Position numbers and translations under genes: made by a program
In this document: positions 1-64,000 of the stretch, piece after piece
Layout of the letters: each line of letters opens with the position of its first letter
Numbering within the stretch: position 1 is the first letter of the stretch
Notes under the pieces: model-generated
Told to the model about the DNA's origin: nothing
Seen by the model: only the letters and a program-made list of their open reading frames with translations
The model's database searches: none
NCBI RefSeq assembly: GCF_014323565.1
Contig: NZ_CP058669.1
Location: 1,267,501 to 1,331,500, forward strand
DNA: 64,000 nucleotides
Direction: 5' to 3'
Source of the DNA: Hyphobacterium sp. CCMP332
GTDB lineage: Bacteria; Pseudomonadota; Alphaproteobacteria; Caulobacterales; Maricaulaceae

Positions 1-132
1 GAACCGGTGACGGTTACGACGTCTGGCGTCGCTTCCGCATCGGCGTTCTTGAGCCATCACCGGTGCCGATGCCATCAGGCCGCCGATGATAGTTCCTGCC
101 ATGAGGCAGGTCTTGAATGAAGTCGATTTCAC
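1..132 (-). CDS. TonB-dependent receptor, N-terminal fragment
   Basis: Only the first ~43 codons are inside the window; the gene runs off the left edge. Reading from a GTG at 132, preceded by a GGAGG ribosome site, gives a classic signal peptide (VKSTSFKTCLMAGTII..., then ...ASAPVMAQ). After one frame change near position 50 comes ATPDVVTVTGS, the TonB-box/plug start typical of alphaproteobacterial outer-membrane receptors. Such proteins import siderophores, glycans or cofactors across the outer membrane using TonB energy. The substrate cannot be told from this fragment. The frame change is probably one of the many single-base indels of this window. Confidence 0.7.
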   Translation of the reverse strand, partial: MKSTSFKTCLMAGTIIGGLMASAPVMAQERRCGSDARRRNRHRF

Positions 133-406
133 TTCAGAATCCCTCCGAGTTTTAAACATTGAGCCGGAACCCTGACCCGATCTGGTCGAGGCCCCCTCGT
201 GCGGACGGTACAAACGCCCGCCTCTGGGCCAAAACTAGCCGGAGATTTTATGACAGGTCAATGACGCGAGGTGCGGACTCACCAATGCCACAAGCATTTG
301 ACCGGAAGTGTGGCGGAATTGCCGCAATTTCCTTATCGCCACGCTTGCCGGCCATTTATATCAATTCTTGCAAGAATTTAATGTCGGTAGCCAGGTTTTG
401 AGGCCA

Positions 407-2197
407 TCACTCGCCTTCTCTGCGGGAGATAAGATCGAAGGGGGCCGTAACGCGAGGCGTGTCGCTCTCGAACGGCTCGACGCCATGCCACATATAGGAC
501 GGAAAGAAGATGACCCGGCCCGGCTCCGGCCGGATATAGCGCTCCGCCGGCAGGTCCAGCCCCGCCACACCGGATGCGCCGAGGCGCAGCCAGCCGGCGC
601 GCTCTCCCGCCATCACAGATCCTGGAACATCAACGTAATAACAGGCGCTTATCCATCCGGCGGGGTGAACATGGTCAACATGGCCGCCGCCCGACGCGAG
701 CCTGACCGACCACGCCCCGGCCAATTCCAGCTTTCCCGTCTTGCGGCGCAGAAAGGGATGGTCTGAATCGTCCGGCAGGCCGGACACGAAACGCTGTGCC
801 GCCTCCATCAGGGAATCAGAAAGCGCCGCAATCACCGGATCGTTCTCATTCCACAACCGCCCCGGAGACTGGGTTCCGCCGAACAGGGTTTGTTCCAGCG
901 GCTGAACGCGGGTGGTGTGCAATCGTGCGATCGAGGCACCGAGAGCGGCATTGAACGCCTCGTGATTCGTACCCGTCAGGCGTCCGGATCGTCCCGGCCC
1001 AGGTAAACCGGTCATAGTCGTAGAAGTCACGATAGGTCGGGTCCCCGAGTCCACGCCACGCCAGGGCTTTAAGAGCGACGTGCTTTGCAGATGCGGCGCT
1101 GCCGGCTCTTCATCGAGCAATGCCAGCGCATCCGCAAATTGCCGGTCCGCGAGCAACGCCTCCACCAGCTGGTGGCGGATGGCGCAATCGCTGCCGGCAG
1201 AGGCTTCGAACGCCGCGCGCAAATCCGCAAGCCCGGCAACATGACCACCCAGTTGGCGTTGAACCGCGCCGCGGAGCGCCAATGCAGGGGCCAGACCGGG
1301 GTCCTGACTGACGGCCAGTTCAGCCGCTTCGAGGGCCGCCGCCAGCTCGCCCGCACGATAGAGGAGGCGCGCCTTGGCCAGCGCCAGCCCGCATCCGGGC
1401 GCGCGCCAGCTGCGCATCCATGGCCGCAGTGGAATCGCGGCCACCGCCGGATTCCCAGGCCAGCGAGGCCAGGTCCGCGTGAATGTCTACCCGTTCAGGT
1501 GCCAGCCGCAAAGCCTCGGCAAAGCCGCCCGGGCCGCTTCTGTCCGGCCCAGCGTGCGAAGCGTATTGGCGCGCTGGTAATGTGCCTCTGCCAGTGCAGG
1601 CGCCTCGCGGCAGGCCGCGTCAAGATCCGCGAGTGCTCCGCTCAGATCGCCCGCCGCCCGCCGGAGCGCGCCCCGGTTGACCCGGACGAGAACCGCATCC
1701 GGCCGGGCCGCCAGCGCCGCATCGAAGGCCTCCATGGCTTCGGCCTTGCGATCGAGCGCCACAAGCGCATTGCCCAGACCGTTGAGTGCACCAACATGCC
1801 CCGGCATACGGCGGTTGATCTCGAGAACAGCTCAATGGCCTGTTCGTAGTCGCCATTTCCGGCGCGCAGGACCGCAAGATTGAATCGCGCATCAACAAAG
1901 TCCGGCGCATGTTGCAGGGCCTCTTCATAGGCGAGGCCGCGGCCTCGGCGTTACCCGCCCGTCGCTCGAGATTTCCCAGATTGCTCAACACGGCATGGGG
2001 CTGCGGATGTTTGTTCACCAGCGAAGCAAAGGCCGCGCGGCCGTCATGGAAGCGCCCCATTCGCCCCAGCGCGATCGCGCGCAAATGAAGGCTTCAACAT
2101 CGCCGGGGTCTTGCGCGAGCCGTTGCGCCAGCAGACGCTCGGCATCCGCTGCCCCCGCCTGAAGCAGCTGTGCCGCCGATTGCAGGAGCTGGGTCAT
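407..2197 (-). CDS. TPR protein with C-terminal 2OG-Fe(II) oxygenase domain (frameshifted)
   Basis: About 595 codons when four or more single-base frame changes are allowed. The N-terminal two thirds (from MTQLLQSAAQLLQAGAADAE) is a run of tetratricopeptide-like helical repeats. The C-terminal ~200 residues match the putative 2OG-Fe(II) oxygenase family of the PF13759 type: GGGHVDHVHPAGWISACYYV carries the metal-site histidines, and FFPSYMWHGVEPF is the distal histidine segment, followed by an arginine that could hold 2-oxoglutarate. The start at 2197 lies 7 bases after the stop of the upstream sulfotransferase gene, so the two are likely one transcript. TPR plus oxygenase suggests a protein or peptide substrate bound by the repeats; that is inference. 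The substrate is unknown. Confidence 0.75.
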
Positions 2198-2204
2198 TGC
2201 CGCC

Positions 2205-4286
2205 CTACCCGCTGCCCGTCAGACGGGACCAGAAGCCCGCCTTGCGGGACACATCCCGCGTTTCCGGTCCCGGCTCGTCATCCGGTTGCTCGGCCACGCC
2301 CCACGCCCCGGTCACCGGATCGACCCCGAGCCCGGCGATGCGTTTATCGAAATCGCCGAGTTCACCGGCATAGGGGCTGGTTGAATCGAGATGATCTGCC
2401 GATGGCGGCTTGCGGACCTGCACGGCGCTGAACGTCATTACCGATCGGTCAGACTTATAGAATTCGAGGCATTTGCGGTCCCAGCTGATTCCGCAGCGGG
2501 CGAGGACAAATCGCAACCGGGCTTCGAAATCGCCCACCAGATCCTCATACTGAAGCAAGGTGAAAGACTTCGGCAAAGCCGCTTCCCAATGCGCGCAGAG
2601 CCGGGCGTGTTCGGCATAATAGTGGGCAATATCATCCAGGTCATGGGCAAAGGGCCACTGGCGGAGAAATTGCGCCGGAAGATCGAGAACGCCGTTTCAC
2701 CGGGCGGCGGCGGATATGAATGACCGGCGACGCCGGAAAAAGCTGACGGATCAAGCCCACAGCAAGAAAATTCGAAGGTTGCTTGTCGGTGACATAGCGC
2801 GCGCCATCGAGCCCGAATTCGCGATGCTGGGCGCGGTAGCGCTCGCGCCAGACGGCAAGCCGGTCTTCGGAATGGGACCGCCGCTCCAGCCACTTTCCGT
2901 GGCCCACGTCATGAATTCCTCGAACACGAAGGGCAAGGCGCTGAGCTCACCGCCCGGCAGCACGTCATCATGGGCCGCAATCGCGGCTTCGATCAGCGTT
3001 GTACCGGACCGTGGCATGCCCACAATAAAGAGCGGGATGGCCATATCCCGGTTCGCGGGCGTTTCACCTGCCAGATCGGTCGGGAAATTCCTGATCAGCC
3101 AATCCGTTCGTGCCGTCTGCGCCGCGCGGTCATACGCCGAGACGACGGCACCATTATGCTGCAATTTCTTGGTGTCATTCGCGCGAGACCAGACGGCAAA
3201 CGCCCGGGCCGCTGCTTGCGGCGATGCAGCGCATCGCCCAGCGCGAACAAACCGATCGCGAGTTGATCGGCCGGCAGGCCCGGCTGCGCGACAGCCGCTT
3301 CCAGCGCGCCCACTTCCTCGTCTGTGAGCCGGCCACCCGATACTTCGCAGAGCTGGCCGTAGGCCCGAGATTGCCGGGATCAAGCGCCAGACTTTCCGGC
3401 AGGCCCGCTCGGCCTGTTCTATCTTGCCAGCGAATGTAAACCCGGGCCAGGCCGAAACCGCCGCGGCACATTGCGGATCGATGGCCTGGGCTTTCCGGAA
3501 ACAGCCTTCAGCCCGGCTGATATCTCTGGCGCCCAGAATGAGACGCCCCTGAGCGGCCCAGTTGGCGGCGCTCGGCTCGGCCTCGACAACCGACTTGAAG
3601 ACGTTTGCCGCCTTTGTAATAACCCAGCTGGCTCAATGCGTGTGCGTAGGCGCTCCGCGCTTCGACATCATCGCCGGCCGCGGCCAGCCAGCGCTCTGCA
3701 AAATCCCTCATCGCCGCCCAGTCGCCGCGATGCCGCGCCAGACCTGCTCGCAGGCGAAGCACATCTTCATGGTCCGACAGTCCGCTCGCTTCCGCTTTGT
3801 CGAGGGCCTCACCCACCCCGTTCAGATCGCCGCCTTCGGAACGGGCCGCGGCAAGGCGCAGGGCCACTGGTCCGACGGCCGGATGATGCGGCTCGGCCTC
3901 AAGGGCACGGGCAAGGCCTCTGCCGCGGTTTCGAAATCCCCGGCCTGTCCGGACAAATCCCCAGCCGGCCCCAGACATCGAACCGGCCCGGCGCAAGTTC
4001 CGTGGCGCCGCGCGGCCGCGATGGCCCTGTCTACATCTCCCGATGCGGCGCGCTCGATCGAACGGTAGAGATGCAGGACGGCCAGATCCGGGTCAGCAGC
4101 TTCGGCACGGTCAAGCCAGTCACGCCCCGCCGTTACATCCCCGTTCAAGGGCGCATATCCCCAATATGGCCATGGCCTCGGCATGGCGGGATTGCCCGCC
4201 AGAACCTCATGGCAGAGTGCCTCGGCCCGGTCGAACGCCTCCGCCAGCCGAAGCTGCGCCGCTTCCTGAAGCCGTGGATCCGTCAT
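2205..4286 (-). CDS. TPR-repeat sulfotransferase (frameshifted)
   Basis: The start MTDPRLQEAAQLRLAEAFDR at 4286 opens a TPR region of about 400 residues. The sulfotransferase domain follows. FIVGMPRSGTTLIEAAI is the 5'-phosphosulfate-binding loop (PRSGTT), and the C-terminal part has YEDLVGDFEARLRFVLARCG and a region resembling the 3'-phosphate site. The family moves sulfate from PAPS to a hydroxyl or tyrosine; the TPR part often recognises the acceptor. The ATG overlaps the stop of the upstream 2OG oxygenase (ATGA), so translation is probably coupled. At least five frame changes are needed. The acceptor is unknown. Confidence 0.78.
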
Positions 4287-5045
4287 TGCGGTTTTTCCGG
4301 TGCGGGATCATCCCTGTACCAGCCCGTAATCTGAAACGGCCATCTCCGGCAAAAGGCGAAACCGCGCTGACAGAATGGATGCGTCGGCCGTCAAAATCGA
4401 CAACACATTGAAACGTGGCAGGAAGGCCCGCTCGATATCGCGATTGCCATCCAGCAGCATCAGAAGCCCGCCCCAGTCCGGCTCCCAACGCCGGGTAAAT
4501 CCGAGTGTGTAGCCGCCCGGCGCTCGTTTTCGTGTCCGTCATCTATGTGGCGGGTCAGAAAATTGCCGCGCGCATAATACGTCGCCTGCGCATCCGCCTT
4601 TGTAATCGTATCTGCGCCGATCACGCGGCGGCCGAATTCGAGAAACTCCGGCGCATTCAGAAATTCCGTAATCGCATGGATCGGATGATCGGGTTCCCAT
4701 CCCGAGGTGTAGGCCTCGATCATGGGATAGGCATTGTAGAGATAGCCGTAATTGTCGCGCGCCCGTTCGAGAACTTTTGAAAGGCGCGCCGAGATGGCCT
4801 CGCGCCCCATCGCCGCAACGTCGGCCTGTGTCAGGCGAGCGACACTTTCGCCGCCGGGCGCGGACGGATCGGCTTCGGCAAAACAAGCCGCCACTGCAAC
4901 TGGCCGCGCAACACGAACTCGATTTCATCGGCGAGCGCCGGTTCGAAGATGTCCGAATCTGGACAAGCCGATCGCGGGCATAGGCTTTTGCCCATTTTTC
5001 CGGGTCAATGGACGGGTTGAGACGAAGGTCCAGCGGCTGTGACAT
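4283..5045 (-). CDS. 2OG-Fe(II) oxygenase, prolyl-4-hydroxylase/Tpa1-like (frameshifted)
   Basis: About 253 codons from MSQPLDLRLNPSIDPEKWAK. The jelly-roll core is readable: ATYYARGNFLTRHIDDGHEN contains the HxD metal motif. After frame restoration a second segment, IHSVSAVSPF, supplies the distal histidine, and GRFQITGWYRDD supplies the 2OG-binding arginine. This is the arrangement of Tpa1-like/prolyl hydroxylase oxygenases (COG3751 type), which hydroxylate proline in proteins, including ribosomal or translation proteins in known cases. It is the first gene after tuf on the same strand, 185 bases downstream, with a terminator-like hairpin between. It is coupled by ATGA overlap to the sulfotransferase gene. 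At least two frame changes. Confidence 0.75.
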
Positions 5046-5173
5046 GTTCGGATCGGGGCTCGCTGTCAGCTATGTTTCGGATCAGGAGAATGATGATGCA
5101 GTAGTAGTCACCGCCTTGTCCGCTGTCCAGATTACCGGCTGCGGCTGGCCGCCGCATACATACGGAACGACAA

Positions 5174-5200
5174 CGGCGGGCCCGACATCAGGACCCGCCG
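5174..5200 (-). terminator. Hairpin downstream of tuf
   Basis: cggcgggccc and ggacccgccg form a G+C-rich stem (one G-T pair) with a 7-base loop, starting about 30 bases after the tuf stop on the minus strand and followed by a weakly T-rich stretch. It probably ends or attenuates the tuf transcript. Confidence 0.6.
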
Positions 5201-5230
5201 CCATAGTGTTTCATCCGGCAGGAGCTAACC

Positions 5231-6406
5231 CTAGTCGGTGATTTTGGAGACCACGCCGGCGCCGACTGTGCGGCCACCTTCGCGGATCGCGAAGCGCAGG
5301 CCCTGATCCATCGCAATCGGCGTGATCAGTTCAACGCTCAGCTCGGCATTGTCGCCCGGCATCACCATTTCCGTACCCTCTTTCAGGGTCACAACACCCG
5401 TCACATCCGTCGTCCGGAAGTAGAATTGCGGGCGGTAATTGGTGAAGAACGGGGTGTGACGTCCACCCTCTTCCTTCGTCAGGATATAGGCTTCCGCCTC
5501 GAACTTCGCATGCGGCGTGATCGAACCCGGCTTGGCCAGAACCTGACCGCGCTCGACACCTTCACGATCAATACCGCGCAGCAGCACACCGACATTGTCG
5601 CCGGCCTGGCCCTGATCGAGCAGCTTGCGGAACATCTCAACGCCCGTGCAGGTCGTCGTCTTGGTGTCACGCACACCGACGATCGCAATCTCTTCGCCCA
5701 CCTTGACGATGCCGCGTTCGATACGGCCGGTCACAACCGTTCCCCGGCCCGAAATCGAGAACACGTCCTCGATCGGCATCAGGAAAGGCAGGTCCACCGG
5801 ACGCTCCGGCGTCGGGATGTATTCATCCACAGCCGCCATCAGTTCACGGATCTTGTTCTCGCCAATCTCGGCATCGCGGCCCTCAAGGGCTGCCAGAGCC
5901 GAACCGGCAATGATCGGAATATCGTCGCCCGGGAAATCATAGGACGACAGAAGCTCGCGCACTTCCATCTCGACGAGCTCCAGGAGCTCCTCGTCATCCA
6001 CCTGGTCAACCTTGTTCAGGAACACCACCAGAGCCGGAACGCCAACCTGACGCGCCAGAAGGATGTGCTCGCGCGTCTGCGGCATCGGGCCGTCCGCCGC
6101 GTTCACAACCAGGATCGCGCCGTCCATCTGCGCCGCACCCGTGATCATGTTCTTCACATAGTCAGCGTGTCCCGGGCAGTCGACGTGCGCATAGTGACGC
6201 GCATCCGTCTCATACTCGACGTGCGCCGTCGAAATCGTGATCCCGCGCGCCTTCTCTTCCGGCGCAGCATCAATCTGATCATACGCCTTGAAGTCACCAA
6301 AATACTTCGTGATCGCCGCCGTCAGCGTCGTCTTGCCGTGGTCAACGTGACCAATCGTGCCAATGTTCGCGTGCGGCTTCGTACGCTCAAACTTTTCCTT
6401 GGCCAT
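5231..6406 (-). CDS. tuf: Translation elongation factor Tu
   Basis: Intact 391-residue EF-Tu. It brings aminoacyl-tRNA to the ribosome with GTP. The start is [20 protein letters not shown] at 6406; an open extension upstream in the same frame is not part of the protein. G1 is GHVDHGKTT, switch I is [14 protein letters not shown]3 is DCPGH and G4 is NKVD; domains 2 and 3 follow, ending [10 protein letters not shown]. Length equals that of many alphaproteobacterial EF-Tu proteins. It is one of the few long genes without frame damage. tRNA-Gly and tRNA-Tyr lie upstream on the same strand, a common neighbourhood in this class. Confidence 0.98.
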
Positions 6407-6554
6407 TGCTTTCATCCTTGTGATGTAACCGACCAACGGCGCTGTCCCCAGCGCACGTCCAAAACTGAGCGCGGGGATAGCGTCCACTTGCCATAAACGC
6501 AAGAGGGTTGCGGCAATGGATGTGTAAACGCGGCGGAACTGTGCTCGGTGCGCT

Positions 6555-6954
6555 TTATACGGACGGCATGACGGACTTCGGCCGACGCCAGATTCCGGCC
6601 AGCCCCAAACCGCCGATAATGCCGAAGGCAAACGGCGCCGGCGTTCGCCACGCGAATCGCTGCCCATGATCGCGGTCGCCAGGCCGAGTGCACCAAAACC
6701 TGCCATCATCGCAGTAGCAAAACGGCCAGAACAATCTCGTTCGGACGCATCGCCACGAACGCAAAAGCTGCCGAACACACGAGAAGCGCCACAGTCCCGT
6801 CATGCCAGGTGAAATAGCTGAGCCAGATAACCACCTCGGCAAACCGGGCGCATTGCGAATGGCGTCCACGACCAGCGGTCCGCCCAGGATAACGTGCGCG
6901 AAAGCCATGACCAGAGCGGCTATGGCCGCCAGTATGAAGGCAAAGTCTCGACAT
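6555..6954 (-). CDS. Small hydrophobic membrane protein, unknown function (frameshifted)
   Basis: About 133 codons after two or three frame changes. Hydrophobic segments include [20 protein letters not shown], a second around [20 protein letters not shown], a third around [16 protein letters not shown], and a last one ending [18 protein letters not shown]. Four membrane spans with a conserved-looking His after span 1 (AFAHVILGG) and WHDG before span 2 resemble a widespread uncharacterised small membrane family. It lies between tRNA-Gly and tuf on the same strand. No function can be assigned. Confidence 0.55.
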
Positions 6955-7008
6955 GCACGCTTCCGGGAAAAGAAGGAGCGTGGCACGTCAGCCAGTGAAT
7001 GAGAAGAC

Positions 7009-7081
7009 TGGAGCGGGTAGACGGATCGAACCGACATATTCAGCTTGGAAGGCTGCTGCTCTACCATTGAGCTATACCCGC
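7009..7081 (-). tRNA. tRNA-Gly (TCC)
   Basis: Minus-strand cloverleaf with 5' GCGGGTATAGCTCAATGGTA, anticodon loop CTTCCAA (anticodon TCC), acceptor end ACCCGC and encoded TCCA at the 3' end. The T-arm reads GGTTCGATCCG, one base shorter than the normal GGTTCGATTCCG. This is best explained by a missing base in the sequence. Confidence 0.93.
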
Positions 7082-7102
7082 ACTCAGACGTGACGAATGC
7101 GA

Positions 7103-7185
7103 TGGTGGAGGGGCTGATTCTGAACCAGCGTACGCTCGCGGCCAGATTTACAGTCTGGTGCCTTTAACCACTCGACCACCCCTCC
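7103..7185 (-). tRNA. tRNA-Tyr (GTA)
   Basis: Minus strand, class II tRNA with long variable arm: 5' GGAGGGGTGGTCGAGTGG, anticodon loop CTGTAAA (anticodon GTA), and acceptor CCCCTCC followed by ACCA. It lies 21 bases upstream of tRNA-Gly and is probably co-transcribed with it. Confidence 0.95.
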
Positions 7186-7324
7186 ATACGCATTCGACGC
7201 GCGACAAACGTCTTATCGCCAGATAAAACGCCGATGCAACACATCGTCTCCGTCAATCCGGTCCGGATTGCAGTGCGCGGCGGCTAAACAGGAGGCCCCG
7301 ATCAACGGAGCGCGGACTATAGTG

Positions 7325-8096
7325 ATGAAGAACCAAGGGCGCAACCGCCCCAATTCAGCATATAAAACAAGACCTTCACGCGATTCCGAGACCGATAGTA
7401 TCGGTTGGGTCTGGGGCGGCATGCCGTTCTCGCCGCGCTTGCGAATCGCGCCGCGAGTGAAGCGTTTACTGCTGACGCTGAATGCCCAGCGCGAAGTGCC
7501 CGAAGGCACGGCGTTCGAGGACATGAAGCCGGACGCGATATTCGCCCATCTGCCCGATGGCGCGGTGCATCAGGGTTTTGCCATGCGCGCGACAGCGCCC
7601 GAACCTGAATCCGTCAATGCCGTCGTGGATCCGACCCATGGCATTCTGGTCGTACTGGATTCAGTCACCGACCCGCACAATGTCGGCGCCGTCTTCCGCT
7701 CGGCGGCCGCGTTTGGCGCGCGCGCGGTGGTCATGCAGGACCGCAAGGCTCCGCCACTCTTCGGCGCGGTCGCCAAGGCGTCTGTGGGCGCGACCGAGAC
7801 CGTGCGCCATGTGCGCGTCACCAATATTGCCGATACGCTGATCGGGTTTCGCGAGGCCGGACGATCTGTCATCGGACTGGATGGCGAGGCCGAAACGCAT
7901 CTGCCCGAAGCCATAGCAAACACGGCGGCCCCGGACTGGTCATCGTCATGGGGGCCGAAGATAAAGGCTTGCGTCCGCGCATCGCGGAAAACTGCGACCT
8001 GCTGGTTTCGATTCCACCACCGGTAAAATCGAAAGCCTGAACATCTCCAACGCGGCGGCGATTGCGCTTTATGCCGCCTACGCTGCGCGGGCCTGA
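7325..8096 (+). CDS. rlmB: TrmH-family 23S rRNA 2'-O-methyltransferase (RlmB type, frameshifted)
   Basis: SPOUT methyltransferase of about 256 codons. A basic N-terminal tail (MKNQGRNRPNS) is followed by the substrate-binding domain. The catalytic domain has LVVLDSVTDPHNVGAVFRSA (motif 1), a glycine-rich stretch readable as VIVMGAEDKGLRP after a frame change near 7930 (motif 2) and SLNISNAAAIALY (motif 3, SAM-binding knot). RlmB methylates G2251 of 23S rRNA. A second frame change lies near 7420. It is divergent from the tRNA-Tyr/Gly/tuf group and is followed 6 bases later by the symporter gene. Confidence 0.9.
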
Positions 8097-8101
8097 CAGA
8101 A

Positions 8102-9446
8102 ATGGTTGCGGCGGCCGTTTTCGGCTATGTGATCCTGCAACTGGCGATCGCGGCCTGGGCGTCGCGGCGCACCTCCTCCGATACCGACTATCTCATTGCG
8201 GGCCGCCGCCTCGCGCGTTGTCGCGGTCGGCCTCTCGGTCTTCGCCACCTGGTTTGGCGGCGAGACGGTTCTGGGATCAACCGCGACCATTGCACGGAAG
8301 GACTGGCGGGCGCACGCGCCGAACCTTTGGCTATGCCATCACGCTTCTCCTGATGGCGCTGCTGATTGCCGGCCAGTTCCGCAAGCGCGGCTATGTCACC
8401 CTGGCCGATTTTTCCGCGACCGCTTCGGGCCACGCGCGGAGACGCTGGCTGTACTGGTGGCCATTCCCACTTCGGTGATCTGGGCGCAATGCTGGCCATG
8501 GCAACACTGATGGCCGTTGTCACCGGCATGGGTGTCGTCCCGATGTTGCTCGCGGCAACGGTGCTGGTCATCGTCTATACGTCGCTCGGCGGTCTGCTGG
8601 GTGATGTGATCACCGACATGATGCAAGGCGCGATTCTGCTGGTCGGACTGGTCCTGCTGCTGGCCCTGATGCTCGCCGCTGCAGGCGGCCCCGGCGCGGC
8701 ACTGGCGACGATTGATCCGGAACGCCTGCGTCTGGTCGGGCCAGGCGAGAGCTGGGTGGAGCGGCTGGATGTCTGATGATCCCGATCCTGGGCAGTCTCG
8801 TCGCGCAGGAACCGATCGCCCGCTTTCTCGGCGCGCGCTCTGCCGCGGTCGCGCGGACCGGCGGACTGGTTGCTGCCGGGCTTTATCTTCTTGTGGGCTG
8901 ATCCCGCTGGCATTCGGGCTTATCGCTCCGGGGCTCGAATCGAAACCGGCGAAGGCGACCCTTCCTGCCCGTTCTGGCCCGCGAGCTGATGCCCTCCCTT
9001 TCTGTTCGTCATCTTTGCCGGCGCGCTGTTTTCCGCCGTGCTCTCGACCGTGGATCGGCACTGCTGGCGATCTCGGCACTGGCGACGGAAAATATCTATG
9101 TTCGCATCCGGCCGGCTTCAGGCCAGCGGGAGCGGCTGAGAATTGCCCGTATTCTGACGGTCACGGCCGGTCTCGCCGCATTGCTCATCGCGCTCTCGGG
9201 CGAAACCATTTACGGCTCGTCGAACTGGCCTCTTCGCTCGGAAGCGCCGGCCTGCTGATTTGCGTACTCGCAGGCCTGCACCACCGCGCCGGCGGCGAGA
9301 TCTCGGCCATCGCGGCCATTCTGTGCGGACTGGCTGGGATGTTGCTGGCCGAATGGGTCTTCGCCCTACCGGGGGCCTTCATGCTGTCGATCGCCGCTGC
9401 AGCAATAGCCTATTTCACCACTGCGCTGACGTTCCGAAATCGATAA
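8102..9446 (+). CDS. Sodium:solute symporter family (SSS) transporter (frameshifted)
   Basis: About 448 codons with several frame changes. The N-terminus MVAAAVFGYVILQLAIAAWA, then SDTDYLIAGRRL and VGLSVFATWFGGETVLGS, is characteristic of SSS symporters (the FATWFG/GETVLG region lies in TM2-3). Further hydrophobic segments include VLVIVYTSLGGLLGDVITDM with the DxxQ-like segment following, and a C-terminal pair ending AAIAYFTTALTFRNR. Members co-transport Na+ with sugars, amino acids, proline or pantothenate; the substrate is not recognisable. The start is 6 bases after the rlmB stop. Confidence 0.82.
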
Positions 9447-9511
9447 ACATCGATAAACACGGCGGGTCGGTCGCATTCCGGATTGTCGGTTTCGGGCTTT
9501 CCAGAGGTGCA

Positions 9512-9741
9512 GGGCAATTCTACCCCTCTAACACCTATCACGAGTCAGACCCGTCACCAAGGGCGAGCGTATCGTCGCCATTGCCTTAATTGAAAGCCTG
9601 ATCAAGGACGCAGGGAAACGCAATCTGCTCTAAGAGCTGGGCGGGCTGATTGCCGAAGACGGCCTCAACGTCGCGGTGGAAAATCGCACGCGTATCGAAA
9701 TCCTTAGCAACAAACTGCACCGCATGCAGGATGGACAATAG
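9512..9741 (+). pseudogene. Remnant of a PKHD-type (PiuC-like) Fe(II)/2OG hydroxylase C-terminus
   Basis: Translation gives GQFYPSNTYHES, then after a frame change VTKGERIVAIALIESLIKD, GKRNLL, an in-frame TAA (9631-9633) and ELGGLIAEDGLNVAVE, ending HRMQDGQ. This matches the C-terminal third of PKHD hydroxylases (YPSxxLHxVxPVTxGERxVAxxWxxS...RELLYEL). No N-terminal part with the HxD motif is visible. The TAA replaces the Tyr of LLYEL, so unlike neighbouring frame breaks this needs a base substitution, and the gene is truncated. Hence it is probably a true relic. Confidence 0.6.
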
Positions 9742-9764
9742 TCAAGGCGGTGTCACGCCAAAGG

Positions 9765-9795
9765 AGGGCGTCGCAAAAGACGACGCCCTGCCCTT
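9765..9795 (+). terminator. Intrinsic terminator
   Basis: Perfect 9-bp stem agggcgtcg / cgacgccct with a 7-base loop, followed by gccctttctt on the plus strand. It separates the plus-strand relic from the minus-strand Cys-rich gene and may act in both directions. Confidence 0.7.
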
Positions 9796-9815
9796 TCTTG
9801 TTCAGCAAAACCGGC

Positions 9816-10237
9816 CTATTCGGTCGCTTCCTGACAGGTACAGCCGTAATCATTGCAGCCTATCGTGCCCTCGACACAGATCGGTGCCATGGCCACACAG
9901 TCCGATGCCCCGCACAGGCGCAATTGCCACTATTGCAGGTATAGTCAGCGGTCTCCGGCGGCGGTGTATTGGCGGCCAGGCTGGTGGCAGCCGACGACGA
10001 AGTGGATGGCGTCATGGCGCGATGCTGACGATGTCCCGTCGCCCGGCCCGAACTGACAAGTGCGGCCGCCTGCGCATAGTCACCACTTTCCATCGCGGTC
10101 TGGAATGCCGGACTGAAACTGGTATCGGTCTGCGTCTGGCGCAAGACGGCGCGTTGCTGGGCATCGGCCAGTGACAGCTCGCCAATGCCAACGAGACCGA
10201 CTGCCAGAGCCGAGATGATGAGAATGAGTCGAAGCAT
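9816..10237 (-). CDS. Small secreted cysteine-rich protein, unknown function (one frameshift)
   Basis: About 140 codons. A signal peptide (MLRLILIISALAVGLVGIG..., cleavage near LSLADA) is followed by a Gln/Thr-rich, disordered-looking middle. The short C-terminal cysteine cluster reads YTCNSGNCACAG, and after a one-base shift SDCVAMAPICVEG, then GCNDYGCTCQEATE. The eight cysteines in about 40 residues suggest a disulfide-bonded exported knot. I do not recognise the family. It lies 68 bases from the end of the DUF819 gene on the same strand. Confidence 0.6.
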
Positions 10238-10305
10238 GGAATATCTCCCCTGAAAACCCTCGCAGAAGACAGAATACTCCAGATTCCTTTGCGGCGAGTC
10301 TGTTG

Positions 10306-11473
10306 CTAGCCGGGCCAGAACTGATAGACCGCCGTGGCGATCAGAGTGCCCAGCGCATAGCCGAACACGCCGACCAGAACGCCCGGCGTCACCAGATCCT
10401 TCCAGCCTTTCGCCGCGGCCAGCGCCGGGGCCGTCGTTGCGCCCAGAATGGCGGCATTGGAGGCGGTGATCAGCTCCGGCACGGACAGGCGCAAGAGCGA
10501 TCCCAGCCCGAACAATACGATCAGATGCACGCCCAGCAGGATCAGCACCAGCACCATCAGGAGCGGCGCTTGCTGGATCAGGGACGGAATGTCGGCCCCC
10601 GCCGCAATCGCGGCAAAGAAGACAAAGGCGAGGCCAATGCCCAGCTCATACCCGCCGTGGAGTCTGGCCATGGTCTTGGGCATCAGCGTCGCCGGAATCA
10701 GCGTCAGCACGGTGATGATGGCATAGCGCCAGTTTCCCGCCTGCCGCGCCGCATCTTCAACGCCCAGATTGCCGAACAGCCCGCCGAGCAGGCCGGTGAG
10801 CATGTCGCCCAGCGCCACAATGGTCAGCGCAAAGGCAATGGTGATGGTCAGGGTGGCCGCCGTCGCCTTGCCGTCTTCTTCGGCCTCGACCTCGCCCTTT
10901 GTGTGGTCCCGGGCCGGAAATTTCGTCGCCAGCCATTTCCAGCCCGGCAGGATGGCCAGCAGGGCGAGAAAGAGCCCGGAGGCCAGATTATCAACCGCGG
11001 TCGCCGCCGAAACAAAGGCGCCATCGGCACGCAATCCGGTAATATCCAGCAGCGCGGCATAATTCACCGAGCCGCCAATATAGGTGGCGGTGAACACGCC
11101 GGCGATCCCCGCCTCGTCCGCCCCGAAATCCAGCACCGAGACCGCGGCAATCGCGCCCAGCACCGTGCCCAGCGCCGCCACGCCAAAGGCCAGCGTCATG
11201 CGCCCGGTTTCAAAGAAGATTTTCTTCAGATCCGCCTTCATCAAAAAGAGCGGGATCAGCACCGGCACAAAATAGGAAAAGACAAAGGAATAGGCGGGCG
11301 CGCTTTGCGGGATGATCCGCAGATTGGCCGCAAAATCGCCAGGAAGATCGCGACCACGGCCCCGGTCAGACCGCGCCGATGCGGGTCTTCTCGGCCAGAA
11401 AGCCGATGGCGGCAATCACGAACAGTCCCGCCATGACGGCGAAATGATTGTCGGCGGGAATCAGCGTGTCCAT
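10306..11473 (-). CDS. DUF819-family integral membrane protein (frameshifted near N-terminus)
   Basis: About 389 codons and eight to ten membrane spans. The N-terminus reads MDTLIPADNHFAVMAGLFVI. Later segments FGVAALGTVLGAIAAVSVL, FTATYIGGSVNYAALLDITG and VSAATAVDNLASGLFLALL, then SNAAILGATTAPALAAAKGW and FGYALGTLIATAVYQFWPG, match the DUF819/YjcL family of putative transporters. Substrates are unknown in general. The start overlaps the 3' end of the avidin gene by 13 bases, making it the last gene of the amidohydrolase-RidA-avidin operon. Two frame changes near 11330-11430. Confidence 0.82.
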
Positions 11474-11963
11474 GAAATCGGCCCCTTATGTGTCGGACGG
11501 CAGTAAAGCAGGCTGCGCGAAAGCGCAAATCGCAAGCGCCTCACATCTGCGCGATCACTCCCGGCGTTCAAACCGGCTGACCCCGTCAAACCGGCCCAGA
11601 CCTCCAGCTCCGGTCTCCGGTCGGGATCGGACCAGCGCACCAGCGACCATTGCGTTTCGATGACATCGCCCTCGATGGTCCCGGTCCAGCTGGTGATGGA
11701 GTGGCAGGTTTCCGCCTCTGCGCGCCAGACCACATTGAAGGTGATCAGCGGATCAAAGACCCGGCCCTCCACGGCGTATTCAATGCCCTGACAGGCATAA
11801 CCCACCGCGCCATTGATATAGCGGCCGGTAAACCGCCCTCGCCGTCAATGGCGTCGATTTGGAGCATCGAACCGCTCTGGTTTTCCCAGACCGATGGCGC
11901 GGGCAGATCATCCGCAAGCACCGGTGCAGCGATCAGGGCGAGAAGGACTGCCAGCACGCGCAT
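11461..11963 (-). CDS. Secreted avidin-family biotin-binding protein (short dimeric type, one frameshift)
   Basis: Starts MRVLAVLLALIAAPVLADD, a signal peptide, so exported. The mature part follows the avidin fold. VWENQSGSMLQIDAI holds the Asn and Ser of the biotin ureido site. After one missing base near 11835 come FTGRYINGAVGYAC (Tyr contact), FNVVWRAEAETCHSITSWTG (first Trp; Ser-x-Thr-x-Trp biotin contacts) and IETQWSLVR (TQW), then AGSD. The layout is closest to rhizavidin-like short avidins, including the two loop cysteines (GYAC and ETCHS) that form a disulfide there. Its stop lies inside the DUF819 gene; the C-terminal ~25 residues are less certain and could reflect another indel. Stop and start overlap (TAATG) with ridA upstream. 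Confidence 0.82.
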
Positions 11964-12360
11964 TACGCATCGGCCGCCAGATAGGCATCGGCTTCCACCT
12001 CGACGAGAAAGTCCGGTCCCGCCAGAGCCGAGATGCCATAGAGCGCCGAGGCAGGCGGACAATCACCGAACACCGCCGAATGCGCGCGGGCAAAGGCCGC
12101 CTGCGCCTCCGCGCTCATATCGGTGACGAAGACGCGGGTGCGGCGCACATGGCGCATATCCGCGCCGAGTTTCTTCAAGGCCGCCTCGATGATCTCCAGA
12201 CAACGCCGCGTCTGGGCTTCCATATCGCCGGGAGCAAAGGGCTGGCCATCTTCTCCCACCGCCACAGTGCCGGAAACCCAGATATGCGGGCCCTCCTTCA
12301 CGGCGCGGCGATAGCCGACGCGGTCCTCCCCACCGCGCCGCTGGAGACGCGTTCCACCAT
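11963..12360 (-). CDS. RidA/YjgF-family protein (one frameshift)
   Basis: About 132 codons. Start MVERVSSGA at 12360, then after one frame change EDRVGYRRAVKEGPHIWVSG. Family signatures include GDMEAQTRRCLEIIEAALKK, RTRVFVTDM and FGDCPPASALYGISALAGPD, ending FLVEVEADAYLAADA; an Arg follows HVR as in the active site of RidA enamine/imine deaminases. RidA removes reactive 2-aminoacrylate-type enamines; paralogues have diverse roles. The start lies 2 bases past the amidohydrolase stop and the end overlaps the avidin start. Confidence 0.85.
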
Positions 12361-12362
12361 GC

Positions 12363-13683
12363 CTATTCGGCGCCGCTGGCCGACAGGTAATCCAGCGCAA
12401 TCGCGGTCAGGCCTCGGTCGCCATGGTGATGGAGGTTTCCGCATCCGGCGCAAACAGGGCCGAGTGATTGCCGGGCGCCGACTGGCCACGCGACTGATAC
12501 TCGATCAGCGTGTCCTGCGGAGTGCCGCCCACCCAGAACATGAAGATCGGAATGTCTTCCTCGGTGCGGCCATAGCGGGAGAAATCCTCGCCGCCCATGA
12601 CGGGATCGAGCTGGCGCACGGCGAGGCTGCCAAAGCGCTCCTGCAGCACGGCCACGCCGGAGGCGTCAGGTCCGGATCATTATAGGTGGCCGGCGTATAG
12701 GGCTCTTCCACCTCGACAATCGGCAGACGGTCTTCGGGAATACCGGCAGAAATCGCCTGCCCGCGGGCAATGCGCTCAATGCCCGACAGCAACAATTCGC
12801 GATTGGCATCGGAATAGGAGCGCACCGTGATCTGCAGATGCACCTCGTCCGGGATGATGTTGTGCTTGGTGCCGCCATTGATCGCGCCCACCGTCACTAC
12901 GCCGGATTCCAGCGGATTGACCTCGCGGCTGACGAGTGTCTGCAGCGCGGTGATGATCTGCGCCGACAACAGCACCGGATCGCGTCCGACATGCGGGTAG
13001 AGCCATGCGCGCCAATGCCGCGCACCGTGATGTCGACCGAATCGACATTCGCCATGGCAAAGCCCGGCACATAGCCGATCATGCCCGCCGGAATGGCACC
13101 GAATGTGTGAAACGACACCACCGCATCGGGCAGAGGGAAGCGCTCATACAGGCCATCATCCAGCATCATCTGCGCGCCCAGGCCCAGCTCCTCGGCCGGC
13201 TGGCCGATCAGCACCAGCGTACCCGACCAGTCCGCGCGGCGTTCCGCCAGCTGGCGCGCCGCGCCGACGAGAGCCGTCATGTGCGTATCATGCGCGCAGG
13301 CATGCATGACATGGCTTTCCTGCCCGCGCCGGTCCGTGCCCAGAACGGTAGAGGCATAGTCCAGCCCGGTATTTTCCTCGATCGGCAGGCCATCCATGTC
13401 GGCGCGCAGCATCAGGGTCGGCCCCTCGCCATTCTCCATCACCGCCACAATGCCCGTGCCGCCAACATTCTCCGTCACCTCGAAGCCCAGCGCCCGGATC
13501 TCGGACGCCAGACGCGCCGCGGTTTCCACCTCCATCAGGAGAGTTCCGGATTGGCGTGAAAGTGCTGGTAAAGGCTTTCCAGGTTGGCCGAATAATCCGA
13601 CTGGATGGCGGTACGCAGATCGTCCTGCGCAAAACGCCGGCGGACAGCGCAATGGCAGCCGCAGAAGCAAGTAACAGACGCAT
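12363..13683 (-). CDS. Secreted M20D-type amidohydrolase/peptidase (frameshifted)
   Basis: About 440 codons. MRLLLASAAAIALSAGV is a signal peptide, then AQDDLRTAIQSDYSANLESL. The M20D features are LMLRADMDGLPIEENTGLDY, HVMHACAHDTHMTALVGAA (Cys and His metal ligands; usually GHD), GQPAEELGLGAQMMLDDG (catalytic/metal Glu pair) and PVMGGEDFSRYG. This clan hydrolyses amide bonds of N-acyl amino acids or conjugates such as hippurate or auxin-amino acids; secretion points to a periplasmic or extracellular substrate. First gene of a four-gene operon with ridA, the avidin gene and the DUF819 gene. Frame changes near 13660, 13550, 13000, 12670 and 12410. Confidence 0.85.
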
Positions 13684-13963
13684 GGTGTTCCCCTGGAATC
13701 TCTGCCGCGCATAGGACGTCGCACAGCGATTGCGGTCAAGGGTGTACGCTTGTTCGAGACGCTGTTGACGAGCCATCGCGCAACAGACGCCCCAACTCGC
13801 CATAACTGTAATCACACCCATCCGATCTGTTCCCCGCCCATCCCCGGCTCTTTTGTATCATTGTATTAAAACAATAAATCGCCAAACCCTGGACCGCCAT
13901 CCCAAGCAATGGGACCAACATGCCCCTTGCGGAATATAGGCGAGTCCGGCTTAAACTCATGCC
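13684..13963. promoter_or_regulatory. Divergent intergenic region between amidohydrolase operon and ABC transporter
   Basis: No gene seen. It must carry the promoters of both divergent units. It contains an A+T-rich block at 13851-13882 with the motif gtatcattgtattaaaac; a similar block follows the permease gene (see the repeat entry). Confidence 0.4.
13855..13882 (+). repeat. Copy 1 of an imperfect motif flanking the ABC transporter pair
   Basis: gtatcattgtattaaaacaa plus taaatcgc; the second copy at 15703-15732 reads gtgcatcactgtgctaaaac plus gctaattcgc. About 20 of 27 aligned bases agree and nearly all differences are transitions. Copy 1 lies 80 bases before the ATPase gene, copy 2 about 115 bases after the permease. 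An operator for a GntR-like regulator is possible, but no regulator gene is seen. Confidence 0.35.
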
Positions 13964-14869
13964 ATGCATGAGGCGATCATCGAAACCGAGGGACTCATCC
14001 GCCATTATGGCGATCTGGCCGCCGTGGAGGATTTGAGTCTGCGGGTCGAGCGCGGTCAGATTTTCGGCTTTCTGGGGCCGAATGGTGCGGGCAAGACCAC
14101 CACGATCCGCATGCTGCTGGGCCTGATCCGCCGCGATGCCGGACGTATCCGGATTGCCGGGCATGACCTCGCTTCAAACCGCCGCGCAGCGCTCGCCCGC
14201 GTCGGCTCCATCGTCGAAACCCCGGCGCTCTATCTCAACCTGACCGGCCGGCAGAATCTCGCCGTGACCTGTCATACGCGCGGCATCGGCAAAACCGATA
14301 TCGACCGCGTGCTCGACATTGTCGATCTGGCAAAGGATGCGGGCCGCAAGGCGGGAGTATTCCTCGGCATGCGCCAGAGGCTGGGCATTGCCCGCGCCCT
14401 TCTGGGCGAGCCGGAGCTTCTGGTCCTCGACGAACCGACCAACGGGCTGGACCCGGCGGGCATACGCGAAATTCGGCAATTGATCGCCGACGCTCCGGCG
14501 CGCTTTGGCACGACGATCCTGGTCTCCAGCCACATGCTCGGCGAGGTGGAACAGATGGCCAGCCATGTCGGCGTGATGAATCAGGGCCGCCTGTTGTTTC
14601 AGGGCACGCTGCCCGATCTCATCCGCACCGCCCCGCACAGACTGGAAATCCGGCTCGATAACTCGGCCAGAGCCCGAACCGCACTCGCCGATAACTGGCC
14701 GGACGCCGAGATTTCCGGGGCCGGTCTGGTCCTGCCCGGCGTGAACGAGGCAGAGGCCGCCGCCATCAACCGGCAACTGGTCGAGGCCGGGTTTGCCGTG
14801 ACCGGACTGGCCATCCGCCCGCCCGCGCTGGAAGACATTTTCCTCTCCCTGACAGGAGAAAACGCATGA
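13964..14869 (+). CDS. ABC transporter ATP-binding protein (BcrA/NatA type)
   Basis: Intact 301-residue ATPase. Walker A GPNGAGKTTTIR, Q-loop region SIVETPALYLNLTG, signature LGMRQRLGIARAL (the degenerate LSGGQ of this subfamily), Walker B ELLVLDEPTNGLDP and H-loop VSSHMLGEVEQM. The C-terminal ~80 residues are a regulatory extension. The family powers export of peptides, lantibiotics or drugs, or handles Na+. Overlaps the permease gene by ATGA. Confidence 0.93.
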   Translation: MHEAIIETEGLIRHYGDLAAVEDLSLRVERGQIFGFLGPNGAGKTTTIRMLLGLIRRDAGRIRIAGHDLASNRRAALARVGSIVETPALYLNLTGRQNLAVTCHTRGIGKTDIDRVLDIVDLAKDAGRKAGVFLGMRQRLGIARALLGEPELLVLDEPTNGLDPAGIREIRQLIADAPARFGTTILVSSHMLGEVEQMASHVGVMNQGRLLFQGTLPDLIRTAPHRLEIRLDNSARARTALADNWPDAEISGAGLVLPGVNEAEAAAINRQLVEAGFAVTGLAIRPPALEDIFLSLTGENA

Positions 14870-15587
14870 TCGGCGTGCTTTGGCGGATCTGATCAAACTG
14901 CGCGGCTCGCTGGTTTTGATGGTGATGGCTGTCCCGCCGGTGATGATGGCCGTGCTCGGCGTGCTGGTAATCATTTCCGGCAATGCCGCCGGCGACTGGC
15001 CGCGCACAGCGATATCCGGCACGGCGATCTGGGCCTATTTCCTCTTGCCGATGACGGCGACGGGCCTGACCGCCCTCCTCGCCCAGCTGGAACATTCCAC
15101 CGGCGTCTGGTCGCACATTCTCGCCACCGGCACGCCGCGCTGGCAGATCTTTCTGTCCAAGGGGCTGATCGCCTTTGCCCTGATGGGCGCGACCAGCCTG
15201 CTGGTGGGCCTGGCGATTTTCACGTCGGGCCATGTCGGCGGCCTCGTCATGCCGGCCGAAGCGCTGGAGGCATTCCACCCTATGGCCAGATCGTTTCCAT
15301 CCTTGCGAAAATGTGGGTGGCGAGCCTGCTCGTCACGGCGTTTCAGCTCGCCATCGCCTTGCGCTTTTCCAGCTTCGCCCTGCCGGTCTCGGTGGGCATT
15401 GGCGGCACCTTCGTGGCGGTCGCCGCCACCTCCTCGCAATGGGGCTGGTCTTTCCTGGCTGATGCCGGTGAATGTACTGGCCAGCGAACCGGACCGCGCC
15501 GAGACGGCCATTGCCATCGGCGGCATGGGCGGCCTTGTTGCCCTTACCGCCATGATCCTCTGGCTCAGCCGCCGGGACTGGGATTAG
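14866..15587 (+). CDS. ABC-2 type transporter permease (frameshifted)
   Basis: About 240 codons and six membrane spans. Starts MIGVLWADLIKLRGSLVLMV. Then AIWAYFLLPMTATGLTALLA, GTPRWQIFLSKGLIAFALMG (the cytoplasmic loop that typically contacts the ATPase) and ASLLVTAFQLAIALRFSSFA, ending MILWLSRRDWD. It resembles lantibiotic-immunity/ABC-2 permeases that pair with BcrA-type ATPases. Frame changes near 15280 and 15465. Together with the ATPase it forms a complete exporter; the substrate is unknown. Confidence 0.85.
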
Positions 15588-15901
15588 CGGTGCGCGAAGC
15601 GGCGCGGTCCCGTCCTCACCCTGCGGCCTCTCTCTACCGATTTTCTGCCCCGGCACTCGCCCCCACACTCTTCCGCTCCTGCTCTCCGGCTTTCCCGCCT
15701 AAGTGCATCACTGTGCTAAAACGCTAATTCGCTTCAGCAGCCCTGGTCAGGCGAGCCTTCTACGCGCGCGGACGAATGCGGACCAGGATGCCGGGGCCCT
15801 TCACTTTGGCGCGCGGCGGATAAGGCCGCCTTATCCGCGCCATCCCGTCCCCGCTTACGCTTACCGCCAGCCCCGAAGCGGCTCTGCGTCGAGCGGCGCG
15901 A

Positions 15902-16093
15902 GCCTATCCCCGCAAAACAGTGGGAGACTGTAGGAGAGAATTGGAGAAACCGGAGATGAACTGGAGACGGGTCGGAGACCACCGGAGGTATGCCGTTGAC
16001 CGGCAACGCCTTCCCCGGCAAGGATTTGTGCCCGAACAGACCGGATTTGCCGCAAAATCGTAGTAGGAGACGAAAACGCCTATCCCCGCAAAA
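15902..16093. repeat. Pair of 16-bp direct repeats
   Basis: gcctatccccgcaaaa occurs exactly at 15902-15917 and 16078-16093, bracketing the GGAG array. The second copy continues into ttatccac. Identical copies 176 bases apart within otherwise unrelated sequence point to a duplicated element end or a binding site. Confidence 0.6.
15923..15988 (+). repeat. Seven-copy GGAG array with helical-turn spacing
   Basis: GGAGA/GGAGG begins at 15923, 15933, 15943, 15952, 15963, 15974 and 15984: spacings 10, 10, 9, 11, 11, 10. The first copy sits in the loop of acagt-gggag-actgt and the sixth in ggtc-gga-gacc, both perfect small stems. On the other strand the array reads as seven TCTCC/CCTCC pyrimidine boxes. 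Possible roles: GGA-binding protein (CsrA-like) sponge RNA, a C-rich anti-Shine-Dalgarno RNA from the minus strand, or a phased DNA-protein array. Confidence 0.55.
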
Positions 16094-16188
16094 TTATCCA
16101 CGCCCTGTCCGCGGATTGATCTCTGCGCAGCAACAGCAGAAACCGGGTAAGCTTGCCATGAGATCCGAAAATCACGAGGGCATTGGTC

Positions 16189-16452
16189 ATGGGATCCGAA
16201 ATCATCTTCCTGATTGTCTTTTTGCCGATTGGCTTGGCCGCTGGATACCTCGCCGGGCCGATAACGAAGGGCAAACGCCCGTTCGAGCTCATTGGCGACC
16301 TGACCTTGGGCATGATTGGCGGTTTTATGGGCGTTTGGTTGCCTGCAGCTTTCGGCGTCATTATTTCAGGCGGGTTCATTGGCGCGTCTGTGACCGCCCT
16401 GATCGGCGCGGTGACGATCCTCATTATCGCGCGGCTGATCAAGCGGGCCTAG
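16189..16452 (+). CDS. GlsB/YeaQ/YmgE-family stress response membrane protein
   Basis: Small protein of 87 residues from the ATG at 16189 (MGSEIIFLIVFLPIGLAAGY), preceded by CGAGGG. Three hydrophobic spans with GDLTLGMIGGFMGVWL and a final glycine-rich span ending IARLIKRA match the transglycosylase-associated (GlsB) family. The cellular role is poorly known; it is often stress-induced. Its stop overlaps the stop of convergent metG in a shared ctag. Confidence 0.85.
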   Translation: MGSEIIFLIVFLPIGLAAGYLAGPITKGKRPFELIGDLTLGMIGGFMGVWLPAAFGVIISGGFIGASVTALIGAVTILIIARLIKRA

Positions 16453-18162
16453 CGGCCATCACCGCCGAAACGCGCGGTCCATTCGGCAACGGTATCGTCG
16501 TCAATCTTGGCAAACAACACATCCGGCGGCGTCACGGCGAGGCCGTGCGGCAGGACATCCAGCAGGTCCGCCGCCGGTTCATTCGGCCAGCTGCGATTGG
16601 CCTCCGGCACACCAAGGCAATCAAGAATGATCTTCGCCGAATTGGGAATGATCGGCTGGGCGGCAATGCCCATCAAGGCCGCCAGATTCAGCGCCGTGCG
16701 CACACCAACAGCGGCTTTTTCCGGGTCGGTCTTGAAATGCGTCCACGGTTCGGCGCGGGTCAGGTATTCATTGCCCGCCGCCCACAGGGCGCGGGTTTCC
16801 GCTGCGGCCGGACGGAACCGCATCGCGTCATAATTGTCGGCAATCGCGGCCAGGCGCTCATCGACTTCGCGCGCCAGCCAGGCTTCATGCTCCCGGTTTC
16901 GCCACCCGCCGGCACCGCCCCGTCAAAGCGCGACGCCGTGAAGCGCAAAATCCGGTTGATGAAATTGCCGAGCACATCGGCGAGATCCTTGTTCACCGAT
17001 CCCTGGAAATGCTCCCAGGTAAATTGCGTGTCCGAGCCTTCCGGCGCGTTCGCCGTCAGATACCAGCGCCAGTAATCGGCCGGTAACAGCTCCAGCGCCG
17101 TATCCATGAAAACGCCGCGCTTTTCCGAGGTCGAGAATTTGCCGCCATACCAGTTGAGCCAGTTGAACGCCTTCAGCCGGTCGACCGTCTTCCACGGCTC
17201 TTCCGAACCGAGGATCGTCGCCGGGAAAGAGACTGTGTGGAAAGCCACATTGTCCTTGCCCATGAACTGGACATAGGTGACATCGTCCGCGCCCTTGTCG
17301 GTGCGCCACCAGCTTTCCCAGTCGCCGCCATTGGCCTGCGCCCATTCCTCGGTCGCGCCGATATAGCCAATGGGGGCATCAAACCAGACGTAGAAAACCT
17401 TGTTTTCAAACCCTCGCGCACCACTCCGTCGCGCGCCACCGGCACACCCCAGGCAAGGTCGCGCGTGATCGAACGATCGCGCAAGCCCTCTTCCAGCCAC
17501 TTGTTCGCGATCGACACCGCCAGAGACGGCCATTTGTCCGCTGCGTTATCGACCCAGGCGCGCAGCTTCGGCTCCATCTTCGTCTGCAGCAGATAAAGGT
17601 GCCGGGTTTCCCGGACCTCGATATTCTTGGATCCGGAAATCTTCGAATACGGTTCCTTCAGATCGGTGGGCTCCAGAAGGCGCCCGCAATTATCGCACTG
17701 GTCGCCGCGGGCCCGCTCGAAATCGCAATGCGGGCAAATGCCCTCCACATACCGGTCCGGCAGAAAGCGCGCATCATCAACTGAATAGACCTGGCTGTCC
17801 GTGCGCTCATCGATCAGACCCTTGTCTTCCAGAACGCCCGCAAAATGCTGGGTCAGGCGATAGCTCGGCTCATGAGACGTCCGCCCGAAATGATCATAGC
17901 TGAGCGCAAACCCTTCGCCCGCCGCGCGCTGGATATCGTGTTCCCGGTCGCAATAGGCGCGCACATCCATGCCCTCTGCCGCCGCCGCCAGTTCCGCCGG
18001 CGTGCCATGCTCATCGGTGGCACAGATATACAAAACGTCATGGCCGCGAAGGCGTTGAAAACGCGCATAGACATCCGCCGGCAACATGGAACCGGCCAGA
18101 TTGCCCAGATGCTTCACCCCGTTGATATAGGGTAGCGCGCTTGTGATCAGATACCGGGCCAT
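16449..18162 (-). CDS. metG: Methionyl-tRNA synthetase (two frameshifts)
   Basis: About 571 codons. Class I synthetase: [20 protein letters not shown] carries the HIGH-like motif (HLGN), [18 protein letters not shown] is the zinc knuckle, [19 protein letters not shown] is the core, and [12 protein letters not shown] is the KMSKS-like loop (KFSTS). The anticodon domain follows with [10 protein letters not shown] and [11 protein letters not shown]. It charges tRNA-Met and is essential, so the breaks near 17410 and 16900 must be sequence errors unless another copy exists. There is no C-terminal tRNA-binding extension, as is common in this class. Confidence 0.95.
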
Positions 18163-18278
18163 TTTTGCTTCGCCTCAATTACAGTTTGTGTTTAGGGTTT
18201 CCGCGTGCCGCGCGCCCCTGATCGGGGCGGGCCTGATTCCAGCGCGAGACATACGCGCGAAAGACTGGGGAAAAGAGC

Positions 18279-18681
18279 ATGGACGTTTACGGAATCAATA
18301 TCATCGCAGTTTTACTGGCAACGCTCGGCTTCATGGTCGTGGGCTTCCTCTGGTACGGGCCGCTCCTCGGCAAGCGCTGGATGGCGCTCAATGGCTTCAC
18401 GCCCGAGGCAATGGGCAGCGTCAACATGCCCTTGATGATGGCTAAGGGCTCACCAATTCGCTCATTGCCGCGATCGGCATTTCGCTGGTCCTGAACTGGA
18501 AAGGTGCAGAAGGTCTGCTGGCTTCGATGAAGACCGCCTTCTTCGTATGGCTGTTCTTCTCGGCCACAACAGCACTGTTGGCTCACATCTACGAAAAGCA
18601 GAAGCTCGAACTGGCGCTGATCCATTTCGGAAACCAACTGACGGCCTATCTGCTGGCCGGCGCGATTATCAGCTTTTCTGA
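18279..18681 (+). CDS. DUF1761-family small membrane protein (frameshifted)
   Basis: About 134 codons. MDVYGINIIAVLLATLGFMV then GFLWYGPLLGKRWMALNGFT is the DUF1761 signature (a WYGPL..KxW motif after the first span). After a frame change follow LIAAIGISLVLNWKGAEG and TAFFVWLFFSATTALLAHIY, ending LTAYLLAGAIIS. Function unknown. The stop is taken as the TGA at 18679 after one more shift; a strong terminator hairpin follows 9 bases later. Confidence 0.8.
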
Positions 18682-18689
18682 ACCAAATC

Positions 18690-18719
18690 AGCGATGCCTG
18701 CTTGCAGGCAGGCATCGCT
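18690..18719 (+). terminator. Intrinsic terminator hairpin
   Basis: Perfect 12-bp inverted repeat agcgatgcctgc / gcaggcatcgct with a 6-base loop directly after the DUF1761 gene and 26 bases before tRNA-Thr. The T-tract is weak. Confidence 0.75.
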
Positions 18720-18744
18720 TCGCTATAGCATCGCCCAACAGCGG

Positions 18745-18818
18745 GCCGGCTTAGCTCGCTGGTAGAGCACCTGATTTGTAATCAGGGGTCGGGAGTTCGA
18801 GTCCCTCAGCCGGCACCA
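18745..18818 (+). tRNA. tRNA-Thr (TGT)
   Basis: GCCGGCTTAGCTCGCTGGTA start, anticodon loop TTTGTAA (anticodon TGT), acceptor GCCGGC and encoded ACCA. It has 74 bases; the D-arm lacks an A (AGCTC-GCTGG) and the variable region lacks a G relative to the normal 76-base form, again single-base deletions. The accessory island begins right after it. Confidence 0.93.
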
Positions 18819-19373
18819 TTATTTGGGCCTAAGCCCTAAATTGTGAAACAATTATCGAGATACCCTTTGGTCGAAACCAACGATCCGACCAACAAATGAA
18901 TTCGTAACAGGCAGGAGCCCTGCTGAAATGTGCTCCTTGAATTCTCCGGCTATTTAGCGATTCAAATTGATTCACCGGTACATTTTGATCCGATCCTACA
19001 CGCGTCGAATATCAACTGCGACAGCAAGTCTTAAGCAGGAAGCTTCTGCTCTACCATTTGCGATAACCCTGAATACAAGCCGTATTGCACGCTATTGTGG
19101 GTAATCGGGCATTTGTGAAACGGAATGAACCGGAATAATTCGGTCTAAAACGGATGAAACGTGATCAAGAGTCCGGAATAGTCCGGAGCCCTGTGGTCTT
19201 TTCATCCCCAGTTTCACCAGTACACCGTCGCGGGATCGCTTCTGGCCCCACTATCGTTATCGACAGCTGTTTCAAACGGACCAGCGCCCACGCCTGACTG
19301 CGCCCTTGGCTCCCTCGTTTATTGAGAGCCAACCCGTTCCACGGCCGTCGACAACGCAATCCGCAGCTTCAAC
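18819..19373. other. Gene-free junction between tRNA-Thr and the accessory island
   Basis: No gene with recognisable content. Base composition becomes visibly richer in A+T here. It contains a minus-strand tRNA-like relic at about 19001-19071. No exact duplicate of the tRNA-Thr 3' end was seen within the following 12 kb, so an attachment-site pair is not demonstrated. Confidence 0.4.
19001..19071 (-). other. tRNA-like relic, possibly from tRNA-Gly
   Basis: The minus strand reads GGGTTATCGCAAATGGTAGA then GCAGAAGCTTCCTGCTT and TGTCGCAGTTGATATTCGAC. It keeps the AATGGTAGAGCAG D-arm, a TTCC anticodon region and a T-arm-like end like the true tRNA-Gly at 7009-7081, but pairing in the acceptor and anticodon arms is lost. 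It is not a functional tRNA. Confidence 0.35.
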
Positions 19374-20281
19374 TCAATCACGCCGAATATCCACCGCGAT
19401 TGGACAATGGTCTGACGGATGACGATCCGGTTCCTCTGCGAATGTGGTCTCGTTAAAGCTGCCCACCACATAGGCATCGTATGCCTCATCGTTGAACACG
19501 AAGAAGTCGATGAACTAGCGATATCGTGGATTACAGCGTGGGCCAGTCCAGCGCCGGCAATGTAAGCGGTGATGGATTGCCATCATTCAGATCATCCAAA
19601 ATTCATCACCGGGCATTTCCAGACGACGATTGAAATCCTGCCATGATCACTGGATGACCCTCGGCAGATTGTTCATCGATCCACGCTTCCAATACGCCCA
19701 GCTGTTCAAACAGAGTGGGACAAGCATCCCGGTCTTGCCCGGTAAAACAACCTGATTTCAGATGAAGGCTGATGAGCTCAATTGGGTGTCACCTTCAAGG
19801 GTAACACGCACCCGGGCGAAGCCCTCCATACCCTTCCACATCCAAAGTGTTCAGGTCGGGTAGCCGTCGATGCTCGATACCATTGCGAACAACAATGGCG
19901 GTCCTTTGCATTCCAAGACGTTGATCAGGATTGTGGTAGCAGGCGGGCCAATTGGTATCCGGTACCGCTCGCTCATCGACGTGAATTGCCCATCCATCAT
20001 CGAACACACGTGCAACTGCCGCCTCGTTCTCGACCTCTTAGAAGCCAGATATCGGCATCCACTTGATCGATGTAGGTCGCATCACCGCATAATCGCCGTC
20101 GGTTCGTGCTCGACACCCTTCGCCATTGTCATCGGCCAAGTGTTCAACATTCCATGCCGCCAGACGAACTGTGTCGTTGGGTGATGATGAGGGTGGAACA
20201 GGTTGATCCGCAAAGGGCCAACGCAGCCTGAAACCAGAACACCCAGCAGGGCGACAAAACTAGCGCTGCTTTGCGGGGCAT
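19374..20281 (-). CDS. Endonuclease/exonuclease/phosphatase (EEP) family lipoprotein (many frameshifts)
   Basis: About 300 codons with at least seven frame changes. The N-terminus SASFVALLGVLVSGC is a lipoprotein signal (VSGC lipobox). The EEP core follows: VRLAAWNVEHLADDNGEG (Asn/Glu metal site), YIDQVDADIWLLQEVENEAA, RLGMQRTAIVVRNGIEHR, VIMAGDFNRRL (GDFN) and HPSDHCPIAVDIRRD (the SDHxP end). The motif order is complete, so the ancestral protein was a metal-dependent phosphoesterase acting outside the cytoplasmic membrane, possibly on nucleic acid or phospholipid. A GAGGG site precedes the ATG at 20281. First gene of the island. Confidence 0.75.
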
Positions 20282-20575
20282 TATTGGTTCCCTCTCAATT
20301 TGATTGTGGGCCAAGCCGGGCGGATCAGTGACATTATCGTTCTTGAATCGTGCCGCTCATTCCCACTCACGATCCTGCATCATCGACACCGCCGCCATAT
20401 ACACATCCGATGCCGCCGTCATTACGTTGGAAATCCTAGTTCCGGATATTATCGGGTCTGTTTGCAGACACTCGTCATCAGGTCTGCTAACGTCTGATAG
20501 CATCGGCTCGGATTTCCGAACACCTGCTGTTGCACGGTCATCGTCTTATAGCGCCGGAATGATCGGGAACACGGT

Positions 20576-23500
20576 ATGGTGATAATCGCATCTGTTTTGC
20601 TCAAACCCTGCTCGCAGTTTTCGCGGGATTGATCTCACCAGCACGGCATTTAGCCAAGGTAATTCAGCGCCTGATGCGGTGGATGATTTTATTAGCGAAA
20701 ATCCGGATGTCTTCACGGCTCTAGCCAGTGATTTTCTTGTAAACACAACAATCATTAGCACTCAAACGAACCCAGTATCGCTGCGCTTGATGACGGCGGG
20801 TTCGTCATTGCTTGGACCGACGACAGCGATACCGCCGACGATACGTCGGGGTCGATTCGTGCACAGCGTTACAATGCCGATGGTGTTTCCGTCTGGGGCT
20901 GAATTCATCGTTAACACCACCACAAATGACTATCAACGCGACCCCAGCGTCGCTGGGCTTCGCGGTGGTGGGCTTCGTCATAGCTTGGAGTGACTACAGT
21001 CAGTCTGGCGGGGACACATCAGCTATGCAGTCCGTGCTCAGCGATACGATGCGATTGGTAATTCAGTTGGCGTGGAATTCCTTGTCAACACTACCATAGC
21101 GCGGTCAACGAAACCGAGCGTTGCTGCTCTAGATGGTGGCGGTTTCGTTATTGCAGGAAGACAACAGCCAAACCGGCGGCGATACATCTTTTCGGGTATC
21201 CGTGTGCCCAAATGTATGCCGCAAATGGGGTAACGGTTGGATCAGAGTTTCTCGTCAACACCACAACAGATAGTATTCAAAGACACCCCCAGCGTCGGCG
21301 CTCTGTCCGGCGGCGGTTTCGTTATCGTTTGGCAAGATAATAGTAAGATCGGCGGTGACCTATTCGGCTATGGTATTCGCGCCCAGATGTTTGACGCGTC
21401 GGGAACGGCGGTTGGATCAGAGTTTCGTCAACACCACAACCGTCAGCGATCAATATCAAGCATTACAGCACTAGCAGATGGCGGTTTTGTGATCGCATGG
21501 GCTGATAATAGTGAATCGGCGGAGACTTCTCTAGTTGGGATGTTCGCGTCCAACTTTACGATGCGGCCGGCACGCCTGCGGGGCCGGAATTTATCGGTAA
21601 TATGACGACAACCAGCACCCAACTACAGCACGGAATAGCCGCATTACCTACCAGCGGTTTCGTTATCGTTTGGGAAGATTTCAGCCAGATTGGCGGAGAT
21701 ACATCTGAATTTGGGATTCGATCATTACGTTACGATGCGTCTGGTCAGGCAATCGGGCGGAACTCGTTGCCAATACCACAACAGCCAACAATCAACGAAA
21801 CCCCAGCGTTGCTGCATTGAATGGCGGCGGTTTTGCGATTGTATGGGAGGACAACAGCCAAATTGGTGGCGACCCATCCAGTAGCGGCATCCGCGCTAGA
21901 TTATACTCTACTCAATCATAGCGGATTCTTCTACTCTTCTTGGTGTTCTCGCAAATGACAGCGATCCAAATGGGGATGAACTGACGATCACTCATGTCGA
22001 GTCTATTGCCATCGTTCAGAGTGGGGTTGTTGGGTTGTCGTCAGGTGCAAATGTGGCAATGGACGGCGGCAGATTGGAATACGATCAAGGTCCGCGCCGT
22101 TCGCCATTGCGCTGCCGAATGGAGCCACAGCTGATGACACTTTTGCCTACGATCAGTGACGGCTCGTTGTCGATTCAGCAAACGTAACGGTAACCGTGAC
22201 GGGCGTGAATAACTCCCCACTGCTAATGCCGACACAATTGCCATGGGTGAAGATTCGGAAGCATTGGATGTGACAGCAACTCTTCTCGCTGGCGACGGTG
22301 ACCCAGACACCGGCGAAAACGTTTTGCTGACGATTTCCGGCATCGAAACAACCGGTACTCTGGGACAGGTCATATTCAACGTTGGCAACGTCACCTACAG
22401 CCCGAATGGCGCGTTCGAGTCTTCCGCTGGGGCAAAATGGCAACGACATGTTCAGCTATACGATTGCCGATCCCGGCGGGCTGACCTCAACGGCGACGGT
22501 CACGGTGACGATTAACGGAGCCAATGATGCACCTTCGGCGGCAGCTGATGCGCTGATCTTTGCCGAAGAAGAAGGCGCACGCGATGTGACAGCGAACCTT
22601 CTTGCCAATGATACCGATGTGGATTCGGGTGAGACGGCGCAACTGGCCATAACGGGTGTGGACACAACGCTGTCATTGGGACGCATCACGCTGACAAACG
22701 GCATCGTGACCTATGATCCAAACGGCGCATTCAATGCTCTTTCAGAAGGCCAATCGGTCACCGATCGCTTCAATTACACCATCAGCGATCCGCACGGGCG
22801 ACAGCAACCGCTACCGCTGAGGTCACGATCAATGGCTTTAACGGCTATGCTCTGACTGTTATTAGAACTGGGCTCGGCGCGGGGGCGATCACCAGCGCCC
22901 GGTCGGACTAAATTGCGGTGGCGGCGGAGCTTGCGAGGCCTTGTTCACCCAGAACAATCTGGTTTCGCTATCACGTTTCGTTGCCCCAATCCCGCTTTGT
23001 TGGGTGGGGTGGTGATTGTGAGAGTGCCGGGACCGGAGCATGCATCGTCAACATGACCGGGGATCGTGCAGTAAGCGGCCGCTTTGAACTGAAAACCCGC
23101 CCGCAGGACGCATCGTCGCCGCCACATCCCGGTGCCCGTTCCGGCTATGTCGGCGGCGGACATAACTGTCTTCATGACGGTTCTGAGCCGACAGTCTACG
23201 CCCGCGCAATCTTGCCGGATTACGGCTCCCATGATCCACCATTCACCATCTCCTATCGTCAGGTGAATGCGCAAAACCAAGTCATTGGTGATGCCAACCC
23301 ACTCTTCGATCTTGGCAATGGTGGCGCCATTAACTTCGTGGTGGCACTCACCGACACGTGTGACAGATCAATCTGGCTACACCTTCTTGCAAATCCAGTG
23401 CGAGAATGCAAACCTGTCGCCAATTGAAGGTGTGAATTCGGTTCTGGTGTCGATTGGTTCTGCGCCTGTGCCGGATATTCTTTCCATTGGTGCAACGCCG

Positions 23501-24485
23501 TCAGCCGATGGCGTGGTTCGTATTCCCGAAACTGGTAACCGGATCAGCTTCCTGTCTGCCGCAGCGGTCAACATTGGTGCTGGTGATGGATCAGCGGGCG
23601 CTGGTGAAGCCACGGTGACAGCCAGCGTTGATACAGGGGCGGCTTCTTTGCCGCTGACATTGAGGTCTGTGAAACAGCCAGCACTGGCGGCTGCATCACC
23701 CCAAGAGGCGTCGACAACGTCACTACCGTCTTTAATCCAATGTCGCGAAGTATTTTGCCGTCTTCGTTCGGGCCAATGGTGAGTCCACGATTCCATTCGA
23801 TCCCGCGAATGCCCGTGTCTTCCTGAGATTTGCGGATGCCAATGGCACGATCCGGTCTGCCACGAGTGCTGCAGTTTCAGCTCCGCTCCGGCAGGCGATC
23901 AACCCGCACTTCAATCTGCAATGCCGGTAGGACGTTGGAGTGTGTTGGTTCGGCAAGGTGACGGAGAATGGCCAAGCTTGTGCGGGCATCCCTCTTCGTT
24001 CTGGAAGATGGGACAGCCATTCTTGATGACGGAACAGATGTCACACAATTGAACTCGAAGGCTTTTTTGTGGATGACGATATTGGTCGTTTTGAATCGGA
24101 GGTTTCAAGCGGGCTTTGGACAGAGGCTGGCAGCATACAGGCAGGTCCCATGCTTAGTGATTACCCCGGCGATCTTTGGGGTGTCAGGGATGACAGAAGC
24201 GATTTCGCACCCGGTTGGGACGCTCTGGCAGGTCAGTATGGCGACGGCATCCATATCGCGTCTGACGGATCAATCAACGGGACATTTGGTGGCTGTATTG
24301 TTTCAGGCCAGCCTATCACCGGAACCGATGGTGCATCAGGATTGCGGGTAGCAACTGTGACCCTGATGAGTTGCGATGCTTCTGGCGAATATCACGCTGT
24401 GATGGATATTCCCGCGAATGATCAAGAGCCGACTTTGCTCATATCCGGAACGGGCGGTGGATGGCGGATCGGTCGCGTTCAATAG
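20576..24485 (+). CDS. Very large secreted repeat protein with cadherin-like/VCBS domains (many frameshifts)
   Basis: About 1300 codons. A signal-like N-terminus (RICFAQTLLAVFAGLISPA) is followed by NSAPDAVDDFISENPD, then six or seven ~57-residue repeats of the form VNTTT...PSVAALDGGGFVIAW...YDASG. Next come tandem cadherin-like/VCBS-type modules (TLLGVLANDSDPNGDELTIT; TATLLAGDGDPDTGENVLLT; VTANLLANDTDVDSGETAQL), an InlB-type segment (FVGWGGDCESAGTGACIVNM) and a module shared with the island's subtilase (from VPDILSIGATPSADGVVRI). The ~190-residue C-terminal domain ends GTGGGWRIGRVQ. Likely a calcium-dependent surface or secreted adhesin; export route unknown. The start is uncertain within about 60 bases. 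Confidence 0.75.
20740..21920 (+). repeat. ~171-bp tandem coding repeats
   Basis: The segment encoding GxEFLVNTTT recurs near 20899, 21071, 21240, 21414, 21579 and 21752, a period of about 171 bp (57 residues). Each unit ends ...GGGFVIAWxDNSQxGGD. Such units occur in large alphaproteobacterial secreted proteins with haemolysin-like repeats. Confidence 0.75.
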
Positions 24486-24540
24486 GCCAAGCCCTTGTGA
24501 CGCTTCACCGGCACCCCATATCCCGGCTTCACTGAAATTG

Positions 24541-24577
24541 GATCAGAACTTTTGACGCCTGTGCTTCACAGGGTCAT
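24541..24577 (+). repeat. Copy A of a 37-bp imperfect direct repeat (copy B 25333-25369)
   Basis: 31 of 37 bases agree between the copies. The core cttttga.gcctgtgcttca is shared; copy A has a perfect cctgtg-ctt-cacagg hairpin, while copy B is partly degraded. The copies lie just past the 3' ends of the giant repeat protein and the subtilase and bracket about 750 bp holding two very small genes. Confidence 0.5.
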
Positions 24578-24668
24578 GCGTTCAGTGACGCCAGAAATCC
24601 GTGAAATTTGAATTTCGCGTATATGGCGATCGCATTCCCATAACGGGTGAATGAGCTGGCATTTTTCC

Positions 24669-24692
24669 ATAAAGGCAGAGCCTGCCCTTTAT
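24669..24692 (+). other. Leader hairpin before the 29-residue gene
   Basis: ataaaggcag / ctgccctttat pair with one extra C and a 3-base loop, 15 bases before the start codon of the small membrane protein. It could be the terminator of the upstream gene or a leader element. Confidence 0.4.
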
Positions 24693-24707
24693 CATGGGGA
24701 GATAGCC

Positions 24708-24797
24708 ATGTTTGAATTACCACTTGTTGCCGTCTTAATGGGCACTGTCTTGGTGTGCATCGCTCTGTATTCAATCATTCTCAAAAACCGAGGCTAA
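24708..24797 (+). CDS. 29-residue single-span membrane protein
   Basis: ATG at 24708 follows an excellent ribosome site (GGGGAGATAGCC). The peptide has an acidic N-terminus (MFELP), about 20 hydrophobic residues (LVAVLMGTVLVCIALYSII) and a basic end LKNRG. The size and layout are like small regulatory subunits (KdpF/CydX type) or stress peptides, but no kdp or cyd gene is near. The reading frame is intact and ends TAA. Its 3' end overlaps by 17 bases the convergent 77-residue gene. No family assigned. Confidence 0.5.
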   Translation: MFELPLVAVLMGTVLVCIALYSIILKNRG

Positions 24798-25013
24798 TTC
24801 GCGGATCACGTTCGGCAAGATGAAACTCTGCGATTTCGGCGAGGATATGAGGATCGTCAGATGCCACGGAACGCGCATGGGTGCCGTGCTCTATCGTATT
24901 CGTTACCATTACAAATCCAGTTACTCGACCCGCGCCTCCGCAAGCCGAAGTGTAACGGCTAAATGCTGATCGAATGCCTTAGCGACATTCTCGTCAGTGA
25001 AACTGAATTTCAT
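24781..25013 (-). CDS. Small hypothetical protein of about 77 residues (one frameshift)
   Basis: From the ATG at 25013, behind GGGGAGAAGCG: MKFSFTDENVAKAFDQHLAV then TLRLAEARV. After one shift near 24930 come TGFVMVTNTIEHGTHARSVA and DDPHILAEIAEFHLAERDPR, ending ISLGF. It is an acidic, helical-looking cytoplasmic protein that I do not recognise. The good ribosome site and the continued amphipathic pattern across the shift support it as real. Confidence 0.4.
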
Positions 25014-25040
25014 GGAATACACGCTTCTCCCCAAGAAGAC

Positions 25041-25074
25041 GAAAAGTAGCAGGCGATCTGGGTCGCCCTGCTAC
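25041..25074 (-). terminator. Intrinsic terminator on the minus strand
   Basis: On the minus strand gtagcagggcga pairs with tcgcctgctac (one missing base on one arm), followed by tttt. It is oriented to end transcripts coming from the subtilase gene. Confidence 0.6.
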
Positions 25075-25401
25075 CATGGGCGGTACTACGAACCAAAGGA
25101 CTCCCGTTAGTTGAATAATCTCACAATACTTTTGCGAGCATATCAACCTCGTTCACGTAAAGAGGAATTTTTGGCGCAATAGAAGCCAGAGAACGGTGAA
25201 TAGCGTCGCCACAACAGATCAATGCCAGTGTTGCAAATTGCATGTGTCAGCCCTAATTGGATCGAAGACGCAGAATATACAAGCCTTATCAGCTAACGTA
25301 TTGGTCCTTCAAATACCTGCACAAGGATGATGGAACAGACCTTTTGATGCCTGTGCTTCATTGGGTCACGGGTCCAAGGTAACCGTATTCTCATTGGGAA
25401 G
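25075..25401. other. Non-coding stretch downstream of the subtilase
   Basis: No gene recognised. It contains copy B of the 37-bp direct repeat (25333-25369) and otherwise A+T-richer sequence without coding character. Confidence 0.35.
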
Positions 25402-28400
25402 TCACAGCGACACCTGTTGCCCGCGCACGGCCGACAGGTCTCGAACGTCAAAAATTCCAAGTGAACTCGATTATGCGCCGGAGCCAATCGTATGTCAGCA
25501 TCATTGAATCGAACGAAAACGGTGTAGGTTCGGACGTCGCCATTGAGAAAATCAGATACGATATGCGCTGACCGCGAAGTTAGACATTGGCCGGTCGCCG
25601 GATTCGTCTCACAAACTTCCAAAGTCACAATATCATTAGATGTCGTAATCGAGGGTGACACTCGGACTTGGCTCAAACTACAATATTGATTGCTGCGACC
25701 GAGAACGCACCAACCCCATTCGGAGACCGCCTGACTATCCCGTCGCCGGTCGTTGTCAGAGCTATTGAAATAATATCTGAAACCGGTTCGTCTTCTACAG
25801 AAAGTGCCAAGCTGGAAACGCTGGACGATCTTCCATCATACCAATATCGATCGCACGTAAAGATAGGCCCTACGACGATATCGCTAACTTCGGGCAATGA
25901 AGTGGCAAAAACAAAGCTTTGGGCGGCACCTGATGCGATATCAACCGGTTCGTTTTCTTTCTCCGACCGAGACGTTCGTCGCAGGATTAGTCTGCCAGAA
26001 CGAAAAAGTGCCTTGAAAGTTGGAAGGCGGCAAAAGGCGGCAATTTCGAGCATCGGAATTTGATCCGGGATTTATGATCGTCGCAAATGCCGTAGCCTGT
26101 TCGCCGAGATAGATTGACCGCGTGCTTGGCAAACCGCAGCTCTGAGACTTGTTATTGGGAGTGATTGTCGGCGCCAAGCAAGGTCTGTCTCAAACTCCTC
26201 GGATGATCCCGTCGAATAATAGGTCGCGATGTAATAGGTCGTTCCGCCTCAGCATGAATGCTCCCACCAAAATATGGTTCGTCGAGGACACCATAATCCA
26301 TGATCATGTTTTCTTGGGTCGGCGTCGTCGACGTAAACCCATAGACCGGTGCATCCATGTTTACGGAATAAAAATGTAAGATTCTGTTTGCGGTGCCGTC
26401 CAACGATACCAAACGGGACTATGGGCGGAATTGAAGAAATCTTCTTCAACTTCGCTTCGCGTAGCTCCCCAAGGGCTCACTCGAACTATTCCGGACTCGC
26501 CAACCAGTTCAATCGCATTTGATATCTCGTCATTCGCAGGTGGCGATGATGGCATGAAGCGAAAGCGAAATTGTCCGCTGCCACCTGATGACGACTGCGG
26601 GTTCATAATTGCAATGCGAAAAGGCGTTTCTGCCGTCGCCTGAAATACTACCGGGTCGCCATAGGTCGAACCTCGTTCTCGACGCTACTACCAATCAATG
26701 TGAGGCCATCAATGGCATTTCCGGAGTAAACCGCGACAACCACCCCACTCTCACCGAGCGCCTCAATAGAAAGCGTGCCAGTGACATCGGGCTGATACAC
26801 CCACCAAAGCGAGCGACCAGCTCCTTGCATTCCATGTTCGGGTTCGCCGAGCTCGAAGGTCGCCAAGCTGTTGCGAAAGAAAGAATGCCGGCTCGACCAT
26901 GGAACGGTATTGGATGGTTGAAGTCATCATTTGCCGGTGCTGGATCAGTAAACCGGCCGACAACGGAGATCGGTATTTCCAATCCACCACCGCTATGGCC
27001 GACCCATATTGCACCACGATAGACGCCGGGCGACAAACCCCTATCTAATATCCTTGGGTCGAGTTGAACTGTTTGTCCCGGTTCAAGAGCCGCCTCTATA
27101 CTTGGTGCATCCAAGATATTTGTTGAAATTGCCTCCCGGCGGACTGTTGTTGAAAAACCAGCCACGGAACCGAAGAGCGGACCCGCCATTCGATTGGATC
27201 AGAGCCAATATTCTCGATTGAAATTGGGGCATCTAACGACGCATTCGAGAACAATCGCTGCTCGAATGTGATGGGTTGAAGCGTACTCACACGAAGATCG
27301 CCAATTCGACCGCCGCTCGTTGGTTCGAGATTGGTCGCTGCCAGATCACCACGTACCATTGGTGGAAGGCTGCTGTGGAATGCGCCATCACCCGTAACAA
27401 TGCCAGCCAATGTGGACTCGATCTGATCTACACTGGCGGATGGAAACGCTGCTCTCAATACTGCCAACACCCCACTGACGTGAGGCGCAGCCATGGAAGT
27501 CCACTGCTTGTCGCAGTTTGCGTCTCGGTGTTGGTTGCAGACTGCGGGAAAGCAGCCGTGATGCTGACGCCCGGTGCCGATAAATCAACCAGATGGCTTT
27601 GATTGGCAAAGAAGCATCGGTCGTTACCGCGATTGCTTCGGAAATGCAGGCTGGCGCTGAGACCGCGTCGGAAAATCCATCATTTCCAGCAGAAACCACG
27701 ACAAAAACACCGGCGTCTCGCAACATCTCAATGATATGGGCGCGAGGGTCCGACGGACATTCGCTTTCAAAACGGCCGGACCCAAGGCTCATATTGATCA
27801 CAGAAAGCGAAAACGCTTCGCGGTTTTCGAATAGCCATTCCAAAGCAGCGATCTGATCGCTTTGGTAGCTCAACACACACGGGCGGGCTGAACCACAGTT
27901 ATCGCTCGCATTAAATCGAGAGAACACCTGCACAGGGATAACGCCTGCGTCGGCGGCGACTCCAACGAGCATGACCTCATCGTCGGAAGGGTCAGGTATC
28001 TCAGCGCCGGCTGCTATCGAAGCGACGTGAGTGCCGTGGGCACACCCTCTTGCACCATTTGCCGACACCGAAAGCGGGGAAGAACAATTTCTGCCCGCAT
28101 CAGATGATGCCGTGTCCTCGTCCAAATTATTCGGGCAAAGTGTCTCCGAAACACCTTCATCTTCCGTCGAGAAACAGGCAGACGAAACGATCCGTCCCGC
28201 CAACATAGGGTGATCGACATCAATGCCAGTATCTAGGATCGCAATTGATGTTCCTTGCCCTCTCATTCCAAGCGCGTGCAATCGATCTGCGCCGATAGAT
28301 GGAATGCTTTGATCAAGCATTGGCTGATCTAACCCATCTGGAAATACAGAAATCACACCAATATCTTGGCGCAACTGGCTGGCTTCTGTCGCGCTCAATT

Positions 28401-28693
28401 CAATTACTATAGCTGGCGTGTAATCGAACTCGCGGACTAGCCGTGGCTGATCGTCTGCTGGGGTTTCATTTTCCGAAATTTGACTTTCAAATTGGATCAC
28501 CCTCTCCCAGACACGTTGGCTCGTTTGTCGAACGATTTCTCGTCGATCCTCGACGGCTAGGTCATCGAGGCTGCTTGGCACTGAAAATTGCACGATCATG
28601 CGGGTTCGCTGTTCCTCATGGGATTGAGCAGAAACCGTCGCAAAAGCCCCATGGAAATTCGCAATCATAAAGGGCCACAAAAATTCTTATCAT
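25402..28693 (-). CDS. Large secreted S8 (subtilisin-like) serine protease with long C-terminal extension (frameshifted)
   Basis: About 1090 codons. After a signal peptide (MIRIFVAL..., ANFHGAFATVSAQS) and an inhibitor-like propeptide comes the catalytic domain: TSIAILDTGIDVDHPML (Asp), GCAHGTHVASIAAGAEI (His) and, after a shift, SSGTSMAAPHVSGVLAVLRA (Ser). The first 360 codons are in one frame. The ~600-residue extension has Ig-like/prepeptidase-like modules (APANDDFNHPIPFHG; PPANDEISNAIELVGESGIV; YRWTAPQTESYIF) and ends with a module resembling that of the giant repeat protein (VSDIISIALTTTGDGIVR ... VTLEVCETNPATGQCLTS). A GAAGGG site precedes the ATG. Confidence 0.82.
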
Positions 28694-28832
28694 CAGTTTC
28701 CCTTCTCACACGCAAAGATAGGTTGCCTAGCCGTCTATGCCCTTCAATCCGCCAATCGCAGGAACTAGTTTGCCGAACGATATGCCACGTTGAAATCGTG
28801 GTTGAAATTCCCATTTGTCAACAACCACAGCG

Positions 28833-29392
28833 ATGGAGACAAGCCATAATCATTGGATACGCACGTACCTCAACAGCTGACCAACAAGCAGGCCTCGAAG
28901 CCCAGATTGAAGAGCTGACCAAAGCCGGCGCCGACCGAATCTTTCAGGAACAAGTGTCCAGCGTCACCCAACGTGATGAACTAGATGCGGCCCTCGATTA
29001 TCTTCGTGACGATGATGTGCTGATGGTGACCAAGCTTGATCGTCTGGCACGGTCCGTTGCCGACCTCTTGGCCATTCTAGGTCGGATCAAAGAACGGAAC
29101 GCTTCTCTCCGCATTTTGGCAATGAACCTCGATACGAATCCGCCACCGGGAAACTGATGATCTCCATCCTGGATCAGTGGCAGAATTCGAACGCGAGATC
29201 ATGCTGGAACGTCAGCGTGAAGGTATTGCCAAGGCCAAATCTGCTGGGAAATACAGGCCGGGCCCCACTGCCCGTCAGAAGGCTGATCAAGTTATGGAGC
29301 TGATCGGTCAGGGATTGAAGCAGGCAGGTGTTGCGGCCGAGTTGGGAATTTCGCGGTCAAGCGTTCAGCGGATTGTTCGCCAATCGAATTAG
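28833..29392 (+). CDS. Serine recombinase (resolvase/invertase family, frameshifted)
   Basis: About 186 codons. IIGYARTSTADQQAGLEAQI holds the catalytic Ser (ARTS), DVLMVTKLDRLARSVADLLA is the conserved DRLxR region, and GSVAEFEREIMLERQREGIA is the long helix. After GKYRPGPTARQKADQVMEL the C-terminus is a helix-turn-helix ending SRSSVQRIVRQSN. Frame changes near 28847 and 29145. It cuts and rejoins DNA as a resolvase or invertase; no invertible segment with inverted repeats was identified. Divergent from the subtilase gene, inside the island. Confidence 0.88.
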
Positions 29393-29681
29393 TGACGCGC
29401 CTTGAAAGGGTTGGGTCCCAGATAGAACGCGGGCGCCAGATGGCATGGGTTGCGCGCCAGTCAATCAGTAGAAGCTAAAGCCTGAGCCTAGTGAAAATCA
29501 TGGCATTCGAGCCTCCTTGGCGTTTATACTCCACCACTTGCGCGGGTTAAACCGGAATGAAAAGACGTTGTGAATTGGTGGTTTCCGACGAATTCGTCAG
29601 TAAAGCCTCGATTTGTCGGGAAACACGGTATTGAAACCGGCCGCCTGATGCTTTCACCCGTCTGCGAAGCTGATTGTCCGT
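29393..29681. other. Gap between recombinase and IS element
   Basis: About 290 bases without a recognisable gene; no sugar-porter sequence is found here, so the missing 5' half of the gene cut by the IS is not on this side. Confidence 0.4.
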
Positions 29682-29749
29682 CGTCAGAACATTTGGCACA
29701 GATGGCATCGTAGATTAGTGGAGCATCGGCCTCGTCTGGTTGGTTGATA

Positions 29750-30745
29750 TTAGGCGGCGTGCTTTTGGTGTTGCAAGCGCCGATGTTCGAAGGTCTCTCG
29801 CTTGATCCTTTCACGTTGTTTGATGATGGCAGGAGCCCTGCCGAAGTAGGCGTCTGCAGGCGTCACATTGTTCAGGCTCTCGTGATGGCGCTGATGATTG
29901 TAGTGTTCGACGAACGCTTCGATCTGGGCTTCGAGGTCGCCGGGCAGGAAGTAGTTCTCCAGCAGTATCCGGTTCTTCAAGGTCTGGTGCCAGCGCTCGA
30001 TCTTGCCTTGCGTCTGCGGATGGAACGGTGCGCCGCGAATATGGCTCATGCGCCGGGCCTCGATATAGTCTGCCAGCTCCCCAGCGATGTAGCTGGGGCC
30101 ATTGTCGCTGAGCAGCCTGGGTTTGTGCATCACCGTAGCCTGGTCGCAGCCTGAGACTTCCAGCGCCATATCCAGCGTGTCGGTGACGTCCTCGGCCTTC
30201 ATGGTCGAACACAGCTTCCAGGCGATGATGTAGCGCGAGTAATCGTCGAGCACGGTCGACAGATACATCCAGCCCCATCCGATGATCTTGAAGTAGGTAA
30301 AGTCCGTCTGCCACATCTCGTTCACCCGGGTCGTCTGGGTATGGAAGCTATCGGCAGCCTTGATCACCACATAGGCCGGGCTGGTGATCAGATCATGGGC
30401 CTTCAGCAAGCGATAGACCGTCGCCTCAGACACGAAGTAACGCGTCTCATCAGTGAACCGCACGGCCAGTTCGCGCGGGCTCAGCTCGGACTGTTCCAGC
30501 GCCAGTTCGATAATCTGGTCATGCACCTCGGCGGGGATGCGGTTCCAGACCCGGCTCGGGGCAGATGGCCGGTCCGCCAACGCTTCAGGACCTCCCTCTA
30601 GATACCGGTCATACCAGCGATAAAATGTCCGGCGCGCAACGCCGAGCCGGTCAAGGGTTTGTTTTGCAGGCAAGTGCGCTTGCTCGACGGTCCTGATGAT
30701 CTCCAGCTTCTCGGATGCGGGATACCTCATGCGTCGTCTCCCCAT
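29750..30745 (-). CDS. IS3-family transposase OrfB (DDE integrase core)
   Basis: Intact 331 residues. An N-terminal HTH (KLEIIRTVEQAHLPAKQTLD; RRTFYRWYDRYLEGGPEAL) is followed by the rve core. MWQTDFTYFKIIGWGWMYLS gives the first Asp, LLSDNGPSYIAGELADYIE the second, and HPQTQGKIERWHQTLKNRI the catalytic Glu. It matches the IS3 transposases widespread in Alphaproteobacteria. The frame is undamaged. It overlaps the end of orfA, as usual for programmed frameshift production of OrfAB. Confidence 0.95.
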   Translation of the reverse strand: MGRRRMRYPASEKLEIIRTVEQAHLPAKQTLDRLGVARRTFYRWYDRYLEGGPEALADRPSAPSRVWNRIPAEVHDQIIELALEQSELSPRELAVRFTDETRYFVSEATVYRLLKAHDLITSPAYVVIKAADSFHTQTTRVNEMWQTDFTYFKIIGWGWMYLSTVLDDYSRYIIAWKLCSTMKAEDVTDTLDMALEVSGCDQATVMHKPRLLSDNGPSYIAGELADYIEARRMSHIRGAPFHPQTQGKIERWHQTLKNRILLENYFLPGDLEAQIEAFVEHYNHQRHHESLNNVTPADAYFGRAPAIIKQRERIKRETFEHRRLQHQKHAA

Positions 30746-31102
30746 CCGCGATCATGCTTTTGAGCAGACGGTTCTCCAGCGTCAGATCGGCCACGCATTC
30801 CTTCAGATCGCGCGACTCGCGTCGTAACTCTTTGACCTCGTCACTGGTTGCTGCCCGCACGGTGTCACCGGCAAGCCGACGTTTGCCAGCCTCCATGAAC
30901 TCCTTCGACCATGTATAATACAGGCTCTGCGCAATGCCTTCCTTGCGGCACAGCTCGGCAATGCTGTCGTCCCCGCGCAGGCCTTCCAGAACGATCCTGA
31001 TCTTGTCTTCTGCGGAGAAGTGCCGCCGCGTCGCCCGGCGGATGTCCTTACCACCCTCTCGGCGGTCGCCTTGGGCTTTGTAGATTTGGGTCTCATCTTC
31101 AT
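30651..31102 (-). CDS. IS3-family OrfA (one frameshift)
   Basis: About 150 codons. After MKMRPKSTKPKATAERVV a shift restores ATRRHFSAEDKIRIVLEGLR and SIAELCRKEGIAQSLYYTW, the transposase HTH. A leucine-zipper-like coil follows (ELRRESRDLKECVADLTLEN, RLLKSMIADGE). OrfA binds the IS ends and regulates OrfAB. The frame break near 31030 may be a sequence error; the coil and HTH are intact. Confidence 0.88.
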
Positions 31103-31174
31103 TCCTTCGTCATTACGACGAGAGCCAAATCCTCCTTAAATCACAACCCCAATTCTGTGCCATAGGTGCTGACG

Positions 31175-31379
31175 GGAAACAGCAGTGACTTTCGTGAATG
31201 CCGGTGTGAGCGCGGCGGTTCAGGTCTTCTTCCCCGTTCAACTGGCCGAGCTTGGAGCCGGTCTCACATTTTATACCTACGCCGCATTCGGCCTGTTCTT
31301 TGTTGTTCTCGTGGCGCGCTTTGTGCCTGAGACGAAAGGCCTGACACTCGAAGCGCTTGAAGAGTCCGCCAGTCGGTAA
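31175..31379 (+). pseudogene. 3' remnant of an MFS sugar porter, truncated by the IS
   Basis: Begins at the IS end in the frame ETAVTFVNAGVSAAVQVFFP, continues LGAGLTFYTYAAFGLFFVVL and ends FVPETKGLTLEALEESASR. The last two membrane spans and the PETKG motif of the sugar porter family are clear. The 5' ~400 codons are absent from the window. The neighbouring glycosidase genes suggest it took up their sugar products. Confidence 0.8.
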
Positions 31380-31610
31380 AGTGGGTGAGCGGGAAGTCTT
31401 GGGGCCCGAGTGCCAAAGTGTTTTTGAACCTGTCGATCCAGGGGTTCGGAAAAGAGGCCGTGCAAACGAAGCTTGTCGGCGAATTCAGGGTTTTGCGCCA
31501 GCTTGAGGGACGTCATGGCTTCCCGAACGCCATCATCGGGCGACGCATAATGCCGGACGTGCACAATCCGCGCATCTGGAATAGCCAGTGCTGACTCCAC
31601 AACTCGAAAT

Positions 31611-32591
31611 TCAATCCTGTTCGGATTGTTCCGCAAGGTCGCGATGGCCGAGCCAGGCTGTAAAGTGAGCCAGCCAGTCATCCGCATGTGTTCCGCGGCG
31701 GTAGCTGGCGAAACCGTGGCCGCCATTTTCATAGTAATGGAACTGAACGGGCGCACCTGTGCTTTGCCAGTCCTCGATCAACGCAAAGCCCTGCCCGGCA
31801 TATAACGGATCGTCGGCGGCGAGAGCCGAAACAAGGGCGGTGGAGAGGCCGGCAAAACGCCTGTGCCCATAGGCCCGTAGATATAACCAAGAAAGGCTGG
31901 CGGGATATCCTGCACGTCGCGGGCCAGACCCAGAGCCGTAACGGCGCCCGCTGAAAAACCGAGAACCCCCACGCGTCTAGGGTTGATGTCAAAGGCCTGC
32001 GCCTGATCCTGGATCAGCTGCCATGCATCTATTGCATCGGCCACTGCCAGCGCCTCACCCACAGATCGATCGATCTCTCCGTAGGGCGGCTCGCCGGCGA
32101 AAACTTGCCGCATGTGATCGGAGAATTCGGACTCGGATTCCGGCGTTGGCATTGTCCTGTATTTCAGGACGAAGACCGTATACCCCAACGCCACGAGCGG
32201 CTCGGCAATTCGATAACCTTCATTATCGATCGAAACAAACTGGAAGCCGCCCCCGGTATCAGCAAAATACCGGCACCGTTTGCGACGTCCGGCTCGGGCA
32301 GAACCGGCAGCAAGGTTGGCTGATTGACATTGCGGACCCAGCGCTCTCCTTCGAAAGCCGACCACAATTCGCGGGAGACCTCCTCGTCAGCCCCGGATCG
32401 AGGCGGATAAGGTTCTGGTCAATCTGGGCAGGTACACGGCGGGTCATCGGGGCCTCGGCGGCCTCAGACTGCGCCAAAGCCGTCGTAACCCCGAACGGGC
32501 TGGCCGGCAGGAATAAACAGAGTGCGGCGACAAGCCCTCTCGATAAAAACGGCCTCCGCGGGGTTTTCGGAATATTGACGGGCGTCGCCAT
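31611..32591 (-). CDS. Secreted alpha/beta-hydrolase (BD-FAE/carbohydrate esterase-like, frameshifted)
   Basis: About 327 codons. The N-terminus MATPVNIPKTPRRPFLSRGL then VAALCLFLPASPFGVTTALA is a signal peptide. The fold markers are GAGILLIPGGGFQFVSIDNE (oxyanion HGGG-like loop, here PGGG), RRVGVLGFSAGAVTALGLAR (nucleophile GFSAG) and, after a shift, LVSALAADDPLY (Asp) and YENGGHGFAS (His). Similar enzymes remove acetyl or feruloyl groups from plant glycans. Last gene of the GH9-GH3-esterase set, 132 bases after GH3. Several frame changes. Confidence 0.82.
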
Positions 32592-32723
32592 GCGCCGATT
32601 CCTTTCCGTAAAATCTGGATCTGCACGCTGCTCCAGTGCTTCTGCTCGCGAGCCAGGGACAGCTGTCGAAGACTGGGCGGCACAAATTGATCAGGAAATC
32701 CTTATACCGTTTGGAGATCACAC

Positions 32724-35293
32724 CTATTCCGTTCCACAGGTCCGGATCGCGTCGACATCCGATCCCAATCCGATTTCGCTGAGACCGATTTCGCCTGCCA
32801 CATCAACCGTGCGCAACATGAAAGGGCGATTGATGGTTGTCATATCGACACCTGCATCACCGAAACAACTCAGCCCGATGCGGAATTCCGACCAATTACC
32901 TTGCCGGATACGAATGGGCATCCAGGCTTCACACGCTTCAGCGCCATCACATCCCAGACCGATCTCGACATTATGGGGTTCCGCATTGAAGGCGCGGGCG
33001 CGGAAAACCAACTCCATCGCGCCATTGCTTTCGCGCGAAAGGTCGATCGGATTTCCCGTGATTTGCACCACATCGCCAGCAGATCTCCAGACCAGATGAA
33101 GGCTGTCTTCCTGTGCGACACGATCAGTTTGGCCCAGCTCCGACCATCACCCGATGCCGGTAGCACCTCTACCTGCCAGGGCGGCACAGCCCGCCCCTGC
33201 ACATAATACTGGCCGGTCGCCGATTGTGCATTTTCATCGAGGCCGGAATCTTCCGGCAATTGGTCGAGGTTTCCGTCGTCTGCATAGGAAAGGCCAAAAC
33301 CGAAAGCGAACAGCGGATCATAGTCCGCATCGCCTGTATTCAGCGGGCCCTGATTGGCCAATCTCGGCCACGAAAAGGACAGGCGACCGGTGAACTCGTA
33401 GCTGGGGTCGGTCTGGAACAGCATGTCCGCAATACCCCCGCCTTCCGTTCCGGGCAACCAGGCTGCCACGAACGCATCGGACGCATTGATTTCCGGATTC
33501 GTCCACATCGGGCGGCCGGACAGGAAAACACTGACGACGGGAATGCCCGCTTCACCGAAAGCGGCGAGACGGTTCGTGTCGAAATTCGTCGGAACAAAGT
33601 CCAGATGATCGCGATCACCCTGGAATTCCGCATACGGATTTTCGCCATAGACCGCAATCACGACATCCGCCATCTCGCCGGATGTGCCTTCCGGATCGTA
33701 AATGACTTCGCCGCCGGCGACAGAGACGGCTTCACGAATCCGTCAAGAATGGTCTGACTGGCCGGGAATTCCTCATTGCCGAATCCACCGCCCTGCCAGG
33801 ATAGCGTCCATCCGCCGGCGGCCTGAGCAATATCATCAGCGCCCGGGCCGACAACCAGAACTCTTATTCCCGGATCGAGTGGCAATAACTGATCAGTATT
33901 TTCAGGAGCACCAGGGATTGCCGAACTGCGCGGCGGGCAACATCGCGATGTTCCGGTGCAGCAAGAACGGATATGTCATTGGCCAACGGGCGCTGACTCG
34001 GCGCCACCTGTTCAAACAGTCCTGCTGTCACCTTAACCCGGAGAATGCGGCGTACAGCGTCATTCAGTCTGTCCTCGGAAATACGGCCCGACCGGACATG
34101 TTCCAGTGTCGAGTGATAGAGTTCTCGCCAACTGTCCGGCGCCATGTACATGTCGACACCGGCCATGAAGGCTTCGGGACAGTCGGTAGAGGTGCAGCCG
34201 TCTATCAATCCATGGCCATTCCAGTCACCCACCACGAAACCATTAAATCCCATCCGGTCTTTCAGGACGTCGGTCAACAGGCTCTCATTGCCATGCATAC
34301 TCACACCGTTCCAGAAGAGAATGATGCCATCACGGTCTGAACACCCGCAGGAACGGCCGTCATGTAACCCGCAGCATGTACATCCCTCAGCTCTTCTTCG
34401 GAGATGGATGCATTGCCCTGGTCACGCCCATCGTCAGTTCCGCCATCCGCGAGAAAATGTTTGGCGCTTGCAATCACACGGCCCGTGGACATGAAGCTTT
34501 CTGTCCCGGGGCGGCCCTGAAGCCCGTAGACGATCCGGTCAGCATAGCTGGACACGAGGTCCGGTGATTCCGAAAACCCTTCATATGTCCGGCCCCAACG
34601 GTCATTGCGCGGAACCGCAAGCGTCGGCGCAAAGTCCAGTCATGGCCGGAAACTGACAGCTCCCGGGCTGTGATCTCGTAGATGTCCTCGATAAGGTCGG
34701 GATCATTGGCAGCGCCCAGACCGATATTATGCGGGAAGACAACAGCGCCGCGCAGATTAGCATGGCCATGGACAGCATCGATTCCCCAAATGATGGGAAT
34801 AGCGATCTCGACCCCTTCCGGGTCAATGGACGCATTGAAATAGGAGTCGGCGGCCTCCAGCCATGTTTCGGCATCGGCATAGGGCAGCGGCCCCGGTGCG
34901 GAATTTCCTCCGCTCAGAACTGACCCCAGACGGTATTCGCGAACCTCATCCGCCGTAATTGCACCGCTGTCGGCCTGAATGATCTGGCCCACCTTCTGTT
35001 CCAACGTCATCATCGCCAGAATTTCGTCGACGCGTGCTTCCACGTCCGGGTCAGAGAGAGCGGCTCAGTCTTGGCCATTCATCAGGGTTTGCAATGGCCG
35101 AAAGATTTTCCTCCGCGGCGGCGATCATTGCGCCAGGCGTTTCATTGTCGGACGTGTTCGCACCGGCAACCGCCGCATCACCAAGGGATTCGTCTCCCTG
35201 TCTTTCCGGGCTGCACGCTGTCACTGTCACCATCACCCCCAGCGTCAGAGCAAGAATGGATGTGCGCGAACGCGGGTGGAAATTGGCCAACAT
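32724..35293 (-). CDS. GH3-family beta-glucosidase lipoprotein (frameshifted)
   Basis: About 855 codons. MLANFHPRSRTSILALTLGV then MVTVTAC is a lipoprotein signal. The GH3 N-terminal barrel has MMTLEQKVGQIIQADSGAIT, PIIWGIDAVHGHANLRGAVV, VIASAKHFLADGGTDDGRDQ and FNGFVVGDWNG (nucleophile Asp; usually SDW). The second domain follows (VVGPGADDIAQAAGGWTLSW; GIPVVSVFLSGRP; FAFGFGLSYADDG). The C-terminal ~170 residues resemble the galactose-binding-like domain of ExoP-type exo-beta-glucanases. It releases glucose from cello- or mixed-linked oligosaccharides in the periplasm. At least four frame changes. Confidence 0.9.
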
Positions 35294-35342
35294 GATCGTC
35301 TCCCCATTGATCTTGTTTCATGTCTTTTCGTTCTGTTCCGGA

Positions 35343-37243
35343 TCAATCCGGTTCAGGGCGAACGGGCTGTATGGCGGTTGAATGCAGATATACGAGCATC
35401 CAGACGAATGGCGCATTCCAGTTGATCGCGACTTCATTGAGCGCATAGGCATCGACATGGTCAACCCAACATCTCTGCGCGGCGCACTGCCCCTGTATTT
35501 CCCGGGCGACGGAGTCCGCCATATTGCGATTATTGGCGCCACCAGAAAGGGCGCCGGGCGGAGCGACCGGGTATTCCTCGTCTGCTCCGGCGGCCCAGAA
35601 CCGGTGATGGGCATTTTGCATGGCTCGTTCGCCATGACCGGCCACGTATGACTGATCCAGCGCATTGCGACCGGTAAGATAATCCAGAATATCAATCATG
35701 GCATTGCGATAGTCATGGCGCCCGGTGAGGTCATGGGCGGCCCCGAGGACGATTGCCCGATTGGCAAAATTGCCGTTGGAGCCCCAGGAATAGATGTCCG
35801 GCGTCGTTGGCAGGCGATATCCATTCGTCTGCCGCATAGCGAGATAGCTATCGGCAAGGGTCACGAGGACCTGCCGGGCCCTGTCCGCCAGCCCATCACT
35901 TTCCAGCGCCATCGGCACCGACAAGCCAAGCGCAGGCAAGGTCCCGACACCACCCCAATATAAGTTCAGGGTCGGATTTTCGGCCAGCGATTCTATCCAT
36001 CGTTCCGCTTCATCGCGGTAGGCTTCCTCCCCGTCGTCAGATAAAGTTCTGTCGCGGCCCAGGCAAATTCGTCAGAAACATCTGGATCGCCGTACGGGCC
36101 GCCGCCGTCAAAATTATTGTGGGCATAGAGGTCGGAAATCGCAGAGCTGCCTCATAGGCTCGTACAGCCGCACTGCGACAAACCTCGGAAAAAGCCTGAT
36201 CGAGGTGCCTCCAGAGCCGGGCGCATTGCGCGGCAACGGCGGCCAGATTCAAGGTGCCGGCTGTTGAAGGAGGAAACAGATAGCGATCGGCTTCAGCGTC
36301 TTCCGGCAATTGCGGTAATGGCAACCATGCCCGCTCGTGTGTCTTGTGGTGAACCAGCCCGCCAGCGTCCTCAATCTCAAAACCGCAAGCGGTACACCGG
36401 ACTCCGGCGCCTCGCCCTGATGCGCAACAGCCCAGACACGCGCGCCATCCGGGATCTGCATGGCCAGCATGAATTCAAGGTGGATACGGGCTTCATCAAG
36501 CAGGTCGCTGACGCCGTTTCCGCTTTCCGGATCGTCGTGGGACCTTCTTGCCACCCGGCAGTTTCCAGTTCGCCACGATCGGCCAGCCGCTCATAGGCAT
36601 GCTGGAGAGTCCAGACCGAAATTCCACCATTCACCGTGTATTGGCCATAATCGCCTGCATCGGCCCAGCCGCCGGTCACATCCAGCGCGTAATCACATCC
36701 CGGCCAGTCCGTTCCCCAGCGATCCTCTCCCGAAAAACAGGTCAGCACCATTTGGGTGAACCCCGCAGCGCGCTGATATTCGGGGCTGGCAGATAGGCGG
36801 GTTCCTGCGGCTCGGCCAACCGGTTCATATAGAAATACTGAAAGGCATCCGCCATCATCTGGCCGTAGGGATTGTCCTCGATGACAAAGCGGCGACTTTG
36901 CTGACCGCAGGCTTCAATTCTGAACCCCGTACCAACATCGCTAACGCCACTGAAATCGATCCAGTGAACCGGGTCTCCAGAATCTGCATCCGGGCCGAAT
37001 ACCTCGCTCTGACCTGACATTACGACCCGACCGGCTTCATCCAGCAGACGCCAGTCAATGGCGTCAGAGCGCGCGTGCGAACAATTGCGATCATACGCTC
37101 GTCCGCCTCGAACGCCGTCTGACTCATCACAATGGCCGGTTCATCACCATTTATCGTGCAGACGTCCTCCCCGCACGCAAAGCGGCTCCGGAGAACAATG
37201 AAAGCAGGAGGAAAGCTGAATGTCTGATTAGTCTCACTTCCAT
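35343..37243 (-). CDS. GH9-family endoglucanase/cellulase (frameshifted)
   Basis: About 633 codons. [20 protein letters not shown] is a signal peptide. An N-terminal Ig-like (CelD_N) domain is followed by the (alpha/alpha)6 barrel: [20 protein letters not shown] with the catalytic-base aspartates, [11 protein letters not shown] (HxRF region) and [19 protein letters not shown] with the proton-donor Glu (NEVAINWN). It cuts beta-1,4-glucan. Same strand as GH3 with a 49-base gap. Frame changes near 37060, 36760, 36530, 36180 and 36030. Confidence 0.9.
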
Positions 37244-37589
37244 TTCAATACAGGCGCGGTCCGACGGCGGCTGGTCTGAATCGTTACGGTCACACTAAGG
37301 CCAAGGGCCTCACTTTACCAGCGCTACCGGTGCGAGCCGAAAATGGCTCAACCCTTGGGGGACACAACGGCCGAACTGAAACCGATACCGGGGGGGGTCG
37401 GTCATTGGCGCAGGAGAATGAAAAAGAACCACGCCAAAGTCATCACGCACCCAGCCGCCGCGACTCTCGGCGTTCAACGTCGTAGCCGACCTGCACGACT
37501 GCCCGAGAAACAATCTTATTTACATTGCTAATTGTTAAATTGAGTTCATACTCCCGGCGCGAGTGAATAGTAATTTCGGGGAGTTTTAT
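37244..37589. promoter_or_regulatory. Divergent promoter region between GH9 and the secreted repeat protein
   Basis: No gene. It must hold promoters for the glucan locus (minus) and the repeat-protein gene (plus). A G8 run is at about 37388; an A+T-rich block with ttacattgctaattgttaaa lies 50-80 bases before the plus-strand start. No clear regulator site recognised. Confidence 0.4.
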
Positions 37590-38948
37590 ATGCAGAAACA
37601 TCATGTTGCGCTTGGCGCGGCACTCTTGTCGGTCGCGTGCCTCACGGCGCCGGCCCAAGCTCAGAATTACAATCTGAATCCAACCTACGGGACTTACAAT
37701 CTCCGTTCAGGGTTTTGCCCGATCCGCAAACCATCAACGTAGTGGCCGGCGGACCCAATAATGTATCGGCTGCAACCGGTGGCCAATGCGCCGGCTATGC
37801 CGCCGAAGCCCCGGATGTCCGCATCAACTTCTCCGGTGGATCCTTTGACCGGATCAATTTCTCGGCGCTTTCCAACGCCGACACGACATTGATCGTCAAC
37901 GATCCCAACGGTACCTGGTGGTGTGACGATGACAGCGGCAATGGCCTGAACCCATTGATCGAACTGACCCCCATGAGCGGCCAGTACGACATCTGGGTCG
38001 GAACCTACAGCCCGAATACTGCACCCGCCACGCTGGCGATTTCAGAGCTTCCTATGGCAGCGCGCCGATTCAGCCTCCGGCACCCGTTATGCCCGCGCCT
38101 GTTTCGGGCCAAACTATAATCTGAACCCGACTTACGGGACCTATAATCTGCGCTCGGGCTTCCTGCCCGATCCGCAGACCTTCCAGGTCATTGCGGGCGG
38201 CAATAGTAATGTCAGCTCGATGACGAACAACCAGTGCCGGGGTTATGCGGCGTCCGCACCGGATATCCGGATCAACTTCACCGGCGGCGCTTTCAACCGG
38301 ATCAACTTCTCGGCGCTGTCGAATGCCGACACCACGCTGATCGTCAATGATCCGAACGGCACCTGGTGGTGTGATGACGACAGCGGCAATGGCCTCAACC
38401 CGTTGATCGAACTGACCCCTATCAGCGGTCAGTATGACATCTGGGTCGGCACATACGGACGCAATACGGCGCCGGCCACTCTGGCTGTTTCGAACTTCCT
38501 ACGGCAGCGCGCCAGTCACGACCACGCCGCCAGCCCGTTCGTCCGGCCCGGATTATTCCCTGCCGCCGGCCTATGGGACCTACACGCTGCGGTCCGGCTT
38601 CACACCGGATCCGTTTGAAGTGCGGGTCGTTGCAGGTGGCCGGAACAATGCATCGAGCTGGAGCAATGGCCAGTGCGCCGGTTTCGTCGCCGACGCGCCG
38701 GATGTCCGCCTGATGTTCCAGGGTGGATCCTTCCCGGAGCTCTATTTCTCCGTGGGCTCAATTCCGACACGACGCTGGTGATCAATGATCCCAACGGCAA
38801 CTGGCATTGCGATGATGATAGCGGCAATGAGGACTCAATCCCTTGCTCCGCATGGCACCGATTAGCGGCCAGTATGACATCTGGGTTGGCACCTATGGCC
38901 AATCCACAGCGAATGCCACGCTCGATTTCCGAGCTCTATTCGCGCTAG
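37590..38948 (+). CDS. Secreted protein with three tandem ~150-residue domains (frameshifted)
   Basis: About 453 codons. MQKHHVALGAALLSVACLTA then PAQAQ is a signal peptide. The same domain then occurs three times: YNLNPTYGTYNLRSGF..., CAGYAAEAPDVRINFSGGSF, NADTTLIVNDPNGTWWCDDD, SGNGLNPLIELTPMSGQYDI, WVGTY. Domains 1 and 2 are close to identical in the core; domain 3 is more divergent (WHCDDDSGN). The C...WWC pair and the DDDSGN acid cluster suggest a disulfide plus a calcium site. The family is seen in other secreted bacterial proteins, sometimes with peptidases; no catalytic domain is present. An intrinsic terminator follows. Confidence 0.8.
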
Positions 38949-38968
38949 CCATCATGTCTGGATGACAG

Positions 38969-38999
38969 ACGCCGCCGGGAATTTCCGGCGGCGTTTTTC
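38969..38999 (+). terminator. Intrinsic terminator
   Basis: acgccgccgg / ccggcggcgt perfect 10-bp stem with a 5-base loop followed by tttttct, 20 bases after the repeat-protein stop. Confidence 0.9.
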
Positions 39000-39097
39000 T
39001 TTGGCGCAATGCCCAGACAAAATGATCACCACCGGCAATTATTGTTTTGGTCAAACGCCGGTCGCGTATAATCTTCCGACCTCAAGGGGGAGATTTC

Positions 39098-41360
39098 ATG
39101 CGTTATATTCTGATCGGCGGCGGTATTGTCGTTGCAATCGCTCTGGCCATTGGCCTCACATCACCGGGGTCATGCAGGGCTGGTACGGGCAGCCGCGCGG
39201 GCCCGGCGAAATCACCGGCGATGCACCTCCCGAAGCCATCGAGGAACGCATTGCACGCATACAAACGGCGGCAGCAGCGCTCGGCGAATCAGATGACACG
39301 GAAATTTGTTCGGCGATTTGCATGTTCACTCCACTTTTTCGACCGATGCCTTTGTATGGGCCTTGCCACTGCTTCGTGGGGAAGGTGCCAACCCCATCGC
39401 CGATGCCTGCGATTTCGCCCGCTATTGCTCGGCGCTTGATTTCTGGGCCGCGACCGATCACGCAGAAGCCCTCACCCCGACGCGCTGGTCGCAGATCATC
39501 GATACCGTGCAGCAATGTGCAGCACGGTCCGATGCCGACGGCATTCCGGACGTTATCCCCTTTGTCGGCTTTGAATGGACCCAGGTTGGCGCCCTGCCCG
39601 AGGACCATTACGGCCACAAGAATGTTATCTTCCGCACCCTGATCCTGATGAAATTGCCGCCCGGCCCATCGCGGCTGCAGGCGTGACCGTCCGCGCCCTG
39701 CGCGACAATGCCCAGGCCATGTTGCCACCGGAAATCGCTTTTCTGGATCTGGCCAACCGGCAGAATTACTATGATTTCGGCCGCTTCGTGCAGGACGTCC
39801 GCGATGTTCCGTTATGCGACGAAGACACGCCTTCCGGCGAGCTTCCATCGGATTGCTACGAGATCGCCGCCACACCTGGCCAACTGGTCGCACGACTGGA
39901 AAGCCAGGGCCTCGACCCCCTGATTATCCCGCACGGCAGCGCGGGGTTTCTATACGCCACCCGGAACGAGCTGGGACAAGCAGCTGGAACCCGAGCAGCG
40001 CCCGGAAATCATGAGCCTGATCGAGGTTTTTCCGGCCATGGCAATTCGGAAGAATATCGCCCCTGGCGCCGCATTGCCGGTGATATGGGCAATCCCGTCT
40101 GTCCGGAACCGACAGCGGATTACCTTCCATCCTGTTGGCAGGCGGGCACCATCATCGAACGCCGTTGTCTCGCAGCGGGCCTCTCGGATGAAATATGTAC
40201 CGACCGCGCGTTTGAAGCGCGCGAAAACGCAGCGTTTGTCGGACTGGCGGGGCATCTGACCATTCAGGGCGAAAGCATTGAGGACTGGCTCGACGCCGGT
40301 CAGTGCCGCGACTGCTTCATGCCGGCTTTCAACCATACGCCAATGACCAGCGTGCAATACGGACTGGCCATCACCAACTTTGATGAAGATGGTGAGGCGT
40401 ATCGCTTCCGTTGGGGCTTTATCGGTTCCTCCGACACCCATACCGCTCGCCCTGGACTGGCTACAAGCCTTTCGGACGTCATTACATGTCCGATGCCGGT
40501 GGTGCGGAGACCCAGAATGTCGCCGAACGCATCCTGCCGCCGGACGGCGAGGCCCCTGCACAGTCCTTGAGGATTACCCGCGAGGATTTGATTGCCAATG
40601 CCGGCTTCCAGATGACCGAGGTCGAACGTCAGGCGAGCTACTTCACGTCCGGCGGGCTGGTGGCAGCGCATGTCAGCGAACGCTCTCGTGACGGTGTCTG
40701 GAATGCGCTTGAGAACCGGCAAGTCTATGCCACGTCCGGTCTGCGCCAGTTGTTGTGGTTTGATCTGGTGGATGAGAATGGCGACAGCCTTGCCGGAATG
40801 GGCGCCGAAACCGAGCGGATGGACAATCCGGTCTTCCGGGCCGGGCCGCCGGTTCCCTGCGCCAGAATGAAGGCTGCCCGGATTATTCCGTCCGGGGTCT
40901 GACGCCCGACCGCCTGCAACAACTTTGCCGCGGCGAATGCTATAATCCCGGCAATGAACGCTATCTTATCACCCGCATCGAAGTAGTTCGCATCCGCCCG
41001 CAAATCTTTGAGGGCGAGTCGGTCGATAATCTGATCGAGGACGTCTGGCGCACCTTGCCTTGCAACGATCTGGGCGAAGGCTGCGAAGTCGAGTTCACGG
41101 ACCCGGATTTCGCTGCCGGTGGCCGGGATGCGCTTTACTATGTGCGCGCCATCCAGGAGCCATCCGGTCAGGTCAACGGCAATAATCTTCGCTGCACCTA
41201 TGACGAGAACGGACAATGCATCGAGGTCAATCCCTGCTACGGCGATTATCGTACGGATATGGAGGAGGAGTGCGTTGCAGACGTCGAACACCGTGCCTGG
41301 TCCTCGCCCATCTATCTGACCCATTTGCAGCCGCCGGCCATCGTCGAGGAGGCTGAATGA
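39098..41360 (+). CDS. DUF3604 family protein (frameshifted)
   Basis: About 754 codons. MRYILIGGGIVVAIALAIGL is an N-terminal membrane anchor or signal. The DUF3604 core has NLFGDLHVHSTFSTDAFVWA (PHP-like HxH metal site), ALDFWAATDHAEALTPTRWS (TDH), NVIFRTL, DPLIIPHGSAWGFY, WGFIGSSDTHTARPG and, near the C-terminus, RAWSSPIYLTHLQPP. The His/Asp pattern suggests a metal-dependent hydrolase outside the cytoplasm; the reaction is unknown. The stop overlaps the parvulin-like gene (ATGA). Frame changes near 39170, 39305, 39640, 39950, 40460 and 40860. Confidence 0.88.
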
Positions 41361-42136
41361 GCCTGCCGAAATGGGCGCTGGCAGCCGGTGCGTTAACCGG
41401 CGGCGCGATGGTTCTGATGAGTGCTCTGGACCGGCGCCGGCACTCTGATCGAAACAATTCGGCCGCCGCAATCGTCAATGGCGAGCCCATCCCGGTTGAA
41501 GATGTCGAGATCGCGCTGGAAGCCATGGCGCGCGACAGCCGCAATGCCCTGCCGGAAGAGTCGGCCCGGCGGGCACTGGACCGACTCATCGACGAGGAAT
41601 TGCTGTTTCAACACGCGCTGGCGCTCGATCTGCCCCGCAATGCGTCAACAGTCCGGCGCACGATCGTGATGACGATGATTGATCTGGCGCAGACCAGTGT
41701 CGACTCCACGCCAAGCGAGGCGGAATTGAGAACCCTGTTTGAAAACAGTCCGGAATATTTTGCGGCCGAGAACCGCTACCGTATTCGCTGGGAATCGGCG
41801 GCGGGTGCGCAAGGCGTGCGCGCCCGGCCCGCGGCGCATCCGCCCAATCGAATGCTCACGCCTACCGATCTGCGGCGCTATCTGGGCGAAGACCTGACGG
41901 CCGCCGTGCTCGGCCTTGAAGGCGGACAGGCCATCGGCCCTGTCGAGAATAACGGCCGGTATCACTGGATTTCCGTGATCGAGTTTCGGCCGGCAGGCCA
42001 GCCCGATTTCGACGATCACCGCGAACGCGTCGAAGCGCTCTGGCAGGAACAGGCCGCCGAAGCTGCGCTGGAAGCCTATATCGCGGACCTGAGACGGCAG
42101 GCGGATATCCAGATCCAGCCCTTCGCCGGCGAATGA
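41357..42136 (+). CDS. Parvulin-like peptidyl-prolyl isomerase (PpiC/SurA type), membrane-anchored
   Basis: Intact, 259 residues. An N-terminal hydrophobic span (WALAAGALTGGAMVLMSALD) is followed by a SurA_N-like helical region (AIVNGEPIPVEDVEIALEAM; ALDRLIDEELLFQHALALDL) and a reduced rotamase part (LGEDLTAAVLGLEGGQAIGP, VENNGRYHWISVIEF). It helps folding of exported proteins. The catalytic parvulin core is short and lacks some canonical residues, so a chaperone role is possible. Coupled by ATGA overlap to genes on both sides, probably serving the DUF3604 and HupE proteins. Confidence 0.82.
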   Translation: MSLPKWALAAGALTGGAMVLMSALDRRRHSDRNNSAAAIVNGEPIPVEDVEIALEAMARDSRNALPEESARRALDRLIDEELLFQHALALDLPRNASTVRRTIVMTMIDLAQTSVDSTPSEAELRTLFENSPEYFAAENRYRIRWESAAGAQGVRARPAAHPPNRMLTPTDLRRYLGEDLTAAVLGLEGGQAIGPVENNGRYHWISVIEFRPAGQPDFDDHRERVEALWQEQAAEAALEAYIADLRRQADIQIQPFAGE

Positions 42137-43318
42137 TGCGCTTTCTGCTCAGCCTGCTTCGCTGGTGTTACCGCCAGCGCAGCACACGCCCATGAGCGCA
42201 GCCGCTCCAATTCCGTCTGGATCGAGACAGAAACAGGTGTCGTCGGACAGATCTTTCTGGATGCACGGCAAGCCACGCTCCTTCTCCTGTCTGAAGACGG
42301 CACGAGCTTAGAAACCGTTTATCAGCAGCGCCTGATGGACGGTCTGCGCGTCAGCCGCGGTCAGGCTGCTTGCACGCTGAGCAGCCCGCCGCTTGTTCAT
42401 TTGCGCGCTGACGGCCGGCGAAGGCCGGGGCAATTGGGAGTGCCCGGAAGCCGGACCACTCGAGATCGATGTCCAGGTCTTCTCGCCCCTCTCGGCCAAT
42501 CATGTGCATTTCATCCGGCTTCAGTCCGAAAACGGCGTTCAGGAGCGTATTCTGGCGCGCGGGCAGACAACGGCAGACTTTTCAAACGATGCCCATGCCG
42601 GCCCGGCGGGCTGGGCCGGCTTTCTGGTTCTGGGTTTTGAACATATTCTTGGCGGGCCGGATCATGTCGCCTTTGTGCTGGGTCTGATGCTGATCGTGAC
42701 GGGCTGGAAGCGGCTGGCCCTGGTCACGCTGGGCTTCACCCTGGGCCACTCGGTAACACTGGCACTCGCCGTATTGGGCTGGGTGTCTCCGCCGGGTGCA
42801 GCGATTGAATCGCTGATCGGATTTTCCATTCTCTTCATCGCGGCGGAAGCTGCCTTCTCGAAACCCTCCGAATTCCGTCAGGCCGGATGGGGCGGCGCCG
42901 GCGTTTTGCTGGCGCTGGCGGCCTTATCCGCGCTGACAGGCGGATTGCTGGCCTGGCCGGTCTGGCTCGGCCTCATCATTCTGACGGTGTTTTACTATCA
43001 CTGGATGGGACAGGGTGGCCGGGTCGAGCTCGCCGCCCGCTTCTCAGCGGCGGGTTCGGTCTGGTCCATGGTGTCGGGTTCGCGGGCATCCTGCTGGAGA
43101 TCGACATTGCCGGGGACCAGATTCTGCCGGCCCTCCTCAGCTTCAATGTCGGTGTGGAGCTCGGGCAGATCGCCATCGTGGTGACGGTTCTGGCCCTGCT
43201 CGCTGGATTAAGGCTGTTTGCCCCGGAACGCGCGTTTTATTGGGGCCGCTCCATGATGATTGCCGCGCTGGCGGGCGTCGGCACCTTCTGGTTTATCGGC
43301 CGCGCTTTCGGCGCCTAG
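42133..43318 (+). CDS. HupE/UreJ-family membrane protein (frameshifted)
   Basis: About 395 codons. A signal peptide MMRFLLSLL, after a shift AGVTASAAHAHERSR, is followed by a ~130-residue periplasmic domain and a C-terminal HupE/UreJ membrane domain. GFLVLGFEHILGGPDHVAFV is the metal-ligand motif of span 1; TLGFTLGHSVTLALA and GGFGLVHGVGFAGILLE are the second and third His motifs, then LSFNVGVELGQIAIVVTVLA. HupE proteins move Ni2+ or Co2+. Frame changes near 42165, 42425 and 43045. Third gene of the DUF3604 operon; its stop overlaps the convergent DsbA-like gene. Confidence 0.87.
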
Positions 43319-44393
43319 TCGGCGTCCAGCCATTCGCCGACCTGCCACAACCGGTCCTGCCCGAAAGTGGATTGATCGCCGACGCGGAAAGACGGCACGC
43401 CCCACAGACCCAGATCGAACATCTCCTGCCGGTTGGCTTCCACCGCCTCGCGCCAGCTTTCATCCGCGATAGCATTCTGCGCATGGACCCAGTCAGCCCG
43501 GCGCGTTCGACCATCGTCCTCAAGCCCTTATCCGTCGCCGCTTTCAGGCCCTCGGCCCAGACACCGCGATAGAAGCTCTGTGCAAAATCAACGCCTTTCC
43601 CTCCGAAATGGCGTGGTGCAATATGGCCAGTCCGCGCTCGACACCGGCTCCGACCGGGTCTTCGATCTTGCCGAAGGGAATACCCAGCCATTCCGCCTCC
43701 CGCTTGCAATCGCGGACAATGTAGAGCCGCTTTTCCGACGGTACAGGCAAGGATCGCATCACCATCGGCAGGATCGGCTTCAACACCAGTTCCGCTTTCC
43801 ACAATCGCGCCAGGTCCGGCGCACGCATCATCGCCAGATAGCTGTAGGGACTGCGCAAGGAGAAATACATGTCGAACGAGCCGCCTGTGGCATGGGTCGG
43901 CTCGGCGCGCGGCGGAAAGAGCAGCGCATCCTCGTTCGCCCCGAGACGGCGCTCCAGATGGTGCAGCCGGTCAATGCCCCAATACCATTCGCCCTCGAAC
44001 CAGATCATGCCACTGCCATAATGGCCCAGCTTCCGGCGCAGGCTGGCATTCGCGGCCTGATCCTCCGGTGAGACGGGTATCCGCCGTCGGGATGCCATAA
44101 GCTGCGCGCAGGCTCTGCATCGCGCCTTGAATAGGCGGCCAGCATGTCCGGTTCGGGCGCCGCAGATTTTTCCGGCGCGGGCACAGACAGCGCTGTCAGC
44201 TCCAGCCCGTAATGCTGCGCAAAACCGGGCAGAATATCGGCGAGTAATTCCGAATACGGCTCCCCGGTTCAAGGAAGACCAGCAAGGTCCGCGCCTGCCC
44301 TGTCAGCAGACGCTTGGCCCCATGCCATCCCCTCACCGCCGCGCGGATACGGCGGCTCGTGATCAATTGTGTGGCAATCGTTCGCGCGCTCAC
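43315..44393 (-). CDS. DsbA-family (2-hydroxychromene-2-carboxylate isomerase-like) thioredoxin-fold protein (frameshifted)
   Basis: About 360 codons in two thioredoxin-like halves. The first (start GTG, MSARTIATQLITSRRIRAAV; RTLLVFLEPG) lacks a CxxC. The second begins GGSFDMYFSLRSPYSYLAMM, the N-terminal strand of HCCA isomerase/DsbA family members with Ser in place of the redox Cys, and ends, after shifts, in WGVPSFRVGDQSTFGQDRLW. The absence of CxxC argues for a glutathione-dependent isomerase or transferase rather than an oxidase. Coupled to the DUF1330 gene by GTGA overlap. Four or more frame changes. Confidence 0.75.
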
Positions 44394-44794
44394 GCCGACG
44401 GCATCCGGCAGGGAATGAGAAGCTGGCCTTCAAGGCCCGCCTTTCGATGGACAGCGATCTCCTGGAATTCCGGAGTCAGGCTGATCTCGGCCAAAGTCTT
44501 CGGCGATGGATAGGTCATGATCGCCACCATATCCCACGCCTCGTCCAGCTCACCGATCAGCAGCGGAAGGGCGTCGCCAGAAAAATCCAGCGTCCCGCCG
44601 GCATCCATGACCAGCTTGGTCATCGGGATGGCATAGCGAAAATACGCCTCCTTGCCGGAGATGTCCGCATCGCGCCCGTCCGGATAGGCAGCAGTTTTGC
44701 GAAATTTCAGCAGGTTCAACATGGAGACCGGCGCATCGCCCAGCTCCATAAACCCCTGCATCTGTGCCTCATTCGGCTCTACGGCATTCTTCAT
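44390..44794 (-). CDS. DUF1330 family protein
   Basis: Intact, 134 residues: MKNAVEPNEAQMQGFMELGD, PVSMLNLLKFRKTAAYPDGR, DISGKEAYFRYAIPMTKLVM, DMVAIMTYPSPKTLAEISLT. The dimeric alpha/beta-barrel (ferredoxin-like) fold of DUF1330; small proteins of unknown role, perhaps binding hydrophobic ligands. The stop overlaps the DsbA-like start, so the two are probably functionally linked. Confidence 0.88.
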   Translation of the reverse strand: MKNAVEPNEAQMQGFMELGDAPVSMLNLLKFRKTAAYPDGRDADISGKEAYFRYAIPMTKLVMDAGGTLDFSGDALPLLIGELDEAWDMVAIMTYPSPKTLAEISLTPEFQEIAVHRKAGLEGQLLIPCRMPSA

Positions 44795-44858
44795 ATTCGT
44801 CCCTCCCTTGGGCCGCAGGAGGCCGGATCATCGGTGCGCCGTCAACCGTTTTGGCGGA

Positions 44859-46155
44859 TCAGGCCTGCACCTCATCCAGCCCCACCGCCAGAATGGCGGC
44901 CAGAACCGCCATGCCGGACATCAGGAACAAGACGGCGATGACGCCTGCAAAGGCAGCGAGCACACTGAACAATCCGCCGGCCAGCAGGACGATTCCGACA
45001 ATCGTGTTGGAGAGCGCCGTAGGCCGCGCGGGTCTCGGCCGTGGCCATGTCGGTCAGATGGGTCGAGCGCCCCAGGCGAACGCCTGATAGGCAATCATGA
45101 TGACGAAAATCATCGCCGGAAGCGCATAGAGCGGTGCAGCAGCCCCGTCAGGCTCAGCGCGGCGCTGATCGTCAGGGCGAGCCCGCCGGCCAGTCCGGCA
45201 AAAGCCAGCACCTTGCGGCTCGACCGGTCGGAGAACCGCCCCCAGACATAGGCGCTGAGCAAACCGGCCAGCGCCGAGGCGAGCACCAGCGCGCCCAGCG
45301 GCAGAATATCCTGCGCACCCGAGGCAGCCGCGATCATGAAGGGAGGCGCCAGCGCCGTTGCCGTCAGCAGCGACCGCACCAGAATGAAGCGCCGCAGCTG
45401 GGCATCCCGCCGGAGCCAGACAAGGTTTTCCATGGCGGCGGCAAAGGCGGCCTTGCCGCCCTCTGTCGCGCCGGGCGCTTCCTTCAGAGCGGTAAACAGC
45501 GCGGCAGCCAGCATCCATGCGGCCCCGGCCAGCATGATGGCGATCACTACAAGCTGGAACCGGTCGACAAGGCCAGACGCCAGTAATCCCGCGAACACAA
45601 TGACGCCACCCGACGCGATGGAGCCCGCCAGCCCGGTCGCCGTGCCGCGCCGCGATTTATCCACCGTCTTGCCCAACACATCCTTGTAGCAGACCGAGCA
45701 GACACTGCGCGCAAGGGCGAGCACGGCCAGTGCGGTGAGAATGGCGAGGCCCGCCGCCTGCCCGTCCAGAAACAGCGCAATAGCCGCTATGATCAGCGCT
45801 GCCGCGCCTGAACGGCGGAGCCAGAAGCCCACGCCCATTTTCGCCGCGGCAACCGCCGCAGCGCGCCCGCAGTGAAGAGCTGCGGCAGAAGCGCCGCCGC
45901 CTCGCGGATCGGGACCAGCAGGCCGACCAGCGCGGCCGGTGCGCCCAGCGACAGCATCAGCCAGCTCAAAACCAGTTTCGGATCAATCAGCCCGTCCGCA
46001 ATCTTGCTCAGCGACAGCGAGCCGACATGACGGAAGAAATTCCCGGCCTCTTCATGGCAGGCACTTCGGGGATATCGCGGCAGGCCCGCCCTCATCATCA
46101 ATCGCGATCGCTTTTAGGGCCGACCTCAGCCGGTCGCTGGATGCCGATCTGCCAT
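44859..46155 (-). CDS. Major facilitator superfamily transporter (frameshifted)
   Basis: About 430 codons. The cytoplasmic N-terminus MADRHPATG then ALKAIAIDDEGGPAAI precedes the first span LVLSWLMLSLGAPAALVGLL. Further spans include SIASGGVIVFAGLLASGLVD, ALVLASALAGLLSAYVWGRF (followed by SDRSSRK, the cytoplasmic MFS loop) and, at the end, GIVLLAGGLFSVLAAFAGVI, VGLDEVQA. Substrate unknown. The start lies 7 bases after the upstream hypothetical gene on the same strand. Frame changes near 46110, 45850, 45140 and 45060. Confidence 0.8.
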
Positions 46156-46162
46156 GACGAAA

Positions 46163-46692
46163 TCAGTCTTCCGTGTCCTCTGGGGCCAACACGACGCGCC
46201 CGCTCCAGCGCGGCGTGTCATTCTCCGCCTCGGCCTCCTGCGCGGCGTCGCGTGCCGCATCGTGTCTATTTCGCACCCTGTGCGCTCAATGCCCATGGAA
46301 TCAGCCGCGGTCCGGCGGCGGCGATATTCCTCCGGCGTGCAATTACCGAATTCCTGCCCCCAGTTTGAAAGGCGGTCATATCGCCTGCCGGAACCTTCGT
46401 TCGAACCGGCGTTCTGCTGGAAATCAAAGTCGCCGAGTCCCCGTCACCTTCTTCGAATCCGCGGGCTCAGGCGCTCGAAATTCATAGACACCCGGAGTTG
46501 TTTCCACCCAGCCCGCAGGGCGGGCCGGCCGGTCCTCATTGGCGCGCTCGATCTCCGAACGTGTCTCCTCCTCGGAGCGGCTCTCGCTGGTCCAGCTCCA
46601 CTCGACTTCGATCTGTCGGTACGCGTCGTCTCTTCGGTTTGCGACGTCGCCGGCGGCAAGGCCGATTGAAGCAGGACGAGCAGCAGGATCAT
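46163..46692 (-). CDS. Hypothetical secreted charged protein (frameshifted)
   Basis: About 176 codons. MILLLVLLQSALPPATSQTE is a signal peptide; after shifts follow WSWTSESRSEEETRSEIERA, PAGWVETTPGVYEFRAPEPA, NWGQEFGNCTPEEYRRRRTA, GIERTGCEID and PRWSGRVVLAPEDTED. Two cysteines (NCTPEE, TGCE) may pair. I do not recognise the family. It is directly upstream of, and probably in one transcript with, the MFS gene. Confidence 0.5.
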
Positions 46693-46839
46693 GACATTCT
46701 CCTTGTCGCGCGCAGCTTAGCCCTCATCTTCATCCTCGCCAATATCGCCAAGCGTGCGGCAATAATTCACGATCAGCATGCTAGATTTGCCGGAGATATC
46801 CGTTACCTTCCGGTCAGATCATCAAACGGAGTCGATGCC

Positions 46840-47340
46840 ATGCGTTGGATAGTTCTGATAACTGCAACCGGAATGCTGGCAGCCTGCAGTGGTGGATCCG
46901 GACCTGACGATTCCGGTGGCAGCGTAACCTCGAACACGGACTCGATCGTCGCCATCCAGTTCAGCCGTTGAAGTCCAGACCGTGGATCTGTCCTACCTGC
47001 CGACACCTACGCTGAAGCCGACTACGACACCGGTCGCCGGTTGTTTCGCCGCTGCGGCTCCTGCCACACCGTCACGGCTGATGGCGGTAACCGCGTTGGC
47101 CCGAATCTGCATGGCATATTCGGCAGCGAAGCCGGCACAGTGGAAGGCTTCGACTATTCGATGGCGCTGGAAAACGCGGGCTTTGTCTGGACCCCGGAGC
47201 AGCTTGATGGCTGGCTCGCCAATCCGCGCGATTTCCTGCCCGGTAACCGCATGTCCTTTGTCGGCTTGCGCGAAGAGACCGACCGGCGCAATGTCATCGC
47301 CTATATCATGCACGAAACCGGTTATTCGCCCGACAACTAG
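46840..47340 (+). CDS. Cytochrome c family lipoprotein (frameshifted)
   Basis: About 167 codons. MRWIVLITATGMLAACSGGS is a lipoprotein signal with lipobox AAC, followed by a Ser/Asp linker. After shifts near 46965-47040 the class I cytochrome c domain reads GRRLFRRCGSCHTVTADGGN (haem CxxCH), RVGPNLHGIFGSEAGTVEGF and FLPGNRMSFVGLREETDRRN (axial Met), as in mitochondrial-type cytochrome c/c2. An electron carrier bound to the membrane on the periplasmic side. Confidence 0.88.
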
Positions 47341-48105
47341 AAAGACCGCCACCAGCTCGCCACGAGCCCGGTTTCATCAATGGCATTCCGGCCAGCGAGA
47401 GTTGTGAAAGCCCCGATCATCAGACGGCCCCGGCCAAAATTCCGCCCTGCTGAAAACTGGATCTTGTGTTGCGAAAATTCACGCCCCGTGCGCGCAATAT
47501 CGGGGTCTGCCGTAATGTAGAAAGACTGTGCGAGGAGCATGTATTGCTCCCGAATGCGCCAGCCCAGCGTCGTATCCAGCCGCGTCTCCGAGGGATAGTC
47601 ATTATCGCGCCAGGTGCGCGCAATCTGTAAATCCAGAAACCCGTTCGTCCCGATGGGGCGGCCGGCCAGCGCCCTGAACTCGAGCCCGTTGGCCCCATCC
47701 CCGAGCGGACGATCGGCGACATCTCGCCGCCGCCCGGAATAACCGCAGCGGCCTGTGCGGCGAAGACCCAGCGCCCTGCATCGAAGGCATGCACCTGAAT
47801 GCCCGCCCGGCTTGCCGCCAGCCCTCGGCGGTGTCGGTAATGCCGTTATTGTCCTGGCTGACCCGTTGCCCGGCGAGTTGCAGAACCAGCGTCAGGCGAT
47901 CACTCAAACCGTATTCGGCGTAAAATGACGACTCGTATTTTGAAAAATAGAGACCGGGTTCGCGATTGCCATCACGGTCAAGACTGCTGCTGGCCTCTGA
48001 CAGCAGCAATCCTGAAATGAGGATGCCCTGCCCCTTGTCCTGAACCCAGGCCCCGCTGTGGGCGGGCGAAGCGGCCACCAGACCGCAAAGGAATGCTATT
48101 GATCG
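47337..48105 (-). CDS. Putative outer-membrane beta-barrel protein (frameshifted)
   Basis: About 255 codons. The signal peptide SIAFLCGLVAASPAHSGAW is followed by alternating beta-strand sequence: GILISGLLLSEASSSLDRDG, YFSKYESSFYAEYGLSDRLT, VLQLAGQRVSQDNNGI, FLDLQIARTWRDNDYPSETR, REQYMLLAQSFYITAD, ending SWWRSF with a C-terminal Phe typical of outer-membrane barrels. No family name can be given. The start codon is not clear; it overlaps the stop of the upstream aldolase gene. The stop is convergent with the cytochrome gene. Confidence 0.6.
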
Positions 48106-48858
48106 TAGCCAGGAGATTCCCGATCGACGCGTGAACGCAAGGCCGCCCAAGCGATTTCGGCGAAAAATTCGTTGGTCACGCCTTCGTTCGCTTGAGAAAA
48201 CACCAGATCCTGCTTCGCTTGGTCCCATTCGATCAACTCGGCCCCGCCAGATAGCGCCATGATCTGCATGTTACACGCCCCAGATTGAAAATCCTTAAAT
48301 AGGCCTGAAACGGGTTTGCACCCACAGATAGGGTTCCGTGATTGCGCAGGATCATCAGGTTTTGTTTCCGAGATCTGCCACCAACCGCGCCTTCTCATCT
48401 TCAATCAGGGCAATCCCCTCATAGTCGTGGTAGGAGACGTCATTCATGATGGTCATGGCCGTTTGGGAAATCGGCAGAAGTCCACGTTTTTGCGCCGATA
48501 CAGCCACGCCTTGATCGGTGTGCAAATGCAGGGCGACTTTACGTCGGACGCGCCGCATGAATGGCCGAGTGAATGGTGAAGCCCGCCGGATTGATGCCGA
48601 ACATTGAGGGCGGCAGGACATTTCCGTCCAGATCCACTTTCACCAGATTGGATGCCGTCACATCCTCATAGAGCAATCCGAAAGGGTTGAGCAGGAAATG
48701 CTCGTCAGGCCCGGGAACGCGCATGGAAATGTGGGTAAAAACAAGTCATCCCAGCCATGCATACGCACTAGACGATAGAGCGCGGCCAGATCGCAACGCG
48801 CTTTCCATTCATCCTCACCCACCTGATCCCTGACGCTTGGTGTTGATTGATCGTCCAT
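48096..48858 (-). CDS. Class II aldolase/adducin-family protein (frameshifted)
   Basis: About 254 codons from MDDQSTPSVRDQVGEDEWKA at 48858, behind a GGGAGG site. LAALYRLVRMHGWDDL, after a shift, continues FTHISMRVPG. Then FLLNPFGLLYEDVTASNLVK, AGFTIHSAIHAARP, KVALHLHTDQGVAVSAQKRG (HxH zinc site) and LMILRNHGTL (third His) follow. Members are zinc-dependent aldolases, epimerases or non-catalytic adducin-like proteins; the substrate is unknown. Frame changes near 48740, 48545 and 48360. Confidence 0.88.
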
Positions 48859-49009
48859 ATCGGCCTCCCGTGAATCCTGCCCCAAGATTGAACGGCGCAC
48901 GCCTGTCGTCAATCGCAGACATGAGGGTCAAATTTAACGCCGGATAAACCAGAACTGGAATCCATTGAAGACTCAGGCTTTTATAAGCACCGGTAATTCT
49001 GGCGACGTT

Positions 49010-50057
49010 ATGAGCAATATCGCATCAGCCTTGACCCAACTGGCCCGCGTCCGCGACCCGCAAAGCCGCGGCTTGCTGGCCCTCGGTGTCACAGATATCT
49101 GCGTTGCTGCCGCTCACAAATCGCACTCAGCCTCTGGCCAATGACATTCTCCTGTCGCTGGCTCACAAGGTGGAAGAGGCCGTGCGAATACAAATGGCCT
49201 CCCGCCTCGCCGATTGCGAGTGGCGCCGCGCGGTATCGTCCGCTATCTCGCCTTTGACGCACCAAGCGTCGCCAAAGCCATCATTGAAAAGAGCCTCGTT
49301 CTTGAAGCCGAGGATCTCGTCGAACTCGCCGAAACGGGCTCCGAGGAACATCGAAAGCTGATTGCAGGCAGATGCCATATCGGCATGGCCGTCAGTGACG
49401 CCGTGGCCCGTCGATCGGAGGCGTCCGTTATTGAACGCCTGATCCGCAACACAACGGCGCGAATTTCGGATCTGACGATGGCCATCTGTATCGAGAGCGC
49501 ACTCGAAAATGAAGACATATCGCGTCTCATGCTGAGCGGGACGATATCCCGCCTGTTTTCGTGGAACGATTGACCTCACAGATTTCCAACAGTGTCCGCC
49601 AGCAAGTCGAACAGCATTTCGATCTCGAACAGGGACAACTCGACGACATCGGCATCAATGCCGGAAGCACGCCCGTTGTCGAAGACACGGAAGCCGAGGC
49701 GAGAAAGCTCGTTGAACGCATGGCCGCGGCGGGAGAATTGAATGGGACCGTCGCAGTGCGTGCGCTGACAGATGGCAAGAGCCTTTGTTCGACTTTGCCA
49801 TTGCGACCTTTGCGGACTGACCGTGGATCAATGGCGGGCGGCCCTTGGCATGTCGAGCATGCGCGCAACAGCCCTCGCTTGCCGCGCCGCACGAATAGAT
49901 ACATCACTCTTCCGTCCGTCGTGCGCGGCATGCAGAAGGCAGGTCGTATCCAGGAAAACCTTCCTTCGGATGCCATGGTGAATGCCGCCAACGTATTTCA
50001 GAAATTCACCCCGGCAGCGCGCATGACGCCTTGCGCCGTCTGGCGGCGCGGGTTTGA
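49010..50057 (+). CDS. DUF2336-domain protein A (frameshifted)
   Basis: About 350 codons. MSNIASALTQLARVRDPQSR then, after shifts, PLANDILLSLAHKVEEAVRI, IVRYLAFDAPSVAKAIIEKS, LVELAETGSEEHRKLIAGRC, SEASVIERLIRNTTARISDL and QVEQHFDLEQGQLDDIGINA. Repeated ~35-residue helical pairs are as in DUF2336, a HEAT-like alphaproteobacterial family thought to be regulatory. A second DUF2336 gene lies 2 kb downstream in opposite orientation. The function is not established. Confidence 0.8.
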
Positions 50058-50089
50058 ATAAACCGGCCCGATCAAGGAGACCGGTGTGA

Positions 50090-50867
50090 ATGCTCTTTGC
50101 CTTGTCAGATTCGCCATCACTGAGCTTCATCGCCAGCAAACGGCCAGACGCGCAGGATGTCTGCAAGCGCCTCCAGGACCGTTATGGAAATGTGCCGGTC
50201 AAGGACGCGGAAATACTTGTCGCCATAGGCGGCGACGGCATGATGCTGGAAGCGCTGCACGCTGTCATGAATTATGGAATTCCGGTCTACGGCATCAATT
50301 ACGGATCGGTCGGCTTCCTGATGAATGACCCCGCCGCGATCTCATCAGCCATCTGCGCCGTTCGGAAAAGACATCCATCCACCCGCTTCGCGCCACGGGA
50401 ACGGACATCAACGGTCAGTCATTTTCGGCCCTGGCCATCAATGAAGTGTCGCTGCTGCGCGAAACCCGCCAGACCGCAAAGATACAGATATCGGTCGATG
50501 GCCGGGTCAGGTTGCCCGAGCTTGCCGCCGACGGCGTCATGGTTTCCACACCGGCAGGGTCAACCGCGTATAATGCGTCCGCCCACGGCCCCATTCTCCC
50601 ACTGGGGTCGCGAACGCTGGCTTTAACCCCGATCAGCGCCTTTCGCCCCCGCCGTTGGCGCGGCGCACTCCTGAGCCACGACAGCAAAGTCCGTTTTGAT
50701 GTGCTCAGTCCCGAAAAACGGCCTGTATCCGCCGTCGCGGATAATCAGAATTCCGCGACGTGGTTTCGGTCGATATCGAGGAAGCGGCTGAGGTCAGCCT
50801 GCACATGTTGTTTGATGAGGGCCGCGCGCTGGGTGAGCGCATTCTCATTGAACAATTTCAGGCCTGA
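50090..50867 (+). CDS. nadK: NAD kinase (frameshifted)
   Basis: About 259 codons, normal for the family. It makes NADP+ from NAD+ and [23 protein letters not shown] has the GGDG catalytic loop, [16 protein letters not shown] the NE/D region, [20 protein letters not shown], and [20 protein letters not shown] the NAD-binding TPxGSTAY motif. The end, after a shift, reads [20 protein letters not shown]. Frame changes near 50335, 50625 and 50745; as nadK is essential these are probably sequence errors. It starts 32 bases after DUF2336-A. Confidence 0.95.
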
Positions 50868-50942
50868 CGCTTAGTCCGTCGTTAAGCATCATCTGATAGG
50901 AAATTCCTCAATCCGCCAATGAGATGCGGAACAAGGATGGTG

Positions 50943-51317
50943 ATGATGCAACAGCTTTCCGGCGGTCGGGGAATGACAGTTCTGATTTACAGCCAATCGC
51001 GCCCGCTTCAGCAAGCGCTTCAATCCAGCCTGAATGCCATGGGCTGCAAAGCTGTCGTGACCATCAGCACAGCGAGTGAAGCCGAAACGATTCTGGCCGT
51101 TCAAAACGTCGAAGTCGCGCTGGTCACCGACGCCGGCATGATCACGGCGCTCAGAAATATTTCACCTGATCTGCCAATCGTGTCTCTGTCGAGCAACGCA
51201 TCGGATGTGTCCGCCCGGCATTTGAGAAAGCCATTCCGGGTACAGGAACTCGAACAATGCCTGATGGCATCTGCTTGTGAAAACTCCGGCCAGCAGCCTT
51301 CCGCGATGACCCTTTAA
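50943..51317 (+). CDS. Receiver-like (CheY-fold) single-domain protein
   Basis: 124 residues from MMQQLSGGRGMTVLIYSQSR. The receiver fold is recognisable: LQQALQSSLNAMGCKAVVTI (helix 1, strand 2), NVEVALVTDAGM (a possible phospho-Asp), LPIVSLSSNA (the Ser/Thr position) and HLRKPFRVQELEQCL (conserved Lys-Pro). The acidic pair after strand 1 is missing (IYSQSR), so phosphorylation in the usual way is doubtful. Directly followed by the HPt gene. An AAGGATGG site supports this start. Confidence 0.7.
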   Translation: MMQQLSGGRGMTVLIYSQSRPLQQALQSSLNAMGCKAVVTISTASEAETILAVQNVEVALVTDAGMITALRNISPDLPIVSLSSNASDVSARHLRKPFRVQELEQCLMASACENSGQQPSAMTL

Positions 51318-51342
51318 ACTTACGGCTTTGAGGAAAACCCAG

Positions 51343-51834
51343 ATGTCCAAAAAGAACAACCCATCGAGATGATCACGCCGCCGAACATGCTGCGCGTGAA
51401 AGTGGGCGGGCGGATCGGCCCTATTGATGAAGCCGCGATTGCACGCGCCGAAGCTGCGCTGGATGACATGAAGGAGGTTTTCGCCGACTGGCTGGAGACT
51501 GAAGTTCAAAACTGGAAGCCGCAGCAAAGCGCGTCATGGCCGAAGGTCTTGAAGGTGAAGCCGGTGTGGAGCTGTTTTCCCGTGCGCACGATCTGCGCGG
51601 CATGGGAACGACCTATAAATTTCCGATCATCACCCGCATGGCCGGCTCACTGTCGAAACTGATTGAGTCGGAAGAAAAGCGCGCCATTGCACCCGCGAAA
51701 CTTGCGCTGGCACATACCAGCGCTATTCGCGCAGCCTTGCGTCAGGACATTCGCGACGAAAAGAACCCGGTCGGCCGCGCATTGGCGACAGAGCTGGAAA
51801 CCCAGGTTCTTGATCTGGTCGCCGAGTTTGAATC
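51343..51834 (+). CDS. HPt (histidine phosphotransfer)-domain protein (frameshifted)
   Basis: About 164 codons. GAGGAAAACCCAG precedes MSKKNN; after a shift PIEMITPPNMLRVKVGGRIG, ARAEAALDDMKEVFADWLET. Then the HPt helix hairpin ELFSRAHDLRGMGTTYKFPI with the phospho-accepting His (AHDLRG), followed by MAGSLSKLIESEEKR and a helical C-terminus to about LDLVAEFE. This HPt subtype is typical of alphaproteobacteria. It may pass phosphate to a receiver, though the adjacent receiver-like protein looks degenerate. Convergent with DUF2336-B. Confidence 0.78.
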
Positions 51835-52976
51835 AGCCGGTCGCGCGCGCAGGCTGATCGTCGCTTTCATCCTGATCCAGTCGCGACAGGATGTATTCCA
51901 GATCCTCTTCCGGTACACCCTGAAACTGGGTCAGCGACCGCTCAACCAGCCGGCGGCGGAACAATATCCGGCCGGCCTCGCCCGACCCATTTCGATGGAA
52001 TGAAGCGTATCGATCGCCGATCGGACCGCCGGCAAAAGACGCGGCGGCAGCCCTGTCCGCTCGAAGACCGCTTTCAGTCCCAGCGGTCCGGCATCATGAA
52101 TGAGAAGCCATGCCTTTGAATGCGGAATCCCGGCCAAACGGGCCACCGCATGTTCAAAGAACTCCACATGCCCGCGTAACAGGCCCCGCAAAATCAGTGA
52201 CGGAGTCAGGCGGCCAGCGGACTGCATCTGTTCGATAAAGCGCGGCATGTCCGGAGCCACACCAGCCTGGTCCACCAGATCGATAGTTGCACGTTCGCGC
52301 GCGCCTTCCGCAATATCAACGGCGATCTGTGGCGGCAATGCGTGGCGCCGCACCAGACGCTGCAAGGCATCATCACTGACACGCGCAATGATTTTTCCGT
52401 GAAGCTGATCGGCAGGACCGAGCGCGACACGAAGGAATCCATCACGGAACGGGAATCCGCAAAGCGCGCGATGGTTTTATCGAACGCCTCATCGTCGAAT
52501 TCGGCACCGTCATTGGCGGCAGCAATGCCCATTGCGGCTTCGTCCGCATAATCGATTAGCGTCATGACCACAGGCTTGGAAACGCTCTGGCGAGCGGCAA
52601 TGGCGGCGAGTTTTGCAGCGGGTTGAGTGCGGATCAACTCGATCAACTCTGCATCATCAAAGACTGGGCTGCCGGCGATGACGGGAACAGCGATGGATTC
52701 AATGTCCATCGCCAGCTTCATCGCGACATTTTTGGGAAGGTACGGCGACTGGCGAAGCGTCACCGCCAGAGAGCGCCGGACAAGCGCCGCACTGTCTTCG
52801 GCAATCATGGCAATAATCGCATTCGCCGCTTCACGTTCTTCGGACGTCAATTCCGGCGTATCGATGCGCTGGCAAATCTTGCGGGCGGCCATCGCCCGGT
52901 CTTCCGCGTTTTCACCTTTGACCAGGCGGCGAATGTCTTCGTCGGTCAAGCGCGAACGCATCGCTACGATGGTCAT
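51833..52976 (-). CDS. DUF2336-domain protein B (frameshifted)
   Basis: About 381 codons from MTIVAMRSRLTDEDIRRLVK. Helical repeats: AARKICQRIDTPELTSEERE, SAALVRRSLAVTLRQSPYLP, IAVPVIAGSPVFDDAELIEL, TQPAAKLAAIAARQSVSKPV. The C-terminal part, after a shift, reads RLVRRHALPPQIAVDIAEGA, LLIHDAGPLGLKAVFERTGL and LVERSLTQFQGVPEEDLEYI. Paralogous in layout to DUF2336-A. Two frame changes near 52395 and 51945. It lies 80 bases downstream of the transglycosylase gene on the same strand. Confidence 0.82.
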
Positions 52977-53055
52977 TGGCGTGATCCTGTTGCTCGGGAA
53001 TCGCCCCATGGCGATCTGTCCTTGTGAACAGGCTCCGACTCGCGTTAACGAATCC

Positions 53056-53877
53056 TTAGACCCGCCGGTCACGAGTTGAATCGCGTTCATTTCGGCCGCC
53101 GGGAGGCTCCAGCGAGGCCAGAATGGCGACAACCGCAGGCGATAACGTCCCTCCGCCCTGCGCCAGACCAATCCGGCGGGACATGAAGGCGACGCCCTGG
53201 TCAGAGGTCGGCGACTGAAATCGCAGAGGCGAGATGGCCTCGGCATTACCGACGGCATTTCCGTGCGCGAGGGCACAGAAACAGCCTCTTCCCGGGTCAG
53301 CCCGGCGAGCACATCACGAACATTGCGCGCCTGTCCGCCATCATAGAACACATTGCGATTGGCAGCCGCTGCCGCCGGAAACAAAAGGTCGGCCCGCGCC
53401 GTGGGTGTATCGCTTGCCGCATTGATCAATTCGGACGCACCGCCTGCCCCGAGAAAATGCGCCGCGTACAATTCCCGGACGTTGGCTGACGCCCGATGCG
53501 GGATTCAAGAATGGACGCATTCTCGGCGGCAAGCTCACCTGCCATCCGCGCGGCAATGCCGGCATCAAATCGCATATCCAGAATGCGCTGGCGTTCCGCG
53601 GGATCAGATACGGTGAAGCGGCCGCTTTCCGATTGCTCGATCATGCCGGCTTCGCGGGCAAGACCATGCTCACCGCCATGGCGGCTCATCATCGCCAGCC
53701 AGGTCTGATCCAGAAACTGGTACATGCCTGAGGCCGACGACGTTGTGGCGCGGGCATTCGGATCGAAATTGCTTTCGCGAGCAGCGGTCCGCACCATGAA
53801 ATCGAAATTCGCGCCCGTCTCGCGGACGCGCGCGCGATCAGGGCGTGGGTGGCTTCACCCGGAGAAATTGTACTCAT
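53056..53877 (-). CDS. SLT-domain lytic transglycosylase (frameshifted)
   Basis: About 274 codons. MSTISPGEATHALIARA, after a shift TGANFDFMVRTAARESNFDP (catalytic Glu in ARES), ARATTSSASGMYQFLDQTWL (the G(L/M)xQ motif) and LDMRFDAGIAARMAGELAAE; after another shift ELYAAHFLGAGGASELINAA. No signal peptide is seen; the family occurs beside flagellar genes in Caulobacterales, where such enzymes open peptidoglycan. Coding for a murein hydrolase is clear, its partner system is not. Frame changes near 53820, 53480 and 53250. Confidence 0.85.
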
Positions 53878-53931
53878 CGGGCCGACTCAGATTGCATGAG
53901 CGCAGTCTTGTCCTCAGCCGCTAACTTGGCG

Positions 53932-55014
53932 TTAACGCTGTTGGAAGCGATTGGCCGAAAATTCTGCCGGGACATCCCGGGCTGACAGCACTGCGTCCGC
54001 CATCATTTCCGCCACAGCCGGGGCCAGCAACACCCCGTTGCGGTATAGCCCCAGCGCGAGAAATATACTTGGTAGTGTTCCGCCGCCCAGTATCGGCGCT
54101 CCATCCACAGTCCCGGGACGTATCCCCGCCCAGCTTTCGACCGCGCCCAGGCTCGCAAGCGCTGGCAGCCAGGCTTCCGCACGGCGCCGCAATTCATCGA
54201 CCACCACCTGATCAACCACCGCATCGCTCTGCCCCGGCTCGCTGCTGGCTCCGGTCACAAACCGGCCATCGCGCTTTTGAGAGACATAGGCATTCCGGGC
54301 CCGCAAACAAAAGCCCAACCGGGCGGCATCACCCTTAACGCCAACATCTGGCCTTTGACCGGGCGAATCCGGTTCAAAAGCGGTTCTACGCCTACCAGTG
54401 CATGACCTTCAGCGCCCGTTGCGATAATCGCGGCATCAAAGCCTTGGTCATTGATACGCACACCATCACACCCGGAAGAGAAATCGGATACGGCTTGGTG
54501 TTCATGGATGATGCCGCCGGCTTCCCTTACAAAGCGACAAGGCGCGGCCCGAGCAGGCGATTATCCAACTCGCCATCATCCGGAAAGCAGACCGCTCTTT
54601 TTGCTTCGAGACCTTCCGGGAGATCGGGAACGTCATGACAGACAATGCCCAACGCCACCGCGCGAGCAGCCATGGCCTCCAGCCATTCCAGATCATCTTC
54701 GCTGACTGCGGGCGAGACAACGCCGCCCACCCTGTATCAATATCCGCTTCGCCCAGATCCCTGGTCCAGTCAGACCACAGCGCCATACCGCGGTGCGCCA
54801 ACGAGACAAAGGCTGGAGATGCATTGGATTCCGCGCATTCAAATCCGCCGGCCAGCATGCCGCCTGACGCCCATAGGGCACCTTGCCCGGCAGTCCCCGC
54901 TTCATAAACCGTAACCTCGGCGCCGCGCTCCAGGAGCGCTTTAGCGCATGCCAGTCCGGCGATACCACCGCCAATCACGGCCACACCAACACGGGATTTT
55001 GACTTGAAATCCAT
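53932..55014 (-). CDS. FAD-dependent glycine oxidase-like protein (ThiO type, frameshifted)
   Basis: About 361 codons. The dinucleotide-binding start VAVIGGGIAGLACAKALLER, then EVTVYEAGTAGQGALWASGG MLAGG. Then DAAIIATGAEGHALV, RIRPVKGQMLALRV and the end AVESWAGIRPGTVDGAPILG with LALGLYRNGVLLAPAVAEMM. This matches D-amino-acid oxidase family proteins of the ThiO branch that supply iminoglycine for thiamin thiazole; no other thi gene is in the window, so another amine substrate is possible. Frame changes near 54730, 54545 and 54330. Confidence 0.85.
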
Positions 55015-55067
55015 TCAGCTCGGCTTCATGTCCGTAAATGTATTCTGCCCGACCGAAGGAGGACGAG

Positions 55068-55481
55068 ATGAAATACCTGACTATCGCATCTTTGGCATTA
55101 TGTGCATCGGCTGCCGCACCTGCCATGGCAATCGATCATCACGGCAATGAAGAAGAGGGCACGCCGCGTTGCGTCCGCCTCGTGCAAATTAACGGCTATA
55201 GCGTCATTGACCGGGAGCATGTCGTCTTTCGCGGCGGCGCCAGCCGTCATTATCTCGCGACATTGCGGCACCGCTGCCCCGACCTCAATTTCGGCGTCCA
55301 ATTGGCAACGTCATTTGGTGAAAACGCAACCTTGTGCCCGCCCGTGGTGGAATACATCACGCCGGATAACGGCTTTCGCTGCGCCATTGACACGGTCGAG
55401 GAAGTCGACAGCGTCGAGGCCGCCCGTGCCTTGATCGAAGCCCGCGCTGAAATTGAAGCCCAGTCAGACGATCACGAATAG
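55068..55481 (+). CDS. DUF6491 family secreted protein
   Basis: Intact, 137 residues from the ATG at 55068 behind AAGGAGGACG. MKYLTIASLALCASAAAPAM is a signal peptide. The mature protein RCVRLVQINGYSVIDREHVV, FRGGASRHYLATLRHRCPDL and FGVQLATSFGENATLCPP matches DUF6491, small periplasmic proteins of alpha/gammaproteobacteria of unknown role. Three or more cysteines are likely disulfide-bonded. The 3' end overlaps the convergent M48 gene by 10 bases. Confidence 0.85.
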   Translation: MKYLTIASLALCASAAAPAMAIDHHGNEEEGTPRCVRLVQINGYSVIDREHVVFRGGASRHYLATLRHRCPDLNFGVQLATSFGENATLCPPVVEYITPDNGFRCAIDTVEEVDSVEAARALIEARAEIEAQSDDHE

Positions 55482-56231
55482 CTGCGCGCGGCGATGTGGG
55501 CCCGCATGGCGTCCAGCCGGGCTTCATCCGACGGGTGCGTCGACATGAAATCAAAGCTGGAATCCTGGTGCAGTGATGACATGGCGAGCCAGAAATCCGT
55601 TGCGTGATACGGCTGATATCCCGCTGATACCATGTAATCCACGCCCAGCCGGTCGGCCTCGAATTCGTGCTGGCGCGAATAGGGCATGATGATACCATAT
55701 GTGACACCGGCCCCAGCGCTGCGGCCATATCCCGATTGAAATCAACCCCTGCTGCTGAAGCAGCGCTCCGGCGATCTGCATGCCGATCTGGCTGGCGCGT
55801 TGCTGGCTGGCCCGCTCGGCTGAATGGCGCGCCGCGACATGGCCCATTTCATGCCCCATCACGGTGGCGATATGGCCGTCTTCTTCCATGATATCGAGAA
55901 TGCCGCGATAGAAAGCGACCTTGCCATTCGGCAGAACCCAGGCATTCACCTGATCGGAATCGATCACTACGAACTCCCAGTCGAGGTTCGACATTCCGGT
56001 CGCGCTGACCATATTCGAGCCGACGCGCTGCAAACGGCGATTATAGCCGGGGTCGCGCAAGATCCGCTCGCGTTGCAACGCGTCTTGCCATGCGGCCTGA
56101 GAGAGCGCCATGATCTGGTTTTCCGAAACCAGTTGAAGCTGGCTGCGGCCAAGCGCATCATTCTGGGCGCAACCGGCCACAGGCAGGATCGTGCCTGCAG
56201 CCAGCCCCATCAGGATATCCCGTCGGCTCAT
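55472..56231 (-). CDS. M48-family zinc metalloprotease lipoprotein (one frameshift)
   Basis: About 253 codons. MSRRDILMGLAAGTILPVAG then C is a Tat-like lipoprotein signal. The protease core holds NAWVLPNGKVAFYRGILDIM and IATVMGHEMGHVAARHSAER (HEMGH zinc site); after a shift near 55735 the third ligand region PYSRQHEFEADRLGVDYMVS, then DFMSTHPSDEARLDAMRAHI. BepA/YfgC/LoiP-type periplasmic proteases clear misfolded outer-membrane proteins. Confidence 0.92.
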
Positions 56232-56345
56232 AGAAATTTTTGAATTTTCATGCTGTCCCCCTGAACGGCTGTCATTCTGTGCGCTATACTAACGCCAAAA
56301 TCCCGTTCGGGACCAGACGCCATTTTCGGCCGCAGGGAGTAAATA

Positions 56346-58438
56346 ATGATCCGCCGCCTTCTCACATTCATCTTTGGACTGGTCGTTATTCTGGTGCTGG
56401 CCGCCATTATCATTCCCTTTCTGGTGCCGGAATCATTCTATCGGGAACGGGCGCAAATCGCAGCCAGCGAAAATCTTGGGCGCGAGGTGATTCTGGCCGG
56501 CGACGTCAGTCTTCGCCTCTTGCCCAGTGTTCAGGTCCAGGCGCGCAACGTCTCGATCGCGAATGAAGAAGGGTTTGGCGATACGCCATTTGCGGAAATG
56601 GCCGAGATGCGGGTGGGCGTTCAGCTTTGCCGCTCCTGTCCCGCACGATTGTCATTGATGAATTTGTCCTGGTGGACCCGACCATCCGTCTGGAACAACG
56701 TGGCAGTAGAAACAACTGGTCGCTCGGCCCGGGCACGCCTGACACAGAGCCGGTGCCGTCATCCGGCGGCTTCGTCCGCCGCCCCGGCGCCCTGCCCTTT
56801 GATGCCTCGCTCGGAGATATTCAGATCGAGAATGGTGCGATCAGCTATGCCAGCGGTACCGACCGGCGCGAAGTCAACGGGCTGGATCTGAATATCCGCA
56901 TGCCGGGCCTCGATCAGCCGCTTGATGTCACCGGAGAACTGACGGCTGACGGCGAGAATATGACACTGTCTTTGCATCTGGGCTCTGTCCGCAGCTTCTT
57001 TGAAGGTGAAGCGGTCGCCGCCCGACTCGATCTCGGTGGGAATCTCATTGATCTGGGCTTCAATGGAAACATTCTGGAAGGCGAGGATCTGCGCTATTCC
57101 GGCCGTTTCTCGACCGACATTCCCTCCATCCGGGCGCTCGCAGATTTTGCGGGATCGCCCCTGCCTCCCGGCGAAGGGTTGGAAAACTTCCAACTCTCCG
57201 GAGTTCTGTTCGGGGTCCGGACTCCATATCTCTCGACGCGTCTGATATTAGCCGCAATGACCATATCCGGCTTGACGATCTGGCCGGAACCGGCCGGCTT
57301 GGCGTGTCATTGAGTGGCGCACGTCCCTCCATTGACGGTGCCCTCACCCTGCCACAGCTGGATGTGACGCCCTACATGCCCGTTGCACCTGAAGCCGCGA
57401 CGAGCACGGCGGGCGTGCCCGCCTGGTCGACCGAACGGATTGATCTGTCCGCGCTGAGCCTGGTCGATGCCAGCTTCGCCCTCGATGTAGGTGAATTGAC
57501 GCTTCAGGATATCGAGATTTCAGATGCTGCCATGACCGTTGAGCTGGTGAATTCCCGGCTGGAAGCCAATCTGACCGGATCTCTGTATGAAGGCACGGGC
57601 AATGCGATCTTCGTAGCCAATGCCCGCACGGCAACACCTTCTTTCCGCATTTTTGCCGATCTACAATCCATCGCCGCCCTTCCCCTGTTGGAAGCCGCCG
57701 CGGGATTTGATCGCTTGTCAGGTACGGGCCGCCTGAATATCGACCTTCTAACCTCGGGGAACTCGCAGGCCGAATTGATGAATGGCCTGGGTGGCGCTGG
57801 CAGTTTCGCCTTTGCCGACGGTGCCATTCGCGGTGTCAATCTTGCTCAGGCCATACGCGGGATTGAATCAGCCCTGACCAATCGCCGTCTGCCGGAAGGT
57901 TTCGGCGACCAAGAGGAAACGGACTTTTCCGCCCTTGAAGGCACATTCACGGTCGCCAATGGCGTGGCCACAAATAACGATCTGATCATGCTCAGCCCTC
58001 TGGTCCGCGTCGACGGGGCTGGCACGGTGGGCATCGGCCAGCAGACTCTGATTACCGCTTGCGCCCTCGCGCTGTTGCCAGCATCCAGGGTCAGGGCGGA
58101 GAGCGTGATCTGCAAGGAGTCGTTGTCCCGATCGGAATCAGCGGAACCTTCAATGACCCACGCATCGGCATTGACTGGGATGTCGTCGGCCGCGCGCTGG
58201 TTCAGGAACTGTGTCCAGCATTATTGCGGGCGAAGACCCCGAAAATGCTATTCGCAACGCGCTGGGCAATGCGTTGGGTCTGGGTGGTTCCGGGGACGAT
58301 ACAGGCGACGCCACCGATGGCGAAGCCGGTGACGCTGGCGAGGAAGCAATCGATCCGGCCGAACGTCTGTTGCAGGATCTGTTTGGCAATCGCCGGTCCG
58401 GGCAACAGGAACCTGACGATGGCGACGGTGGCGAATAA
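56346..58438 (+). CDS. AsmA-family envelope protein (frameshifted)
   Basis: About 698 codons. MIRRLLTFIFGLVVILVLAA is an N-terminal membrane anchor; REVILAGDVSLRLLPSVQVQ ARNVSI is the AsmA start. Long beta-rich sequence follows: SLGDIQIENGAISYASGTDR, VSLSGARPSIDGALTLPQLD; then the family's C-terminal domain RLSGTGRLNIDLLTSGNSQA, GAIRGVNLAQAIRGIESALT (typical GxxxGxNLA motif). An acidic tail ends it (DDGDGGE). AsmA-like proteins are thought to bridge phospholipids between membranes. Frame changes near 56625, 57215, 58060 and 58215. Confidence 0.88.
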
Positions 58439-58536
58439 AGCGCGACTGACGTTTTCGTTGCCGTAGGTTCAGAATATACTGAACATAAATGACGGAGTTG
58501 AGCCGGGCCCGGGGTCCGTCAGAACGGGAGACTGCC

Positions 58537-60131
58537 ATGAATATCAAACTTTTGATCTGCACCCTTGCCAGCACACTGGCTCTGGGCGCGACTGCTGAAG
58601 CACAGAGAGGCGGGGCGGCCGCGCGCTGACGCTTTATTCCGGGCCAGACTTTTCCGGGCAGTCCGTCACGATCAACAATGACGTGACCAACTTCACGACC
58701 ATCAATTTCAACGACCGGGCGCTGTCAATCCGGATTCAGGGCAGCGGTAGCTGGACGGTTTGCCAGCACTCTGATTTTCGTGGCGTCTGCCGCGAAATCA
58801 CCACGGACGTACCCAATCTGGCGACAATCGTCTGGATGGACATATCAGTTCAGCCCGCATGGAATACGGAGCCGGCGGTCGCCCGGGTGGTGGACTTTCG
58901 GGTGGCGGAGGCTGGACAGGACGCCCGCGTGGCGACGGGTCCCTGACACTCTATGCGGGTCCGAATTTCACGGGTCAGTCCATCAATATCGATCGGGAAA
59001 ACAGCAATCTCACCAGCTTGCGCTTCAATGACCGCGCCATGTCGGCCGAAGTTGAAGGCCGCGGCAGCTGGACCGTTTGCGAAGATGCGAATTTTGGCAC
59101 CCTTGCCGGACCCTTTCAGGACGCGTGGCCAACCTCAACAGCTATGGCTCGGCAATCGCGTGTCATCGGCCCGTCCCGACTATAATGATGGCGGAGGCTA
59201 TGGCGGACCCGGTGGTGGCTATGGCGGTCCGGGCGGCGGTTATAACAGCCGCGCCGGTACGCTGGTTCTGTTCACCGGTCCGAATTTCACCGGTCAGTCC
59301 ATCGAACTGGATCGCGAGGAAAGCAATTTCGTCCGCATTCGTTTCAACGATCAGGCCATGTCGGCAATCGCCTATGGAAATGAAAGCTGACCGTTTGCGA
59401 AGACACGAATTTCGGCACGCCCTGCCGCACTATCTCCGGACAGGTCCGCAATTTGAATTCACTCGGGCTTGGCAACCGCATCTCCTCTGCCCGCCCGGAC
59501 TATGGGTATGGCGGTAATGATGGCGGTTACGCCGGGCCGGGCAATAATTACGGCAGTGGCTTTCAGGGCCGCGACGGCACGCTGGTCCTGTTTGCTGGTC
59601 CGAACTTCACCGGCCGCTCTGTCGAGCTCACCGATCAGGAATACAATCTGACCGGACGCCGCTTCAACGATCAGGCCATGTCGGCGATCGTTTACGGCAA
59701 TGGCAGCTGGACGGTCTGCGAAGACGCCAATTTCGGAACACCCTGCCGCGAAATTTCCGGCCGGATCCCAAATTTGAATGTCTATCGTCTGGGCAATCTG
59801 ATCACGTCGGCCCGACCAATCCGCTTTATGGCCAGCCGGGTGGTGGCTATGGCGGGCCTGGCGGGGTGGATACAATCAGTATGATTCCATCACGCTCTAT
59901 GCCGGCCCGAATTTCACAGGTCCGTCGGTCACTCTGGATGCCGATACCTACAATCTGGAAGCGGTCCGCTTCAATGACCGCGCCATGTCGATGACAGTCA
60001 ATGGCCGCAATGGCTGGGTGTTGTGCGAACATGCGTCATTTGGCGGTCGTTGCCAGCAGTTTGATCGCAATGTCAGCAATCTCAATCAATGGGGTCTCGG
60101 TAACCGGGTCAGCTCGGCCCGACGTTACTGA
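58537..60131 (+). CDS. Secreted protein with five beta/gamma-crystallin domains (frameshifted)
   Basis: About 530 codons. [20 protein letters not shown] then EAQ is a signal peptide. The domain pattern [51 protein letters not shown] occurs five times, beginning near 58628, 58945, 59260, 59575 and 59893, joined by Gly-rich linkers ([18 protein letters not shown]). Each unit holds the crystallin YxGxxFxG Greek-key start and a Cys pair per domain, unlike eye-lens proteins. Such proteins bind Ca2+ or act outside the cell; here domains are tandem without an enzyme. Frame changes near 58617, 58835, 59135, 59390, 59810 and 59875. Confidence 0.85.
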
Positions 60132-61462
60132 TCCCGCTGGAACGGATAGAAATCGGTTCCCAAACCAAGAAGGCCGGTAAGCGCATCCAGCGCTTGCCGA
60201 CTTTCGTCCATCAGGGCCGGGTCGGACAGATCTTCCACGCTCAGCGTTTCCCGATAATGCTTTCCCGCCCATCCACATAATCTCGCGTAGATGTCATCCG
60301 TCAGAAGGCAGGCCGGATTCACCGCTGAAAGCTCTTCCTCTGTCAGCACAACCCGCAGACGAAGACAGGCGGGACCTCCGCCATTGCGCATGGACTGGCG
60401 CACATCAACGAAATTCACGGCCCTATCGGTCCGTTTCCGGACGTCAGGTGCGCGCAGTAATCGCGTGTTGATGTCGTCTCTTCGCTTTCCATCGGCGCGT
60501 TCAGCATCAGACGATCTTCGCCCGGCATGGCCAGAAGTTGCGAATTGAACAGATAGCTGGAAATCGCATCGCTGATGGGTACATCGTTTTCCGGCACTTC
60601 AACGAAAACCGGATCAAACAACCCGTCCGCAGTGCTACGGATAGCCGCCAGAGCACCCGCTTTGTCGTCAAAGGCCAATTCGTGGAAGAACAGGGTTTGC
60701 AATGTTCCGACGCAGACGACATCGTTGTGGAAGGCACCTGCATCGATGGCCGCTTGCCCTGACGGATGAAGACGCAGCGCGTCAGATCCAGTCCGTGGGC
60801 ACGAGCAACCGCTTCGCAGGCCTCGCGTGTTTGCCGTGCCGGAAACTGGCCTCGCCAGTGCTCACCGGCTTCACGGCCATAGACAAATATCTCGACGCCC
60901 GGCCCGCCATGATCGGCACACAGCCGCACGTGATTGGCTGCGCCCTCATCAGCGAATGTTGACTGTGCGGGAAGCGGCGGATGCACCGCAAAGCGTTCGC
61001 CTGAGAAAACTCTCGACAACGCGCGCTGCGTCGCAGGCCCCTCGATGGATCGATGCAGCGTGGTCACCAGATTGGCGGGCGTCAGATGCAGCCGCCCGTC
61101 CGCCGTATCCGCCGATGGCGAGACCGTGGCCGCATTGGCGGCCCACATCGGCGAGGCCGAATACACATTCCGCAACAGCCCCGGCGCAGCCCGCGCGGCC
61201 GTTTCGACAATTTGCCTGTCAGAGCCGGAAAACCCCGCCTGCCTCAAAAGGCAACATCGGGCCGCTCCTGTGGCGGCAGTACACCTTGCACCAGTCCGGC
61301 ATCGGCCAGTTGCTTCGCCTTCTTCAATCCTTCCAGCACAGCGGCCCGCGGGGCCGATGCTTCACCGCGATTTTTATCAGACGCAATATTGCCGAAAGAG
61401 AGCCCGCCATAATTGTGCGTCGGCCCGATAATACCGTCGAAATTGGCTTCTACAGCGCTCAT
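60125..61462 (-). CDS. astB: N-succinylarginine dihydrolase (frameshifted)
   Basis: About 445 codons, the family length. Second step of the arginine succinyltransferase pathway: succinylarginine to succinylornithine, ammonia and CO2. [20 protein letters not shown] is the family N-terminus; [76 protein letters not shown] (catalytic Cys near GPAC) and [11 protein letters not shown] follow. Overlaps astD by ATGA. Frame changes near 61240, 60765, 60540 and 60425. Confidence 0.95.
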
Positions 61463-62912
61463 TCAACGCCTCGAATGGCCAGACGTTCCGGCCTGGGTGC
61501 CAGCTGACTGGCCACCGGATAGGCACAATAATCGGCTGCATAATACGCCGAGGGCCGCAGATTGCCCGACTGGCCGGGACCACCGAAGGGCATGGAGCTG
61601 GCCGCGCCCGGCGTGGGCCGGTTCCAGTTGACAATGCCCGCACACGATTCAATCCGGAAGCGATCCCACAATTCTGCGTCATCACTGACCAGACCGGAAG
61701 ACAGGCCATAAGCGGTATTGTTGACTTCTTTCAGGGCCGCCTCGAAACTGTCAGCCCGGATGATTTTCACCAGCGGACCGAAGACTTCGGCATCGGGGTG
61801 ATCGGTACCGGTGACATCGACAATGCCCGGCGAAACAAAGGCTGAACCACGATCCATGATACGCGCTTCAAGGAGGCTCTTTCCGCCGCCATCGACAAGC
61901 TTCGCCTGTGCCTTGATGACCTGATCGGCAGCCGCCTCCGTCACCAATGGCCCCATGAAGGGTTCCGGGTCATCATTCCAGGCCCCGACAGGATACGCTT
62001 CGCGAGATCGACCAGCCGCGCCACGACGGCATCTCCGGCAGGTCCGGCGGGCAGTATGATCCGGCGCGCGCAGGAACAGCGCTGACCTGAAGTCACGAAA
62101 GCCGAAAACGCCGCAATGCGGGCCGCCGCCTCGGCGTCCGCGGCATCCCAGATAACCAGCGGATTATTGCCGCCCATTTCCAGCGCCAGCTGAACGCCGG
62201 TGCGGCCGGCGAATTTCTTGTGAATGAACTGGCCGGTATTGTGTGACCCGGTGAACAAGACACCGTCCAGCTCTGCATGATCCAGCGCCGCCGCCCCCGT
62301 CTCTCTCGCGCCCGGGATCAAATTCAACACGCCGGCAGGCAAACCGGCCTTTTCCCAGACACGAACCATCCATTCGCCCACGGCAGGCGTCAGCTCGGAA
62401 GGCTTGAATACGCAGGTATTGCCGGCAATCAGCGCCGGCACAATATGCCCGTTCGGCAAATGACCGGGGAAGTTATACGGCCCCAGTACAAACATCACCC
62501 CAAGCGGTTTGTGGCGGAGCTCTGCAGACCCGAAATCCATCTCGCCTGCGTCTCGCCGGTCCGGTCATGATAGGCCTTGATGGAGATGGTGATTTTGCCC
62601 GCCATCGCTGCGCCCTCGCCCAGACAGTCCCAGAGCGGCTTGCCGGTTTCCCGGGCGATGAGCTTGGCCACCTCATCCTTGCGCGCAACCAGCAATTCGC
62701 CAAAACGTTCCACCACCGCAACTCGGTCGGCCAGGGGCGTGCGGGCCCAGCCGGAAAATGCGGTCCGCGCGGCATTGAAGGCAGCATCGACATCGCCCTC
62801 AGATGCCGCCATTCCGGTCCAGACCGTTCGCCGCTGGCCGGGTCAACGGATCGAAGCGCTCGCCTCCTCCGTTCGTCCATCTTCCATCGATAAAACACTG
62901 GCCGGTGGTCAT
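61459..62912 (-). CDS. astD: N-succinylglutamate 5-semialdehyde dehydrogenase (frameshifted)
   Basis: About 484 codons. Aldehyde dehydrogenase fold: [60 protein letters not shown] ([12 protein letters not shown] is diagnostic for AstD), [35 protein letters not shown] (catalytic Glu), [16 protein letters not shown] (catalytic Cys in GQRCSCARR) and the end [20 protein letters not shown]. It oxidises succinylglutamate semialdehyde. Overlaps both astA and astB by ATGA. Frame changes near 62820, 62540 and 61985. Confidence 0.96.
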
Positions 62913-63918
62913 GATTGCGGTCTCCATACGCGGACGGTTTCGCCTTCGCCCAGTTCGAGCGCGGCCTGGGCCTCAGCCGGGATCAAAACCTTGTCATCCT
63001 TGACGGTGACCGGGGTCCGGATGCTGCGGAAATTCTGAAAATTATCGGTCGAGACGATCCTTCGACCTCACCCTTTCCCGTTGCGATCTCGAAGCGGTCA
63101 CTTTCCCCTGGCGGTGCGCGCCTGACGCGTCGGAACCGACATCAACGGACCGCCATCAAAAATGTCGATATAGCCGTTATAGGTAAAGCCTTCCCATTCC
63201 AGCAAGCGTCGGGCACCGACACCATGTTCATGGGTCTGGCCGATCACCTCGCGCGCAGCTTCGGGAAGAATGTCCAGATAGATCATATGCTTGGGCATCA
63301 AATCCAGAATGAACTGATTATCCGAGGCGGCGCTCAAGCGATCCGCCTCGTCGAACGTCATCCGGAAAAACGGCTTCGACACATGATCAAAGAAGGGCGA
63401 TGAGCCATCGTCGCGCACAACACCGCGCAGCTCTGCCAGCACATGCGGGCCGAAGCGATCATAATCCGCCGCGATCAACAGATAGCGCGTTTGCGCTACC
63501 AGACGGCCCGCGCCATTGCCGCGCGCCGCATCGCTCACGAACAATGTGCCAACCTCTGAACATCCGGCAAAATCATTGACCAGTATCATCGCTTTCATAT
63601 CAAAGCGCCGGTCCGCTTCGGCCGATGACTGGGCCAGTGTAATGATCTTGAAATCATAATAGGGCTTGAGATGCCAACAGCGTCCTTGACCGCTGAACAG
63701 CCGAGAATTCTGCCGCTTTCGGTATCTTCCAGCATCATCTGATAGGTCGATTCAGACGGCTTTCCCGCGCTGGAAGCAAAGGCAGCTTGAGATGCCTCCA
63801 GCCTTGCCGCGAGCACATCCGGCGTGACCGAAAGGCTGGTAAAACCGGTTCCCGCCGCATCGGAGAGCGCCACGAAGGCATCAATGTCATCGCGGCGTGC
63901 CGCCCGAACTCTCAGCAT
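62909..63918 (-). CDS. astA: Arginine N-succinyltransferase (frameshifted)
   Basis: About 337 codons. First step of the pathway: arginine plus succinyl-CoA. MLRVRAARRDDIDAFVALSD, GFTSLSVTPDVLAARLE, YQMMLEDTESGRILGCSAV, AGCSEVGTLFVSDAARGNGA, DHVSKPFFRMTFDEADRLSA, DNQFILDLMPKHMIYLDILP and FTYNGYIDIFDGGPLMSVPT are family hallmarks; the C-terminus after a shift is VLIPAEAQAALELGEGETVR. Frame changes near 63680, 63590 and 63095-63060. It precedes astD with an ATGA overlap. Confidence 0.95.
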
Positions 63919-64000
63919 CTAGGCTTCCTCCTCGCCAGTTTGCGTGCGGTTTTGGCATCAAATTCGCCCGAGGCAAACTTCATCAACATGATCGCGGACA
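63917..64000 (-). CDS. 3' end of an unidentified gene upstream of astA
   Basis: Only the last ~27 codons are inside the window: SAIMLMKFASGEFDAKTARK LA, then after a likely one-base shift SEEEA and a TAG that touches the astA start. The coupling to astA suggests it belongs to the ast operon (another pathway gene or an accessory hydrolase), but the fragment is too short to name. Confidence 0.45.

Follow-up and report, generated by a model that had tools for sequence, protein, structure and literature searches.

In Hyphobacterium sp. CCMP332, a small gene of the avidin family lies between genes encoding a RidA-family protein and a predicted membrane protein (DUF819), downstream of an M20-family amidohydrolase gene (Table 1). 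The stretch of DNA analysed (the window) comprises 64,000 nucleotides of a genome assembled as a single contig of 2,690,927 bases, which it matches exactly across the 17,001 bases compared, and the genus is assigned by NCBI to Maricaulales, Maricaulaceae. The RidA stop codon and the avidin ATG share one base, and we infer that the two genes are coupled. The first 11 residues of the congener RidA have no match in the frame that carries the rest of the protein.

Table 1. Genes of the avidin locus and segments of the avidin gene (positions in the window)
Feature	Position	Strand	Remarks
M20-family amidohydrolase gene, upstream	12366..13739	-	four frame segments in the assembly
RidA-family (Ribonuc_L-PSP) gene, directly upstream	11963..12328	-	matched part from congener residue 12
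Avidin gene	11555..11963	-	three frame segments in the CCMP332 assembly; unbroken orthologues L012-L016
Avidin N part: signal peptide and WENQSGS	11963 to about 11831	-	first frame
Avidin core: FTGRY...IETQWSLVRW	about 11838 to 11620	-	second frame
Avidin C part, ends GRFDGVSRFERRE	stop 11557-11555	-	third frame
DUF819 predicted membrane protein gene, downstream	10306..11485	-	three frame segments

The ATG at 11963 starts MRVLAVLLALIAAPVLADDLPAPSVWENQSGSM, with a leader that resembles a signal peptide when judged by eye, followed by SVWENQSGS. FTGRY, FNVVW, CHSITSWTG and IETQW are read in a single frame, other than that of the ATG, and keep the avidin order; the signal peptide and the series of motifs reported in a sequence-only reading were found as described, on the minus strand. 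That reading had extended the gene over 11461-11963, which overran its true end at 11555, as 11461 lies in the start region of the DUF819 gene (match beginning at 11485). It had also proposed a single missing base near 11835, where two frame breaks were found in a gene of about 137 codons. The strongly divergent C-terminus that it described is the product of reading beyond the second break: the third frame gives GRFDGVSRFERRE followed by a stop, in agreement with the C-terminus of congeners (GRFEGVSRFERQD in L014). A new C-terminal type of avidin is not supported, since the odd tail stems from this second break.

The 81-residue middle piece matched wilavidin with an E-value of 5.6e-14, far beyond chance. 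A search against the avidin Pfam profile, suggested in the same reading, gave 20.2 bits (E 8.2e-4) for the longest piece of the broken gene, below the cut-off of 24, and a scan of the whole CCMP332 genome with this profile gave no match; we attribute both results to the broken frame. All five unbroken copies of the genus scored above the cut-off, at 40.6 to 45.5 bits. From its sequence, the gene is a real member of the PF01382 family.

Errors in the assembly are the most likely source of both breaks. Alignment with H. indicum in four stretches, each longer than 1 kb (within window positions 5232-18824), gave 12,042 columns, coding or not, with 71 indels whose length is no multiple of three; 56 of these were bases absent from the window. 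Nearby, the TrmH, SSS-type symporter, DUF819 and M20 amidohydrolase genes are also broken. Because similar indels pervade the neighbourhood whether or not it is coding, assembly error is the likely cause, which would mean that the avidin of CCMP332 is probably translated whole. Gene ends read from 5232-18824 are unreliable, given the many frame-shifting indels relative to H. indicum.

It is very improbable that the breaks are real and the gene is a decaying pseudogene. Two breaks within so short a gene would suit decay, as would the apparent deletion of avidin in one congener (described below) and the intact state of some neighbours: in the ABC-transporter gene beside the operon, 300 of 306 residues match in one unbroken frame. 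With the bioB frame also open, not every gene is broken. However, TrmH, symporter, DUF819 and M20 genes share the condition of the avidin gene, the excess of missing bases fits a process of assembly error, and the dN/dS of the avidin core against H. indicum is low (0.13 by NG86, 0.07 by YN00), with 20 of 30 nucleotide differences at third positions. The values for the N piece (0.24, 20 codons) and the C piece (0.74, 13 codons) come from segments too short to weigh.

Unbroken orthologues were found in five of the seven other Hyphobacterium genomes, including H. indicum strain 2ED5 (L012). The other two gave no avidin when searched, so the protein is dispensable. The order M20 amidohydrolase, RidA, avidin, DUF819 is common to the window, H. 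indicum, L013 and L016, the last a metagenome-assembled genome labelled Maricaulis. RidA and avidin are separated by about 0.5 kb in L015, and in L014 by an amino-acid-permease gene, with no DUF819 match after the avidin on this 7 kb contig. The M20, RidA and DUF819 genes are present in two relatives, G011 and G016, in both of which no avidin was found; 85 bases lie between the RidA and DUF819 matches in the former, and a 175-codon frame of another kind in the latter. Because these three genes occur without avidin, the avidin gene seems to have joined an operon that already existed. On the basis of the same two genomes, the view of the whole operon as a biotin-salvage unit dependent on avidin was rejected.

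One genus member without avidin (G007) has a short frame, SPSVWENPSGPVLY, followed by KGWKDLVTPGVL, the DUF819 tail (L064, about 3643-3798). Here the piece PSVWENPSG is joined directly to the DUF819 tail. The avidin match of this scar is weak (21 bases, E 6e-4) and confined to L014; its DUF819 match spans 34 bases (E 1e-11), and none of 50 shuffles gave any match. It seems that G007 lost its avidin by a deletion that fused the start of the avidin gene to the DUF819 tail. An amino-acid-permease gene adjoins the scar, of the same kind as that beside the avidin in L014.

Membership of the avidin family, as first proposed, is borne out by profile, sequence matches in the PDB, fold and alignment. 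A profile built from the five unbroken copies matched wilavidin (6.7e-29), shwanavidin (6.3e-26) and rhizavidin (2.3e-19), and also found agroavidin, bradavidin 2, afifavidin and hoefavidin. The AlphaFold2 model of the H. indicum protein, built from five sequences, has eight strands (mean pLDDT 79.7), and its best Foldseek matches were wilavidin, rhizavidin and shwanavidin, several of them biotin complexes. The likeness to rhizavidin proposed earlier is supported by the fold predicted for this copy. Among the 50 matches listed, TM-scores ranged from 0.62 to 0.69 by query and 0.70 to 0.89 by target, with rmsd of 2.3 to 4.4.

Wilavidin (PDB 7ouq, 7our, 7p8y, 7p8z) is the best match in both sequence and fold. 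It shares the cysteine pair and the contact pattern of the Hyphobacterium protein, although identity is about 39 to 42% among the Foldseek alignments listed, and it has Asp where Hyphobacterium has Ser. Wilavidin forms hexamers, and closely similar avidin sequences differ in assembly; the dimeric type suggested in the sequence-only reading does not follow from sequence. The dimeric shwanavidin and rhizavidin also share the cysteine pair between loops L3,4 and L5,6 and the lack of a lid Trp, but retain the Asp that contacts the ureido group (about 33 to 39% identity). No paper joining wilavidin with avidin was found in the literature search, nor one joining Hyphobacterium with avidin in the open-licence literature.

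Of 385 genomes from the class, 5 had a match to the Pfam avidin profile, as did 15 of 398 from the phylum, and the viral contigs searched held no relative. The earlier statement that avidins are rare in bacteria holds in that they are uncommon, yet they are well known there: passages of PMC8033661 record them from 118 species, including one 'Maricaulis sp.'. Fusions of avidin with an aspartic peptidase are described in the same source, and two matches within long frames from the same phylum, L096 (723 codons) and L099 (659 codons), are perhaps such fusions.

Alignment and tree comprised 25 sequences, six from the genus and 19 others. From the Pfam matches of the class (L007-L011) and the phylum (L091-L104), only L011, L094 and L096-L104 were left out; L094 is a near copy of L093, which we take to be rhizavidin (from its match to the u44080 sequence). 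Among the 14 weaker avidin matches (L076-L089), L088, with Ala at the Asp128 place, was kept out, and L080 and L082, for which no frame was read, were not aligned. In the tree the six genus copies formed one group (98/93), which falls inside the group of cysteine-pair avidins with support of 93/91, a placement drawn as open.

Residue roles were in part taken from passages of PMC5398887 and PMC4888747. Asn and Ser of WENQSGS are retained in the genus rows (L015 reads WENQGGS), as are the GRY Tyr with the Asn that follows, the core Trp in VVW, the Ser/Thr-x-Thr-x-Trp set and the Trp in T-E/Q-W. In the alignment both loop cysteines occupy the rhizavidin columns in all six rows, which supports the disulfide-type cysteines and the rhizavidin likeness proposed earlier. 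Dimeric avidins have the L3,4-L5,6 disulfide and no Trp lid, according to parts of PMC5398887. At the lid column of loop L7,8 none of the five unbroken copies has a Trp; four have an earlier Trp at the end of LVRW, where L014 has Met. The second frame break sits in this loop, so that of CCMP332 is only partly readable.

All six genus rows have Ser where streptavidin has Asp128. Elsewhere in the alignment this position is Asp in 11 rows, Ala in five and Ser in three. Asp is absent from 14 of the 15 rows of the host's taxonomic family (L078 keeps it) and present in all ten from outside it. It is also present in the five other cysteine-pair rows aligned, and in wilavidin, shwanavidin and afifavidin. 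In passages of PMC5398887, the position is given as Asp in bradavidin and Asn in chicken avidin. By calorimetry, loss of Asp128 cost streptavidin 4.4 kcal/mol (PMC4888747), so the affinity of the Hyphobacterium protein may be low or its ligand different. Loss of the Asp might serve to let the ligand go, or it might point to a different ligand.

All eight non-Asp rows outside the genus are streptavidin-like proteins of sister genera. A second secreted avidin type, streptavidin-like, occurs in the host's family (L079, L081, L083-L089; genera g8, g12, g19), and the two copies scanned with the Pfam profile, L079 and L081, scored 69.2 and 77.2 bits. The eight aligned (L079, L081, L083-L087, L089) have Ala (five) or Ser (three) at the Asp128 position, as in Hyphobacterium without the Asp, so that Ser at this place is not, as had been considered, unique to the genus. 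They differ in that all eight lack the cysteine pair, carry a lid-type Trp and have Phe in the Trp79 column, and they lie in a separate part of the tree.

Biotin metabolism was surveyed in eight genus genomes (G000-G007). Seven have bioB above cut-off; the eighth, G004, is 69% complete. In none of the eight was bioD found, while the positive control was found in Caulobacter vibrioides, and BioY was likewise found in none. Matches to bioA in seven and to bioF in all eight were never over cut-off. The best bioA match of H. indicum scores best as acetylornithine transaminase (ArgD), and its two best bioF matches score best as glycine C-acetyltransferase (Kbl) and 5-aminolevulinate synthase. Taken by itself, bioB would point to a host that produces biotin, a reading rejected in the light of the bioD, bioA and bioF results. 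The genus is apparently a biotin or desthiobiotin auxotroph, predicted to have a bioB-only pathway and no BioY.

Such a bioB-only pattern is described for marine bacteria able to live on desthiobiotin, and predicted for 20% of 1068 bacteria, in passages of PMC9561691, where the ability to use desthiobiotin is attributed to a large majority of the study's Caulobacterales. By the terms searched, its main text names neither Hyphobacterium, placed by NCBI in Maricaulales, nor Maricaulis. No enrichment of avidin among genomes lacking bioD emerged: bioD is absent from 17 of 18 family genomes with an avidin match and from 12 of 14 without a listed avidin, some of which may still have one. Carriers of avidin are therefore not set apart by auxotrophy, because most of the family members examined have no bioD either way.

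We consider it highly probable that the protein is an exported avidin, probably whole, and most likely captures biotin, perhaps desthiobiotin, outside the inner membrane. Its Sec signal would send it to the periplasm or outside the cell. An eight-stranded barrel would hold biotin at its open end, while the disulfide between loops L3,4 and L5,6 would keep the L3,4 loop closed, replacing the missing lid tryptophan. The biotin or desthiobiotin captured might then be held for the cell itself or denied to others. Capture is favoured because the genus keeps bioB and apparently not the preceding steps, and the owner's apparent need for biotin argues that it is at least part of the role. A role in uptake would be without a known partner transporter, as BioY was found in none of the eight genomes.

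Denial of biotin to others, as a weapon or as an anti-grazing protein, is possible but somewhat doubtful. It is the view published for bacterial avidins, set against competitors or grazers in passages of PMC8033661, and the export signal (identified by eye) agrees with it. However, the producer seems to depend on an external supply of biotin or desthiobiotin and could be starved if it secreted the protein freely. An avidin-fold protein that no longer binds biotin tightly and has a different ligand, which the M20 amidohydrolase-RidA operon might produce, is unlikely. The Ser at the Asp128 position throughout the genus, where the other cysteine-pair rows and wilavidin, shwanavidin and afifavidin have Asp, would fit such a ligand, as would the place of the gene in an operon with an amidohydrolase and RidA; against this, the remaining contact positions checked are kept, and G011 and G016 have the operon but gave no avidin.

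Capture of biotin for the cell might extend to a broader, distinctly speculative and unlikely scheme for Hyphobacterium and the genera related to it, bacteria that for the most part apparently cannot make biotin. In these bacteria, two types of exported avidin may have dropped the ureido-contact Asp and may act as releasable collectors of biotin and desthiobiotin, feeding their owner rather than starving others.

The Hyphobacterium avidin adds another case to the known bacterial avidins, and its conserved contact change deserves attention. PMC8033661 states that no systematic study had addressed the ecological role of bacterial avidins and that new clades call for experiments. For the purpose of bacterial avidins, Hyphobacterium offers a clean test system, because an exported avidin, an apparent biotin auxotroph and a conserved change at a key contact combine in it, and the copy in H. 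indicum 2ED5 is unbroken.
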